DNA of 53,712 bases, taken from assembly GCA_949287985.1 (NCBI GenBank), contig CASEIN010000009.1:1-53712 (forward strand), read 5' to 3'. The stretch comes from Mucispirillum schaedleri. GTDB taxonomy: Bacteria > Chrysiogenota > Deferribacteres > Deferribacterales > Mucispirillaceae. Positions within the stretch are counted from its first letter, which is position 1. Every line of letters begins with the position of its first letter. Below the pieces are notes generated by a model. The model did not search any database. It saw nothing but the letters and a program-made list of their open reading frames with translations, and was not told the origin of the DNA. Positions 1 through 53,712 of the stretch are shown piece by piece. Position numbers and translations under genes: made by a program.

Positions 1-59
1 GATGCCTGAATAGAATATAGAAATGTGAAAAATAAATTCCTGCTCTTGACTGAATAACT

Positions 60-776
60 TTATTCTGGTATGCATAGAGCAGGATATGTAAAAATATAAT
101 CATAGAAAACTGAATTTACAGACTTTTTTTCACAGGCTCGTCCAGCATTAATAGACTGGTTCATAATAACAGCACCAGCAAAACTTGGGGAGCATTGCCC
201 TAATTCAAAATCTTCTAATAATTTACCTTGTTTATCAAATTTCATACTTTCACGAGTAAGTTTAGCTTTTTGAGATACGCCTTTATCTTCAGTAATACCT
301 ATGATACTCCCCTTTAAAATAGTCCATTTACCATTTTCAACTTTAGCACTTACTTTAACAGTTCTATTATCAGATTTTTTTAGTTTTTCAAAATAATATG
401 TATCATTAGGTATTAATTTACTTTCTCTATTTTCTGTAGCATTTTCAAAAATTTCTTCTTTATTTTCATTTACTGGAAATATTACTTTACCATCAAAAGA
501 TGAAAGTAATTGGAGAACAATATCTTTATCTAATGCAAAAAGTTCAGTATCGCTTATTCTACTTTTACTAAAAATCTCATGGAGCATTTTTTCTTTATTT
601 TTATATTCACTAACTTCTATTGCATATTCTCTTTTTAAGCCAGTTACATTACGATATCCGTTGGACTCTAAAAAACGCATTCTTTCATTATACTGCTCTG
701 TTTTTGTCTGCCCTATTTTTACAAGCCCATTAACAGCAGTAGACATTATATAGATAATCCCTTTTTCTTCACTCAT
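60..776 (-). CDS. GIY-YIG-like (T5orf172/MUG113) protein with DUF4357 domain
   Basis: A 238-residue protein. Residues about 6-85 follow the T5orf172/MUG113 branch of the GIY-YIG fold: a GIIYIMS start, GLVKIGQTK, then an EK..LHEIF segment and TELF. Residues about 150-215 (from GKWTILKGS to AGRACEK) resemble DUF4357, a domain often found at the C-terminus of such proteins. Members are usually annotated as putative nucleases in phage or defence settings, but a nuclease role here is inference. It stands alone, transcribed toward the window edge, with a long gap and a terminator separating it from the sdh operon. No partner gene is visible on the left because the window ends 59 bases beyond its stop. 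Confidence 0.7.
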   Translation of the reverse strand: MSEEKGIIYIMSTAVNGLVKIGQTKTEQYNERMRFLESNGYRNVTGLKREYAIEVSEYKNKEKMLHEIFSKSRISDTELFALDKDIVLQLLSSFDGKVIFPVNENKEEIFENATENRESKLIPNDTYYFEKLKKSDNRTVKVSAKVENGKWTILKGSIIGITEDKGVSQKAKLTRESMKFDKQGKLLEDFELGQCSPSFAGAVIMNQSINAGRACEKKSVNSVFYDYIFTYPALCIPE

Positions 777-883
777 TTATAAACTCCTAAAAGATATAGT
801 ATTATATAAAATTTATAAAAAAGATACAAGGGAATAAAATATAATTGTAAATATATAAATAGTTGTTTTATACCTTTTCTCAC

Positions 884-915
884 AAAAAAGGGAAACCAGT
901 TTCCCAGTTTCCCTT
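884..915 (-). terminator. Rho-independent terminator of the sdh operon
   Basis: A 9-bp perfect stem (888-896 with 907-915) is followed on the minus strand by a run of T (884-889). It lies 25 bases past the sdhB stop, so it should end the sdhCDAB transcript. Confidence 0.85.
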
Positions 916-939
916 ATGGTTTTTATTTTGCTTACTAAA

Positions 940-1647
940 TTATATTTGTTTATCCATAAGCATTTTTCTTATGCCAACAATTGCTTTTGTTGGGTTAAGT
1001 TCTTTAGGGCAAGCTTCCACGCAGTTATAGATTGTGTGGCAACGCCATACGCCGTGTTTATCATTTAAGATTGGTAAGCGTTCATCTGCACCTTCATCGC
1101 GTGTATCAATTAAGTATCTCCATGCTCTTAAAAACGCGTTTGGTCCAAGATAATCTTTATCAGACCAGAAGCTTGGGCAAGATGAAGAACAGCAGCCACA
1201 AAGGATACATTCGTATAATCCGTCCAATTTTTTCCTGTCTTCTGGAGACTGGTAAAGCTCTTTATCTGGCATTGGAGAATGGCGTATAATGTATGGTTTT
1301 ACTGTAATAAATTTATTGATAAAGCTGGAAATATCCACAACTAAATCTCTTATTACAGGCATACCTGGAAGTGGTCTAATAATAATATTTGAGCCTAAAT
1401 CTTCCACTTTTGTCATACATGCAAGCATGTTTACGCCGTTTACATTCATACCGTCCGAACCACAAACACCTTCACGGCAGGAACGACGGAAAGAAAGAGT
1501 AGGGTCCATTTCCCATTTAATTTGGTTTAAAACGGTAAGTAAAAGCATACCCGGCCTGCGAAGTTCCACTTTATATGATTGATAATGTGGTTCTTTATCT
1601 TTATCTGGGTCATATCTTAATATTTTAACATTTACAAATTTGCTCAT
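940..1647 (-). CDS. sdhB: Succinate dehydrogenase/fumarate reductase iron-sulfur subunit
   Basis: This 235-residue subunit carries electrons from the SdhA flavin to the quinone site. The [2Fe-2S] loop is visible as CREGVCGSDG (C57, C62) with the fourth ligand C77. The third position is Asp65, as in E. coli SdhB, so this is not a lost ligand. The C-terminal half holds CILCGCCSSSCP and CHTIYNCVEACP, the ligands for the [4Fe-4S] and [3Fe-4S] clusters. The start is preceded by an AAGGAAGG ribosome site. It is the last gene of sdhCDAB, 17 bases after sdhA. In an anaerobe the complex could run as a fumarate reductase; sequence alone cannot decide the direction. Confidence 0.95.
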   Translation of the reverse strand: MSKFVNVKILRYDPDKDKEPHYQSYKVELRRPGMLLLTVLNQIKWEMDPTLSFRRSCREGVCGSDGMNVNGVNMLACMTKVEDLGSNIIIRPLPGMPVIRDLVVDISSFINKFITVKPYIIRHSPMPDKELYQSPEDRKKLDGLYECILCGCCSSSCPSFWSDKDYLGPNAFLRAWRYLIDTRDEGADERLPILNDKHGVWRCHTIYNCVEACPKELNPTKAIVGIRKMLMDKQI

Positions 1648-1664
1648 AACGTCCTTCCTTATTC

Positions 1665-3443
1665 TTAGTAAACACGTGGTTTAGGTGGGAATGGTTCAAC
1701 AGTAAGAGGTTGTGTTCTTACAGGCCTGTAATCTACATTGATAGTTTTGCCACCATCTGCGATAGTAACGTTTGTATGTTTCATGTAGTTTACATCATCT
1801 CTTTCTGGGTAATCTTCCCTAGCGTGACCACCGCGAGATTCTTTACGCATTAACGCAGATTTTGCTGCACATCTTGCAATTAAAATCATATTGTTAAGTT
1901 CTAATGCTTCCACTAAATCAAGGTTATAAACGCTGGATTTATCTACAACTTTGAAATCATCTAATGCTGTTGCGATTTCGTCTAATTCTTTAACTGCTTC
2001 AGTCATAAGTTCTTCAGTTCTATACACACCTGCTTTTTGCTCCATTAAAGTAGTTAAGCGGCTGTAAACTGGACCGTAAGTATTTTTACCATTTGCGTTT
2101 GCAAATTTTTCTAATAATTTAAGACCTTCTTGACCTGCATTTTCTGGTAAATCTGCAGCTTTATTTTCTTTAGCAAATTTTACAGCTAATTCACCAACTG
2201 TTCTACCATAAACTACTAAGTCTAAAAGTGAGTTAGTCCCTAAACGGTTAGCACCATGCACTGAGTTTGCAGAACATTCCCCAGCTGCATAAAAGCCAGG
2301 ATATACGCTTTCTGCATCTGAGCCATAGCCTTTAATAACTTCACCAAGATAGTTAGTTGGGATACCACCCATTTGGTAGTGAGCAGTAGGCATAACAGGG
2401 ATAGGTTCTTTTGTGCAGTCAACCCCTGCAAATACTAATGCAAGCTCATGGATACCTGGAAGTTTTTCCATAATAGCTTCTTTACCAATATGGTCAATTT
2501 TTAAGAGGACGTGGTCTTTTTTATCACCAACACCTTTACCAGCAAGCACTTCTTTTACCATAGAACGTGAAATGATATCACGCGGTGCTAAGTCTTTAAT
2601 AGTTGGTGCATATCTTTCCATAAAACGTTCGCCTTCGCCATTTAATAAGATACCACCTTCACCACGAACACCTTCAGTAATTAAGTTACCATGCCCATAG
2701 ATACCTGTTGGGTGGAATTGGAAAAATTCAGGGTCGCACCATGAAAAACCAGCTCTTAAAGCTAAAGCTAAACCGTCACCAGTATTAATATGTGCATTTG
2801 ATGTTGTTGCATATATACGGCAGTTACCACCTGTAGCCATAATAACAGCTTTTGCATGGAACATATGAACTTCACCGTTTTGAAGGTCAAGGCATAATAC
2901 GCCGCATACTCTGTCTTCATTTCTGATTAATTCTATAGCTAAAAATTCATTATAAAATTGAGTGCCTTGAGCAACTGCTTTTTCAAATAATGTTTGAAGC
3001 ATAGCGTGCCCAGTTCTATCTGCCACATAACATGCTCTTTTTACAGGGCGTTTGCCATATTCTGCAGTGTGGCCGCCAAAAGGACGCTGTGCAATTTTAC
3101 CTTCTGGTGTTCTGTTAAATGGAAGACCAATGTGTTCAAGCTCAATAATCATCTCTGGAGCTTTACGGCAAAGGTATTCAGCAGCATCTTGGTCGCAAAG
3201 GTAGTCAGAACCTTTTACTGTATCATACATATGCCAGTGCCAGTTATCTTCTTCAAAGTTACCTAAAGATGCAGATATACCACCTTGAGCACTAATAGTA
3301 TGGCTTCTAGTAGGGTATACTTCAGAGATAACTGCTGTTTTTACATATTGAGATGCAACTTGTGCAGCATTAAGACCAGCACCACCTGCACCTACAACAA
3401 GTACATCATATTCGTGATATTCTATTTTTGTAGTGTTTATCAT
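1665..3443 (-). CDS. sdhA: Succinate dehydrogenase/fumarate reductase flavoprotein subunit
   Basis: This 592-residue protein, about the size of E. coli SdhA, oxidises succinate or reduces fumarate using covalently bound FAD. The dinucleotide-binding motif VVGAGGAGL lies at residues 16-24. RSHTISAQGG contains His48, the expected FAD attachment site. HPTGIYGHG and TEGVRGEGG form the substrate site, and RDIISRSM carries the catalytic arginine. The C-terminal fragment SRGGHAREDYPERDD is typical. It sits between sdhD and sdhB in one operon. Nothing is truncated. Confidence 0.97.
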   Translation of the reverse strand: MINTTKIEYHEYDVLVVGAGGAGLNAAQVASQYVKTAVISEVYPTRSHTISAQGGISASLGNFEEDNWHWHMYDTVKGSDYLCDQDAAEYLCRKAPEMIIELEHIGLPFNRTPEGKIAQRPFGGHTAEYGKRPVKRACYVADRTGHAMLQTLFEKAVAQGTQFYNEFLAIELIRNEDRVCGVLCLDLQNGEVHMFHAKAVIMATGGNCRIYATTSNAHINTGDGLALALRAGFSWCDPEFFQFHPTGIYGHGNLITEGVRGEGGILLNGEGERFMERYAPTIKDLAPRDIISRSMVKEVLAGKGVGDKKDHVLLKIDHIGKEAIMEKLPGIHELALVFAGVDCTKEPIPVMPTAHYQMGGIPTNYLGEVIKGYGSDAESVYPGFYAAGECSANSVHGANRLGTNSLLDLVVYGRTVGELAVKFAKENKAADLPENAGQEGLKLLEKFANANGKNTYGPVYSRLTTLMEQKAGVYRTEELMTEAVKELDEIATALDDFKVVDKSSVYNLDLVEALELNNMILIARCAAKSALMRKESRGGHAREDYPERDDVNYMKHTNVTIADGGKTINVDYRPVRTQPLTVEPFPPKPRVY

Positions 3444-3468
3444 AATTTAACCTCATTATCGCCTGTTT

Positions 3469-3795
3469 TTAGAATAAGCCTCTGCCCATCCAGAATAATA
3501 GAAAAGCAAGTGTCCAATATATGAAATAGAGAATAAAGCGAGTTCCTTTTCTAGAAACATAATCATCAGTAACCATTTTTAAGCCATTAAAGCCATGGAA
3601 AAGTATGAACACTAATAATGTGCCAACTAATATGCTGTTAGAACCATCAGATTCAGCAAGCCCTGCTTTATTTGAAAGCTTACCATATAAATGGTAACCT
3701 AATACAAAGAAAAGAACTATGGCTGATATACGCTGTAAAACCCATGCTATTGTGCCATTATTACCTGTGCCTGTATATTTATATGTTTTTTTCAT
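3469..3795 (-). CDS. sdhD: Succinate dehydrogenase membrane anchor subunit
   Basis: A 108-residue protein with three predicted membrane helices (about residues 15-37, 55-75 and 87-105). It carries the SdhD signature His-x10-Asp-Tyr in HGFNGLKMVTDDYV, which supplies a haem and quinone-site ligand in E. coli-type enzymes. It is separated from sdhC by two bases and followed by sdhA after 25 bases. With SdhC it should anchor SdhAB and form the quinone pocket. Anchor subunits vary widely in sequence, so the assignment rests on the motif, size and position. Confidence 0.88.
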   Translation of the reverse strand: MKKTYKYTGTGNNGTIAWVLQRISAIVLFFVLGYHLYGKLSNKAGLAESDGSNSILVGTLLVFILFHGFNGLKMVTDDYVSRKGTRFILYFIYWTLAFLLFWMGRGLF

Positions 3796-3797
3796 AA

Positions 3798-4190
3798 TTA
3801 TTCTCCTGCCGCAGCTTCAGTAGTTGGTGCTTGGTTAGAAATGTATGTAGATACATAATATAAACCAACTGCTGCAAGTAATACTGCTAATATTGTAAAA
3901 ATAGCAAGCCATTTTTTAAAGCAGCCTCTTTCTGCAGCTCTAAAAAATTCCATGAAAATAATTCTGAAGCCATTCATTGCATGCCATGCAAACATAACCA
4001 CAACCACTGCTTCCACATAAATATTTTGAGCTATACTGCTTGTGAAAGAACACACACCAGATGAACCTAACATGTGGAAAATAAAGTAGAGAACAAGTAA
4101 TACACCTGTAACCCTGTGGAGTAACCATGCAATCATACCAGGATGCTTACGATAGCTTAATGCTGAAGTTTCTAAATCTTTTCTAGGCAT
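3798..4190 (-). CDS. sdhC: Succinate dehydrogenase cytochrome b556 subunit
   Basis: A 130-residue protein with three predicted membrane helices. Motifs are HPGMIAWLLHRVTGV (the HRxTG quinone-site segment), a histidine in FIFHMLGSS, and AWHAMNGFR in the second helix region that can hold the haem ligand. It is the first gene of sdhCDAB. TTAAGGAGTG lies just upstream of the ATG, and a near-consensus promoter lies about 100 bases upstream. The Ala-rich C-terminal tail (TTEAAAGE) is probably not functional. Confidence 0.9.
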   Translation of the reverse strand: MPRKDLETSALSYRKHPGMIAWLLHRVTGVLLVLYFIFHMLGSSGVCSFTSSIAQNIYVEAVVVVMFAWHAMNGFRIIFMEFFRAAERGCFKKWLAIFTILAVLLAAVGLYYVSTYISNQAPTTEAAAGE

Positions 4191-4694
4191 AAACGCACTC
4201 CTTAAAATGAATTAAATTTATTGCATCTCTTATATTATAAGATGTTAAATTTTAAAAAGAACACTTTTTTGAATTGCACTTCTATATTAAAGTATATAAA
4301 TTTATATTTGTCAATAATTTTATATCTCTATTTGAGAAAATAAAAAAAAGGTATAAAAGAAATAAATAAGAAAATATCTTAATCTAACAATATGTTATAA
4401 GAGTAATATGTATTTTGATATGGAAAATTAAATTTACTTTTAATAAAATCAAATAAAAATCTATATAAAAAGTAGATATTAAATTATATAACATTATTAT
4501 AAAATATATAAACAAGTGTATGCATTTTTAGATTACATAAATATAATATGTATGATATATACTATATATAAGGTATATACTAATGCAGTAATAAGGATAG
4601 AAAATGCATGAAAATTGTGTTGTGCAGTTAAAGAGAGTAATTATTTACAGGCTTATAGAAGATAATGAAAAGTTTAATAATTTTAAAGTTTATA
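4191..4694. other. 504-base intergenic stretch between dnaB end and sdhC start
   Basis: Very AT-rich. It holds the sdh promoter and leader on the right-to-left strand. In the rest (about 4320-4694) I see no convincing terminator for dnaB, no tRNA and no well-supported gene. A 44-codon open frame starting at 4604 runs antisense into dnaB and is treated as chance. Confidence 0.5.
4286..4314 (-). promoter_or_regulatory. Sigma-70-type promoter for sdhCDAB
   Basis: On the minus strand TTGACA (4309-4314) is separated by 17 bases from TTTAAT (4286-4291), giving 6/6 and 5/6 matches to the consensus. It lies 95 bases upstream of the sdhC start, leaving a leader of roughly 85-90 nucleotides. Confidence 0.7.
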
Positions 4695-6143
4695 TTATTC
4701 TAATACTTCCCCATACTCTAACGCTTTTTCTTTTTTAGTGGCTGTTTTTTTAGTAGTCTTTTTAACGGCTGCACGGGCAAGAGCTGTCATTTCTTCCTGG
4801 TTTACTGTAACAGAGTTATCAAAATGAGTATAGGCAGCATTAAATTCCACATAGGCTGTGCCCTGCTCACCATTTCTATGTTTTTCAATAATAATTTCTG
4901 CCACATTTTTATATGCAGTATCAGGGTTATATACTTTATCTCTATATAAAAACATAATAATATCAGCATCCTGCTCAATAGCACCAGATTCCCTTAAATC
5001 TGAAAGCCTTGGGCGTTTATTATCTGACTTTTCCACATTTCTATTAACCTGAGCTAAAGCAATAACAGGAACATTAAATTCCTTTGCCATGCCTTTTAAA
5101 GAACGTGAGATTTCTGATATTTGCTGCTCCCTGTTTTGAAGCTGTTTGCTGTAACCCATAATCTGCAAATAATCTACAAATATAATATCAAGCTGCCCAG
5201 CATTATATAATTTCCTGCATTTAGATTTGATTTGGTTTACAGTAACAAATGGTGTATCATCAAGATATATTGGTAAATGTTCTAAAACATTATTAGCTTC
5301 AATATATTTTTGGATTTCATCAGCTGTAAAATTACCTGTTCTTAAAGTTTTCTGCCCTATATGGCTTACAATAGAAATAAGCCTTTTGACAAGCTGTTCA
5401 GAGCTCATCTCAAGGGAGAAAAAAGCACATGATTTGCCAGTTTTAGCAGCATTTAAAAGCACACTTAACCCAAAGGCAGTTTTTCCCATACCCGGTCTTC
5501 CTGCTACTACTATTAAATCGGACTTTTGAAAACCGTTTGTAAGCTTATCAAGTGCAGCAAACCCAGAAGTAACACCTGTTACATCTTTATCTGCAGTATT
5601 TTGGTTTTCAAGCTGAACTTTATTTAACATTTCCTGATGGCGAATAATAACTTTACTAATAGGTTCAACATAACGTCTTTTACTGTTATTATCCCCAAGG
5701 TTAGATGTAATATTTTGGGCTTTATCTATTAAATTATCAACAGTATCAGAAAGCTCATAGCCTAAAGATGATATTTCACTTCCTGCAGATATAAGGCTTC
5801 TTAAGGCTGCTTTTTCTTTTAATATATCAAGATATTTTTCTGCATTGGCAGCATTAGGCACAATATTAACAAGTTCTGATAAATATTCTATGCCGCCTGC
5901 TTTTTCAATTTTATCAGTATCTACTAACTCTGTATGTAATGTAACTAAATCTAAAGGACGCCCTTTTTGATGAAGTGATGATAATGCAGTCATAATAAAT
6001 TTATGTGACGGTTGATAAAAGTCATCTAAATTTATGGAGTTAATAAGTTCTTCTGCCACATTATCATCAATAAGCATACAGGCAATAACAGCCTGTTCTG
6101 CTTCTAAACTGTTAGGCATTACTTTTGCAGAGTTGTTGCTCAT
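4695..6143 (-). CDS. dnaB: Replicative DNA helicase DnaB
   Basis: The hexameric helicase that unwinds the replication fork and recruits primase. At 482 residues it has the family's usual length. The N-terminal all-alpha domain opens with NSLEAEQAVIACML. The RecA-like C-terminal domain has the Walker A GRPGMGKT at 215-222, SLEMSSEQL, the Walker B segment IIFVDYLQIM and the DLRESGAIEQDADI motif. No intein interrupts it. The Lys-rich tail is unremarkable. It is the last gene of recA-recX-rplI-dnaB, 13 bases after rplI. The rplI-dnaB adjacency is common in bacteria. Confidence 0.97.
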   Translation of the reverse strand: MSNNSAKVMPNSLEAEQAVIACMLIDDNVAEELINSINLDDFYQPSHKFIMTALSSLHQKGRPLDLVTLHTELVDTDKIEKAGGIEYLSELVNIVPNAANAEKYLDILKEKAALRSLISAGSEISSLGYELSDTVDNLIDKAQNITSNLGDNNSKRRYVEPISKVIIRHQEMLNKVQLENQNTADKDVTGVTSGFAALDKLTNGFQKSDLIVVAGRPGMGKTAFGLSVLLNAAKTGKSCAFFSLEMSSEQLVKRLISIVSHIGQKTLRTGNFTADEIQKYIEANNVLEHLPIYLDDTPFVTVNQIKSKCRKLYNAGQLDIIFVDYLQIMGYSKQLQNREQQISEISRSLKGMAKEFNVPVIALAQVNRNVEKSDNKRPRLSDLRESGAIEQDADIIMFLYRDKVYNPDTAYKNVAEIIIEKHRNGEQGTAYVEFNAAYTHFDNSVTVNQEEMTALARAAVKKTTKKTATKKEKALEYGEVLE

Positions 6144-6156
6144 TATTACACCAAAA

Positions 6157-6603
6157 CTAGCTTACTGCATTAACAACAACAGTTAACTGGCTTTTTACTT
6201 CTTTATATATATTTACTTTTACAGTATGGCTGCCTGTTTCTTTAATAGGTTCTTTCATATCTAAAAGTTTTTTATCTAGATGGATACCTTGTTTTACAAG
6301 CTCATCAGATATTTCCTGGCTTGTAACAGCACCATAAAGCCTGCCAGTATCCCCTGCCTTTAAAGAAAATTCTACTTTAGTAGTTTTTAATTTCTCTGCC
6401 AGTGCTTTTGCTTCTGCAATTTTTAATTTTTCCTGCTCTTTTAAAGATTCTAATTTTTCTTCATGAGCTTTCATATTAGCAGGTGTTGCTTCAAGCGCTA
6501 GTTTTTGTTTGAAAAGAAAGTTTTTAGCGTAACCTTCTTTTACTTCTTTTACATCGCCTTCATTAGCAACGCCTTTTACATTTTTTAAAAATATCACTTT
6601 CAT
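6157..6603 (-). CDS. rplI: 50S ribosomal protein L9
   Basis: A 148-residue two-domain ribosomal protein that binds 23S rRNA at the base of the L1 stalk. The N-terminal RNA-binding domain is recognisable in [17 protein letters not shown] and EGYAKNFLF, followed by the long charged connecting helix (about residues 45-75) and the C-terminal domain. Length is standard. Its ATG overlaps the recX stop by four bases, indicating translational coupling. Its usual partners rpsF, ssb and rpsR are absent here; recX stands in their place. Confidence 0.96.
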
Positions 6604-7052
6604 ATTATAAAATCCTCTTTTTTTATTATCTGCATAACTAAAGCAGGGGAGTAACCCTTATTTTTTATAAAATTAATACACTTTATATAGTCTTTATAAG
6701 GGTCATCACTATTCTTTTTAATATAGCGTTTACTGTATTTTAGAATATGTTCTTCCATAGAGATATTTTCTTTTATGCATATTTCTTCTATAAAAGATAT
6801 ATCTATATCAACGCCTTTTAAATAAAGTTTACTTGAAATATAGTATGGTCCATAGCCTGCAGATAGTTTACTTCTTGCATAGTTATAAGCAGTTTTTTTA
6901 TCATCTATATAGCCATTTGCTACCATATATTCTAATACTTTTTCTGCTTCTAACTCACCAAACTTGCTTTTTACTTTCTCATAAAGCTCGTTTTTAAAAT
7001 AATCCCTAATGCCAAGAAGTTTATAAGCATAGCTAATGGATTTATCTGCCAT
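6600..7052 (-). CDS. recX: Regulatory protein RecX
   Basis: A 150-residue, mostly helical protein that modulates RecA filaments. The tandem three-helix repeats are recognisable in [37 protein letters not shown] and the [15 protein letters not shown] segment. It overlaps the recA stop by one base and the rplI start by four. This tight recA-recX coupling is the usual arrangement. The family is weakly conserved, so the call rests on both sequence and position. Confidence 0.88.
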
Positions 7053-8104
7053 TATTTTTCAGGTTCTGCCTTTTCTGCTTTTTTAGCAGGTTTAGTTTGT
7101 TCTGTATCATCTTCTACTTCAATATTAAACTTTTTCCTAAGCTGCCTTTCTACAGATTTAGTAACTTCTGGGTTTTGTTCAAAATAAAGCCTTGCATTAA
7201 CTTCACCTTGACCAAGTTTAGTATCTCCCATAGAAAACCATGCACCAGATTTTTGGATAATGCCAGCCTCTACACCCATACCAAGTATAATACTTTCGTT
7301 TGATATACCTTTACCAAAAAGCACATCAAATTCTGCCTTTTTAAATGGAGGCGACATTTTGTTTTTCACAACTTTTACAGATATTTTATTTGCAATAACT
7401 TCTTCTTTTTCTTTTATTTGGTTGCCTTTTTTAACTTCCATTCTAACTGATGCATAGAATTTTAATGCATTACCACCAGTAGTAGTTTCAGGGTTGCCAA
7501 ACATAACACCTAACTTCATACGTGTTTGGTTAATGAATATAAGGCATGTTTTTGATTTATTTACAATAGCAGTAAGTTTACGTAACGCCTGACTCATAAG
7601 CCTTGCCTGTAAGCCCATATGAGAATCCCCCATATCGCCTTCAATCTCTGCTTTTGGAGTAAGTGCTGCAACAGAATCCACCACTATTACATCAATAGCA
7701 CCACTTCTAACTAATGTTTCAGTGATTTCTAAAGCAGCCTCCCCATTATCAGGTTGAGATACAAGTAAATCATCAGTATTTACACCGATTGCAGCAGCGT
7801 AAGTTGGGTCAAGAGCATGTTCTGCGTCAATAAATGCTGCAACGCCGCCTTGTTTTTGTGCTTCTGCTATAATATGAAGTGCAATTGTTGTTTTACCACT
7901 GGATTCTGCACCGTATATCTCAATTATTCTGCCACGTGGCACACCACCTATACCTAAAGCCACATCTAACGATAATGCACCAGTAGGAATAACTGGAATT
8001 TTTTCATCTGGCTTGTCACCAAGCCTCATAAGTGAGCCTTTGCCGAAATCTTTTTCTATCTTACCTAAAGCAAGTTCAAGTGCTTTCTTTTTATCGCTGT
8101 CCAT
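7052..8104 (-). CDS. recA: Recombinase RecA
   Basis: An ATP-dependent strand-exchange protein and SOS co-protease, 350 residues. The Walker A is GAESSGKT at 65-72. [24 protein letters not shown], the L2-loop region [21 protein letters not shown] and the C-terminal acidic/Lys tail are all typical. There is no intein. It heads recA-recX-rplI-dnaB. GGAGG precedes the ATG. Two short palindromes in the 68-base gap to leuA are candidate damage-response operator or terminator elements (listed separately). Confidence 0.98.
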
Positions 8105-8123
8105 TGAGCCTCCAAATTTATTT

Positions 8124-8163
8124 AGTAAGCTTACTTTAATATAATAAACGACAATAGATGTCG
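8124..8163 (-). promoter_or_regulatory. Two palindromes upstream of recA (candidate operator/terminator)
   Basis: The 68-base gap between leuA and recA holds a perfect 12-bp palindrome AGTAAGCTTACT (8124-8135) and an interrupted one, CGACA-N5-TGTCG (8149-8163). On the minus strand the latter precedes a T-rich stretch, so it could be a weak leuA terminator. Either could be a LexA-type operator. No match to a known LexA consensus is claimed. Confidence 0.4.
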
Positions 8164-8172
8164 CTTCAATAA

Positions 8173-9696
8173 TTATTTTTCATTTCTGCTAATAAAGTTA
8201 TTTAATGCATTAATATAAGCTTCAACTGATGCGATTAAAACATCTGTTGAGTAGCCTTTGCCAAGCACATCTATACCACTTTTAGCAAATTCTGCAATAA
8301 CAGTAACTTCCCCTTGAGCATCTTTTCCTTGTGTAACTGCATTAATTTTATAGCTTTTAAGCCTGCCTTCATAACCTGATATTCTTTCAACTGCTTTAAA
8401 AGCTGCATCAATTGGACCTTCCCCAGTAGAAGAATCTGTCACCATATCGCCAGTATCTTTTTTAAGCCTAAGTGTTGCTGTTGCAATTAAACTTGAACCA
8501 CTGTTAAAACCAACATAATCAAGCTCATAATATTTTTTAGCATCGCTTAATTTACCAAGCACAATAGCTTCTAAATCTTCATCAAATATTTCTTTCTTCT
8601 TATCTGCCAAATCTTTAAAAGCAGCAAATGCTCTTTCTAAATGTTCATCATCTAAAGAGTAGCCCATTTCTGAAAGCCTTGCTTTAAAAGCAGCTCTGCC
8701 AGAATGTTTACCTAAAACAAGTGAGTTTTTAATAACGCCTACACTTTCAGCAGTCATAATCTCATATGTGGAACGCTCTTTTAATACACCATCTTGATGT
8801 ATGCCTGATTCATGAGCAAAAGCGTTTTTACCAACAATAGCTTTATTAGGCTGCACTTCAACCCCTGTAATGCTTGTAATCATTCTACTTGTTTTATATA
8901 TTTCTGTAGTATTAATAGTAGTGTATATATCTTTATAAAAATCTTTCCTAACATTAATAGCCATGCATATTTCTTCTAAAGCAGAGTTACCTGCTCTTTC
9001 ACCAATACCGTTAATAGTGCATTCCACCTGGTCAGCACCTGCTCTAATAGCAGCCAAAGAGTTTGCAACTCCCATACCCAAATCATCATGGTTATGAGTG
9101 CTTAATACTACCTTATCAATATTTGCTACATTGTTTTTTACACCAGAAAAAAGATTATATATTTCATCAGGCATAATATAACCAACAGTATCAGGAAGGT
9201 TAATAGTAGTAGCACCTTCTTTAATAACAGTATCAATTATTTTATATAAAAATTCAGGGTCAGACCTAAGTGCATCTTCTGCACTAAATTCCACATCATC
9301 ACATAAATTTCTAGCATAACGCACTGCTTCTTTTGCTATCTCTATAACTTCTTCACGTGATTTTTTTAGTTTATGCTGCATGTGTATATCAGAAGTAGCA
9401 ATAAAAGTATGAATTCTAGGGCGTGCAGCATTTTTAGTAGCTTCATAAACTGCATCTATATCATTTTTTGTAGCACGTGCAAGGCCACAAACAGTAGAAT
9501 TTTTAATTAAAGATGCAATTTGAGAAACAGCATCAAAATCACCGGGAGATGATGCAGGAAAGCCTGCCTCAATAACATCAACCCCAAGCCTTTCCAGTTG
9601 CAGAGCAAGGCGGATTTTTTCTTCTGTTTTCATACTAAAACCCGGGCACTGCTCTCCATCTCTTAATGTTGTATCAAAAAATATTAATTTTCGCAT
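8173..9696 (-). CDS. leuA: 2-isopropylmalate synthase
   Basis: It condenses acetyl-CoA with 2-oxoisovalerate, the first committed step of leucine synthesis. The protein is 507 residues. The TIM-barrel start [14 protein letters not shown] has the catalytic Arg12 and metal ligand Asp13. [11 protein letters not shown] provides two histidine ligands and [10 protein letters not shown] the next motif. The C-terminal LeuA allosteric domain (about residues 360-500) is complete, so leucine feedback is likely. It lies 12 bases after pssA. The ilv genes that make its substrate are about 5 kb away in a separate operon. Confidence 0.95.
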
Positions 9697-9708
9697 TTAT
9701 AACTCCAT

Positions 9709-10503
9709 TTACGCTTCTTCACCAGAAGGCTGCTTTGGTTTACCCCTAAGCATTTTAAAAAAGGCAATTAATATGCCTATTACAATATATGTAATAATCA
9801 TAACAAATGAAACTATTTCAAAATAAAGCACAAGTACAGATATTAAAACAAGTAAAAGTACAAGTGTTTGAAATGGGTGAGATTTAAAAAAGCCTATTTT
9901 CTTAAAGCTAAAAAATGGCACAGTGCTAACCATTAAAAATGCTAAAACATATATGCTTACAAGAAAAAATATTGAAAGTGCATTTTTAGTTAAATCAAGG
10001 TTAAGTTCGTTAATAAAAAGCACACTTGTAGCAATAAATGCAGCAGCTCCCGGAATAGGAAGTCCTACAAAATAAACATTACTGATTTTACCGCTTTGCA
10101 CATTAAAACGAGCAAGCCTTAAAGCACCACTTGCAATAAAAAAGAATGCTGCTACAATACCAAGCCTGCCAAAGCCTTTTAAAAGCCATTCATAAACTAA
10201 TATGGCAGGTGCTACACCAAATGAAACCATATCACATAATGAATCCAGCTGAACACCGAAATCACTTGTGCCGTTTACAATTCTAGCAACTTTTCCATCA
10301 ATACCATCAAAAAAAGCTGCCAATATTAGAAAGTATGCTGCAAACACAAAATTATCACCTTTTACATTCATACTTCCCACAGAAAGCATAATGGAATATA
10401 CACCACAAAAAAGCCCAAGAATAGTAATAACATTAGGCAGTATAACATTTCTATGACGAAGTGTCATATTTAATTTATTTTGTTTATTAGATAAAATCCC
10501 CAT
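9709..10503 (-). CDS. pssA: CDP-diacylglycerol-serine O-phosphatidyltransferase
   Basis: A membrane enzyme that makes phosphatidylserine from CDP-diacylglycerol and serine. The 264-residue protein has about seven to eight hydrophobic segments and an exact CDP-alcohol phosphotransferase motif, DG-x2-AR-x8-G-x3-D-x3-D, starting in FDGIDGKVARIVNG and ending QLDSLCD. It directly follows psd (12-base gap), whose product decarboxylates its product to phosphatidylethanolamine, so the two form a functional pair. The tail KPKQPSGEEA is cytoplasmic-like. Confidence 0.93.
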   Translation of the reverse strand: MGILSNKQNKLNMTLRHRNVILPNVITILGLFCGVYSIMLSVGSMNVKGDNFVFAAYFLILAAFFDGIDGKVARIVNGTSDFGVQLDSLCDMVSFGVAPAILVYEWLLKGFGRLGIVAAFFFIASGALRLARFNVQSGKISNVYFVGLPIPGAAAFIATSVLFINELNLDLTKNALSIFFLVSIYVLAFLMVSTVPFFSFKKIGFFKSHPFQTLVLLLVLISVLVLYFEIVSFVMIITYIVIGILIAFFKMLRGKPKQPSGEEA

Positions 10504-10515
10504 AATATACCTTTA

Positions 10516-11133
10516 TTATGCTATAAATTTTGCAATAATACTTTCACCAGCTTTAACATTATCATCTACTTTAACGGTAATTTCAGCAGATAATGGGAAG
10601 TAATGGTCTACACGAGAAGAAAATTTAATCATACCAAACCTATCTCCAGTTGCCATTAAATCGCCTTCTTTAACATAGCTAACTGTTCTTCTAGCCACTA
10701 AACCTGCCACTTGAACAGCTATAACTTTTCCGTATTTTGTTTCAAATGTAATAATGTTTCTTTCATTAATAATAGAAGCATCAGGACGGCTTGCATTAAC
10801 AAATTTACCTGGAATATGCTCAATAGAAGTAACAGTTCCAGTAACTGGAGTTCTATTTACATGCACAGAAAACACATTCATAAAAACGCCAACTTTTTTG
10901 TATTTTTCACCGTTAAATTCAACTTCTTGAACTTCTACCACTTTACCATCAGCAGCAGAAACTGCAATATCCTGCTCAATTGGAGAATTTCTTTCTGGAT
11001 CTCTAAAAAACCAGATAAATAATGCAAGTAATAGTAATGATATAGTAACCCATATAAAGTATGGGATAATGTAAAATAAAATTGTTGCAACAAGTGCACT
11101 AATAATAAACGGGTATCCTTCCTTTGCTATCAT
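10516..11133 (-). CDS. psd: Phosphatidylserine decarboxylase proenzyme (short form)
   Basis: It converts phosphatidylserine to phosphatidylethanolamine with a self-generated pyruvoyl group. From the chosen ATG at 11133, which has GAGG seven bases upstream, it is 205 residues; an in-frame ATG 27 bases earlier lacks a ribosome site. Membrane segments fill residues 8-43. ADGKV (61-65) and FSVHVNRTP (88-96) match the family. The self-cleavage motif reads KFSSRVD, so Ser172-Ser173 replaces the Gly-Ser of short-form relatives. The serine that would become pyruvoyl is kept. It is followed by pssA, its pathway partner. Confidence 0.9.
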   Translation of the reverse strand: MIAKEGYPFIISALVATILFYIIPYFIWVTISLLLLALFIWFFRDPERNSPIEQDIAVSAADGKVVEVQEVEFNGEKYKKVGVFMNVFSVHVNRTPVTGTVTSIEHIPGKFVNASRPDASIINERNIITFETKYGKVIAVQVAGLVARRTVSYVKEGDLMATGDRFGMIKFSSRVDHYFPLSAEITVKVDDNVKAGESIIAKFIA

Positions 11134-11285
11134 AATAACCTCACAAAAATATAGTTGCATTTATACTATCATAAAATAATATGACTAGCAATAAATATTA
11201 TATATTTAATGTGTAATAAATATGTAAATAATTATTCATTGAAATAGTATAGTCTATATGTTAGTTTGTAAAAAAGGGGTAAAAT

Positions 11286-12066
11286 ATGGGATATATTAAT
11301 AACCAAACAGGATACAGGTAGGGACTTCTTGAAAACAGGTCTGTTATAAAAAAGGAATGTATGCAATCATAACACCTGATGGGCTTGTAAAAAATAATAT
11401 ATACGGCTATGAAAATTGTGATATAAGTATACTTTCATCACCAAAACTAGATGCTTCTTTTGTAGATTATATTATAACCGTGCATAAAGCTGGTAAAAAT
11501 ATTAAAGGTATAGGAAATGAAACTGATGAAGTATTTTTATTTGTAATAAGTGGCTCATTAAAAGTATATAATAATGATGAAGAAACAATACTTGAAACTG
11601 GGGGATTTTTATACAGCAGAGCAGGGCAAAAGCTCTATTTTGAAAATATAAGTGAATGTAATGCAAAAATACTTTTATATAAAAGAAAATATAAAAGATT
11701 AGAAAATTTTGAACCAAAAACAATATATGGAAATATAGAAAATATATCTTATAAAAAATTTGAAGAGATGGATAATGTGTTTATGAAAGATTTACTACCA
11801 TCAGATTTTGCATATGATTTTAATTTTCATATACTATGCTTTAAAAGTGGAGCAGGTCATGGATATTTAGAGACACATATACAAGAACATGGAGCATATA
11901 TTTTATCAGGAAAGGAATGTATAATCTTGATAATAACTGGTATATGGTACAAAAAGACGATTATATTTTTATGGCTTCCTACTGTATTCAAGGTGGTTAT
12001 GGTGTAGGAAAAGATGATTTTATATATATTTATTCAAAAGACTGTAATAGAGATGAAGAAATATAG
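11286..12066 (+). pseudogene. allE: Decayed (S)-ureidoglycine aminohydrolase (allE/ylbA)
   Basis: Read across three reading frames, the protein matches E. coli AllE end to end: MGYINNQTGYR, stop, GLLENRSVIKK, then MYAIITPDGLVK to GAYILSGK, then GMYNLDNNWY to DCNRDEEI. Lesions are a TAG at 11319-11321, loss of one A in the A-run at 11348-11353, and loss of one A in GGAAAGG near 11909-11915. The bicupin metal ligands are still readable (ETHIQEH and the Gln of CIQGGYGVG), so decay looks recent. AAAAGGGG precedes the original ATG. The enzyme releases ammonia from ureidoglycine in purine/allantoin breakdown. No other allantoin gene is in the window. An open frame from 11357 to 12007 could still give a 216-residue product with a wrong tail. 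Confidence 0.9.
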
Positions 12067-12120
12067 GTAATTAATATATATTTTGCTAACATAATATATA
12101 ATAAATAACTTATAAAAAAA

Positions 12121-12148
12121 TTGACAAATTTATATATTATTATATATT
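12121..12148 (+). promoter_or_regulatory. Promoter of the restriction-modification operon
   Basis: TTGACA (12121-12126) lies 16 bases before TATATT (12143-12148). The expected leader is about 30 nucleotides to the ATG at 12182. The region is extremely AT-rich, so the -10 position is less certain than the -35. Confidence 0.55.
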
Positions 12149-12181
12149 TTTAATACTATTTAAATAACTTAAGGAGTGTTT

Positions 12182-13039
12182 ATGTGGACTAAAGAAGATG
12201 AAATTGAGTTTTTTTTATCATCAATAAAAAATAATATAGACATCCAAAATCTTTTTTATAAAATAAAAGATAGCTACTTTGCATATATTCCTAAAAATAA
12301 TGAAAATAATATAGCAACATTACAATCTAGAAATGCAATTATAGGAAGTTGGACAGAAAAATGGTGTAAAGATTTATTAGAAGAAACTGCTAAGCAAAAT
12401 AATCTATATGCTATAAATGGAGTTATATGCGAAGAATTAGGTTTAAGTAAACAATCTAGTGCAGATTTAGCTTTTTGTACAACAAATGATATATACCAAA
12501 TTCCTGATAATATTAAAGTAATTTTTGAAATTAAAATGAGTATTGTAAATAATTATAAATATGAAACAAATAATAAAGAACCTATTATACACTATTATGG
12601 TGACTACAAATCACATAAAGGTATGCCTTCATTAAGAAGAAGTGATAGTGTTCTAAAAGCAATAGGAAAGGCAATAAATATTAGAGTATCTTCAGAAAAA
12701 GCAAACAGCATTCCAATTATTATTTTAGGTAATACAAATGTTAGTGAAAATTATTTGAATAAAATAGATCATCTTGGTAAATATGGTATAATACAAAAAG
12801 TTATTTCTTTAAATCCTAATATAAATGAAAATAATTGTTCAAAAGATAAGTTTTTCATAACACCAAATGATGAAACTGAACTTTCTTCCATATTAAATGA
12901 TATTTTAAAAATGGATTTACATTACTTTTCAACTATGATTGACATGGAAAACTTAGCTAAAATTATCAAAGACTCAGTTTTATATGATGATAATGAAAAA
13001 ATAGTTCAATATTTTTTAGACGCTATAAAAGGAGTTTAA
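12182..13039 (+). CDS. Putative type II restriction endonuclease (PD-(D/E)xK)
   Basis: A 285-residue protein directly before a DNA methyltransferase, one base apart. A PD-(D/E)xK nuclease core can be read: Asp95 in SADLAFC, then Glu116 and Lys118 in VIFEIKMS (D-x20-E-x-K). I place the start at ATG 12182, five bases after AAGGAG, rather than at the GTG two codons earlier. Base and codon use is even more AT-rich than the flanking biosynthetic genes, which fits acquisition. I cannot name the restriction specificity or subfamily. The alternative, a nuclease of another defence system, is less likely given the methylase partner. Confidence 0.78.
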   Translation: MWTKEDEIEFFLSSIKNNIDIQNLFYKIKDSYFAYIPKNNENNIATLQSRNAIIGSWTEKWCKDLLEETAKQNNLYAINGVICEELGLSKQSSADLAFCTTNDIYQIPDNIKVIFEIKMSIVNNYKYETNNKEPIIHYYGDYKSHKGMPSLRRSDSVLKAIGKAINIRVSSEKANSIPIIILGNTNVSENYLNKIDHLGKYGIIQKVISLNPNINENNCSKDKFFITPNDETELSSILNDILKMDLHYFSTMIDMENLAKIIKDSVLYDDNEKIVQYFLDAIKGV

Positions 13040-13040
13040 A

Positions 13041-13916
13041 ATGAAAAAATCTATAAGCTCATCTTTTGGAATAAGTAAGAGAGAAAATCATGATTCTAGT
13101 CCATTTTATAATTTGAAAATGTATAAGAATTTTCAAGATACAAAAGAAATAATGGCAGAAAATATTATTAGTAAACACAAACTAAATAATATATACAAAA
13201 AAAGTAGCGAAATTATGAGCGAGATTCCAAACAATAGTATTCATTTGGTGGTAACATCTCCCCCATACAATGTTAATAAAGAGTATGATAATAATTTATC
13301 TTTGGATGAATATTTAAAATTGTTAGAAAATGTTTTTAAAGAAACTTATAGAGTATTAGTTGATGGTGGAAGAGTATGTATTAATGTAGCCAATATTGGT
13401 AGAAAACCTTATATACCATTAACAACATATATAAATAGTATAATGATTAATATAGGCTATTTAATGAGAGGTGAAATAATATGGGACAAAAGTGCATCGA
13501 GTGGTGTTAGTTTAGCATGGGGTAGTTTTCAAAGTGCTTCTAATCCTGTACTTCGAGATACGCATGAATATATTTTAATTTTTTCAAAAACATCTTTTAA
13601 AAGAGAAAAAATGGAAAAAAATGATACTATTACTAAAGAAAAGTTTATGGAATACAGTAAATCTATATGGAGATTTCCTACAGCAAGTGCAAAAAAAATA
13701 GGACATCCAGCTCCTTTTCCTGTAGAACTACCTTCAAGGCTAATTGAATTTTATAGTTTCCAAAATGATATTATACTCGATCCATTTATGGGAAGTGGAA
13801 CTACTGCTGTTGCAGCACTAAATCTAAATAGATATTTTTTAGGCTATGAAATAAATCAGGATTATATTGATATAGCAAAAAAACGAATATTTCAAGAGAC
13901 GTTTTATACACAATAG
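13041..13916 (+). CDS. Beta-class DNA methyltransferase (N4-cytosine or N6-adenine)
   Basis: A 291-residue methylase. Catalytic motif IV TSPPYN lies at residues 72-77, ahead of the AdoMet-binding motif I DPFMGSGTT near residue 248; this order defines the beta class. SPPY is more frequent in N4-cytosine enzymes, but beta-class adenine methylases also use it. About 45 N-terminal residues precede the conserved part. AAAAGGAG lies in the end of the endonuclease gene, so the two are co-translated. The methylase should protect host sites from the upstream nuclease. A control (C) protein gene is not seen. Confidence 0.9.
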   Translation: MKKSISSSFGISKRENHDSSPFYNLKMYKNFQDTKEIMAENIISKHKLNNIYKKSSEIMSEIPNNSIHLVVTSPPYNVNKEYDNNLSLDEYLKLLENVFKETYRVLVDGGRVCINVANIGRKPYIPLTTYINSIMINIGYLMRGEIIWDKSASSGVSLAWGSFQSASNPVLRDTHEYILIFSKTSFKREKMEKNDTITKEKFMEYSKSIWRFPTASAKKIGHPAPFPVELPSRLIEFYSFQNDIILDPFMGSGTTAVAALNLNRYFLGYEINQDYIDIAKKRIFQETFYTQ

Positions 13917-13979
13917 GTATATATAATAATTAAAATATATTGCACTAATATAAATAATGGATAAATTTATAAAACAAAG

Positions 13980-14014
13980 TGGCAGTTTTATCGCACATGT
14001 CGCTAAAACTGCCA
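13980..14014 (-). terminator. Terminator of the ilv operon (possibly bidirectional)
   Basis: A perfect 11-bp stem (13980-13990 with 14004-14014) and 13-base loop sit between convergent genes: the methyltransferase on plus and ilvC on minus. On the minus strand it is followed by CTTTGTTTTAT, so it best serves ilvC. The plus-strand flank has no T-run. Confidence 0.7.
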
Positions 14015-14057
14015 ACTATATTAATGAATGTATTAAAATCTATTTTATATATAATTT

Positions 14058-15077
<1,020 letters not shown>

Positions 15078-15113
15078 TTATACCTCATAATATTTTATCA
15101 GTTTTTAAGACTG

Positions 15114-15638
15114 TTATTTACTATTATTTTTTATTTTTTCCATTTCGCTTGTAGCTTTTGAGCCTCTGCCAATTGCAAGGCAGCCTGAACGCACCATTTC
15201 AATAATACCATAAGGGCGAACAAGCTCAATAAATGCTTCCAGCTTATCATTATCACCAGTGATTTCTATTACCATACTTTCAGGGGTAATATCAACCACA
15301 TTTCCTCTAAATGTATTTACCATATTATAAACATCACTTCTATATTTTTGAGTAACATATACTTTTATTAATATAAGCTCTCTTTCAATATGGTTGTAAG
15401 ATGTTAAATCTCTCACTTTTAATACATTTATAAGCTTACGAAGCTGCTTTATAATTTGCTCTATAATCTTATCATCACCAACTGTAACAATAGTCATCAT
15501 AGAAACATCATGTTTTTCCGTAGAGTTAACAGTTAAGCTTTCAATGTTATAGCCTCTGCCTGAAAACAGACCTGCAATACGAGCAAGCACACCAAATTTA
15601 TTTTCTACAAGTATTGATATAATATGTCTTTTTTCCAT
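15114..15638 (-). CDS. ilvH: Acetolactate synthase small (regulatory) subunit
   Basis: A 174-residue regulatory subunit that binds valine and activates IlvB. The N-terminal ACT domain reads HIISILVENKFGVLARIAGL followed by FSGRGYNIESL. The C-terminal half (about 80-160) is the second, typical domain with the VRSGCLAIGRG end. It sits six bases after ilvB. Both domains are full length, so valine feedback is expected. Confidence 0.95.
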   Translation of the reverse strand: MEKRHIISILVENKFGVLARIAGLFSGRGYNIESLTVNSTEKHDVSMMTIVTVGDDKIIEQIIKQLRKLINVLKVRDLTSYNHIERELILIKVYVTQKYRSDVYNMVNTFRGNVVDITPESMVIEITGDNDKLEAFIELVRPYGIIEMVRSGCLAIGRGSKATSEMEKIKNNSK

Positions 15639-15644
15639 AGCTGC

Positions 15645-17339
15645 CTACCTGATTATCATTTCATCTATGGAAGCACCAGCTGGCACCATAGGGTATACGT
15701 TTTCTTCTCTGTCACATAGAAAATCCATAAGCACTGGTCTATCTTTTATTTTAAGAGATTCTCTTAAAACAGCCTCCACATCTGATGGTTTTTCAGCACG
15801 TAAACCAATACAGCCGTAAGCTTCAGCAAGTTTTACAAAATCTGGCTGCACCTCAAGGCATGTATCTGAATATTTTTTATTAAAAAATAACTGCTGCCAC
15901 TGCCTAACCATACCTAAAAACTTGTTATTAATAATAACTGTTTTTATGCCTACTCTATATTGAACACATGTAGTAAGCTCTTGTATATTCATTAAAATAC
16001 CACCATCTCCAGATACACAAAACACTTCCTTATCTGGTCTGCCAACTTTTGCACCCATAGCAGCAGGAAGACCGTAACCCATAGTCCCCATACCACCTGA
16101 TGATAAAAACTGGCGTGGAAATTTATATTTATAAAATTGACCTGTCCACATTTGATGCTGGCCTACATCTGTTGCAATAATAGCATCTCCATTTGTAACT
16201 TTATAAAGTGATTCTATAACAAACTGTGGTTTTATAATATTATCGCTGTATTTATAAGAAAATGGTTTTTCATTATCCCAGGATTTAACAGTATCAAACC
16301 ATTTATCTCTATCATCTTTTGATTTATCCCATTTAAAATCACCAAGATATTTATTAATCATACATAAAACATTGTAGCTGTCCCCTACAACTGGTATTTC
16401 AATATCTACAGTTTTAGAAATAGATGATGGGTCAATATCAATATGAGCAATACGTGCATTTTTTGCAAACCTGTCTAACCTACCAGTAGAACGGTCTGTA
16501 AAGCGTGTGCCTATGGCTATAATATAGTCGGATTCTGTAACTGCCATATTAGATGCATAATTACCATGCATACCAAGCCAGCCTATCCACTGTTTATCGT
16601 TAGCAGGGTAACCACTTAAGCCCATAAATGATGAAACTACAGGTAAGTTTAATGCATTTGCAAACTTAATAAGTTCTTCTGTTGCACCTTTACTAACCTT
16701 TACACCACCACCAATATATATAACTGGTTTTTTAGCAGTCTCTAATACTTTTAAAAGTTTTTTCACCTGCATTGGGTGGCCTTCCACATTAGGCTGATAG
16801 CCTGCTAAAAATATTTTTGCATCAGGTTCGTATTTAGTTTTAGCTGCAAACACATCTTTTGGAATATCTACTAAAACAGGCCCAGGTCTTCCTGTTGTAG
16901 CAATGTGTATTGCTTCATTTAATGTATTTGCCAAATCTTTAACATCAGTAACAAGATAGCTGTGTTTTACTATAGGACGTGTAATACCAACAATATCAGC
17001 TTCCTGAAATGCATCGCCACCTATTAAGTTTGTAACAACCTGCCCAGTTATTACAAGCATAGGCACGCTATCCATATAAGCTGTACCAATACCTGTTACT
17101 AAGTTAGTAGCACCAGGCCCACTAGTTGCCATACATACACCAATTTTGCCAGTAGCTCTAGCATAGCCGTCAGCAGCATGGGCTCCCCCCTGCTCATGAC
17201 GTGGCAGAATATGTTTTAAATCAGAATCAAATAATGTATCGTAAAACCCAGTTAAAGAACCACCTGGGTAGCTAAATATTACTTCTACCCCGTTTCGCTT
17301 TAAGCAGTATATAACTATTTCACCACCTGAACAAATCAT
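15645..17339 (-). CDS. ilvB: Acetolactate synthase large (catalytic) subunit
   Basis: A thiamine-diphosphate enzyme of 564 residues forming acetolactate or acetohydroxybutyrate. VIFSYPGGSL and RHEQGGAHAADGYAR hold the conserved glutamate region. The FAD-binding middle domain is present. The ThDP motif runs from GDGGILMN to INN near residues 445-472. The start has GGGAG just upstream and matches the usual start of the conserved domain. It lies between ilvD and ilvH. Confidence 0.96.
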   Translation of the reverse strand: MICSGGEIVIYCLKRNGVEVIFSYPGGSLTGFYDTLFDSDLKHILPRHEQGGAHAADGYARATGKIGVCMATSGPGATNLVTGIGTAYMDSVPMLVITGQVVTNLIGGDAFQEADIVGITRPIVKHSYLVTDVKDLANTLNEAIHIATTGRPGPVLVDIPKDVFAAKTKYEPDAKIFLAGYQPNVEGHPMQVKKLLKVLETAKKPVIYIGGGVKVSKGATEELIKFANALNLPVVSSFMGLSGYPANDKQWIGWLGMHGNYASNMAVTESDYIIAIGTRFTDRSTGRLDRFAKNARIAHIDIDPSSISKTVDIEIPVVGDSYNVLCMINKYLGDFKWDKSKDDRDKWFDTVKSWDNEKPFSYKYSDNIIKPQFVIESLYKVTNGDAIIATDVGQHQMWTGQFYKYKFPRQFLSSGGMGTMGYGLPAAMGAKVGRPDKEVFCVSGDGGILMNIQELTTCVQYRVGIKTVIINNKFLGMVRQWQQLFFNKKYSDTCLEVQPDFVKLAEAYGCIGLRAEKPSDVEAVLRESLKIKDRPVLMDFLCDREENVYPMVPAGASIDEMIIR

Positions 17340-17383
17340 TTTGTTTCTCCCATCATTAAGCTTAAGAAGTATAACTTCTTAAA

Positions 17384-19042
17384 TTATATATCACGCTTGA
17401 AAATTGCACCTTCATTGGCACTAGATACGCCTTTTGCATATTTTGCCAAATATCCACTTGCTACTTTTTTAGCAGGCATTTTGAAATTAGCACGTCTTTT
17501 TTCAAGTTCAGCATCACTTACTTCTAAATTTATTTTTCTTTCAGGTATATTAATAGATATTTTATCACCATCTTCTACTAAGCCGATAATACCACCTTCA
17601 GCAGCTTCTGGTGAAATATGACCAACACATGGACCTCTTGTGCCACCTGAAAATCTGCCGTCAGTAATTAAAGCTACCTGAGTAAGCCCAAGCCCAGCAA
17701 TAGCAGCAGTTGGGGCAAGCATTTCTCTCATACCTGGGCCACCTTTTGGACCTTCGTATCTTATAACTACTATATCACCATTTTTAATTTTACCACCCAT
17801 AATAGCAGCCATTGCATCTTCTTCAGAATTAAAAGTTTTTGCACAACCAGTAAACACCATCATATCAGGATTAACTGCACTTTGTTTAATAACAGAGCCA
17901 CCTGGAGCAATATTTCCACGTAAAACTGCAATACCACCTTCCTTGTGATATGGGTTATCTATACCTCTAATAATATCGCTGTCATAATTTTCTGCTGCTT
18001 TACATATTTCTTTAACAGTCATACCACTAACAGTAATATTATCTTCTAATAAACTTTCCAAAGATTTCATAACAGCAGGAACGCCACCTGCAAACTCTAA
18101 ATCTTCCATAAAATATTTCCCACCTGGAAGAAGGCTTGTAATGTGCGGAGTTTCTTTAGATAAAGCATCAAAAGAATCTAAATTTAAAGGCACACCTGCT
18201 TCATAAGCAATAGCTGGAAGGTGTAAAGTTGTGTTTGTTGAGCCACCTAAAGCTAAATCTGCCCTAATAGCGTTTTTAAATGCTTTTTCATTCATAATAT
18301 CAAGTGGTTTAATATCTTCTTTTACTAAAGATACAAGCCTTACACCAGAATCAAAAGCAATACGGCGTTTTTTAGCCATACCAGCCATAGCTGTAGCACA
18401 GCCTGGCATACTCATACCCATAACTTCTGTAAGGCATGCCATAGTATTAGCAGTGAAAAGCCCTTGACATGAACCTTCCCCAGGGCATGCTGTCATCTCT
18501 AGATTTGTCATTTCTTCATCATCTATTTCGCCTGTTGCTGCTTTTGATGCTGCTTCAAAAGAATCAGTAATAAAATCACGTCTTTTCATACGGTAGTTAC
18601 CACTCATCATAGGACCAGCTGTAACAAATATGGAAGGGACATTAATACGTGCAGCAGCCATAAGCATACCCGGTGTGATTTTATCACAATTTGTAATAAA
18701 TAAAACACCATCAAGAGAATGGGCATTAACAACACATTCTATCATATCAGCAATAGCATCTCTACTTGGCAGACTGTAACGCATACCAGAATGCCCCATA
18801 GATATACCATCACAAACTCCAGGAACACTGAAAATAAACGCCTGCCCACCACCAGTGTGTATACCTTTTTCAGCAAATCTTTCCAATATTCTCATACCAG
18901 AGTGCCCTGGAATTAGGTCTGTAAAACTGGAGCATATACCTATAAAGGGTGCATTCATTTGTTCTTTTGAAACACCTGTCCCATATATTAATGCTCTATT
19001 AGGTGCTCTTTGGCAGCCTTGTTTAATAATATCACTTCTCAT
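17384..19042 (-). CDS. ilvD: Dihydroxy-acid dehydratase
   Basis: An iron-sulfur dehydratase giving 2-oxoisovalerate and 2-oxo-3-methylvalerate. The protein is 552 residues. The cluster cysteines are in [18 protein letters not shown] and [22 protein letters not shown] and [13 protein letters not shown] are the C-terminal signatures. It is the first gene of the ilv operon, with a gap of about 44 bases to ilvB and a divergent chemoreceptor gene upstream. No leader peptide or T-box is obvious in the 190-base divergent gap. Confidence 0.96.
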
Positions 19043-19176
19043 AATCTATACCTGCTTTTTTTATAGTTATAAATTAAAACAATTTATTAAATTATCACTA
19101 TAAATATAATTTAGCAATTATTTTTTTATATAAAACCATAAATTTATATTAAAACTTTACTTTATCAAATTATTTA

Positions 19177-19205
19177 TTGAAAAATATAAAAATGCATATT
19201 ATACT
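19177..19205 (+). promoter_or_regulatory. Sigma-70-type promoter of the chemoreceptor gene
   Basis: TTGAAA (19177-19182), a 17-base spacer and TATACT (19200-19205) lie 29 bases before the ATG. It resembles a housekeeping promoter rather than a FliA-type one. Confidence 0.65.
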
Positions 19206-19234
19206 GAACAAATATTGATAGAAGGGGTTGAAGT

Positions 19235-21169
19235 ATGCGCAAGAATCAAGGTCAATTAAAAAAATTCTCACTATCATTAAAAGCAAAAATGATGATAACA
19301 TCGTCTTTTTTGATTGCTATTGGAATGGTTTCTGTAATTATTTTTGATTATATTAAAAATTCCAGTTATTCAGAGCATTTGCTTTCAAGGGAAGCTCAAA
19401 AAATTACAGAAACTATTTCTGCAAGAACTAATGACTGGATGAAGTATAACCAATTATTAGCAGAATATGTTGGTAAATCCATGATATTTGATAATTTAAC
19501 TGATTTTGCAAAATATCAGCCTATATTAGATGCTGTTGAGGATAGAGATGAAGTAATCCAAATGCTTGTATCTTTTGAAAATGGTAGAAACTTTTTATCA
19601 AAAGGTATAAAAGAACTACCACGTGGTTTTTATGGACCAGAAAAACATTGGTATAAGGCTGCAATGGCATCAGATAAACCTGTGGTATCAAATGCTTATA
19701 TTGATGGTATTACTCAAAAGCCATGTATTACAATATCTTTTAAAATACAAGCAAGAGATGGCACAAAAGGCGTTATATGTATAGATTTTAATTTAATAGC
19801 ATTAAGAGATTTTCTTGATAAATCAAAAGATAAAGAATTAAGTGGTCTTGTAACAATTTTAGATGAAAATATAAATGTGGTTATTGGTTCAAAGCCAGAG
19901 TTTACTACACATAAACTAGAAGATATTGACCCTGCTCTTAAAAGGGTTGAAACACTTATCTCTAAAAAAGATGATAGAATATTACAAATTACAGATAAAG
20001 ATGGTAAAAACTGGGTATGTTTTTTAAATAAAACATACGATTATGGCTGGTATGTGCTTTATAGAATACCAAAACATGTTTTTTATGCTACTCAGATTAC
20101 AAATATGATAGAATCACTTATAATTGGTGCAGTTCTTACTTTCATAGCAATAATTTTATCAATGTTTGCTGTAAGCAGGTCCCTAAGACAGCTTAGTAAA
20201 TTCCAAAAAATAATGATAGATGCAAGCTCTAGTAATGACTTAACTATCCGTATCCCTGCAGAAACAAATGATGAGCTTGGTAAAATTGCTGACAGTATGA
20301 ATATGTTTATTAGTAAAGTTCAAGAAATTGTAGCAGCTGTTAGAAGTGCTACAATTGAAGTAGCAACAAGTAATAATCAGCTTGCTGCCACAATGGAGGA
20401 ATTATCTACAACATTTGACTCTCAGGCAGAACAGGTTGATAATATGGTAAACAGTATGGAACAGGTGGGAACAGTATTCCAGGCAACTTCAAGAGCATTA
20501 GCAGAAAATATGGTTGCACTTGAAAATACGGCAAAAATGTCTAAAGAAGAAACTAAAAAACTTGAAGTAGTATCAAATGATATGTCTGAAATAGAAAAAG
20601 ATACAGTTATACTTTCAAAAAATATTGATAATTTATCAGAAAGTTCTAATCAGATTGGTGAAATTATTAACGTTATTAACGATATTGCAGACCAAACAAA
20701 CCTGCTTGCATTAAATGCAGCAATTGAGGCAGCACGTGCAGGGGACGCAGGACGTGGTTTTGCTGTTGTTGCAGATGAGGTTAGGAAGTTAGCAGAAAGA
20801 ACTCAAAAAGCAACTGGTGAAATTACAGATATTATTAACACATTGCAGCACGAAGCAGTTTCAGCCAGCGAGGCTATGACTCATTCTGCAGAAAGTGTTA
20901 AAACTGGTGCTGGTAACATTAGTGATGTTACACTTGAAATCCAAAAAGTTACAAGAGAAGTTGCAAACCTATACAGATATATGAAACCAGTGGTATCATC
21001 TGTTGATAATCAGCAGTCTACAGTGCAAAATGTGGTGGATAATGCCCAAGTAATTGCTGCAGGTATTGAAGAAAGTAATGCAGCAGTTAATGAAGTAAAT
21101 AAAACTGTAAGCCACTTACAACAAAGAACTGAAAGTTTAAAACTTTTAATAGAACAGTTTAAAGCATAG
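19235..21169 (+). CDS. Methyl-accepting chemotaxis protein (Cache-type sensor)
   Basis: A 644-residue transmembrane chemoreceptor that should pass signals to CheA. Membrane helix 1 is at about residues 18-38. The periplasmic region at about 40-285 looks like a double Cache domain (segments such as [11 protein letters not shown] and VCIDFNL). Helix 2 is at about 288-312, HAMP at about 313-365, and the signalling domain at about 400-640. The highly conserved hairpin tip reads [20 protein letters not shown]. No CheR-docking pentapeptide is at the C-terminus. The ligand cannot be told. It is a single-gene unit with its own promoter and terminator. Confidence 0.93.
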
Positions 21170-21195
21170 TTTAAGTAAGTATTTTGTAAATATAG

Positions 21196-21230
21196 AAAGG
21201 GAAAGTATTATATGATACTTTCCCTTTTTT
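21196..21230 (+). terminator. Strong rho-independent terminator of the chemoreceptor gene
   Basis: A perfect 13-bp stem (21196-21208 with 21215-21227) with a six-base loop; the T-run reaches 21230. It lies 27 bases after the stop. Confidence 0.95.
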
Positions 21231-21279
21231 ATTGATGTTACATAGATTTTAATTTTTATGGTGATAAATATTAATATAA

Positions 21280-21313
21280 AAACCACACTTACAAACTATT
21301 ACAAGTGTGGTTT
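21280..21313. repeat. Inverted repeat, 11-bp arms
   Basis: AAACCACACTT (21280-21290) and its complement (21303-21313) surround a 12-base loop. With two bulged bases the arms extend to TTAATATAA. It lacks a T-run on either side, so it is not a standard terminator. It could protect a 3' end or bind a protein. Confidence 0.5.
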
Positions 21314-21431
21314 ATATTAATTATTTGAATATATTTTATTGTAATCAAAAAATATTTAATATTACTTTACAGGTTGAAATTTACTACTAGTTTTATTTAG
21401 CTTAAAAGATAAAGTTATCTATTAAAATCAT

Positions 21432-21471
21432 AAATAAAACAAGGCTGCCAATAGTATTTTTTAACAGCCTT
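21432..21471 (-). terminator. Terminator of the purine permease gene
   Basis: On the minus strand a 7-bp stem (21465-21471 with 21441-21447) with a 17-base loop is followed by GTTTTATTT. It starts 18 bases after the permease stop. Confidence 0.6.
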
Positions 21472-21488
21472 AAAATTTATATAATTGA

Positions 21489-22784
21489 TTAATTAGTAAA
21501 TAATTCTTTTAATATAAAAATAACAGAAAGCACAAGCATAGTAATAGAAACGTCTTTAAATTTACCTGTACCTATTTTAATAATTACATAAGCTAAAATA
21601 GAAAGCTCAATACCCATAGCAATATTATAAGTAAGTGGAGTTAAAACAATTGCTATTACAGCAGGAGTAAGTTCTGTCCAGTCTTTAAAGGATATTTTTT
21701 CCACAACAGAAAACATTAAAATACCCACAAATATTAAAGCAGGGGCAGTAGCAGCTGATGGAACTATTAAAATAATTGGTGCAAAAAACATAGCAAGTAA
21801 AAATAATATACCAATTGTAACAGCAGTAAGACCTGTTCTACCACCTGATTCTACACCTGTTACACTTTCAATATATGCACCAACAGTTGTAACTCCAAAA
21901 ATACTGCCTGCTGTTGAGCCTGCAGCATCAGCCATAAAGGCTTTTTTTGCACGAACCATATTGCCGTCTTTATCCACAAGCCCTGCACGTTGAGAAACGC
22001 CCATTAAAGTGCCTATGGTATCAAATACAGCCATAAAAAGTAATGTAAATACAGCCATTAAAAAATCTGCATTAAACATATTAGAAAAGTCCATTTTAAA
22101 AAATACTGGAGCAATAGATGGTGGAAAAGATACAATATCAGATGGTAATTCTGTAACACCTAAAGGAATACCTATAATTGTAACTACAGCAATACTTAAT
22201 AAAATTGCACCTGTAACTTTATTTATATATAAAATAATCATAAGCAGTAAGCCAAGAATAGAAAGTAATGTGGTAGTGCTTGTTAAATTACCGTATGTAA
22301 CAATAGTATTAGGGCTTGAAACAACAATGCCTGCACTTTGCAGCCCTATAAACATTAAAAATATACCAATACCCGCAGGTATTCCCATTTTTAAAGACAT
22401 TGGTATGGCGTCCATTATATATTCCCTAATTTTACCAATAGTTATAATAATAAAAAGAATACCAACTATAAAAACAGCAGCTAAACCTTCCTGCCAGGAA
22501 AGCCCCATAGTTTTTACAATTACAAAAGCAAAAAATGAATTGGCAGTCATACTTGACGCAAGCCCAATAGGATAATTTGCATAAAGGCCCATTAAAATAC
22601 TTGCAAATGCAGCAGCAAGGCATGTGGCAGTAATTAATGCTTCTTTAGGCATACCAGTATTGGATAAAATATCAGGGTTTACAAAAATAATGTAACTCAT
22701 GGTCATAAATGTTGTAAGCCCTGCTAAAATCTCCCTTTGGACAGTGGTTTTTGATGAACTTAGTTTAAATAGTTTGTTTAACAT
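21489..22784 (-). CDS. NCS2-family purine (adenine/guanine/hypoxanthine) permease
   Basis: A 431-residue membrane transporter of the AzgA-like branch of NCS2 with about 12-14 membrane segments. Recognisable segments are REILAGLTTFMTMSYIIFVN at the N-terminus, GLYANYPIGLA, FDTIGTLMGV and SVTGVESGGRTG. These are hallmarks of proton-coupled hypoxanthine/guanine/adenine uptake. It is a single-gene unit. Uptake of purine bases would fit salvage, or the purine-degradation pathway hinted at by the broken allE 9 kb away, but the latter link is speculative. Confidence 0.9.
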   Translation of the reverse strand: MLNKLFKLSSSKTTVQREILAGLTTFMTMSYIIFVNPDILSNTGMPKEALITATCLAAAFASILMGLYANYPIGLASSMTANSFFAFVIVKTMGLSWQEGLAAVFIVGILFIIITIGKIREYIMDAIPMSLKMGIPAGIGIFLMFIGLQSAGIVVSSPNTIVTYGNLTSTTTLLSILGLLLMIILYINKVTGAILLSIAVVTIIGIPLGVTELPSDIVSFPPSIAPVFFKMDFSNMFNADFLMAVFTLLFMAVFDTIGTLMGVSQRAGLVDKDGNMVRAKKAFMADAAGSTAGSIFGVTTVGAYIESVTGVESGGRTGLTAVTIGILFLLAMFFAPIILIVPSAATAPALIFVGILMFSVVEKISFKDWTELTPAVIAIVLTPLTYNIAMGIELSILAYVIIKIGTGKFKDVSITMLVLSVIFILKELFTN

Positions 22785-22909
22785 AGCAGCTCCCGTAAAA
22801 ATATAGTAGAAAAATATGTTTTTTCAATTTTTTACTTGTGTAAAATAATTAATTTTATATACTATAATATTTTAAATTATGATACATTTTTTTATACTAT
22901 GGACTAAAA

Positions 22910-24781
22910 ATGAGAAAAATACTACTATTTTTAATATTTATTATATTTTTAACAAGTAAAAGCTATGCAGCTGTTACCATGATAAAATCATATGTAGATG
23001 CAGATTATGGCATTATAAAAGGGACTATAACTATTGCTTCAACAAAAAAAGAGCAGGTTGTAATTATTCCTTATGATGATATGCAGATACTTTATGATGA
23101 CAGAAGGGTTACATATAATAAGAAGGCAGGTAAATATATTGTTGAAATAGATGAATTATCCCCTGTTATAATTTCATATATTAAGCACCCTTCAAAATAT
23201 ATAGATAGAATTACTAGTAATTATGTTGCTATTTATTCAAGTATTGTCCCTAATATCAGCAATATAGAAAGAGCCGAGCTATATTTAACTTTACCTAATG
23301 GTTTTCAGGGGCTTTTAAGTGAATTTTTTTCAATAACACCTGTGAAGGATAAAGCTAATACTTTTTTATATATATATAATAAGATGCCAAAATCAATATA
23401 TCTTGCTGCTTCGCCTGATTATATAATCAAAAATGTTACACAAAATAATGTAAAAATATATACTTTACTTTTTAAAGAGCATGAAGATTTAAGCTATAAA
23501 CTTCTCCAAAAATCAGCATATTATATAGAAATGTATGAAAAGCTTTTTAGTGCATCATTCCCATATGATAGTTTTATGGTAGTAGAAGACCATATGCCAT
23601 ATGGTCATGCAATGAATGCTATGGCAGTATTTGGTAAGTCTATTATAGATAAACCATTTGTATATGACCGTTCATTAGGGCATGAAGTGCTTCATCAATA
23701 TTTTGGTTCAGCTATTGAATGCAGTATGACAGATGGTAATTTTTTAGAAGCTATTACCACATATTTTTCTGATTATTTTTATGAAAAAGATGACAGAATA
23801 AAATATAGGAAAGATATTTTATCAGAATATGAAGCATATGCAGGTAAAAAAGGTTTTCCACTTAAAGAGTTTGAATATAATGCAGGTAAGCTGGAGCAGG
23901 CAGTAGGTTATGGTAAAGGGCTAATGGTTCTTCATATGGCAAAAAATATAGTAGGTGAAGAAGCTTTTATGAATGGAATAAGAGCATTCATAAAAGATAA
24001 AATGTATTCATATGCTTCATGGTATGATTTGCTTACATATATTGGAACAGATGAAGATTTTTATAAAACATGGATAGAAAAAAATGAAAATATAGCACTT
24101 TTTATAGATAATATTGTCTATAACAATAAAAAATTATCTTTTAACTTAGTTAGAAAGGGTGGGCAGCAGCATTTGCAGGTGCCATATATTCATATAAGCA
24201 ATGGTGAAATGAAGGAAGGAAACCTGCCTACTGTAATTGGTGGTAATAATATAGAGTATACACTGCTAGATGATAATGACACATTTATAATAGACAGTGG
24301 ATATCATTTAATGAGGCATTTATATACAAATGAAATTCCTTCTGCATTTTATTATTTATTTGGCAGTGAAGAAATCACATATGCAGGGCTTAGAAATACT
24401 GACAAATCATTTAAAGATGTTTTTAAAAGTATTAATGAAGTAGTTCATATTAGAAAGTTAAGCCTGCATCATATAAAGGATAAAAATGTTATAATATCGC
24501 TTGAAAACCAAGTGCCTGCAAATGTGGCAGAACTTTTAAAAGGTGCGTTGAATTTTACATTTGATATGGGTAATTCAACATATGTTGTTGTAAAAAACCC
24601 TTATTCAAAAGGAAATAAATTTATAATGTTTGCTATTAATGCTAATAAAAATACATTGAATAAATTAATTCATTATGGTTCTTATTCATATTTAGCATTT
24701 AAAGATAATTCATTAGTTGAAAGTGAAAAAGATGATACATCATATGGAATTAGAATATATGGTAAAGGTGTTACGAGGTAA
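22910..24781 (+). CDS. Secreted M1-like zinc metallopeptidase
   Basis: A 623-residue protein with a signal peptide (about residues 1-20, ending KSYA-A). A gluzincin site is visible: His258-Glu259-x2-His262 in GHEVLHQYFG, with Glu280 in GNFLEAITTY as third ligand. The 17-residue spacing is that of an M1-related subfamily rather than classical aminopeptidase N (18). The N-terminal third is beta-rich, as in M1 proteins. The C-terminal part holds a helical segment (GLMVLHMAKNIVGEEAF), a beta segment, GYHLMRHL and about 140 more residues. It is probably periplasmic or anchored by its signal sequence. The next gene begins two bases after its stop and carries a related C-terminal module. Substrate is unknown. 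Confidence 0.75.
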   Translation: MRKILLFLIFIIFLTSKSYAAVTMIKSYVDADYGIIKGTITIASTKKEQVVIIPYDDMQILYDDRRVTYNKKAGKYIVEIDELSPVIISYIKHPSKYIDRITSNYVAIYSSIVPNISNIERAELYLTLPNGFQGLLSEFFSITPVKDKANTFLYIYNKMPKSIYLAASPDYIIKNVTQNNVKIYTLLFKEHEDLSYKLLQKSAYYIEMYEKLFSASFPYDSFMVVEDHMPYGHAMNAMAVFGKSIIDKPFVYDRSLGHEVLHQYFGSAIECSMTDGNFLEAITTYFSDYFYEKDDRIKYRKDILSEYEAYAGKKGFPLKEFEYNAGKLEQAVGYGKGLMVLHMAKNIVGEEAFMNGIRAFIKDKMYSYASWYDLLTYIGTDEDFYKTWIEKNENIALFIDNIVYNNKKLSFNLVRKGGQQHLQVPYIHISNGEMKEGNLPTVIGGNNIEYTLLDDNDTFIIDSGYHLMRHLYTNEIPSAFYYLFGSEEITYAGLRNTDKSFKDVFKSINEVVHIRKLSLHHIKDKNVIISLENQVPANVAELLKGALNFTFDMGNSTYVVVKNPYSKGNKFIMFAINANKNTLNKLIHYGSYSYLAFKDNSLVESEKDDTSYGIRIYGKGVTR

Positions 24782-24783
24782 TT

Positions 24784-26946
24784 ATGAAAAAGATATTTGT
24801 TGTAATTTTTTTAATATCATTTTTTAATATAAGCTATGGTGCAATATATAATCAGGATAACAGAGTGTCTGTAAATAAAATATTAAAAATAGTTAATGAC
24901 TTTGAAAAAAATGCAAATAGTGCAGAAAAAATAAAATTAAGAAAAGATATGCTTCAACAAATATCTATATATGGAGCACACAGTAACCCTGATTTTGATG
25001 ATTATATACTTGGTTTTGTTTTTCATATGATAAAAACAAATATTGGGGAGCAAAAATTTCAAGAAGGACTTACAAAAGTAAAAGCATTAAAGGAAGAACC
25101 ATCTTTAACATATATGCAGGTATTAAAATGTTTTAGTGGTATTAATGCAGAAAGTTTTTATGAAGCTTATTTTATAAAATCACCTTTAATTAAGTTTAAT
25201 ATTAGTAATGCAGAATATATTTCAGAACGTGGTAAATACTATATATCATTTACTCTTTTACGAACAACAGGTGATGAAGTTGTTAATGTGCCGTATTTAC
25301 TGGAATATAATAATAAAAAGGAATATGGCAGGCTGCAGTCTAGTATAAACAGGGAAGAAACATTTAAAGTGCCTGTTGAATTAGGTGCAGTATCATTATA
25401 TTTAGACCCAAATTACCACCTTATGAGAGAATTAGGTAATAATGAGGTAACACCTGTAATTGATAATATGCTTGCAAAAGATGATATATTATTAATTACT
25501 AATGATGAAAACAATAATATAGGCAGTTATTTTAAAATAAAAGAAGTAATAAATGGTAAATCAGATATAACTTTTGGTAAGCTTGAAAATGAAAATATAA
25601 TTATTAATGGTTATAATAACAAAATAGCTGAATTTTTTGTAGATAAAACACCAATGGGAAGTGAATACAGCGAATATTTTATTATTAAAAACCCACAAAA
25701 CAAAGAAAAGTATATTTTATTTATTAATAATCCAACAGATAATAATTTAAAAGTATTAAAAAAATATGGCATTAATCAAGAATTAATATTTAAAGGCAGC
25801 TCTATTGTCCAAGAAAATAAGGGACAAACAGATATGGGTATAAAAATTGCAGAACATAAATCTAACGCTGTAATTAGAAGTAAAAATATAGATTCATTAG
25901 ATAATATTTTAAATGAAGCTTCATTATACAAAACTATTTTTGTAGGTGAAAAACACGATGAATATTCCCACCATGCAAATCAGTTGGAAGTAATAGATTA
26001 TATATATAAAAACAAAAAAAATGTTGCAATAGCTATGGAAATGGTTCAGGTAGAATATTTAGATGTTATAAATGATTATGTAAAAGGGCGTATTTCAGAA
26101 AAAGAAATGCTTGACGGAATAGATTATTTTAATAACTGGAGCTTTGATTACAGCCTTTATGCACCTATATTTAAATATGCAAAAGAAAATAATATAGATA
26201 TTATACCGTTAAATATACCAAGAAGTGTAACTTCTAAAATATTTTATGGAAGTATTGATAACTTAACAATGCAGGAAAAAGAATTTCTCCCTAAGAAAAT
26301 GAATATTATTAATAATGAATATGAAAATAAAATCAGAGAAATATTTGAAATGCATGCTACTTCCAGTAAAGATTTTAATAATTTTTATTTATCTCAAAAT
26401 GTGTGGGACGAAGTAATGGCTAAAAATATCTATAATTATAGAATGGTAAATCCTGATACTACAATTGTTGTAATATGTGGTAACGGTCATGCAGGCAAAA
26501 CATCAGGTATACCTTATAGATATGAACGTATTTCAGGGGAAAAAAGTTATGTTATTATGCAGGGGGAAGATGTAAATATTAGCAATGCAGATGCTTTTAT
26601 TTCCCCAGAATATATACAAAGCTATGGCACACCAACAATTGGTGTAGGTATTGAAGTAGAAGATGGAAATGTAAAAGTAGTATCTGTTGCAAAAGATTCC
26701 CCTGCTTTAAAAGCAGACATAAAAAAAGGGGATATAATTGTAAAATGCGGCTATCATGATATTACAAAGATAGGTGATTTAAAATATGCTCTTTATGAAA
26801 AAGGTTTTGATTCTGTAATAGAATGTGATATAAAGCGTGGTAAAAAAATATTAAAGAAAAGTATGAAACTTGTTCCTTTTGAAGATAGTAATATGGACGA
26901 AATGATAAAGGCACATATAGAAAGAGTAAAAAATAAAGGAAAATAA
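24784..26946 (+). CDS. ChaN-domain (haem-binding-like) protein with PDZ domain and M1-associated N-terminal module
   Basis: A 720-residue exported protein (signal peptide about 1-20). Residues about 70-355 resemble the post-catalytic part of the preceding M1-like peptidase: YILGFVFHMIKTNIGEQKF, then a beta segment, NYHLMRELGNNE and a matching tail, with no HExxH. Residues about 383-597 are a ChaN (DUF399) domain: TIFVGEKHDEYSHH, AIAMEMVQ, GNGHAGK. ChaN is known as a haem-binding lipoprotein fold, but I see no lipobox. Residues about 617-698 form a PDZ domain (GVGIEVEDG, KKGDIIVKCG). The pair with the upstream peptidase is two bases apart, so they are probably co-expressed and may form one envelope complex. 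Function unknown. Confidence 0.75.
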   Translation: MKKIFVVIFLISFFNISYGAIYNQDNRVSVNKILKIVNDFEKNANSAEKIKLRKDMLQQISIYGAHSNPDFDDYILGFVFHMIKTNIGEQKFQEGLTKVKALKEEPSLTYMQVLKCFSGINAESFYEAYFIKSPLIKFNISNAEYISERGKYYISFTLLRTTGDEVVNVPYLLEYNNKKEYGRLQSSINREETFKVPVELGAVSLYLDPNYHLMRELGNNEVTPVIDNMLAKDDILLITNDENNNIGSYFKIKEVINGKSDITFGKLENENIIINGYNNKIAEFFVDKTPMGSEYSEYFIIKNPQNKEKYILFINNPTDNNLKVLKKYGINQELIFKGSSIVQENKGQTDMGIKIAEHKSNAVIRSKNIDSLDNILNEASLYKTIFVGEKHDEYSHHANQLEVIDYIYKNKKNVAIAMEMVQVEYLDVINDYVKGRISEKEMLDGIDYFNNWSFDYSLYAPIFKYAKENNIDIIPLNIPRSVTSKIFYGSIDNLTMQEKEFLPKKMNIINNEYENKIREIFEMHATSSKDFNNFYLSQNVWDEVMAKNIYNYRMVNPDTTIVVICGNGHAGKTSGIPYRYERISGEKSYVIMQGEDVNISNADAFISPEYIQSYGTPTIGVGIEVEDGNVKVVSVAKDSPALKADIKKGDIIVKCGYHDITKIGDLKYALYEKGFDSVIECDIKRGKKILKKSMKLVPFEDSNMDEMIKAHIERVKNKGK

Positions 26947-26953
26947 ATATATA

Positions 26954-26982
26954 TTGACATTTATCGATATGTGGGTTATAAC
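26954..26982 (+). promoter_or_regulatory. arsR promoter/operator region
   Basis: TTGACA (26954-26959) with TTATAA (26976-26981) or TATAAC (26977-26982) at 16-17 bases. An 8-bp palindrome TATCGATA lies between them, as often seen in self-regulated arsR promoters. The -10 touches the ATG at 26983, so either the message is nearly leaderless or translation starts at GTG 27001. Confidence 0.5.
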
Positions 26983-27288
26983 ATGGATAGAAAGGAAGCA
27001 GTGAAAATTTTTAAAGCGCTTGGTGATGAAAACAGGCTGCAAATATTAGAGATAATAGGCAGCAGCCAAATATGTGCATGTAAGTTGCTAGAACATTTAA
27101 ATATAGGACAGCCAACATTATCTCATCATATGAAAATATTATGTGATAGTGGTATAGTAGACGGAACAAAAGACGGTAAGTGGATATACTATAAAACTAA
27201 TAAAGAAAATTATAGTAAAGCATTAGATTTTATAGACCAAGTGTTTAGTAAAAATACAAATCTTAATGTTAAATGTGATAAATGTTAA
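26983..27288 (+). CDS. arsR: ArsR-family metal(loid)-responsive repressor
   Basis: A small winged-helix repressor of 101 residues from ATG 26983; the family usually begins a few residues before IFKALGDENRLQIL. An upstream GTG at 26971 lies within the promoter and is unlikely. GTG 27001, behind AGAAAGGA, is a possible shorter start. The motif SSQICACKLLEHL matches the alpha-3 CxC-type arsenite site (ELCVCDL in classic ArsR). PTLSHHMKILCDSGIV is the recognition region. The tail ends CDKC. It heads the ars-type cluster but has its own terminator. Confidence 0.88.
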   Translation: MDRKEAVKIFKALGDENRLQILEIIGSSQICACKLLEHLNIGQPTLSHHMKILCDSGIVDGTKDGKWIYYKTNKENYSKALDFIDQVFSKNTNLNVKCDKC

Positions 27289-27295
27289 AATAATA

Positions 27296-27321
27296 AAATG
27301 CTGAATTTATCAGCATTTTTT
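27296..27321 (+). terminator. Terminator after arsR
   Basis: A 9-bp stem (27296-27304 with 27310-27318) with a five-base loop, running into T to 27321. It separates arsR from the permease, which must then have its own promoter or depend on read-through. Confidence 0.85.
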
Positions 27322-27330
27322 AAATATAAT

Positions 27331-27360
27331 ATATTGATATATGCAAATATATAGATATGG
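27331..27360 (+). promoter_or_regulatory. Second ars-type operator candidate
   Basis: ATATTGATATATGCAAATAT followed by ATAGATATGG echoes the arsR upstream block (ATATTGACATTTATCGATAT, then GTGG at 26951-26974). It lies right before the permease frame. A shared ArsR operator is likely but not proven. It overlaps the first possible start codon (27341), which favours the later ATG at 27368. Confidence 0.4.
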
Positions 27361-28369
27361 TAAAAAAATGAGTGATTTATTAAAATTTTTTCAAGAACAA
27401 GTTTTAAGTATGAAGTTTTTAAATGAGTTAATAGGGCAAGTGATTTTAAAGGCAGGGGTTGATACAAGCTCAAAATTAGGTGATGCTGTCCAATTTTTTT
27501 TATATGATACAATTAAAATATTTATACTATTAGTAAGTATGATATTTATAATATCATATATTCAAAGTTATTTTCCACCAGAACGCAGCAGGCAGATTTT
27601 AGGAAAATATAAAGGTATATTATCATATACCATAGCAGCACTTTTAGGAACTGTTACACCTTTTTGTTCATGTTCATCTATTCCTTTATTTATCGGGTTT
27701 ATAAGTGCAGGTTTACCATTAGGAGTTGTATTTGCATTTTTAATATCATCGCCACTGGTGGATTTAGGCTCTATTGTGCTGCTTAGCTCTATGTTTGGGT
27801 TTAAAATAACATTTGTCTATGTGGTTTTAGGGCTGATATTTGCAGTAATTGGTGGAGCACTAATAGATAAATTAAAAATGGAAAAATATATAGCATCATT
27901 TATTACTAAAAATCCATATTTAAATAATGAAATAGCAAATTTATCAAAAAAGGAAAGGATAAATTTTGCAAAAGAGTAGACATTACAGATTATAAAAAAA
28001 GTATATATTTATATTTTTATAGGTGTGGCAATAGGTGCTTTAATTCATAATTATATTCCAGAAAAATATATAAGCATGGTTTTAGGAAGTGATAAAATAT
28101 TTGCTGTAATACTTGCTGTAGGGCTTGGGGCACCAATGTATGCAGATATTTTTGGCGTAATACCTATTGCAGAAAGTTTATATTTAAAGGGGGCAGGGCT
28201 TGGAACTGTAATGGCTTTTATGATGTCTGTAACTGCATTATCACTGCCATCTATTATAATGTTAAAACAGGTAGTAAAAGGAAAGCTTTTATTTACATTT
28301 ATTACTATTGTAATAACAGGAATAATCATAAGTGGATATATATTTAATTATATAGATAAAATAATATAA
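27341..28369 (+). pseudogene. arsP: ArsP/DUF318-type permease interrupted by an in-frame TAG
   Basis: One continuous frame encodes a complete permease of about 340 residues, except for TAG at 27977-27979, after residue 212. The first part has the family motif GTVTPFCSCSSIPLF and four to five membrane helices. The part after the stop continues directly (TLQIIKKVYIYIFIGVAIGA, then YADIFGVIPIAESL) with the remaining helices. A single CAG-to-TAG change would explain it. TAG is used as a normal stop in this window (chemoreceptor, pta), so general recoding is unlikely. The likely true start is ATG 27368 (MSDLLKFFQEQ). A GTG at 28025 could restart translation but has no ribosome site. The family exports organoarsenicals or metals. 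Confidence 0.85.
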
Positions 28370-28382
28370 TAAGGAGAAAGAT

Positions 28383-28697
28383 ATGTTTTTTAAAAAACAA
28401 ACATCTTGTGCATGTGGTGGGGCATGTAGTGAAAAGGAAGCAGGTGAAAAAGTAAGCGAAGAAATTTCATCAATTAAAGTGCTGGGTTCAGGCTGTAAAA
28501 ACTGCCATACATTAAAAGCAAATGTTGATGAGGCATTAAAAGAATTAGGTATGGATATTAGTGCAGAATATGTAACAGATATGGAAAAAATCATGTCATA
28601 TAACATATTAAGCACTCCAGCATTAGTTATAAATGAAAAGGTAGTATCAACAGGGCGTGTTCTTTCTGTTAAAGAAATAAAAGAAATAATAAAATGA
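28383..28697 (+). CDS. Small thioredoxin-like redox protein
   Basis: A 104-residue protein with a Cys-rich N-terminus (C9, C11 and C15 in SCACGGACS) and a thioredoxin-like fold carrying CxxC at C38-C41 (GSGCKNCHTL). STPALVINEKVVSTGR holds the cis-proline segment. AAGGAG precedes the ATG. Such proteins commonly follow DUF318 permeases. It overlaps arsC by four bases, so it may re-reduce ArsC. That role is inference. Confidence 0.85.
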   Translation: MFFKKQTSCACGGACSEKEAGEKVSEEISSIKVLGSGCKNCHTLKANVDEALKELGMDISAEYVTDMEKIMSYNILSTPALVINEKVVSTGRVLSVKEIKEIIK

Positions 28698-29080
28698 AAA
28701 AGAAAATAGCATTTATATGCAACCATAATTCCTGTAGAAGTCAAATAGCAGAATATTTTGGAAAAAAATATTTAAGTGAAATATATGATATTTATTCAGC
28801 AGGAAGCGAAATAAAGTCAGAAATAAATAATGATGCTGTTAGGTTAATAAAAAAATTATATAATGATGATATATCTTTAACACAGCACCCTAAAACAATT
28901 AATGATATACCAGAGCCAGATATAATAATAAGTATGGGTTGTTACAATGGCTGCCCATATATTAATAAAGAATTTACTTTTGACTGGCAGATAAAAGATC
29001 CAACAGGTAAAAGTGATGATGAATTTATAAAAGTAATAAATGAAATAAAAGAAAAAGTACTAAATCTAAAAAATATATAA
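28694..29080 (+). CDS. arsC: Arsenate reductase, low-molecular-weight phosphatase fold
   Basis: A 128-residue enzyme reducing arsenate to arsenite. The P-loop CNHNSCRSQIAE has the nucleophile Cys9 and Arg15 (Cx5R). A further cysteine pair, C83 and C87, lies in MGCYNGCPY. DWQIKDPTGKSD matches the catalytic aspartate loop of ArsC proteins. The C83-x3-C87 spacing is tighter than the six residues in the Staphylococcus/Bacillus enzymes. Its start overlaps the thioredoxin gene by four bases. A low-molecular-weight protein tyrosine phosphatase is the alternative, but the ars context argues for arsenate. Confidence 0.88.
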   Translation: MKKKIAFICNHNSCRSQIAEYFGKKYLSEIYDIYSAGSEIKSEINNDAVRLIKKLYNDDISLTQHPKTINDIPEPDIIISMGCYNGCPYINKEFTFDWQIKDPTGKSDDEFIKVINEIKEKVLNLKNI

Positions 29081-29088
29081 TTTTCCAT

Positions 29089-29115
29089 TGGGTAAAAATA
29101 TGAATTTTTTACCCA
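29089..29115. terminator. Hairpin after arsC (GGGTAAA type, first copy)
   Basis: A 10-bp perfect stem (29089-29098 with 29106-29115) with a seven-base loop, nine bases after the arsC stop. The A-rich and T-rich stem halves mean it could act on either strand. There is no T-run after it on plus. Confidence 0.55.
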
Positions 29116-29126
29116 CTATAATAAAC

Positions 29127-29159
29127 CTATGGGTAAAATTTTAAAAAATTTACCCATAG
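29127..29159. repeat. Second hairpin repeating the GGGTAAA/TTTACCC arms
   Basis: An 11-bp perfect stem (29127-29137 with 29149-29159), starting CTATGGGTAAA. It shares TGGGTAAA with the preceding hairpin, so the two arms can also pair across. It may be a second terminator or an mRNA-stabilising structure. Confidence 0.5.
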
Positions 29160-29218
29160 AATAGATTAATGATTTTTAGTTGATATTTCTTATGCAGTAT
29201 ATATATTGTAAATAAAAC

Positions 29219-29238
29219 AAGCCCTTAAAAAAAGGCTT
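29219..29238 (-). terminator. Weak terminator of htpX
   Basis: On the minus strand AAGCC (29234-29238) and GGCTT (29219-29223) flank a T-rich loop, followed by GTTTTATTT. It lies just after the htpX stop. Confidence 0.5.
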
Positions 29239-29243
29239 ATTTA

Positions 29244-30146
29244 TTATCTAATAATAGAGTTTGATTTTGTAAAACTTTTTGTTACAGCATTTATAGTCAT
29301 AGAATTAAGCCTTGAAATTCTCTCATCTATTGGTGGGTGTGTAGAAAAAAGACTTAATGCTTTACTTCCAGCAAAAGGGCTTGCAATAAACATATGAGCC
29401 GTAGCTGGTTTTGCATTACTCATAGGGTGTGCCTGCACTCCATATGCTATTTTATGTAGAGCCGATGCTAAAGCCTTTGGATTACCGCAAAATTCTGCCC
29501 CTCTTGCATCAGCAATATATTCTCTAGACCTGGAAACTGCCATTTGTATGAGAGTAGCAGCAATTGGTGCTAAAATTATCATAAAAATAGAGCCAACTAG
29601 TCCTAATGGGCTTGAATTCTCTTCATCATTATTGCCACCTAAAATCATAGACCATTGGAAAATATCTACTATCATCATAATAGTACCTGCCATCATAGCA
29701 ACAATAGTGCCTATTAAAATATCTTTACCATAAATATGGGCAAGTTCATGGCCTATAACACCTGCAAGTTCTTCATCATCAAGCATATCCATTAAAGAAT
29801 TTGTAACAGCAACTGCAGCATGGTTTTTATTTCTTCCTGTAGCAAAAGCATTAGGTGTGCCGCTTGGAATAATATAAACTTTTGGCATAGGAAGATTTGC
29901 ACGCTGAGCAAGTCGTGATACAATATTATAAAGTCTTGGATTTTCTGCAGCTGTAACTTCCTGCGCTTTATACATTTTTAAAACAATTTTGTCGCTAAAC
30001 CAGTATGAAAAAAAGTTCATACCAATAGCAAAGACAAAAGCTATAAACATACCTGTCGAGCCACCTAAAACCCTGCCTATAACTATTAGTAATGCTGTCA
30101 TTAAAACTATTAAAAAAACAGTTTTTATAGTGTTTGTAGTAGTCAT
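29244..30146 (-). CDS. htpX: Membrane zinc protease HtpX
   Basis: A membrane-embedded M48 metalloprotease that degrades misfolded membrane proteins. The protein is 300 residues. Two N-terminal membrane helices (about 8-27 and 32-50) are followed by EVTAAENPRLYNIV and the active site His133-Glu134-x2-His137 in GHELAHIYGKD, then two more hydrophobic segments (about 143-165 and 178-202). SREYIADARGAEF carries the third zinc ligand. It is a single-gene unit. No heat-shock element such as CIRCE is seen upstream. Confidence 0.95.
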   Translation of the reverse strand: MTTTNTIKTVFLIVLMTALLIVIGRVLGGSTGMFIAFVFAIGMNFFSYWFSDKIVLKMYKAQEVTAAENPRLYNIVSRLAQRANLPMPKVYIIPSGTPNAFATGRNKNHAAVAVTNSLMDMLDDEELAGVIGHELAHIYGKDILIGTIVAMMAGTIMMIVDIFQWSMILGGNNDEENSSPLGLVGSIFMIILAPIAATLIQMAVSRSREYIADARGAEFCGNPKALASALHKIAYGVQAHPMSNAKPATAHMFIASPFAGSKALSLFSTHPPIDERISRLNSMTINAVTKSFTKSNSIIR

Positions 30147-30290
30147 TTTCTTTCCTTATAAATTTTATTATTTAAGTATAATATACTTATATTATAGTTA
30201 CAAATATATAATTAAAAAGTTCATATACAATAAAAATTAATTTTATAATACATAATTTTTACAAAATATTACTACTGCGTAAGGTAAAAA

Positions 30291-31967
30291 TTAATCTGTA
30301 ATAGTCACTGGGTTTTCCATTTTTGAAAGTGGAGAGTTATTTATAACAAATTCTGTATATATACGTTTATCTGTCATATGGATATCTGTTTTTGAAATTA
30401 TATTATCTTTAATCTCTACCTTATTATCAGCTATATATGAAGATAACAGCACTTTATATGTTTTATCTCTTTCAATATTTAAAGCTTCCCCGTTTGATAA
30501 ATATTTAGCAGTAGAAATAGTTTTTGTATTATTATCAAATGTAATACTAGCATTATAAATATATGGAAAGGAGTTTACATCTAATGTTGGCAGGAAAAAA
30601 TTTGTAATACCTTTTTGCATATAGTCTAAAATAGCATCACCTTTAAGTTCTACTATATACATTTGGTTTTCAAATGGTGCAGTTTTATTAATATCACCTG
30701 ATGTAATATCACCTTTATATATATTTGCTCTAATAGCACCAGAATTAATTAATGAAAAATCAACTTGATAATTTTTACTAGCAGCATAATCATAAAGTGA
30801 TTTTGCAAATATAGTTCCTAAAGATAATGAATACTTATCATTAACATCAAAACTTGCATAATTTTCTTTAACTGTCCATAAATCATCTAATGAACTGCCT
30901 ATTATCTTATTCATATCCATTGAAATTTGTTCATAATATTTTTTTGCAACAGCAACTGCAGATGTGTCTTCATTTACTAATAAAGCATTATCAAGAGATT
31001 TTATATAATCATTGTAAGCATTATCAGTAAATGGATTAATTAAAAATCTTGGTGTGCCGGTGTATGTTTTAATAATTCCATTATTATTAAAAGTAAATAC
31101 AGCATTACCTAAAACCATACCTTTTGATGCTGCTGTAATAATATAAGTATTATTTATTTTTAATGGATAACTTTCTTCATAACTTTCAATACCTAAAGGA
31201 GAAAAATCCCCCTGTATTGTATGAGTATGGCCGCCTATTATTACATCTATATCAGACACAAGCTGTGCTAATTGTTTATCCTGCTCAAAACCAAGATGAG
31301 TTATTGCAATAATTTTATTGATATTTTGTTTTTTTAGCTCATCTACTACATTTTTTGCAGCAGTATATGGGTCTGTTATAACCATACCTTTTGTTCCTGC
31401 CATTCCTGATTCAGTGGTTGTAACCCCAAAATAAGCAACCTTTTGCCCATTATTATATTCTTTTATTATATATGGTTTTATATATTTTTGAATATTTTGG
31501 TTTTTAAAAGTAACATTTGCTAGAACGATTTGAAAATTACATGTATTTATACCACTATCAATATATGAGAAAAATTTATCAAGTGTTCCTGTATCTGTTT
31601 CATATAATTCATGATTACCAAGTGTCATAAAACTTACAGCAGTTTGACATAACATATCATAATCATATTTGCCATTAGTATATGTAAAAAGAGGATAACC
31701 CTGCTGAAGAGCATCACCTGCAAAAATTATTTCGCTTTGTGGTAATTTAGAAGTATTATTAATAGCTTGAATAATACGTGGATAGCCACCTATACTTGCA
31801 GCAACAGTTTGATTATTAAAAGACAAATTATAATCATTATTTTCTGATGTATGGATATCATTAAAATGAAGTAGCTGTAATGTAAAATCTTGATTTGAGT
31901 TGTTATTTGAAACATTATTGCATGAAGCAGTAATAAGTAAAAATAAGCAAAGTAATAATTTTTTCAT
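30291..31967 (-). CDS. 5'-nucleotidase/UshA-family metallophosphatase lipoprotein
   Basis: A 558-residue exported enzyme with an N-terminal lipoprotein signal (Cys16 in LLITASCNN) that splits phosphate from extracellular nucleotides or related esters. The metallophosphatase motifs are in order: LLHFNDIHTSEN, GDALQQGYPLF, TLGNHELYE, ITHLGFEQD and IIGGHTHT. The C-terminal 5'-nucleotidase domain (about residues 330-540) has NSGAIRANIYKGD. It lies 12 bases after fmt and is probably co-transcribed. Exact substrate cannot be told. Confidence 0.88.
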   Translation of the reverse strand: MKKLLLCLFLLITASCNNVSNNNSNQDFTLQLLHFNDIHTSENNDYNLSFNNQTVAASIGGYPRIIQAINNTSKLPQSEIIFAGDALQQGYPLFTYTNGKYDYDMLCQTAVSFMTLGNHELYETDTGTLDKFFSYIDSGINTCNFQIVLANVTFKNQNIQKYIKPYIIKEYNNGQKVAYFGVTTTESGMAGTKGMVITDPYTAAKNVVDELKKQNINKIIAITHLGFEQDKQLAQLVSDIDVIIGGHTHTIQGDFSPLGIESYEESYPLKINNTYIITAASKGMVLGNAVFTFNNNGIIKTYTGTPRFLINPFTDNAYNDYIKSLDNALLVNEDTSAVAVAKKYYEQISMDMNKIIGSSLDDLWTVKENYASFDVNDKYSLSLGTIFAKSLYDYAASKNYQVDFSLINSGAIRANIYKGDITSGDINKTAPFENQMYIVELKGDAILDYMQKGITNFFLPTLDVNSFPYIYNASITFDNNTKTISTAKYLSNGEALNIERDKTYKVLLSSYIADNKVEIKDNIISKTDIHMTDKRIYTEFVINNSPLSKMENPVTITD

Positions 31968-31979
31968 AAAAAAATACCT

Positions 31980-32912
31980 TTATTCGCTGTAAAATAATGA
32001 GCCTTTACTAAGTTTATAACCAGCAAGAAAGCTTTTAGTATCCATTTTCTTTTTGCCTTCAAGCTGCAGTTCAAATATTTCAAGAGCATTTGTTTTGCAT
32101 GCTGCTACAATACTATCCTTTGTAATATCTATAATAGTTCCCGCTTTTTCATTATGACTGCATTCAAAAACTTTACTTTTGAATATTTTTACTTTTTTAT
32201 TATCAATATTAGTATAGCTTGCAGGCCATGGAGTAAATGCTCTTATCATTCTTTCAATATAGGCTGCATCATTATCCCAGTTAATAAGCCCCATTTCCTT
32301 ATTCATCATAGGAGCTTTTGTTGCATCATTATCGTTTTGTTTTTGTGGTGTAATATTACTAAAGTTATTGATAGTTTCAATAAGCAGTTCAGCACCAGTG
32401 TGTGATAATTCTTCAGCTAATTCACCTGCATTTTTATAAAGTATAGGTGTTTTTTTAGTAAGTAAAATATCACCAGTATCCATACCAGCGTCCATAAACA
32501 TAGTATTTACACCAGTTTCACTTTCTCCATTTAAGATAGCCCAGTTAACAGGAGCAGAACCTCTGTATTTTGGAAGCAGCGAAAAATGCACATTAATAGG
32601 AGCAGTTTTTGGAATATCTAAAATTTCCTGTGGAAGAATTTTACCGTAAGCTACAACTGCAAAAAAATCAGGTTTGCATGCTTTTATAATATCCATTGCT
32701 TCTTGATTATTACGTATTTTTTCAGGCTGATAAACATTAAGACCATAAGATAAGGCACATTCTTTAACAGGGGAAAATGCCATATTTTGCCCTCTGCCTT
32801 TAGGTTTATCTGGCTGAGTGATTACAAGTGGAATATTAAATCCGTTTTCTACTAATGCTTTTAATGAAGGCACTGCAATTTCTGGTGTGCCCATAAATAC
32901 TATTTTTTTCAT
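31980..32912 (-). CDS. fmt: Methionyl-tRNA formyltransferase
   Basis: It formylates initiator Met-tRNA. The protein is 310 residues. KIVFMGTPEIAVPSLKAL is the typical start. NVHFSLLPKYRGSAPVNWAI contains the catalytic Asn-His-Ser region of the 10-formyl-THF-binding domain. TGVNTMFMDAGMDTGDIL holds the catalytic aspartate. The C-terminal tRNA-binding domain is full length. The usual partner def is absent; a nucleotidase lipoprotein follows instead. Confidence 0.95.
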   Translation of the reverse strand: MKKIVFMGTPEIAVPSLKALVENGFNIPLVITQPDKPKGRGQNMAFSPVKECALSYGLNVYQPEKIRNNQEAMDIIKACKPDFFAVVAYGKILPQEILDIPKTAPINVHFSLLPKYRGSAPVNWAILNGESETGVNTMFMDAGMDTGDILLTKKTPILYKNAGELAEELSHTGAELLIETINNFSNITPQKQNDNDATKAPMMNKEMGLINWDNDAAYIERMIRAFTPWPASYTNIDNKKVKIFKSKVFECSHNEKAGTIIDITKDSIVAACKTNALEIFELQLEGKKKMDTKSFLAGYKLSKGSLFYSE

Positions 32913-32976
32913 AGCACTATTATATATTAAGTTTTTAAATTATCAAGTAAAATTTATTTTTTATAAGAAATATAGC

Positions 32977-33006
32977 TTGATATTTTAGTTAATAAATAGT
33001 TATACT
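32977..33006 (+). promoter_or_regulatory. Promoter of pta
   Basis: TTGATA (32977-32982) and TATACT (33001-33006) are 18 bases apart. The -10 ends 22 bases before the ATG, which is preceded by GAGGG. Confidence 0.6.
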
Positions 33007-33028
33007 ATAAAAAATGTGAGGGTAACCT

Positions 33029-34024
33029 ATGAGAATATTAGCAAAATTAAGAGAAAATGCATTAAAATTAGAAAAATCCATTATTTTACCAGATGGTAAT
33101 GATGAAAGAACTATTAAAGCAGCACATGAGCTTTTATCAAATAAATTATGTAAAGTAGGTATTGTTGGAGATAAAGACTTTATTTTACCAATATATGAAA
33201 AATTAAACCCTGAACATGATTTAAACATAATTGATATAAATAATAACAAATATACAGAAAGATTTACAGAAAGCTATTATGAAAAGCGTAAAAATAAGGG
33301 TGAAACAAAGGAAAGCTCTCTTATGGCAGTGAAGCGCCCTTGCTATTTTGGTGCAATGGCTGTTGAATTAGGGCTTTATGATGGCTGTGTATCTGGTTCT
33401 ATATCATCAAGTGCAGAAGTTCTACGTGGTGCATTAAAATGTATTGGTATGAAAAAGGGAATGAGTAAAATTTCTTCTTTTATAATTATGGAAACACCAC
33501 TTACAGAGTATGGCAGTAATGGCACTTTTTTTATGGCAGATATTGCAATTAACCCTAACCCTGATGCAGAAACACTGGCAGACATTGCCATATCTTCAGC
33601 AGACAGCTATAAGCTTTTAATGGAGGAAGATGCAAAGGTTGCATTATTATCATTTTCCACAAAAGGCAGTGCAGAAGATGAAAGTATTGATAAAGTCAGG
33701 GAAGCATTAAAAATAGTTAATTCGAAAAGAGCAGATATCTTAATTGATGGTGAACTGCAGTTTGATGCTGCCCTTTTAAAAGAGGTTGGTGCTAGAAAAG
33801 CTCCAGAAAGTAAAGTGGCAGGTAATGCCAATGTATTTATTTTCCCTAATTTAGATGCAGGTAATATTGGCTATAAAATTACAGAAAGAATGTGTAAAGG
33901 TGCTTATGCAACAGGACCAATTTTACAGGGGCTTGCAAAGCCAATGAATGACTTATCTCGCGGCTGTTCATATAAAGATATAGTGAATGCATCGCTTGTT
34001 ACTATTTTTCAGTCTGGTATATAG
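33029..34024 (+). CDS. pta: Phosphate acetyltransferase
   Basis: It interconverts acetyl-CoA and acetyl phosphate for acetate metabolism. At 331 residues it is the short, single-domain form without the N-terminal DRTGG region. Typical segments are KSIILPDGNDERTIKAAHEL, GAMAVELGLYDGCVSGS, FFMADIAINPNPDAETLADI, ALLSFSTKGSA, DGELQFDAAL and FIFPNLDAGNIGYKITER. Acetate kinase is not in the window. A TauE-type permease starts two bases after the stop, suggesting one transcript. Confidence 0.96.
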   Translation: MRILAKLRENALKLEKSIILPDGNDERTIKAAHELLSNKLCKVGIVGDKDFILPIYEKLNPEHDLNIIDINNNKYTERFTESYYEKRKNKGETKESSLMAVKRPCYFGAMAVELGLYDGCVSGSISSSAEVLRGALKCIGMKKGMSKISSFIIMETPLTEYGSNGTFFMADIAINPNPDAETLADIAISSADSYKLLMEEDAKVALLSFSTKGSAEDESIDKVREALKIVNSKRADILIDGELQFDAALLKEVGARKAPESKVAGNANVFIFPNLDAGNIGYKITERMCKGAYATGPILQGLAKPMNDLSRGCSYKDIVNASLVTIFQSGI

Positions 34025-34026
34025 TA

Positions 34027-34857
34027 ATGGTTAGTATTCTTTTACTAATACTGCTTGGGATTATTGTTGGTATACTTGGAGCAATACTTGGTATTGGTGG
34101 TGGCATTATAATGGTTCCTGTTTTAACATTTTTATTTGATATGCCAATACATAATGCTATTGCAGTATCGTTAGTTGTAATTACGGCAAACAGTATGTCC
34201 ACATCTGCTGTGTATTTAAAAACTGGGGCAGCAAACCTTAATTTAGGTATTGCTTTATCTTCAGCATCAGTTATTGGTGCATTAATCGGCAGCAAAACAG
34301 CAGTTCATTTACCACAGGATACAGTTATGATTATTTTAGGCATTATACAGTTAATCATGGCATACCTTACATACTTAAAAATGAAACAGAGCTCAAAAGA
34401 GCATGAAGAAGTAAAAGATAATACACAAAGTTTTTTCTATGGTGAATTTGTAGATAAAGCAACAAATAAGGTTGTAAAATATAACCCAGTTAAAACTGGC
34501 TACAACTTTTTATTTAGTGCATTTTCAGGTGTTTTTTCTGGTTTAAGTGGAGCAGGTGGTGGTGCATTAATAATCCCCGGTATGAATTTAATATCAAATA
34601 TTCCTATAAAAGCAGCAACAGCAACAAGTTCGTTTATTATAGGCTTTACAGCAGCAGCAGGCAGCATCGTTTATATGCAGGCAGGTTTTGTTGATGTAAA
34701 AGTGGCATGCTGTATTATTTTTGGTATTTTTGCAGGCACATTAATTAGCATGAGATATTTTTCAAAAATAACAGATAAAAAAGTATCATACTTACTTATA
34801 GTTTTACTGTTAATTGTAGCATTTCAAATGATATATGAGGGTATAAAAATTGGCTGA
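34027..34857 (+). CDS. TauE/SafE-family (sulfite/organosulfonate-type) permease
   Basis: A 276-residue membrane protein with about eight hydrophobic segments in two halves. Each half carries the family's glycine-rich motif: GAILGIGGGIIMVPVL near residue 20 and FSGLSGAGGGALIIPGM near residue 180. The family exports or imports small anions such as sulfite, sulfoacetate or sulfolactate. The substrate here is unknown. It sits between pta and a DUF1634 gene, which commonly accompanies this transporter type. Confidence 0.88.
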   Translation: MVSILLLILLGIIVGILGAILGIGGGIIMVPVLTFLFDMPIHNAIAVSLVVITANSMSTSAVYLKTGAANLNLGIALSSASVIGALIGSKTAVHLPQDTVMIILGIIQLIMAYLTYLKMKQSSKEHEEVKDNTQSFFYGEFVDKATNKVVKYNPVKTGYNFLFSAFSGVFSGLSGAGGGALIIPGMNLISNIPIKAATATSSFIIGFTAAAGSIVYMQAGFVDVKVACCIIFGIFAGTLISMRYFSKITDKKVSYLLIVLLLIVAFQMIYEGIKIG

Positions 34858-35149
34858 AATTAGAAATATTATAGCATTATCTATGAAATATATGTTTTAT
34901 TTTATACTTGCAATGATAGTATTTTCGTTTGGAATTTCAGTTTTTGAACATGCAGGTATTAGGTTTATATACGTAAAAAGTGAGGATTTATTTTATATTT
35001 CAGCACTTATTGTATGCATATCTCCATTTATATGGGTTTTTATGTATACTGCAGGCTATCTTTTGAAAAGTAATTTTAAGGCTGCATTACTTGGCATACT
35101 GCTTGCAGTGGTTCTTATTCTTTCATTTTTTATGAAAAATATATCATAG
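34850..35149 (+). CDS. DUF1634 membrane protein, partner of the TauE/SafE permease
   Basis: A 99-residue protein with three predicted membrane helices (about 12-30, 45-66 and 77-96). The start is TTG 34850, behind GAGGG, overlapping the permease end by eight bases. DUF1634 proteins are frequently encoded beside TauE/SafE permeases. A subunit or regulatory role is plausible but not established. Confidence 0.75.
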   Translation: MAEIRNIIALSMKYMFYFILAMIVFSFGISVFEHAGIRFIYVKSEDLFYISALIVCISPFIWVFMYTAGYLLKSNFKAALLGILLAVVLILSFFMKNIS

Positions 35150-35216
35150 TATAATATTTCTCTATTAAGAAAAAATGCTAATAAAGATAAAGTAAGTGGG
35201 ATAAGTGTATACTTAA

Positions 35217-35690
35217 CTAGATATTTTTTTCATTAATTAGTTTTTTTACAGCTTCTCTATCCTGTTCTTTCATCATTATAATACTAACACCAGCTTCACT
35301 GCTGTTACGCCATATAATTTTACCAATAAAAGAGTTTAATGATGGTGTTTCAGGTAAAGTTTTAAAGTTCATACATTTTAAGCACTGGTGGTCTTCTAAG
35401 GCATGTTTTGTTCTAAACTCTAAAATATCACCTTTTTTTATATTATCATAGTGACGAATAGTTAAAGATGATAATGACATACTAACAACATCAATTGTAA
35501 AACACTGCCCATAATCTAATGTTTCCGTCTTATCATCATATGATATAAGCGGAAGAACACACATTTTAGTTTTTAATGAAATATGACCAAATTTTTTTCT
35601 TTTTATATTAAATAATCTACTTAACACTAATCCTGTTCTCCAATATCCTCTACTTAAGGTTATAGCATATGTTTTTAAATTTGTAATCAA
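35217..35690 (-). CDS. PilZ-like domain protein
   Basis: A 157-residue protein resembling a PilZ fold in its second half: FTIDVVSMSLSSLTI in place of the usual (D/N)xSxxG strand, DILEFRTK, then IGKIIWRNSSEAGVSIIMM and a closing helix DREAVKKLI. The cyclic-di-GMP RxxxR motif is not evident, so nucleotide binding is doubtful. The first 40 residues are basic and partly hydrophobic. It is a single gene, convergent with the DUF1634 gene. The call is tentative. Confidence 0.5.
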   Translation of the reverse strand: MITNLKTYAITLSRGYWRTGLVLSRLFNIKRKKFGHISLKTKMCVLPLISYDDKTETLDYGQCFTIDVVSMSLSSLTIRHYDNIKKGDILEFRTKHALEDHQCLKCMNFKTLPETPSLNSFIGKIIWRNSSEAGVSIIMMKEQDREAVKKLINEKNI

Positions 35691-35840
35691 AAAAATTATA
35701 ACAATAGAAAATAAATAGATATTAAAAAGATATTTTTTTAATATAAGTGGTATAATTTAAAAATCAAGAGATAATATTTATATTATACAAAATTATATGC
35801 AATATTATATCATTTATGGCTATAAATAATAGATGAAATA

Positions 35841-37829
35841 TTATTTATAACCACCTGCTGCCTGTAAAAGTCCAAGTATTTCTTGAGAGCCTTCATTATA
35901 TGCAATTAAGTATGGAGATACACCATCGTTATTACGTTTATTTGGATCAGCACCTGCAGTTAAAAGCATACGAACCATATCTGCATTTTTAAGTTTAGTA
36001 GCCCAAATAAGAGCAGTATCACCATTTTTATTTGCTGTATTTACTTGAGATTTTGCCTTAATTAAAGTATCTACCATAGCACTATCTGCTGATGTAACTG
36101 CAATAATTAATGGAATATTACCTTGATTATTTTTAATATTTACATCTGCCCCATTTGCTATTAAAGCTTGAGTAATATATAAATAATTATTTGCAACAGC
36201 TGTAAATATTGGCGTATTACCAGTATTTTTATCTCTTGCATTAGGATTTGCACCCATTTTAATGGAGCTTATAGCACCATCAGTATCATTTCTTGCCACT
36301 TGAGCAAATAATGCAATGGAGGCTTCATCAAAAGTTTTCATATTTTGACCTAAAATCCTTTGCAGCTGTGCATATCCATTATCTTGAGCTAAATCAAAAG
36401 CAGTTTTATCCTCTTTATTTTTTATTTGAATATCTGGTTTATTTTTCAATAATTCTCTAACCATTGGTGTATCACCTGCTAATGTAGCAGTCATTAATGG
36501 AGTATTGCCAAGTGGGTCTTTTGCATTAATATCAGCCCCTGCTTTTAAAAGGTCATTTGTAATATCAGTATTGCCTTGTTGAACTACTGCCATTAATGGA
36601 GTATATCCTTTTTTATTTTTAATGTCAGGGTTTAAACCTTTAGAAAGCAGATTTTCTAAAGTGTATTTGTTGTTTTCAACAGCAGCTTTCATAACAGCAC
36701 TGTTTCCTTGATTATCTACAACATTAGGGTTAGCACCTTTTTTAAGCAGGCTGTCAACAGTTTTAGTGTTACCTGTTCTTGCTGCTATTAAAAATGGAGT
36801 TTCACCATCTTTGTTTCTGTCTTCAATTCTTGCACCATTATCTATTAACATATCAGTAAGATAAGTATTAGGTGAAGCTGCAGCATACATTAATGGAGTA
36901 TTGCCACCATTATCTTTATCATTAACAGGAAGCCCTGCTTTTAACAGTTTTGATGCTATATCATAAAGCCCAAAATTTGAAGCAATATGAAGAGCAGACT
37001 GCCCCATATTATTTTTGTGTTTTGCATTTATTCCTTTATCTAATAACAGATTTGCAATGCTTTCATCACCATTAACAATAGCAGCCGTTAAAGCATTATC
37101 ACCAGTTTCTGGGTTTAATTCATTTATGTTAGCATTGTTATTAAGCATTTTTAAAAGCCTGTCATACTGTCCGTTTGTAGCAGCAGTAATTACTGGTTTA
37201 TCTTTTACAACAGCATTTTTATTTGTTGTATTAAAAGTGTTATCACCTTTTACAACAGGTGTTGGTGCATTATTTGCAGGAGCTGCCGTATAAGGAAGCT
37301 GGTTTGCTAAATCAAGACTGTTTAAAAGAACTAAATGAGATAATTCTTCTTTATTGTATAAAGCTGTGCTGTCAACAGCTATCATTTTAGTAAAGCCAGT
37401 ATTATTTTTGCCTGGAAGTAATTCTTTTAAATTAAAATATTCATTAGGGTTAAATTTATTAATGTATGTTTTAACATCATCTGATGGCATTTCATAAACT
37501 GCTCCGTTTGAAAAGTCTACAATAATACCAAAATCACTTCCAGAAGAAGAAAGTGGTTTAGAACTAAAAGCATTCCACCCATTAATATCATTATTTAATA
37601 TGGCAGTAACAGGAGCAGAACCTATTTTTTCAAATTTTAAGGATACACTTTTTTTATCATTAGGCATTCTAAAAAGCACAGGCATATTAGTTTCTTTTTT
37701 ATTAACTTTATAAAGCATAACAGGTTTTTTACCCTGCTCTTGAGTAGAAGGGTCTTTAAAAATATTATTTTTTTGGGCACAGCCAAAAGTAAATATAATA
37801 ATTAAAATAAAAAGAAATAACTTGCGCAT
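35841..37829 (-). CDS. Ankyrin-repeat lipoprotein
   Basis: A 662-residue lipoprotein (signal peptide ending FTFGC, Cys17). Residues about 40-190 form an unassigned N-terminal domain. From about 215 to the end there are roughly 13-14 ankyrin repeats of 33 residues (units such as NTPLMYAAA and DTALIWATKL). One break near 490-510 lies around GQNMKTFDEAS, where the eighth repeat is cut short. The protein is probably held in the periplasm as a protein-binding scaffold. Periplasmic ankyrin proteins in other bacteria include catalase-associated ones, but nothing here fixes the partner. Confidence 0.85.
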   Translation of the reverse strand: MRKLFLFILIIIFTFGCAQKNNIFKDPSTQEQGKKPVMLYKVNKKETNMPVLFRMPNDKKSVSLKFEKIGSAPVTAILNNDINGWNAFSSKPLSSSGSDFGIIVDFSNGAVYEMPSDDVKTYINKFNPNEYFNLKELLPGKNNTGFTKMIAVDSTALYNKEELSHLVLLNSLDLANQLPYTAAPANNAPTPVVKGDNTFNTTNKNAVVKDKPVITAATNGQYDRLLKMLNNNANINELNPETGDNALTAAIVNGDESIANLLLDKGINAKHKNNMGQSALHIASNFGLYDIASKLLKAGLPVNDKDNGGNTPLMYAAASPNTYLTDMLIDNGARIEDRNKDGETPFLIAARTGNTKTVDSLLKKGANPNVVDNQGNSAVMKAAVENNKYTLENLLSKGLNPDIKNKKGYTPLMAVVQQGNTDITNDLLKAGADINAKDPLGNTPLMTATLAGDTPMVRELLKNKPDIQIKNKEDKTAFDLAQDNGYAQLQRILGQNMKTFDEASIALFAQVARNDTDGAISSIKMGANPNARDKNTGNTPIFTAVANNYLYITQALIANGADVNIKNNQGNIPLIIAVTSADSAMVDTLIKAKSQVNTANKNGDTALIWATKLKNADMVRMLLTAGADPNKRNNDGVSPYLIAYNEGSQEILGLLQAAGGYK

Positions 37830-38108
37830 GAGTATAAGCTCCTTAAAATATTTTTCCTTAACTCCATGTAAGCAAAAATTATGCCATATATACTTTTATA
37901 TAATATTAGTAAAATATGAAAAAAATTTCAAGTGTTTGTTAAATATTAATATAATATGTTTTTCAATATTGTCCGTTTATTTTTTAACTTGAATTAATTA
38001 TAAATATATTCTACATTAAGATTATAACTGTATTAATGCGCGTAAAATACAGCTATAATTTCAGCTAAACAATAGCGAAATTACATTTTCATATATATGG
38101 AGCGAAAT

Positions 38109-38417
38109 ATGAGTATCGAAACAATCGGGCTTAGAGCAATCATTACCACAGACACTCGTCCTAGAGATTATGTTAATAAGTATATTAAAATATCTCAGGC
38201 AAGGCGTGATTATTTCCAAGAAAGTGTTAAACTTTCTCAAATGGCAGTTAATAAAAGAATTGCCCTTGAATCTGAAAAAATCGCTGATATTAATAGGTTT
38301 AATAAAAATGGTTACTGGTCGCCTTCCCCTAATCTTACATTTCATAAGTCATTGAAAATACAAACTGCATATTCTGCAATGGCTCAAGCTGAAAGAAGAT
38401 TTGATGTAAAAGCATAA
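38109..38417 (+). CDS. Unassigned 102-residue protein
   Basis: Not recognised. I choose ATG 38109, because GGAG lies eight bases upstream; the ATG at 38097 has no site. The protein is soluble, basic and helix-rich, with charged stretches such as RRDYFQESVKLSQMAVNKR and an aromatic/proline patch NGYWSPSPNLTF. It has its own terminator and a 280-base upstream gap, so it is a single-gene unit. Confidence 0.65.
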   Translation: MSIETIGLRAIITTDTRPRDYVNKYIKISQARRDYFQESVKLSQMAVNKRIALESEKIADINRFNKNGYWSPSPNLTFHKSLKIQTAYSAMAQAERRFDVKA

Positions 38418-38435
38418 AAATATACAAATAAAATA

Positions 38436-38458
38436 AAGGGGGTTACTGCCACCCCCTT
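38436..38458 (+). terminator. G/C-rich hairpin after the 102-residue gene
   Basis: An 8-bp stem AAGGGGGT/ACCCCCTT (38436-38443 with 38451-38458) with a seven-base loop, striking in such AT-rich DNA. No clean T-run follows on plus (TTCGCTT). It may serve both convergent genes. Confidence 0.6.
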
Positions 38459-38498
38459 CGCTTATGTAATATGAAAATAATGTATTAGTATTATTGTT

Positions 38499-39392
38499 TT
38501 ATTTTGCCGTCATTTCAACTTTTAGATTTTTAATAGAATTTAAAAGTTTTCTATAACCTGACATATCTAGTGAATAAAGTGTATCCTTTAATGATATATT
38601 ATCCTGTTCATTTAATTTTACTGATATGCTGTTGCTGTTTAATAGGAATTTTTCAAGCTGAGTATAGTTAGATTTAGTAGAATTATCAGTATTAAGTGCT
38701 CTTTTATATACTGCATTATTTACTTTTGATTTTACTGCATCTACTTCTAGTTCAGAAATGGCTGCAAATTTTTCAAATACTTTATTTTTAAGCCCATTAT
38801 CAGTAAATGTTATGTAAAATGATGCAGGATTATGGACAATATTATTTATAATATTTTTTAAAGAGTCATCATAGGCATTTAATACTTTTAGGCTGCCTTT
38901 AATATGCCCTATATTATTTGATGTTATATCTATTGTAACAAAATTAAATTCTTTAGATTTTTTACCTAATGTATAACTAATTCTGCCTTTAAAATCTATT
39001 TTATCAAACCCTAAATCTGCAATAGTTTTGCCATAATCTTTAAATAAATTTGACTTATTATATAAAATTCCATCAGTAAAATCAGCCTGCACATTAGAAG
39101 GAACAGGACTGCTGGATACTATATGGTTAAATTCTGCCTTTTTTATATCCATTATTTTTTCATTGCTGCACGTTACAGAAATATCATTAATTATTAAGTG
39201 CCTGTTTATGATATTATAAGTAACACTGCCATAGTCTATTAAACAAATATCTTTAATACTTTCTGTAAAATCAGCTACTTTTGATTTAGCATTAGTATTT
39301 GCAAGAAAATAAAAAACAACAGGTAAGATTACCAAAAGCAACAGGACTATTACGAGAATAAATATAATTACTTTTTTCTTTGATGAAGCCAT
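38499..39392 (-). CDS. Unassigned membrane-anchored protein, 297 residues
   Basis: Not recognised. There is one strong N-terminal membrane helix (about residues 8-31) after a Lys-rich start. The rest is a long beta-rich extracytoplasmic region with alternating hydrophobic residues (HLIINDISVTC, KGRISYTLGK, IGHIKGSLKVL). This is the kind of pattern seen in AsmA-like or lipid-transfer-like proteins, though I would not assign it. Two cysteines (near 48 and 75) could form a disulfide. Confidence 0.7.
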   Translation of the reverse strand: MASSKKKVIIFILVIVLLLLVILPVVFYFLANTNAKSKVADFTESIKDICLIDYGSVTYNIINRHLIINDISVTCSNEKIMDIKKAEFNHIVSSSPVPSNVQADFTDGILYNKSNLFKDYGKTIADLGFDKIDFKGRISYTLGKKSKEFNFVTIDITSNNIGHIKGSLKVLNAYDDSLKNIINNIVHNPASFYITFTDNGLKNKVFEKFAAISELEVDAVKSKVNNAVYKRALNTDNSTKSNYTQLEKFLLNSNSISVKLNEQDNISLKDTLYSLDMSGYRKLLNSIKNLKVEMTAK

Positions 39393-39499
39393 GAAACACC
39401 TGAAAATTTAATATGTTACTGCATATACTATATGAGAGCATAGGAAATGTAAAGAACTTTATAATATATGCAGAAAAACAAGTGGACATTAAATAATAA

Positions 39500-39733
39500 T
39501 TATTTAATTTCTAATTTACGGGCATTATCACGTAGATTCTCCACTAATAATGAAAGTTCATCAATTGATTTATCCAAATCTGATAATGTTTGCTGTGCAG
39601 TATTTATTAAAGAGTATGATACTTTAATATCATTTGCTATGCTATACTCTTTATTCATAACCTCGTTCATGATATGCTCCATAATATTTTCATTATGGAT
39701 ATTAGTATGCAAAAGTTGTGCCAAATTACTCAT
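39500..39733 (-). CDS. Unassigned small helical protein, 77 residues
   Basis: GGAGG lies upstream of the ATG, and the composition suggests a coiled coil (SLINTAQQTLSDLDKSIDEL to LRDNARKLE). No membrane segment or known motif. It lies upstream of the 297-residue membrane protein on the same strand, about 108 bases away. Confidence 0.65.
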   Translation of the reverse strand: MSNLAQLLHTNIHNENIMEHIMNEVMNKEYSIANDIKVSYSLINTAQQTLSDLDKSIDELSLLVENLRDNARKLEIK

Positions 39734-39828
39734 AATTTTTTTCCTCCATGAATCTTATCGGCAAAAATATTTTTTTCTTAATTGAATTATTTAAAAATAA
39801 ATTATAATATACATTGAAAAGGTGATTT

Positions 39829-40680
39829 ATGGTTTATATTTCAGATAATATAATAGATGCAATTATTAAAGAAGATATGCCATATTCTGATATTACAACA
39901 GAAATTCTTGAAATAGGTAAAAAAGAGGGAAAAATTTTCTTTTATGCAAGAAATGAAGGGGTAGTATCAGGTGTGTTTATTGCAGTAAAGATATTTGAAA
40001 AATTAGGTGGGAAAGTAAATTTTTACCTGCAAGATGGTGAAAAAATTAAGGAAGGTGATTTAATATTAGAAGCTTTTGCAGCAGCAGAAATATTACATGC
40101 TGGGTGGAAAGCTGCCTTAAATTCAATGGAATATCTTTCTGGTATCTCATCATTATGCAGCAAGATGGTAGAAAAAAGCAGGAAAATAAATCATAATGTT
40201 ATGCTTGCTGCCACAAGAAAATCCATGCCTTTATCAAGGCAGCTTGTTACAATGGCTTTTCAGGCAGGTGGTGTAGTTCCTCACAGGCTTGGGCTTTCTG
40301 AAACTATTTTAATCTTTAAGCAGCACCTTGAATTTATTGGTGGTTTAGATAATCTTGAAAATGTAATAAAAAATACTAACCATAAAGCATATGAAAAAAA
40401 GATAATTTTAGAAACAGAAAATTATGATGACAGTATTAAGGCTTTAAAATATGACTTTATTTCAGGTTTGCAGCTTGATAAATTAAGTCCTGAGGAAGTA
40501 TCAGCTATTGTGGAAGAAAGAAATAAAGTTAATAAAAATTTAATAATTATTGCTGCTGGTGGAATAAATTTATCAAATGTAGAACAGTATGCAGCTACTA
40601 TGGTAGATGTAATTGTATCGTCATGTTTTTTTCATGCTAAACCACTAGATATTAAAGCAGTTATTAAAGAAACAAAGTGA
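39829..40680 (+). CDS. modD: ModD, NadC-like pyrophosphorylase
   Basis: A 283-residue protein of the quinolinate-phosphoribosyltransferase fold. ATRKSMPLSRQLVTMAF is the phosphoribosyl-binding region, and VVPHRLGLSETILIFKQH carries the HRLGLS signature of ModD rather than NadC (HRxGLxD). IIAAGGINLSNVEQYA is the closing barrel motif. ModD genes usually accompany molybdate transporters, but none is in this window. NadC activity is the alternative. AAGGTG precedes the ATG. Confidence 0.78.
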   Translation: MVYISDNIIDAIIKEDMPYSDITTEILEIGKKEGKIFFYARNEGVVSGVFIAVKIFEKLGGKVNFYLQDGEKIKEGDLILEAFAAAEILHAGWKAALNSMEYLSGISSLCSKMVEKSRKINHNVMLAATRKSMPLSRQLVTMAFQAGGVVPHRLGLSETILIFKQHLEFIGGLDNLENVIKNTNHKAYEKKIILETENYDDSIKALKYDFISGLQLDKLSPEEVSAIVEERNKVNKNLIIIAAGGINLSNVEQYAATMVDVIVSSCFFHAKPLDIKAVIKETK

Positions 40681-40699
40681 TTATTATTAAGGTGTAACA

Positions 40700-41593
40700 A
40701 TGGATAAAAAAACTTTTGCATTTATCATTGCGTTTTTTTCATTTTTAATTTGGGGTGCTTTAGTTATATACTGGCATCAGCTTTCAAGTGTAAATCCATT
40801 AGAAGTTGTGGCACACAGGGCAATATGGAGTTTAATATTTACTACATTTATTATAATATTTATGAGAAAAGCAGGGGAAGTAATAAGGGTATTTAAAAAT
40901 CCAAAAAATGTTATCCCTTTAATATTATCAAGTATTATTATTGCCAGTAACTGGGGGCTTTTTATATGGGCAGTTGCTCATGATAAAATCATAGAAAGCA
41001 GTATGGGTAACTATATTACCCCACTTTTAAATGTGGCAGCTTCAGCTATTATCTTTAAGGTGGTTTTAAATAAATACCAAAAATTATCAGTTTTACTTGC
41101 TTTAAGTGGTGTTGTATATATGATTATTATATATGGTAAAGTTCCATATATTGCCATATTTTTTGCCATTACATTTTGCACATATGGCATAATCAAAAAA
41201 TTAGTTAGAGCAAGTGCCGTTACTGGTTTATTTATTGAAACATTAATAATATCGATACCATCAGCAATTTATGTGCTTTATCTAATACATACAGGGGAGA
41301 GTGCAGTATTAAGAGGTGATAATTTTATTACAGCATTACTAGTGTGTGGTGGTATAGTTACAACACTTCCTTTATTAGGTTTTTCATACAGTGCCCAAAT
41401 TTTACATTTAAGCACCCTTGGTATATTGCAGTATATTACTCCAACCATAGCATTTTTACTGGGTGTATTTGTCTACCATGAATATTTTAGCACAAATATG
41501 CTTATAACATTTATATTAATATGGACAGGGCTTGTAATATATTCAGTAGATGGAATTTATCAGTTAAAAAAATCAATGAAAGAACATAAATAA
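40700..41593 (+). CDS. rarD: RarD-type EamA/DMT transporter
   Basis: A 297-residue inner-membrane protein with ten predicted helices in two EamA repeats. FLIWGALVIYWHQLSSVNPLEVVAHRAIWS is the typical RarD start (shown in part), followed by NWGLFIWAV and the GNYITPLLNV motif. LLGFSYSAQILHLSTLGILQ and YITPTIAFLLGVFVYHE belong to the second repeat. Substrate unknown. AAGGTG lies before the ATG, and it follows modD by 19 bases, so the two may share a transcript. Confidence 0.9.
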   Translation: MDKKTFAFIIAFFSFLIWGALVIYWHQLSSVNPLEVVAHRAIWSLIFTTFIIIFMRKAGEVIRVFKNPKNVIPLILSSIIIASNWGLFIWAVAHDKIIESSMGNYITPLLNVAASAIIFKVVLNKYQKLSVLLALSGVVYMIIIYGKVPYIAIFFAITFCTYGIIKKLVRASAVTGLFIETLIISIPSAIYVLYLIHTGESAVLRGDNFITALLVCGGIVTTLPLLGFSYSAQILHLSTLGILQYITPTIAFLLGVFVYHEYFSTNMLITFILIWTGLVIYSVDGIYQLKKSMKEHK

Positions 41594-41656
41594 AGAAAAA
41601 ATATATTGGTTTACAGGGAATAAAATAATAAATTTTTAAAAATTTATTTCTAATTG

Positions 41657-41685
41657 TTGCATTTATTGATTTATTAATCTATACT
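41657..41685 (+). promoter_or_regulatory. Possible promoter of the motility operon
   Basis: TTGCAT (41657-41662, a poor -35) and TATACT (41680-41685, a good -10) are 17 bases apart and 61 bases before flhF. No FliA-type or sigma-54 GG/GC element is convincing here. Confidence 0.35.
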
Positions 41686-41734
41686 ATATACTGAAGTAGT
41701 GTTTTAAATGCTATTATGAAGAAGTGGCAAGGAG

Positions 41735-41758
41735 TTTTATCTTTATATGAAGATAAAA
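41735..41758 (+). promoter_or_regulatory. Hairpin enclosing the flhF start codon
   Basis: A 9-bp stem TTTTATCTT/AAGATAAAA (41735-41743 with 41750-41758) with the loop TATATG ending in the ATG. It follows immediately after the AAGGAG site (41729-41734), which is 12 bases from the ATG. It could tune translation, though eight of the nine pairs are A-T. Confidence 0.45.
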
Positions 41759-43342
41759 AAATATGAAGTAACAGACATGAAGGAAGCCCTGCGTATGATA
41801 AAAGAGGATTTAGGTCCTGATGCTGTAATTTTATCTACACGTAAGGTTATGAAAAGTAATAACTTTGGTCTTTTTGCTCGCCCTGTTTTAGAAGTTACTG
41901 CCGCTGTTGAATATGATGGTATGCCAGCAGCCAGAAAGAAAACATCATTTCAACCAACTGCACGCAGGGAGTCTACTCAAAGTGATTTTGGTTATGATGC
42001 ATATCCTTCTGCCTATGCAACTGTTACTAAAAAACAGGCTGCTAGAAAGCCTGTTGCACCTGTAGAAAAGCCTATGCCACAGGTAGCTCGTAAGCCTAAA
42101 ACGGTGGTTGAGCATACTGGTTATGGTCCTTATGCTCATCAAAATAGTTATAATATGCAAGATGATTATTTATCAGAAGCCATGGCTGAAGCAGGGATTA
42201 CTGATGATGAGCCATTTTACGCTCCACCTGCTAGAAAAAGAAAAGTGCAGGAAGATGATTTAATGCCTGCATATATGCCTGAAGCAGAAGAAGAATATTA
42301 TGAGCCTGTTAGAAAACCTCAGAAAAAAGAAAAGTATGAGGAGTCTGTTGTTGAAAAAAGTATTTCAAGAGAGGAAGAAATAAGAAAGCAGGCAGAAATT
42401 AATGCAGAACGAATGGCTGCTGTTATAAAGGCTGTTGGGCTTGATAAGTTTACAAGCCTTTTAGATGATATTGGTGATATTAAAAAACAGCTTACTTCCA
42501 TGCAGAATAATATAAATGACAATATAGCTGTTGATTTACCTGCAAAATTAAAAGATTATCATGCTTTATTTATAAAAAATGGTGTAGATGACATTATATC
42601 TTACCGATTATTAAAAGAAATAGAGATGAAGATAGATGGTAAGGAAGCCACACCAGTGCAGATAAAAAGTATAGCTGTGGATAAACTGGCAGAGCTTATA
42701 CCACTTGAAAGAAATTATGCTGAAGTGATGACTAGTAAAATAATTGCTTTGGCAGGTCCAACTGGTGTTGGTAAAACTACTACTATTGCAAAGATAGCAG
42801 CGTCGCTTACATTAAAATACGGCAAAAAAGTTTGCCTTATCACTGTTGATAATTTTAGAATAGGTGCTGTGGAGCAGTTAAAAACATATGCTGAAATAGT
42901 TAACCTTCCACTATATGTTGCAACAAGCCCGGAAGAGCTTGCAAGAATTATTGCAAAAGTAAAAGGTAAGTATGACAGTATTCTTATAGATTCTATGGGG
43001 AGAGGCCAGTTTGATGTGGAGCAGATAGCAGGTATAAGGTCATTTTTCCAAGTGGATTCAAGGATTACAACGGCATTAGTGCTTTCTATGGCATCAAACC
43101 ATATAGAGCTTTATGATACATTTGACAGGTATGAAGTCTTAAAACCTGATTATTTGATTTTTACAAAGCTGGACGAAACGAAATATTTTGGTCCATTAAT
43201 AAATATTCCTATTAAAAAGAAACTTCCATTATTGCTTGTTACAACAGGGCAAAACGTTCCAGATGATATGGAAGTTCCAGATGGCAAGAAAATTGCTAGA
43301 AGAATGTTACAGGAAATACCTACATTATGGAGCGACAAATGA
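41747..43342 (+). CDS. flhF: Flagellar biosynthesis GTPase FlhF
   Basis: An SRP-type GTPase that sets flagellar position and number, 531 residues. The start MKIKKYEVTDMKEALRMI followed by LGPDAVILSTRKV is the family's typical N-terminal domain. Residues about 65-215 form a low-complexity basic/acidic linker. The NG domain holds the P-loop GPTGVGKTTTIAKIA near residue 337, then CLITVDNFRIGAVEQL, and FTKLDETKYFGP. It heads the flhF-flhG-fliA gene block. The SD-to-ATG spacing is long and the ATG sits in a hairpin loop (separate entry). Confidence 0.95.
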   Translation: MKIKKYEVTDMKEALRMIKEDLGPDAVILSTRKVMKSNNFGLFARPVLEVTAAVEYDGMPAARKKTSFQPTARRESTQSDFGYDAYPSAYATVTKKQAARKPVAPVEKPMPQVARKPKTVVEHTGYGPYAHQNSYNMQDDYLSEAMAEAGITDDEPFYAPPARKRKVQEDDLMPAYMPEAEEEYYEPVRKPQKKEKYEESVVEKSISREEEIRKQAEINAERMAAVIKAVGLDKFTSLLDDIGDIKKQLTSMQNNINDNIAVDLPAKLKDYHALFIKNGVDDIISYRLLKEIEMKIDGKEATPVQIKSIAVDKLAELIPLERNYAEVMTSKIIALAGPTGVGKTTTIAKIAASLTLKYGKKVCLITVDNFRIGAVEQLKTYAEIVNLPLYVATSPEELARIIAKVKGKYDSILIDSMGRGQFDVEQIAGIRSFFQVDSRITTALVLSMASNHIELYDTFDRYEVLKPDYLIFTKLDETKYFGPLINIPIKKKLPLLLVTTGQNVPDDMEVPDGKKIARRMLQEIPTLWSDK

Positions 43343-44184
43343 CAGATCAGGCATTTACATTAAGAAGAAGAGCGTGGGAAGCTAACAGGAACAGCCATTA
43401 TATTGCAGTTTCCAGTGGAAAAGGCGGTGTAGGTAAGACTAATTTTACTGTTAACTTTGCATGTCAGCTGGCAAATCTTGGCAAGAAAGTTCTTGTATTT
43501 GATGCAGACTTAGGGCTTGCCAATGTGGATATTATGTTATCACTTTCTGTTACTGCAACTATTAAGAAATATCTTGAAGGCAGAGCAAGTATTGATGATA
43601 TATTGAAAAAAGATATATATGGGTTTGATGTTTTTCCAGCGTCTAGTGGTTTTATGGAGCTTGCTCATTTATCTGATGAAGATTTTGATAAAATATTCAA
43701 TATATTTATAACTTTAGATGACAGATATGATTTTATTATTTTTGATACTGGAGCAGGTATATCAGATGCTGTAGTTAGGTTTAGTTCAATATCAGACACT
43801 GTTATTGTAGTAACTCAGCCAGAGCCTACTGCTATTACAGATGCTTATGCATTTATGAAAGTTGTTAGGCAGGCATATGACATTAAGCTAATTAATGTTG
43901 TATTTAACAGGGTAGATGATATACAAAATTCAGACAATGTGTTTGCAAGTCTTAAAAATGTAGCATCAAAATTTTTAAATATGGATTTACGTTTATTAGG
44001 ACACTTACGAGATGATAAAAATGTTCGTAAAGCAATAAGAGCACAAAAACCTGTTAGTATAATTGATCCGAAAACTGCATTTTCAAAAGATATTCAAGAA
44101 TGTGCAAGGCGTTTTATTGGTGCACCTTTAGAAAAACAAAAAAGTGCCAATGTTTATAATCTATTTAAGGGGGTGTTTAAATGA
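43339..44184 (+). CDS. flhG: MinD-like ATPase FlhG (FleN)
   Basis: A MinD/ParA-type ATPase that limits flagellar number together with FlhF. I choose ATG 43339, which has GGAG seven bases upstream and overlaps the flhF stop as ATGA; the in-frame ATG 43327 has no site. The protein is 281 residues. The deviant Walker A is SSGKGGVGKTNFTVN. Other motifs are FDADLGLANVDIML and FDTGAGISDAV. The activator residue Gln/Asp region of FleN near the N-terminus (TDQAFTLRR) is plausible. It is tightly coupled to the next small gene. Confidence 0.93.
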   Translation: MTDQAFTLRRRAWEANRNSHYIAVSSGKGGVGKTNFTVNFACQLANLGKKVLVFDADLGLANVDIMLSLSVTATIKKYLEGRASIDDILKKDIYGFDVFPASSGFMELAHLSDEDFDKIFNIFITLDDRYDFIIFDTGAGISDAVVRFSSISDTVIVVTQPEPTAITDAYAFMKVVRQAYDIKLINVVFNRVDDIQNSDNVFASLKNVASKFLNMDLRLLGHLRDDKNVRKAIRAQKPVSIIDPKTAFSKDIQECARRFIGAPLEKQKSANVYNLFKGVFK

Positions 44185-44387
44185 TTACATCTCTTAAATA
44201 TTATCCCATATTAGTTGCATCAATTGTTATGATGGCATCATTTTTATTTAAAGTTCTTTTGGTGCCTGATTTAAAGGTAACATATTTTGCAAGGGATATA
44301 ATATTATTTTTTATAGTTTATTATGTTGTAAAAGTTTTAACAAATAGTCTTGCCAGAATATTAAAAAATTACTGGAAAATACTGTAG
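44181..44387 (+). CDS. Small membrane protein between flhG and fliA
   Basis: A 68-residue protein with two predicted membrane helices (about 8-28 and 35-56) and a basic tail ARILKNYWKIL. The ATG overlaps the flhG stop by four bases, and AAGGGGG lies nine to ten bases upstream, so it is very likely translated. I do not recognise the family. Its position in the flagellar regulatory block suggests a role in motility or polar assembly, by context only. Confidence 0.75.
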   Translation: MITSLKYYPILVASIVMMASFLFKVLLVPDLKVTYFARDIILFFIVYYVVKVLTNSLARILKNYWKIL

Positions 44388-44406
44388 TTAGGCTTAGGAG
44401 AGTTTG

Positions 44407-45120
44407 GTGGAAAAGTTCACTGAGGAGGAAAAGCAGAATATTGTGGCAGAATTTCTGCCTAAAATTAAGTCTTGGACCATTAGGCTAAAAGGCACGCTGC
44501 CTGATAGTGTTGATGTTGATGACTTATTTTCTGCTGCATCTATTGGGCTTATAGAATCAATGGATAGGTTTGATAAAAGCCGAAATGTAAGTTTTAGTAC
44601 GTATGCAGAAAGACGTATAAAAGGTGCTATTCTTGATTCGCTGCGTAATCTTGATTTCTTACCAAGAAATGTTAGAACTAGATTAAAAGCGCTTGATGCT
44701 GCCGTTAATGAATTAGCAGGTAAACTTGGTAGAAAGCCAACTATTCAAGAGATTATTGATAATACTGAATATAATGAAGAAGATATTTATCGTCTTATGG
44801 GTTTACAAGAAAATGAAAAAATGCTATCATTAGATGAAACTGTTGGTGATAGTGATGATGCAAGTCTTGTAGATTTTGTTAAAAGCACAGGATTAACCCC
44901 AGAAGATGAGGTTATGAAAAACAACTTAACAGAAAAAATGGCAGAGGAAATAGATAAACTATCTGATAAAGAGCGTCAAGTAGTTACTCTTTATTATTAT
45001 GAAGAATTGACTATGAAAGAGGTTGCAGAAGTTTTAGATATTACTGAGTCTAGGGTATCACAAATTCACACATCAGCTATGCAGAAGCTTAAGAGGAGGC
45101 TAAAAGATATCTATGAATAA
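44407..45120 (+). CDS. fliA: Flagellar sigma factor FliA (sigma-28)
   Basis: An RNA polymerase sigma factor for late flagellar genes, 237 residues from GTG 44407. That GTG is six bases after AGGAG; a TTG three bases earlier is too close. Region 2 reads DVDDLFSAASIGLIESMDRF and VSFSTYAERRIKGAILDSLR. Region 3 is GRKPTIQEI. Region 4 has the helix-turn-helix TMKEVAEVLDITESRVSQIH. An anti-sigma FlgM is not in the window. cheB begins within its last codons. Confidence 0.94.
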   Translation: MEKFTEEEKQNIVAEFLPKIKSWTIRLKGTLPDSVDVDDLFSAASIGLIESMDRFDKSRNVSFSTYAERRIKGAILDSLRNLDFLPRNVRTRLKALDAAVNELAGKLGRKPTIQEIIDNTEYNEEDIYRLMGLQENEKMLSLDETVGDSDDASLVDFVKSTGLTPEDEVMKNNLTEKMAEEIDKLSDKERQVVTLYYYEELTMKEVAEVLDITESRVSQIHTSAMQKLKRRLKDIYE

Positions 45121-46246
45121 AATTAAAATCTTAATTGTAGACGATTCTATATTTATGAGAAAAGCACTAGAAACTCTGTTGTCAGGCGAGCCTGATATGG
45201 AGATTGTTGGTATGGCAAAAAATGGTTTAGAAGCTATTGAAATGGCAGAGCAGTTTAAACCAGATGTTATTACAATGGATATAGAAATGCCTACTATGGA
45301 CGGTATTACTGCACTTGAGCGTATTATGAAGTCAAACCCAACACCAGTTATTATGGTAAGCTCACTTACTAAAGAAGGTGCAGATGCTACTTTAAAAGCG
45401 TTAGATTTAGGTGCTGTAGATTTTATGACAAAAGATTCTCAATCTTTTGGTGGTGCTGATATTGAAAAAGGGCTTAAAGATAAAATTAGAAAATTTGCTA
45501 AAAATAAAGGTCTTGTAAGGCTTTTGACTCATGCTGCTCCAAGTGCTGCAACTTCAAGCCAGCCTTTTAAGATTCCAGCAGCTACTCCTCATATTCATAC
45601 AACAAATATAGCAACTCCATTTGCTCATGCAACACATGCAGATGGCACAACAAGAGTTGTTGTAAATAAAACAGGTATTAAAAAAGTTGTGGCATTAGGC
45701 ACATCAACTGGTGGACCACAGTCACTTCAAAAAGTAATACCATTATTACCTGCTGATTTAGGTGTTCCTGTTGTAATTACACAACATATGCCGCCTAATT
45801 TTACGCAGTCATTAGCTACAAGGCTTAATACACTTTCAAAAGTAGAAGTTGTAGAAGCTCAAGGAAAAGAAAAACTTGAACCAAATGTTGTATATATTGC
45901 AAAAGGAGGTTTTCACTTAAAATTCCAAAAAGTTGGAGCATCAGTATATACAGAGCTTTCTACAGAGCCAAGTGATGTTTTTAATATACCGGGTGTTGAT
46001 GTAATGGTTGATTCTATTGCAGAAATATATGGAAAAGAATGTCTTGGTGTTATTATGACAGGTATGGGAAGTGATGGCTGTAAAGGTCTTAAAAATTTAA
46101 AAAATATGGGTGGCACAATTATTGCACAAAATGAGCCATCATGTATTGTATATGGTATGCCGCGTGCTGTTGTTGATGCAGGTATTGCTGATGAAATAGT
46201 TCCACTTGATGAAATAGCAGCAAGAATTACGTATCATGTTAAATAA
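45113..46246 (+). CDS. cheB: Chemotaxis protein-glutamate methylesterase CheB
   Basis: It removes methyl groups from chemoreceptors and deamidates glutamines for adaptation. The protein is 377 residues. The receiver domain (1-120) has DD at 10-11, phospho-acceptor Asp56 (TMDIEMPTMDG) and the conserved SSLTKEGA segment. A linker at 130-185 is rich in Ala, Thr and His. The esterase domain has the catalytic Ser in LGTSTGGPQ, His in ITQHMPPNF and Asp in MTGMGSDG. It overlaps fliA by eight bases. cheR is not in the window. Confidence 0.96.
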   Translation: MNKIKILIVDDSIFMRKALETLLSGEPDMEIVGMAKNGLEAIEMAEQFKPDVITMDIEMPTMDGITALERIMKSNPTPVIMVSSLTKEGADATLKALDLGAVDFMTKDSQSFGGADIEKGLKDKIRKFAKNKGLVRLLTHAAPSAATSSQPFKIPAATPHIHTTNIATPFAHATHADGTTRVVVNKTGIKKVVALGTSTGGPQSLQKVIPLLPADLGVPVVITQHMPPNFTQSLATRLNTLSKVEVVEAQGKEKLEPNVVYIAKGGFHLKFQKVGASVYTELSTEPSDVFNIPGVDVMVDSIAEIYGKECLGVIMTGMGSDGCKGLKNLKNMGGTIIAQNEPSCIVYGMPRAVVDAGIADEIVPLDEIAARITYHVK

Positions 46247-46330
46247 AATAAATTAATTGACTAATTAGTAAAAATAATTGTATTATAAAATGGTGCTGAA
46301 GAAAATGGTGCTAAGTATTAAGGGTGAGTA

Positions 46331-47365
46331 ATGGCTGATATATTAAGTCAGGACGAAATTGATGCACTGTTATCTACCGTATCAGATGATTCTGGTGGTG
46401 GTGATGGTGATATAGGCGGTGGTGGAGATGATTTTGATGATTTCGGCCCCGATTTTGTCCCGAAAAAAATATCTGTATATGATTTTAGAAGGCCAGACAG
46501 GGTTTCAAAGGAGCAGTTAAGGTCTATTAGAAACCTGCATGATAAGTTTGCTAGAAATTTTAGTTCTAACTTATCAAGTTTTTTAAGGACAATTACAGAT
46601 ATTTCCCTTGTTGGTGTTGACCAGATGACTTATGGTGAGTTTTTAATGTCGCTGCCAGACCCTACAAGCTTTAATATTATATCAATGATACCATTACAGG
46701 GTAATGCTGTATTAGAAATTAATCCGTCATTAATCTTCCCAATAGTAGATAAACTTTTGGGTGGGCAGGGGCAGCCGCTTTTCCATGTAAGGGAGCTTAC
46801 ACCACTGGAAATGACAATAATTGACAGTATTATCACATTAATACTAAAAGATTTAGAAGATGTTTGGAAACAGATTATACCGAATGTTAGGCTGAAAAAG
46901 GAATTAAGCGAAAACAGCCCGCACGTTATACAAATTGTTGCTCAAAATGAGGTTGTTGTTCTGGTAGTATTTGAAGTTAAATTTGGTGATGCTACTGGTA
47001 TGATGAATATATGCCTTCCTGCATTGATATTAGAGCCTATTCTTAATAAAATCAGTTCTCAAGACTGGTTAATAGGTGCTAAAAAAGGCAGGTCTGGTGA
47101 GTATGAATCTCGTATATTAGAGCTATTAGAAAATATTAATGTGCCACTAATTGTGGAGCTTGGTAGAACAAGATTAAAAGTGGGTGAGATATTAAATTTA
47201 AGAGAAAATGATACTGTTATATTAAGCAAAAAAGCAAAACGCCCACTTAATGTATATATTAGTAACAAACATAAATTTTTTGGAGCTTTAGGTATTCTTG
47301 GTATTAAAAAAGCTATCAAGATAACAAGAGCAACTACGGAGCAGGATGATGAAAGAAGCAGTTAA
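46331..47365 (+). CDS. fliM: Flagellar motor switch protein FliM
   Basis: A C-ring protein that binds CheY-P and sets rotation direction, 344 residues. The N-terminal CheY-binding peptide LSQDEIDALL is at residues 5-14, followed by a Gly/Asp linker. The middle CheC-like domain includes SLVGVDQMTYGEFLMSLPDP, and the C-terminal SpoA domain includes VELGRTRLKVGEILNLREND. It overlaps the next gene by 20 bases. Confidence 0.95.
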   Translation: MADILSQDEIDALLSTVSDDSGGGDGDIGGGGDDFDDFGPDFVPKKISVYDFRRPDRVSKEQLRSIRNLHDKFARNFSSNLSSFLRTITDISLVGVDQMTYGEFLMSLPDPTSFNIISMIPLQGNAVLEINPSLIFPIVDKLLGGQGQPLFHVRELTPLEMTIIDSIITLILKDLEDVWKQIIPNVRLKKELSENSPHVIQIVAQNEVVVLVVFEVKFGDATGMMNICLPALILEPILNKISSQDWLIGAKKGRSGEYESRILELLENINVPLIVELGRTRLKVGEILNLRENDTVILSKKAKRPLNVYISNKHKFFGALGILGIKKAIKITRATTEQDDERSS

Positions 47366-48257
47366 TTTTGTATCAAGCCCTCATTTAGAAAAGTTTGCAT
47401 CGCTTATTTCTTCTACTTTTGCTTCATCTCTTTCTGCTATTAGCTCAAGGTCAGTAGATTTATCAATAGATGAAGTAAATAAATGTGATGGTGAAACACT
47501 TTTTGCAGATTACGAAAATGAAACATATGTAGTTGCAAAAGAAGATATTGGCGATTATGATGTAGGTTTATTTTTCAGAACTAGAGATATTACAAAGTTG
47601 GCTGATTTCATGCTTGCTGGTGATGGTGAAAGCAAGGACGAAATAGACGATGATACAAAAGATGCAGTGCAGGAAATGACTTCACAGCTTTTAAGTGGAT
47701 TAAATGTTCCCTTTGAAGAAGCTTTTGAAAAGAAATTTTCGTTTAAATGTGATGATATTATAAAAAACATTTCCTCAAATGCCTTTCAGTGTGTAGAATA
47801 TTTTTCTGTAGATTTAGTTGGCACACTTGATGGGGCAGAGCTTAAATTTAGATTTTTTTGTGACAGTAATTTAGAAGCAAAGCTTGGTGCAGAGGAAGAT
47901 GATAACCTGCTGACAGACGGTGGTATAGAGGCACTTTTAGGTAATGCAGGCATCTCTTTTGACCCAGAACCAGCACAAAGCAATGGGTCAGCACCAAAAA
48001 ACCTTGACTTATTGCTAGATATTGATATACCTATAAGTGTAAGGATGGGAAGTGCTAAATTATTTTTAAAAGATATTTTAGGGCTTGGGCCTGGTAATAT
48101 TGTGGAACTTGAACAAAATGCTGATGACCCAATTGAACTTGCTATTAATGATAAAGTAATTGCAAGGGGCGAAGTAGTCATTGTTGATGGTTATTTTGGC
48201 TTTAGAATTAAAGAGATTGTAAGCAAGGCTGAAAGAATTAAAAAATTAAAAGATTGA
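47346..48257 (+). CDS. fliN: Motor switch protein FliN with long N-terminal domain (FliY-like)
   Basis: A 303-residue protein. The C-terminal 85 residues are a FliN/SpoA domain (DLLLDIDIPISVRMG, LGLGPGNIVELEQNADDPIE, VIVDGYFGFRIKEI). The first 190 resemble a CheC/FliY-type module (PHLEKFASLISSTFASSL, DVGLFFRTRDITKLADFML), though the CheC active-site motif (D/S)xxxExxN is not clear. Position and domain order suggest it replaces plain FliN in the C-ring. It starts inside fliM behind GGAGCAGG. Confidence 0.88.
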   Translation: MMKEAVNFVSSPHLEKFASLISSTFASSLSAISSRSVDLSIDEVNKCDGETLFADYENETYVVAKEDIGDYDVGLFFRTRDITKLADFMLAGDGESKDEIDDDTKDAVQEMTSQLLSGLNVPFEEAFEKKFSFKCDDIIKNISSNAFQCVEYFSVDLVGTLDGAELKFRFFCDSNLEAKLGAEEDDNLLTDGGIEALLGNAGISFDPEPAQSNGSAPKNLDLLLDIDIPISVRMGSAKLFLKDILGLGPGNIVELEQNADDPIELAINDKVIARGEVVIVDGYFGFRIKEIVSKAERIKKLKD

Positions 48258-48318
48258 CATATTTAAATTTTATGAATAAAAATATAAAGGACAACTAACC
48301 TATATAATGGAGGATTAA

Positions 48319-48696
48319 ATGGGTTACGAACACTCAATTATAACAGTTGATGATTCTTCTACAATGAGAAGAATTATTAAAAACACACTTCAAAAACTTG
48401 GCTTTGAAACAATATTGGAAGCAGGTAATGGTGTAGAAGCTCTTGAAGTAATGTCAAAAAATAAGGTAGACATGATTGTTACGGACTGGAACATGCCTGA
48501 AATGGACGGGCTTACTTTTGTAAAAGCAGTTCGTGCAAAAGATGAATACAAAGATTTACCTATTTTAATGATTACAACAGAGGCAGCAAAGGAAGATATT
48601 CTTACAGCACTTCGCAGTGGTGTAAATAACTATGTTGTAAAACCTTTTACCCCTGAAACATTACAAGAAAAGGTATTTAAATTATTGGATTTATAA
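48319..48696 (+). CDS. cheY: Chemotaxis response regulator CheY
   Basis: A single-domain receiver of 125 residues that carries the signal from CheA to FliM. Acidic pocket Asp11-Asp12, phospho-acceptor Asp56 (VTDWNMPEMDG), Thr in LMITTEAAKED, and Lys in YVVKPFTPE are all present. GGAGG lies seven bases before the ATG. It is followed after one base by a CheZ-like gene and then cheA. Confidence 0.95.
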   Translation: MGYEHSIITVDDSSTMRRIIKNTLQKLGFETILEAGNGVEALEVMSKNKVDMIVTDWNMPEMDGLTFVKAVRAKDEYKDLPILMITTEAAKEDILTALRSGVNNYVVKPFTPETLQEKVFKLLDL

Positions 48697-48697
48697 A

Positions 48698-49330
48698 ATG
48701 AGCGAATTCAAAGACCTGAATGAATTATTAAGTATTGCACGCAACATTAATGAAGGCAAGTATGATGTTGTGGACGTTACTGTTGAGCCTGAAAGCGAGC
48801 TGTATGAAATAGCCCAGTATTTTAATGATTCTTTAAAAAAATTACAAACTGTATCATCAGCTATGGAGGGAGCATACAGCGACCTGCCAACCTTTGAAAA
48901 AGTGCTTAATGGCGTTATTAATGATTCTAAAAGTGCTTCAGAAGATGTTTTGGCATTTGTAGATAAGATAAACTTTAATATTGATGATATTAAAGAAAAT
49001 CTTGAGCTTGTTAGGCAGTTTATGACATCAGGGGATTACGCTCGTGCTAGTGGTATGCTTGACAGGCTGTCTGAGTGTGCTGTTCAAGGTCAGGATATTT
49101 GTTGTGATATCGTATCTTCTTTAGAGTTTAAGGAAGTTACGAAATCAAAAATAAATGAAAGTATAAAAGTGGTAAATTCTTTAGAAGAGCGTCTTGCATC
49201 TGTTTTAATAAAACTTGGTATTAAGCAGAATGTTATTGATGTTGATGTGTTAGATAAGTTTAAAGATACAAAAGAAATATTACAAGACCAAGATTTGGTT
49301 GATAAACTTCTTAAAGAATTTGGTGTATAA
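48698..49330 (+). CDS. cheZ: CheZ-like protein with altered catalytic site
   Basis: A 210-residue, almost fully helical protein directly after cheY. The C-terminal end ILQDQDLVDKLLKEFGV closely parallels the CheY-P-binding tail of E. coli CheZ (SQDQVDDLLDSLGF). The active-site helix region reads SSLEFKEVTKSKI where E. coli has AQDFQDLTGQVI. Thus Asp143 becomes Glu146 and the catalytic Gln147 becomes Ser150. The long helical hairpin is otherwise compatible. It may be an inactive or slow phosphatase, a CheY-P localiser, or use different chemistry. Position between cheY and cheA supports the family call. Confidence 0.75.
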   Translation: MSEFKDLNELLSIARNINEGKYDVVDVTVEPESELYEIAQYFNDSLKKLQTVSSAMEGAYSDLPTFEKVLNGVINDSKSASEDVLAFVDKINFNIDDIKENLELVRQFMTSGDYARASGMLDRLSECAVQGQDICCDIVSSLEFKEVTKSKINESIKVVNSLEERLASVLIKLGIKQNVIDVDVLDKFKDTKEILQDQDLVDKLLKEFGV

Positions 49331-49347
49331 GGAAAGCAGGTGGATAT

Positions 49348-51498
49348 ATGAATAATGATGATATGCAGGAATTAGTTCAAGATTTTCTTGTTGAGACTAA
49401 TGAAATAATTGAGAACTTAGACCATGACCTTGTGGAGCTTGAAAGTAATCAAAACGATTTAGAGCTTTTGAATAAGATTTTCCGTGGTGCTCACACAATG
49501 AAGGGTTCCTCCTCATTTTTAGGTTTTAATAAATTAGCTGACCTTACTCACCATGCAGAAGATATCCTTAATAAACTCCGTAAAGGTGAAATGGTTGTTA
49601 CAAGAGAAATTATGGATACTCTTTTAGAGTTTGTTGATAAAACAAAACAAATAATCAGCGATATTGAGAACGGAACAGATACAGCTGATGTAGCATCAGT
49701 TATTAATGATTTAAAATTAGCTAGTGAAGGTAAGCTTGTTGGTAAAAAACCAGCGGCAGCACCAGCTGCACAAGGGCAGGCAGCAGCTGCACAAGGGCAG
49801 GCAGCAGCTGCACCAAAGGCTGCTCCTAAGCAAGATAATAAAGTAACTCATCAGGTAACACAAGTAGAGCAGACTATTCGTGTTGATGTTAGCAGGCTTG
49901 ACTCTCTTGTTAACTTAGTTGGTGAGCTTGTTTTAAGCAGGAACAGGCTTTCTCAGATTGCTGGTGAATTAGAAAACAAGTTTGAAAATGAATATCTTGT
50001 AGAACAGCTTTTAGATGTTACAAGTGCTATTGGTATGAATACTACAGAATTACAGCTTGCTATCATGAAAACAAGAATGATTGCAATAGGTAAAGTATTT
50101 AACAAATTTCCAAGGGTTGTTCGTGATATTGCAAGAGATACAGGTAAAGAAATAGATTTGATTATTCAAGGTGAAGAAACAGAGCTTGATAAACAAGTTA
50201 TTGAATCTATTGGCGACCCACTTTTACACATGATTAGAAACTCATGTGACCATGGTGTTGAAACACCAGAAGTTCGCCTTGCAAAAGGTAAACCTAGAAT
50301 GGGAACAGTTCTATTATCAGCATACCATGAAGGTAACCATGTTGTTATTGAGATAAAAGACGATGGTGCTGGTATGGACCCAGACAAATTAAAACGTAAA
50401 GCTATGGAAAAAGGTGTTATTACATTAGATGAAGCTAACAACATGGACGATAAACAGGCATTTGGATTAATATTTAAAGCTGGTTTTTCTACTGCTGAAA
50501 AAATTACAAATATTTCAGGGCGTGGCGTTGGTATGGACGTTGTTCGCACTAATATTGAAAAATTAAATGGTATTATTACCATTGATTCTAAAATAAATGA
50601 AGGCTCAACATTCTATTTGAAACTTCCATTAACACTTGCAATTATTCAAGCGTTATTAGTTGAAGTTGCAGGTGAAACATTTGCGATACCACTTGCTTCT
50701 GTTGTGGAAACAGTTCGTATTACAAATGAAGAAATCCACTCTTTTGAAGGAAGGGAAGTATTAAAATTAAGAGATAGAGTTCTTTCACTTGTAAGGCTTG
50801 ATGAAGCATTTGCTTTAGATGAGTTAGAACAAGATGAAATATATGTAGTTGTTGTTGCATTAGCAGAAAAACAACTTGGTTTTATAGTTGATAAATTAAT
50901 TGGTCAGGAAGAGATAGTTATTAAATCACTTGGTGAATACCTTGGTGGAAACCCTGGTATTGCAGGTGCTACAATTACAGGTGATGGACGTGTAAGACTT
51001 ATTCTTGATGTATCAGGTGTTATAGAAGTAGCACAAAATATGCCTAGAAGAATAAGAAACGTTAAAAAACTTGGTAATAATAAAAGAGCTGTTCAAGCAC
51101 AGCCTAAAAAAACTAATGCAATTAAAGTTCTTATATGTGATGATTCTTCAACAGATAGAAAAATATGTAAAAAAGTATTAGAATCCCAAGACTGGATAGA
51201 AACTGTTGAAGCACCATCAGCAAAAGATGCATTAAATTTACTTGATAGAGATAAGGGTATAGATTTAATTATCAGTGATATAATGATGCCAGATATGGAC
51301 GGTTTTAGGCTTTCAAGAAGCATTAGAGAAAAAGGCTATGAAGTTCCTATAATTGCAGTATCAGCAAGAATGGAACCATCTGATAGAAAAAAAATGAGTG
51401 CTTCTGGTATTAATGCTTTTGTTCAAAAGCCAATTAACCAGCAGCTGTTACTGGATAAGATTGATGAGCTTATCTCTCAACAAAATAATAACGGTTAG
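49348..51498 (+). CDS. cheA: Chemotaxis histidine kinase CheA with C-terminal receiver domain
   Basis: A 716-residue hybrid kinase that phosphorylates CheY and CheB. The HPt domain (1-110) has His49 in RGAHTMKGSS. An Ala/Gln/Pro linker at about 135-165 takes the place of a clear CheY-binding P2 domain. The P3 dimerisation segment (LDSLVNLVGELVLSRNRL), the ATPase domain with HMIRNSCDHGVE, DDGAGMD and ISGRGVGMDVV, and a CheW-like domain near 440-580 follow. Residues about 590-714 are a receiver (ICDDSSTD, phospho-Asp near 644 in ISDIMMPDMDG). The fused receiver could act as a phosphate sink. The next gene starts 35 bases before its stop. Confidence 0.96.
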   Translation: MNNDDMQELVQDFLVETNEIIENLDHDLVELESNQNDLELLNKIFRGAHTMKGSSSFLGFNKLADLTHHAEDILNKLRKGEMVVTREIMDTLLEFVDKTKQIISDIENGTDTADVASVINDLKLASEGKLVGKKPAAAPAAQGQAAAAQGQAAAAPKAAPKQDNKVTHQVTQVEQTIRVDVSRLDSLVNLVGELVLSRNRLSQIAGELENKFENEYLVEQLLDVTSAIGMNTTELQLAIMKTRMIAIGKVFNKFPRVVRDIARDTGKEIDLIIQGEETELDKQVIESIGDPLLHMIRNSCDHGVETPEVRLAKGKPRMGTVLLSAYHEGNHVVIEIKDDGAGMDPDKLKRKAMEKGVITLDEANNMDDKQAFGLIFKAGFSTAEKITNISGRGVGMDVVRTNIEKLNGIITIDSKINEGSTFYLKLPLTLAIIQALLVEVAGETFAIPLASVVETVRITNEEIHSFEGREVLKLRDRVLSLVRLDEAFALDELEQDEIYVVVVALAEKQLGFIVDKLIGQEEIVIKSLGEYLGGNPGIAGATITGDGRVRLILDVSGVIEVAQNMPRRIRNVKKLGNNKRAVQAQPKKTNAIKVLICDDSSTDRKICKKVLESQDWIETVEAPSAKDALNLLDRDKGIDLIISDIMMPDMDGFRLSRSIREKGYEVPIIAVSARMEPSDRKKMSASGINAFVQKPINQQLLLDKIDELISQQNNNG
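49764..49813 (+). repeat. 21-bp tandem repeat in the cheA linker
   Basis: Two perfect 21-bp units (49764-49784 and 49785-49805) plus an eight-base partial copy encode two AAQGQAA blocks. The frame is kept whatever the copy number, so length may vary between strains. Confidence 0.9.
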
Positions 51499-51802
51499 TT
51501 TGATAACGTTTATATTTTTGATAATATTAGTTCAGGTTGCTGCAGCAAGGGTATATGTTTATGAAGTAACCACTGCAGCAACGCGTTTTCAAACAGCATC
51601 TAAATTGCCACCAGATGCGTTTTTATATTATAATGGTGGTTATGATGTTATATATGACCTTAAAGTATTAGCTACGTATCCTGATGAAAAAATGGCTCAG
51701 GCCTTAAAGGATTATAACCTTGAGAAAAATAATAGTAACCCTCTTATTCACAACCCTGTTCCTCGCAATATCCCCAAAAAACCATATTATTGGTGGAGAT
51801 AG
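51464..51802 (+). CDS. Unassigned small secreted protein, 112 residues
   Basis: Not recognised. ATG 51464 lies inside the end of cheA. The N-terminus is a signal peptide or anchor (LNKIITVSLITFIFLIILVQ, then VAAA). The mature part starts RVYVYEVTTAATRFQTAS and ends NIPKKPYYWWR. Its last 83 bases also encode the signal peptide of the next protein in another frame. It should act outside the cytoplasm. A link to the motility operon is by position only. Confidence 0.65.
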   Translation: MSLSLNKIITVSLITFIFLIILVQVAAARVYVYEVTTAATRFQTASKLPPDAFLYYNGGYDVIYDLKVLATYPDEKMAQALKDYNLEKNNSNPLIHNPVPRNIPKKPYYWWR

Positions 51803-52532
51803 TCTTTTTGCAAATACATATGAAGAATTAAATATGTATGAGGTTCGCATTGAAAATAACATATCAAAAGTAATAACTACAATGACAGTAATGGCTCAAG
51901 ATGAGCAGCAGGCAAGAGAGAATGTATCATTAAACGGCTGGAGTGTTATTGGTGTTAAGCTTTTAAAAGAACGTGTAAAAGAAACATATAATCTTTCTTC
52001 AGATTCTGTGGCAACTACAATACCAAATAAAATTGATTTAGAAGGTGCAATTAATATACCTGCAGCAGAAAATAAAGCACAAGCACAAAAAAAAGAAACC
52101 CCTAAAAGTAATGAAAATATAGTATCAAAAGAAAGTGGCAATAAAAATGTGGCTGATAATTTGGAACTACTGCCAACTTCAAATGAATTAGAGTTAATAT
52201 TAACAATACATTTTAATCTTGGAAATGTATCTCCAGTATTTAATGATAATGTATCACGTATTTTTGAAAAACTGCCAAAAGACAGGGATTATGTTTTGTT
52301 TGGTAATGCAGATGAAGTTCGTGTGGGCAAGCATGCTACATATGGCAGCAATTACGAACTTTCTTACTTACGAGCAGAGCATATTAAAAAACTTCTAATT
52401 GAAAAAGGATATAATGCCGATAAAATAAGAACAGTGGGGTTAGGGACACGTTATCCACTGGAAAAAAACGGTAAAAAAGGCAGTTTCAAAAATAGAAGAG
52501 TAGAGATATATGGATTCAGAACGCAAAGCTAG
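51720..52532 (+). CDS. OmpA-family peptidoglycan-binding protein
   Basis: A 270-residue exported protein. I choose TTG 51720, because AAAGGA lies five bases upstream and it gives a signal peptide (MRKIIVTLLFTTLFLA); the first ATG, at 51837, would remove it. Residues about 40-85 form a small domain (MYEVRIENNISKVITTM, then ARENVSLNGWSVIGVK) whose layout recalls GspF/PilC N-terminal segments. A charged linker spans 90-155. Residues 158-268 are an OmpA C-terminal domain (LTIHFNLGNVSP, ELSYLRAEHIKKLLIEKGY, KNRRVEIYGF). It could anchor a motor or envelope structure to peptidoglycan. Confidence 0.75.
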   Translation: MRKIIVTLLFTTLFLAISPKNHIIGGDSLFANTYEELNMYEVRIENNISKVITTMTVMAQDEQQARENVSLNGWSVIGVKLLKERVKETYNLSSDSVATTIPNKIDLEGAINIPAAENKAQAQKKETPKSNENIVSKESGNKNVADNLELLPTSNELELILTIHFNLGNVSPVFNDNVSRIFEKLPKDRDYVLFGNADEVRVGKHATYGSNYELSYLRAEHIKKLLIEKGYNADKIRTVGLGTRYPLEKNGKKGSFKNRRVEIYGFRTQS

Positions 52533-53484
52533 ATACGAACAGCTGTATAATATTAAACTTACAGAATTTTATAATTTTGTAAGTGAAGTTATGGGCGATT
52601 TTAATTATTCAATTCATAGAACAGTAAAAGACATTGAAAATAAAAGACGTATTGAGATTTGGGCATATCAAAGCAGGGAAGACCAGTCAGCAGTAGTTTG
52701 GATAGAAGTTGTGAAACCGGGGGAAGTTTTAGACCCGTATATTACAACAGACGTATTACGAACAATGAATGATGAAAATGTAACACGTCTTTTCTTTTTT
52801 ACAAATGGTCAAATGGGACCTGAAGAAAAAGAGGTTTTAGAAGGTTCAAATCACTTTGTTTTTGGAACAGATGAAATAGTAGAAACTTTAATAGCCATAG
52901 ATATGAAACGGTCTATTAAAGTAGTTCGTAAACGTAAAAAAGTTCAAGTTCCATCAGCTATGGTTTTAATAAAAAATTTCTTAAAAGCAAATAGAGTAAC
53001 AAGAAGGGAAATAAAACTAAAAACCAGTGCAGTGCCTGAGCTTGCTGGTCAATATTATAAATTAATTAGGCGTGTTTTAAATGAAATTGATAAGATACCT
53101 GATATAAATGACATTCCAACACAGTCTAGGGAAAGGCTTAAAAAAATACAGTATGATTTGCTGCCAGAGCTGTTAAAGACACCATACTATACTTTTACAT
53201 ATCAATTTGCATATTTAAGAAATGCATTATTTTCGTTAATTGAATATACAATAGTATACATTGGTAATGTAATTGAGTATGAATCAGAAGATGACTTAAA
53301 GAAAAACAGAGAAGTTATTGAAGAAATCATGAGTAAGCTTGACAGTGTAGATGACCAGATAGCAAATTATAAGTCAGATTTAATGTTTTCTTCAGAAAAG
53401 ATTGCATTAAAATTAATAATGTATGCTGGGTTATTTAGTGTTATTGCACTTTTTATATTAATTGTCCTAAAATTTACAAGATAA
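52510..53484 (+). CDS. Unassigned protein with nuclease-fold-like N-terminus and C-terminal membrane anchor
   Basis: A 324-residue protein starting 23 bases before the OmpA-family stop. Residues about 25-130 have the strand order of restriction-endonuclease-like domains (RRIEIWAYQ, SAVVWIEVVKPGE, VTRLFFFTNG). The catalytic (E/Q)xK appears displaced as EVVK, so cleavage activity is doubtful. Residues 135-295 are helical with paired basic and acidic stretches. A single helix at about 300-321 anchors the C-terminus, leaving the bulk in the cytoplasm. Function unknown. It is the last well-supported gene of the motility block. Confidence 0.65.
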   Translation: MDSERKARYEQLYNIKLTEFYNFVSEVMGDFNYSIHRTVKDIENKRRIEIWAYQSREDQSAVVWIEVVKPGEVLDPYITTDVLRTMNDENVTRLFFFTNGQMGPEEKEVLEGSNHFVFGTDEIVETLIAIDMKRSIKVVRKRKKVQVPSAMVLIKNFLKANRVTRREIKLKTSAVPELAGQYYKLIRRVLNEIDKIPDINDIPTQSRERLKKIQYDLLPELLKTPYYTFTYQFAYLRNALFSLIEYTIVYIGNVIEYESEDDLKKNREVIEEIMSKLDSVDDQIANYKSDLMFSSEKIALKLIMYAGLFSVIALFILIVLKFTR

Positions 53485-53613
53485 ATGGAAAACAAGCAGA
53501 TATCCACTCTGCAATGTATAGTCATACTGGCAGAAAATGTATGGAATAGTGCAGCATATAAATGGCTAAGGATGGTAAATTCTAAAAACGATTGCGAAAA
53601 AAGTAGTAAATAA
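53485..53613 (+). CDS. Possible 42-residue open frame
   Basis: An ATG follows the upstream stop without a gap (TAAATG) and opens 42 codons in the same frame, starting MENKQISTLQCIVILAENVW. There is no ribosome site and no homology I recognise. It may be translated by re-initiation or be the remains of a longer C-terminus. Confidence 0.2.
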   Translation: MENKQISTLQCIVILAENVWNSAAYKWLRMVNSKNDCEKSSK

Positions 53614-53616
53614 AAA

Positions 53617-53689
53617 AGTGGTTGTTAACTCTCTTAAAATAAAATAATATTTTTTAGCTAAAAAAATAAATAAGGAGAGAACAACCACT
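53617..53689 (+). promoter_or_regulatory. Long hairpin covering the ribosome binding site of the last gene
   Basis: Perfect 10-bp arms AGTGGTTGTT (53617-53626) and AACAACCACT (53680-53689). After a two-base bulge, seven more pairs (53629-53635 with 53673-53679, one of them G-T) continue the stem and cover AAGGAG. It is either a translation-control structure or the terminal repeat of an inserted element that begins here. Confidence 0.5.
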
Positions 53690-53690
53690 A

Positions 53691-53712
53691 ATGGATATTA
53701 CACTAAAACCGA
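53691..53712 (+). CDS. Start of a gene cut by the window edge
   Basis: ATG at 53691 with AAGGAGAG 11 bases upstream; only seven codons (MDITLKP) are visible. No function can be assigned. A transposase is one possibility, given the inverted repeat before it. Confidence 0.5.

Follow-up and report, generated by a model that had tools for sequence, protein, structure and literature searches.

Three overlapping genes downstream of cheA in Mucispirillum schaedleri, here designated P1, P2, and P3, are specific to the phylum Deferribacterota (as defined by GTDB) and very probably dedicated to the flagellum, a dedication that is well supported across the genomes surveyed. We propose that their products form a phylum-specific accessory module of the cell envelope located at the flagellar motor, a reading to which we assign a probability of about 0.42. 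The co-occurrence of the genes with flagella, their place after cheA, the spread of P1 and P3, the predicted folds, and the secretion and anchor features are the observations on which this proposal is built; mechanistically, the module may act as a motor scaffold or as a pole or assembly factor.

Overlapping genes follow cheA in a flagellar and chemotaxis gene cluster

The window, i.e., the whole stretch of 53,712 nucleotides that was analyzed, is a single contig within a 2.44-Mb assembly. Its forward strand encodes flhF, flhG, a 68-residue membrane protein, fliA, cheB, fliM, a fliN/Y-like second C-ring-type gene, cheY, cheZ, and cheA between positions 41747 and 51498, with FliM identified by PF02154 and the other names mostly assigned by sequence reading. 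The gene for the 68-residue membrane protein (44181–44387), which has no Pfam match, holds its position between flhG and fliA throughout the class. Elsewhere in the window, reading of the sequence alone points to a possible restriction endonuclease gene beside a DNA methyltransferase with an SPPYN motif (12176–13916) and to a secreted protein with many ankyrin-like repeats (35841–37829).

The trio continues the cluster on the same strand: P1 (51464–51802) and P2 (51720–52532) encode secreted proteins of 112 and 270 residues, respectively, and P3 (52510–53484) encodes a 324-residue protein predicted to be cytoplasmic with a C-terminal membrane anchor. The overlaps described in the initial annotation are exact to the base, i.e., 35 nt between the cheA stop (51498) and the P1 start (51464), 83 nt between the P1 stop (51802) and the TTG start of P2 (51720), and 23 nt between the P2 stop (52532) and the P3 start (52510). 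These overlaps are a family trait. Across 19 loci, the usable P2 starts closest to the expected position lie approximately 68–98 nt inside P1 (one locus, L051, being ambiguous), and the overlapping segment encodes the P2 signal peptide. At its end (51783–51802, forward strand), the P1 codons TGG TGG AGA specify the terminal residues WWR and the +1 frame yields a conserved GG pair near the end of the P2 signal peptide, a pattern present in all 19 of the 19 loci. This amounts to a dual-frame constraint, with the conserved GG of P2 dictated by the WWR codons of P1. The overlap does not account for the P1 tail, however: the P1 proteins of family f10 end in WYR even though P2 is missing there.

The synteny search proposed in the initial annotation showed that the order cheA-P1-P2-P3 is the same in 19 loci, which represent every family of the class that was sampled, and that the full order from flhF through flhG, the small membrane protein, fliA, cheB, fliM, the fliN/Y-like gene, cheY, cheZ, and cheA to the trio is kept in those loci with enough sequence. 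This arrangement after cheA is not due to chance. In the deep-branching family f10, probably of Chrysiogenes type, three genomes carry cheA-P1-P3 without P2 and have an extra gene inserted earlier in the cluster; their P3 proteins are only 18–19% identical, though length, element order, and tail are retained. In a termite-gut MAG (G024), P3 is detached: cheA-P1-P2 share a contig, whereas P3 occupies a separate one with other surroundings. In a further genome (G031) a contig end falls between P2 and P3. A second P3 occurs in G028 on a smaller contig, 11–13 kb from a second flagellar-type cheY/cheA set (L105:2840-3811 and 14869-17562), with no flagellar structural genes nearby.

The trio had been placed at the end of the chemotaxis operon, a description that reflects the end of the contig at position 53712, just 228 bases past P3. 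In close relatives the same-strand run continues with genes for a SpoIIE/PAS phosphatase, STAS and STAS-HEAT proteins, CheR, and others. Further along, this run, which is the same as that of flhF and flhG, encodes an N-terminally anchored DUF6115 protein (E 1.5e-8; L054:16631-17227, L061:16679-17281, and L060:16627-17157) with a weak, sub-cutoff match to DUF2802, the domain of FipA. To judge from its sequence, this protein is possibly a FipA relative outside the gammaproteobacteria.

P1 and P3 are retained and lost with the flagellum

Single-protein searches of 60 genomes had found P1, P2, and P3 within the class; the sole matches beyond it were one marginal P1 hit and cross-matches of P2 by its OmpA domain. 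Using profiles that included the f10 homologues, we then counted 51 genomes of the phylum, the source of the window included. Homologues of P1 and P3 were present in 49 of these and FliM (PF02154) in 48, the three without FliM being G016, G023, and G025. Two of them, G016 and G023, are 99% complete and lack P1, P3, and FliM alike; G025, a MAG of 64% completeness, has both P1 and P3 without a FliM match. G030, a congener of G016 and G023, contains FliM and all three trio genes. The absence of the trio from G016 and G023, which may be the non-motile Flexistipes, counts as one loss event, in which the flagellar-type CheA went along. Both genomes still retain CheW-domain proteins and a different CheA of approximately 800 residues, whose locus contains a chemoreceptor gene but none for the flagellum; loss of the trio therefore tracks the flagellar system rather than chemosensory proteins in general. 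Instead of lying mostly away from motility genes or never co-occurring, the members of the trio are syntenic with flagellar and chemotaxis genes phylum-wide and absent where the flagellum is absent.

Beyond the phylum, P3 matches were marginal and partial at best (E of 0.003 or weaker), whereas P1 had one clear match and a few weak ones; none of the viral contigs searched encoded P3. Searches outside the phylum with A8 covered four genomes, these phyla being tiny in the set, and the E-values for G129 and G221 are inflated because A8 contains both sequences. Secreted domains that resemble P1 but lack the WWR tail are encoded by one genome from a different phylum (E 1.2e-8) and by each of the three genomes from a third phylum. 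The loci concerned (L093:693-1013, L094:6945-7463, L122:6820-7302, and L123:7080-7394) showed no flagellar genes, and the two of these domains that were tested matched no Pfam family. The occurrence of such domains in non-flagellar loci of other phyla indicates that the domain predates its flagellar version or is more widely distributed.

P3 is predicted to combine a catalytically degenerate nuclease-like fold with a membrane anchor

Structure prediction, run for P1 and P3 as the initial annotation had advised, was informative for P3. The AF2 model (mean pLDDT 88, pTM 0.52) comprises a restriction-endonuclease-like domain (residues ~1–135), a helical bundle (149–280), and a long C-terminal helix (280–323) with a hydrophobic end. 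In VIA comparisons, residues 1–138 aligned with AF1548 (1y88; Z 9.9, rmsd 3.1, 108 residues aligned), AspBHI (4oc8; Z 9.7, rmsd 3.6, 130 aligned), MspJI (4f0p; Z 9.2, rmsd 4.1, 136 aligned), and the jaw domain of RPB5 (Z ~8). Foldseek alone gave no match to P3 at E ≤ 0.001, no Pfam, NCBIfam, or PDB family was assigned, and a PDB profile search returned nothing meaningful. Mrr_cat matched two P3 members at the level of E 0.005. Because many rows of one superfamily agree, and given these Mrr_cat matches, we conclude that the N-terminal domain, as modeled, has the core fold of the PD-(D/E)XK superfamily.

The catalytic D...(D/E)xK motif of this superfamily is absent from P3, with position 68, two residues after the invariant E66, not being lysine in the Deferribacteres rows. 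Residues R47, E49, W51, W64, E66, R84, N99, R142, and E258 are conserved; f10 has Y and R at the positions of E49 and E66. On account of the missing motif, we rejected P3 as an active nuclease. The helical bundle matched receptor sensor domains and talin, i.e., the kind of hits expected for any such bundle, and the hydrophobic C-terminal segment is present in the P3 homologues. Of the earlier description of P3 as a tail-anchored protein with a nuclease-like fold, both the fold and the C-terminal hydrophobic helix were borne out by the model, and the catalytic motif is missing.

P1 is a small exported domain and P2 a dispensable OmpA-type protein

P1 consists of a signal peptide (residues ~1–28), an alpha/beta domain (29–94), and a flexible tail running to the terminal WWR. 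The domain was modeled as a beta-beta-alpha-beta-alpha fold (mean pLDDT ~85) with no confident structural match in the PDB (best Z 3.3), and, as for P3, no Pfam, NCBIfam, or PDB family was assigned and a PDB profile search returned nothing meaningful. Residues Y33, T44, S46, G58, G59, D61, N90, W110, W111, and R112 are invariant in A5. The homologues mostly have signal peptides with small residues at positions -3 and -1, and their tails end in WWR or WWK, or in WYR in f10.

P2 has a signal peptide, an N-terminal domain of ~45 residues with an NGW motif, a variable linker, and a C-terminal OmpA-like domain. Its N-terminal domain contains the invariant residues A65, N72, G73, and W74 and is not homologous to P1 (hhalign probability 4%). 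The OmpA domain scores above the Pfam cut-off (29.4 vs. 27.2 bits) and occurs in 18 of 20 family members; the only other PF00691 matches in the genome are two MotB-type proteins encoded elsewhere. Given these separate proteins, a score of 52.5 bits against a cut-off of 250, and a signal peptide in place of a membrane helix, we rejected P2 as a MotB stator. A Pal lipoprotein was likewise rejected, as the P2 N-terminus has no lipobox cysteine and Pal_lipo scored 27 bits against a cut-off of 125. The role of P2 as a peptidoglycan anchor suggested earlier agrees with the OmpA domain, but this anchor is dispensable, with Calditerrivibrio-type P2 keeping the N-terminal domain without the OmpA domain and f10 lacking P2 entirely. 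For these reasons the ancestral core of the trio is P1 plus P3, and the earlier picture of a three-part assembly spanning the envelope is not upheld.

Weighing a motor-side module against alternative roles

We favor a module at the motor because this reading accounts for the secretion of P1 and P2, the membrane anchor of P3, and the retention of the genes with flagella, and because class-specific scaffolds offer a precedent (PMC7990780; PMC12222027; PMC13023049). P3 would sit on the inner membrane through its C-terminal helix, with the inactive nuclease-fold domain and the helical bundle in the cytoplasm, and could dock at the flagellum base on the switch complex, the stator, or the export-side face. 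Exported P1 would use its domain and its C-terminal aromatic-arginine tail to dock on a periplasmic face of the motor, and P2, where present, would link this periplasmic part to peptidoglycan by its OmpA domain, as MotY does in Vibrio. The three proteins may contact one another physically, although no more than a few residues of the predicted P3 tail would reach the periplasm, and contact between P1 and P3 is not obvious. So assembled, the module would brace or position the polar motor. In other phyla, unrelated proteins such as MotX/MotY, PflA-D, and FlcA-D have such a role. Polar motors are known to contain class-specific periplasmic scaffolds (PMC7990780), and PflC is a scaffold whose catalytic site has decayed (PMC12222027).

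Comparison with these systems reveals partial likenesses. As in the MotX/MotY T-ring of Vibrio, a flagellum-linked, secreted protein whose N-terminal domain is followed by a C-terminal domain of OmpA type is partnered by a small secreted protein; in contrast, the ~45-residue N-terminal domain of P2 and the whole of P1 have no Pfam match (the MotY-specific N-terminal domain matched none of the 20 P2 members), P3 has no counterpart, and the OmpA domain proved dispensable in evolution. Like PflA-PflD of Campylobacter and the E-ring protein FlgY, some of which derive from decayed enzymes (PflC), the trio would be a class-specific accessory of a polar motor, but no TPR, MgtE_N, or HtrA-like domain was matched in P1–P3. 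For E-ring FlgY/MotE, which is marked by a MgtE_N-type domain, divergent homologues are described as hard to detect by sequence (PMC13023049). P3 residues ~1–135 share their fold with the N-terminal domain of RPB5, with MspJI/AspBHI, and with other PD-(D/E)XK-fold proteins (VIA Z 7–10); P3 differs in having no (D/E)xK and in its fusion to a helical bundle and a membrane anchor.

The cluster mixes flagellar genes, flhF/flhG, and chemotaxis genes, so gene position does not tell apart a role in the motor from one in the pole or the chemosensory array, and the putative complex may be located at any of these. A close second, though less likely than not, is a pole or assembly factor in which membrane-anchored P3, in the manner of FipA or HubP, acts as a landmark or recruiter of FlhF/FlhG or of early parts of the basal body, while P1 and P2 mark or grip the wall there. 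The trio shares its operon with flhF/flhG and is lost together with the flagellum, and FipA, a membrane protein with one helix and a cytoplasmic domain that is needed for FlhF placement, is encoded just downstream of the Vibrio flhF-flhG-fliA-che operon (PMC11620751). P3 resembles FipA in its single helix, cytoplasmic domain, and operon, but is anchored at the C-terminus rather than the N-terminus and has a nuclease-like fold rather than DUF2802; it has neither an N-terminal membrane helix nor any Pfam family, and no LysM or FimV TPR match characteristic of HubP/FimV was found in P1–P3. The N-anchored DUF6115 protein with DUF2802 similarity in the same run may itself fill the FipA niche, which weakens P3 as a FipA replacement, and a role at the pole leaves the secretion of P1 unexplained.

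We consider it improbable, and rank third, that P3 serves the flagellar-type CheA/CheW array, by organizing it or holding it at the membrane or by linking it with the motor, with P1 and P2 on the periplasmic side. The trio directly adjoins cheA in nearly all genomes, and the second P3 of G028, near flagellar-type cheY/cheA and MCP genes without flagellar genes, fits a signaling or array role. Against this, the genomes without a flagellum still have CheA, CheW, and MCP genes in a cluster but no trio, which is therefore not a general requirement of arrays, and P1 and P2 are secreted to where array components do not lie. Least probable is that three unrelated envelope genes are co-transcribed passengers acting elsewhere, for example with P2 a general peptidoglycan tether and P3 a residual nuclease or defense protein. 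The P1-like domains in non-flagellar loci of other phyla and the separation of P3 from P1-P2 in one MAG would agree with this; however, the core of the trio is kept with the flagellum phylum-wide and lost with it, and P3 is without a catalytic motif.

Implications for flagellar motility in Deferribacterota

Our literature search found no Deferribacterota flagellar locus with these genes and no structural work on the flagellar motors of the phylum, nor do we know of any such work. More tentatively than the motor-side module itself, the genes might define a new, phylum-ancestral class of complex at the flagellar motor or pole. Its tail-anchored cytoplasmic scaffold would be a nuclease fold that has lost its activity, P1 would dock by its WWR terminus, and P2 would be a later, peptidoglycan-gripping addition. 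If so, the nuclease fold would join the enzymes recruited as motor scaffolds, as with PflC. A phylum-wide, unnamed gene pair tied to the flagellum provides concrete candidates for accessory structures, and bears on the swimming of Mucispirillum, a mucus-dwelling gut bacterium.
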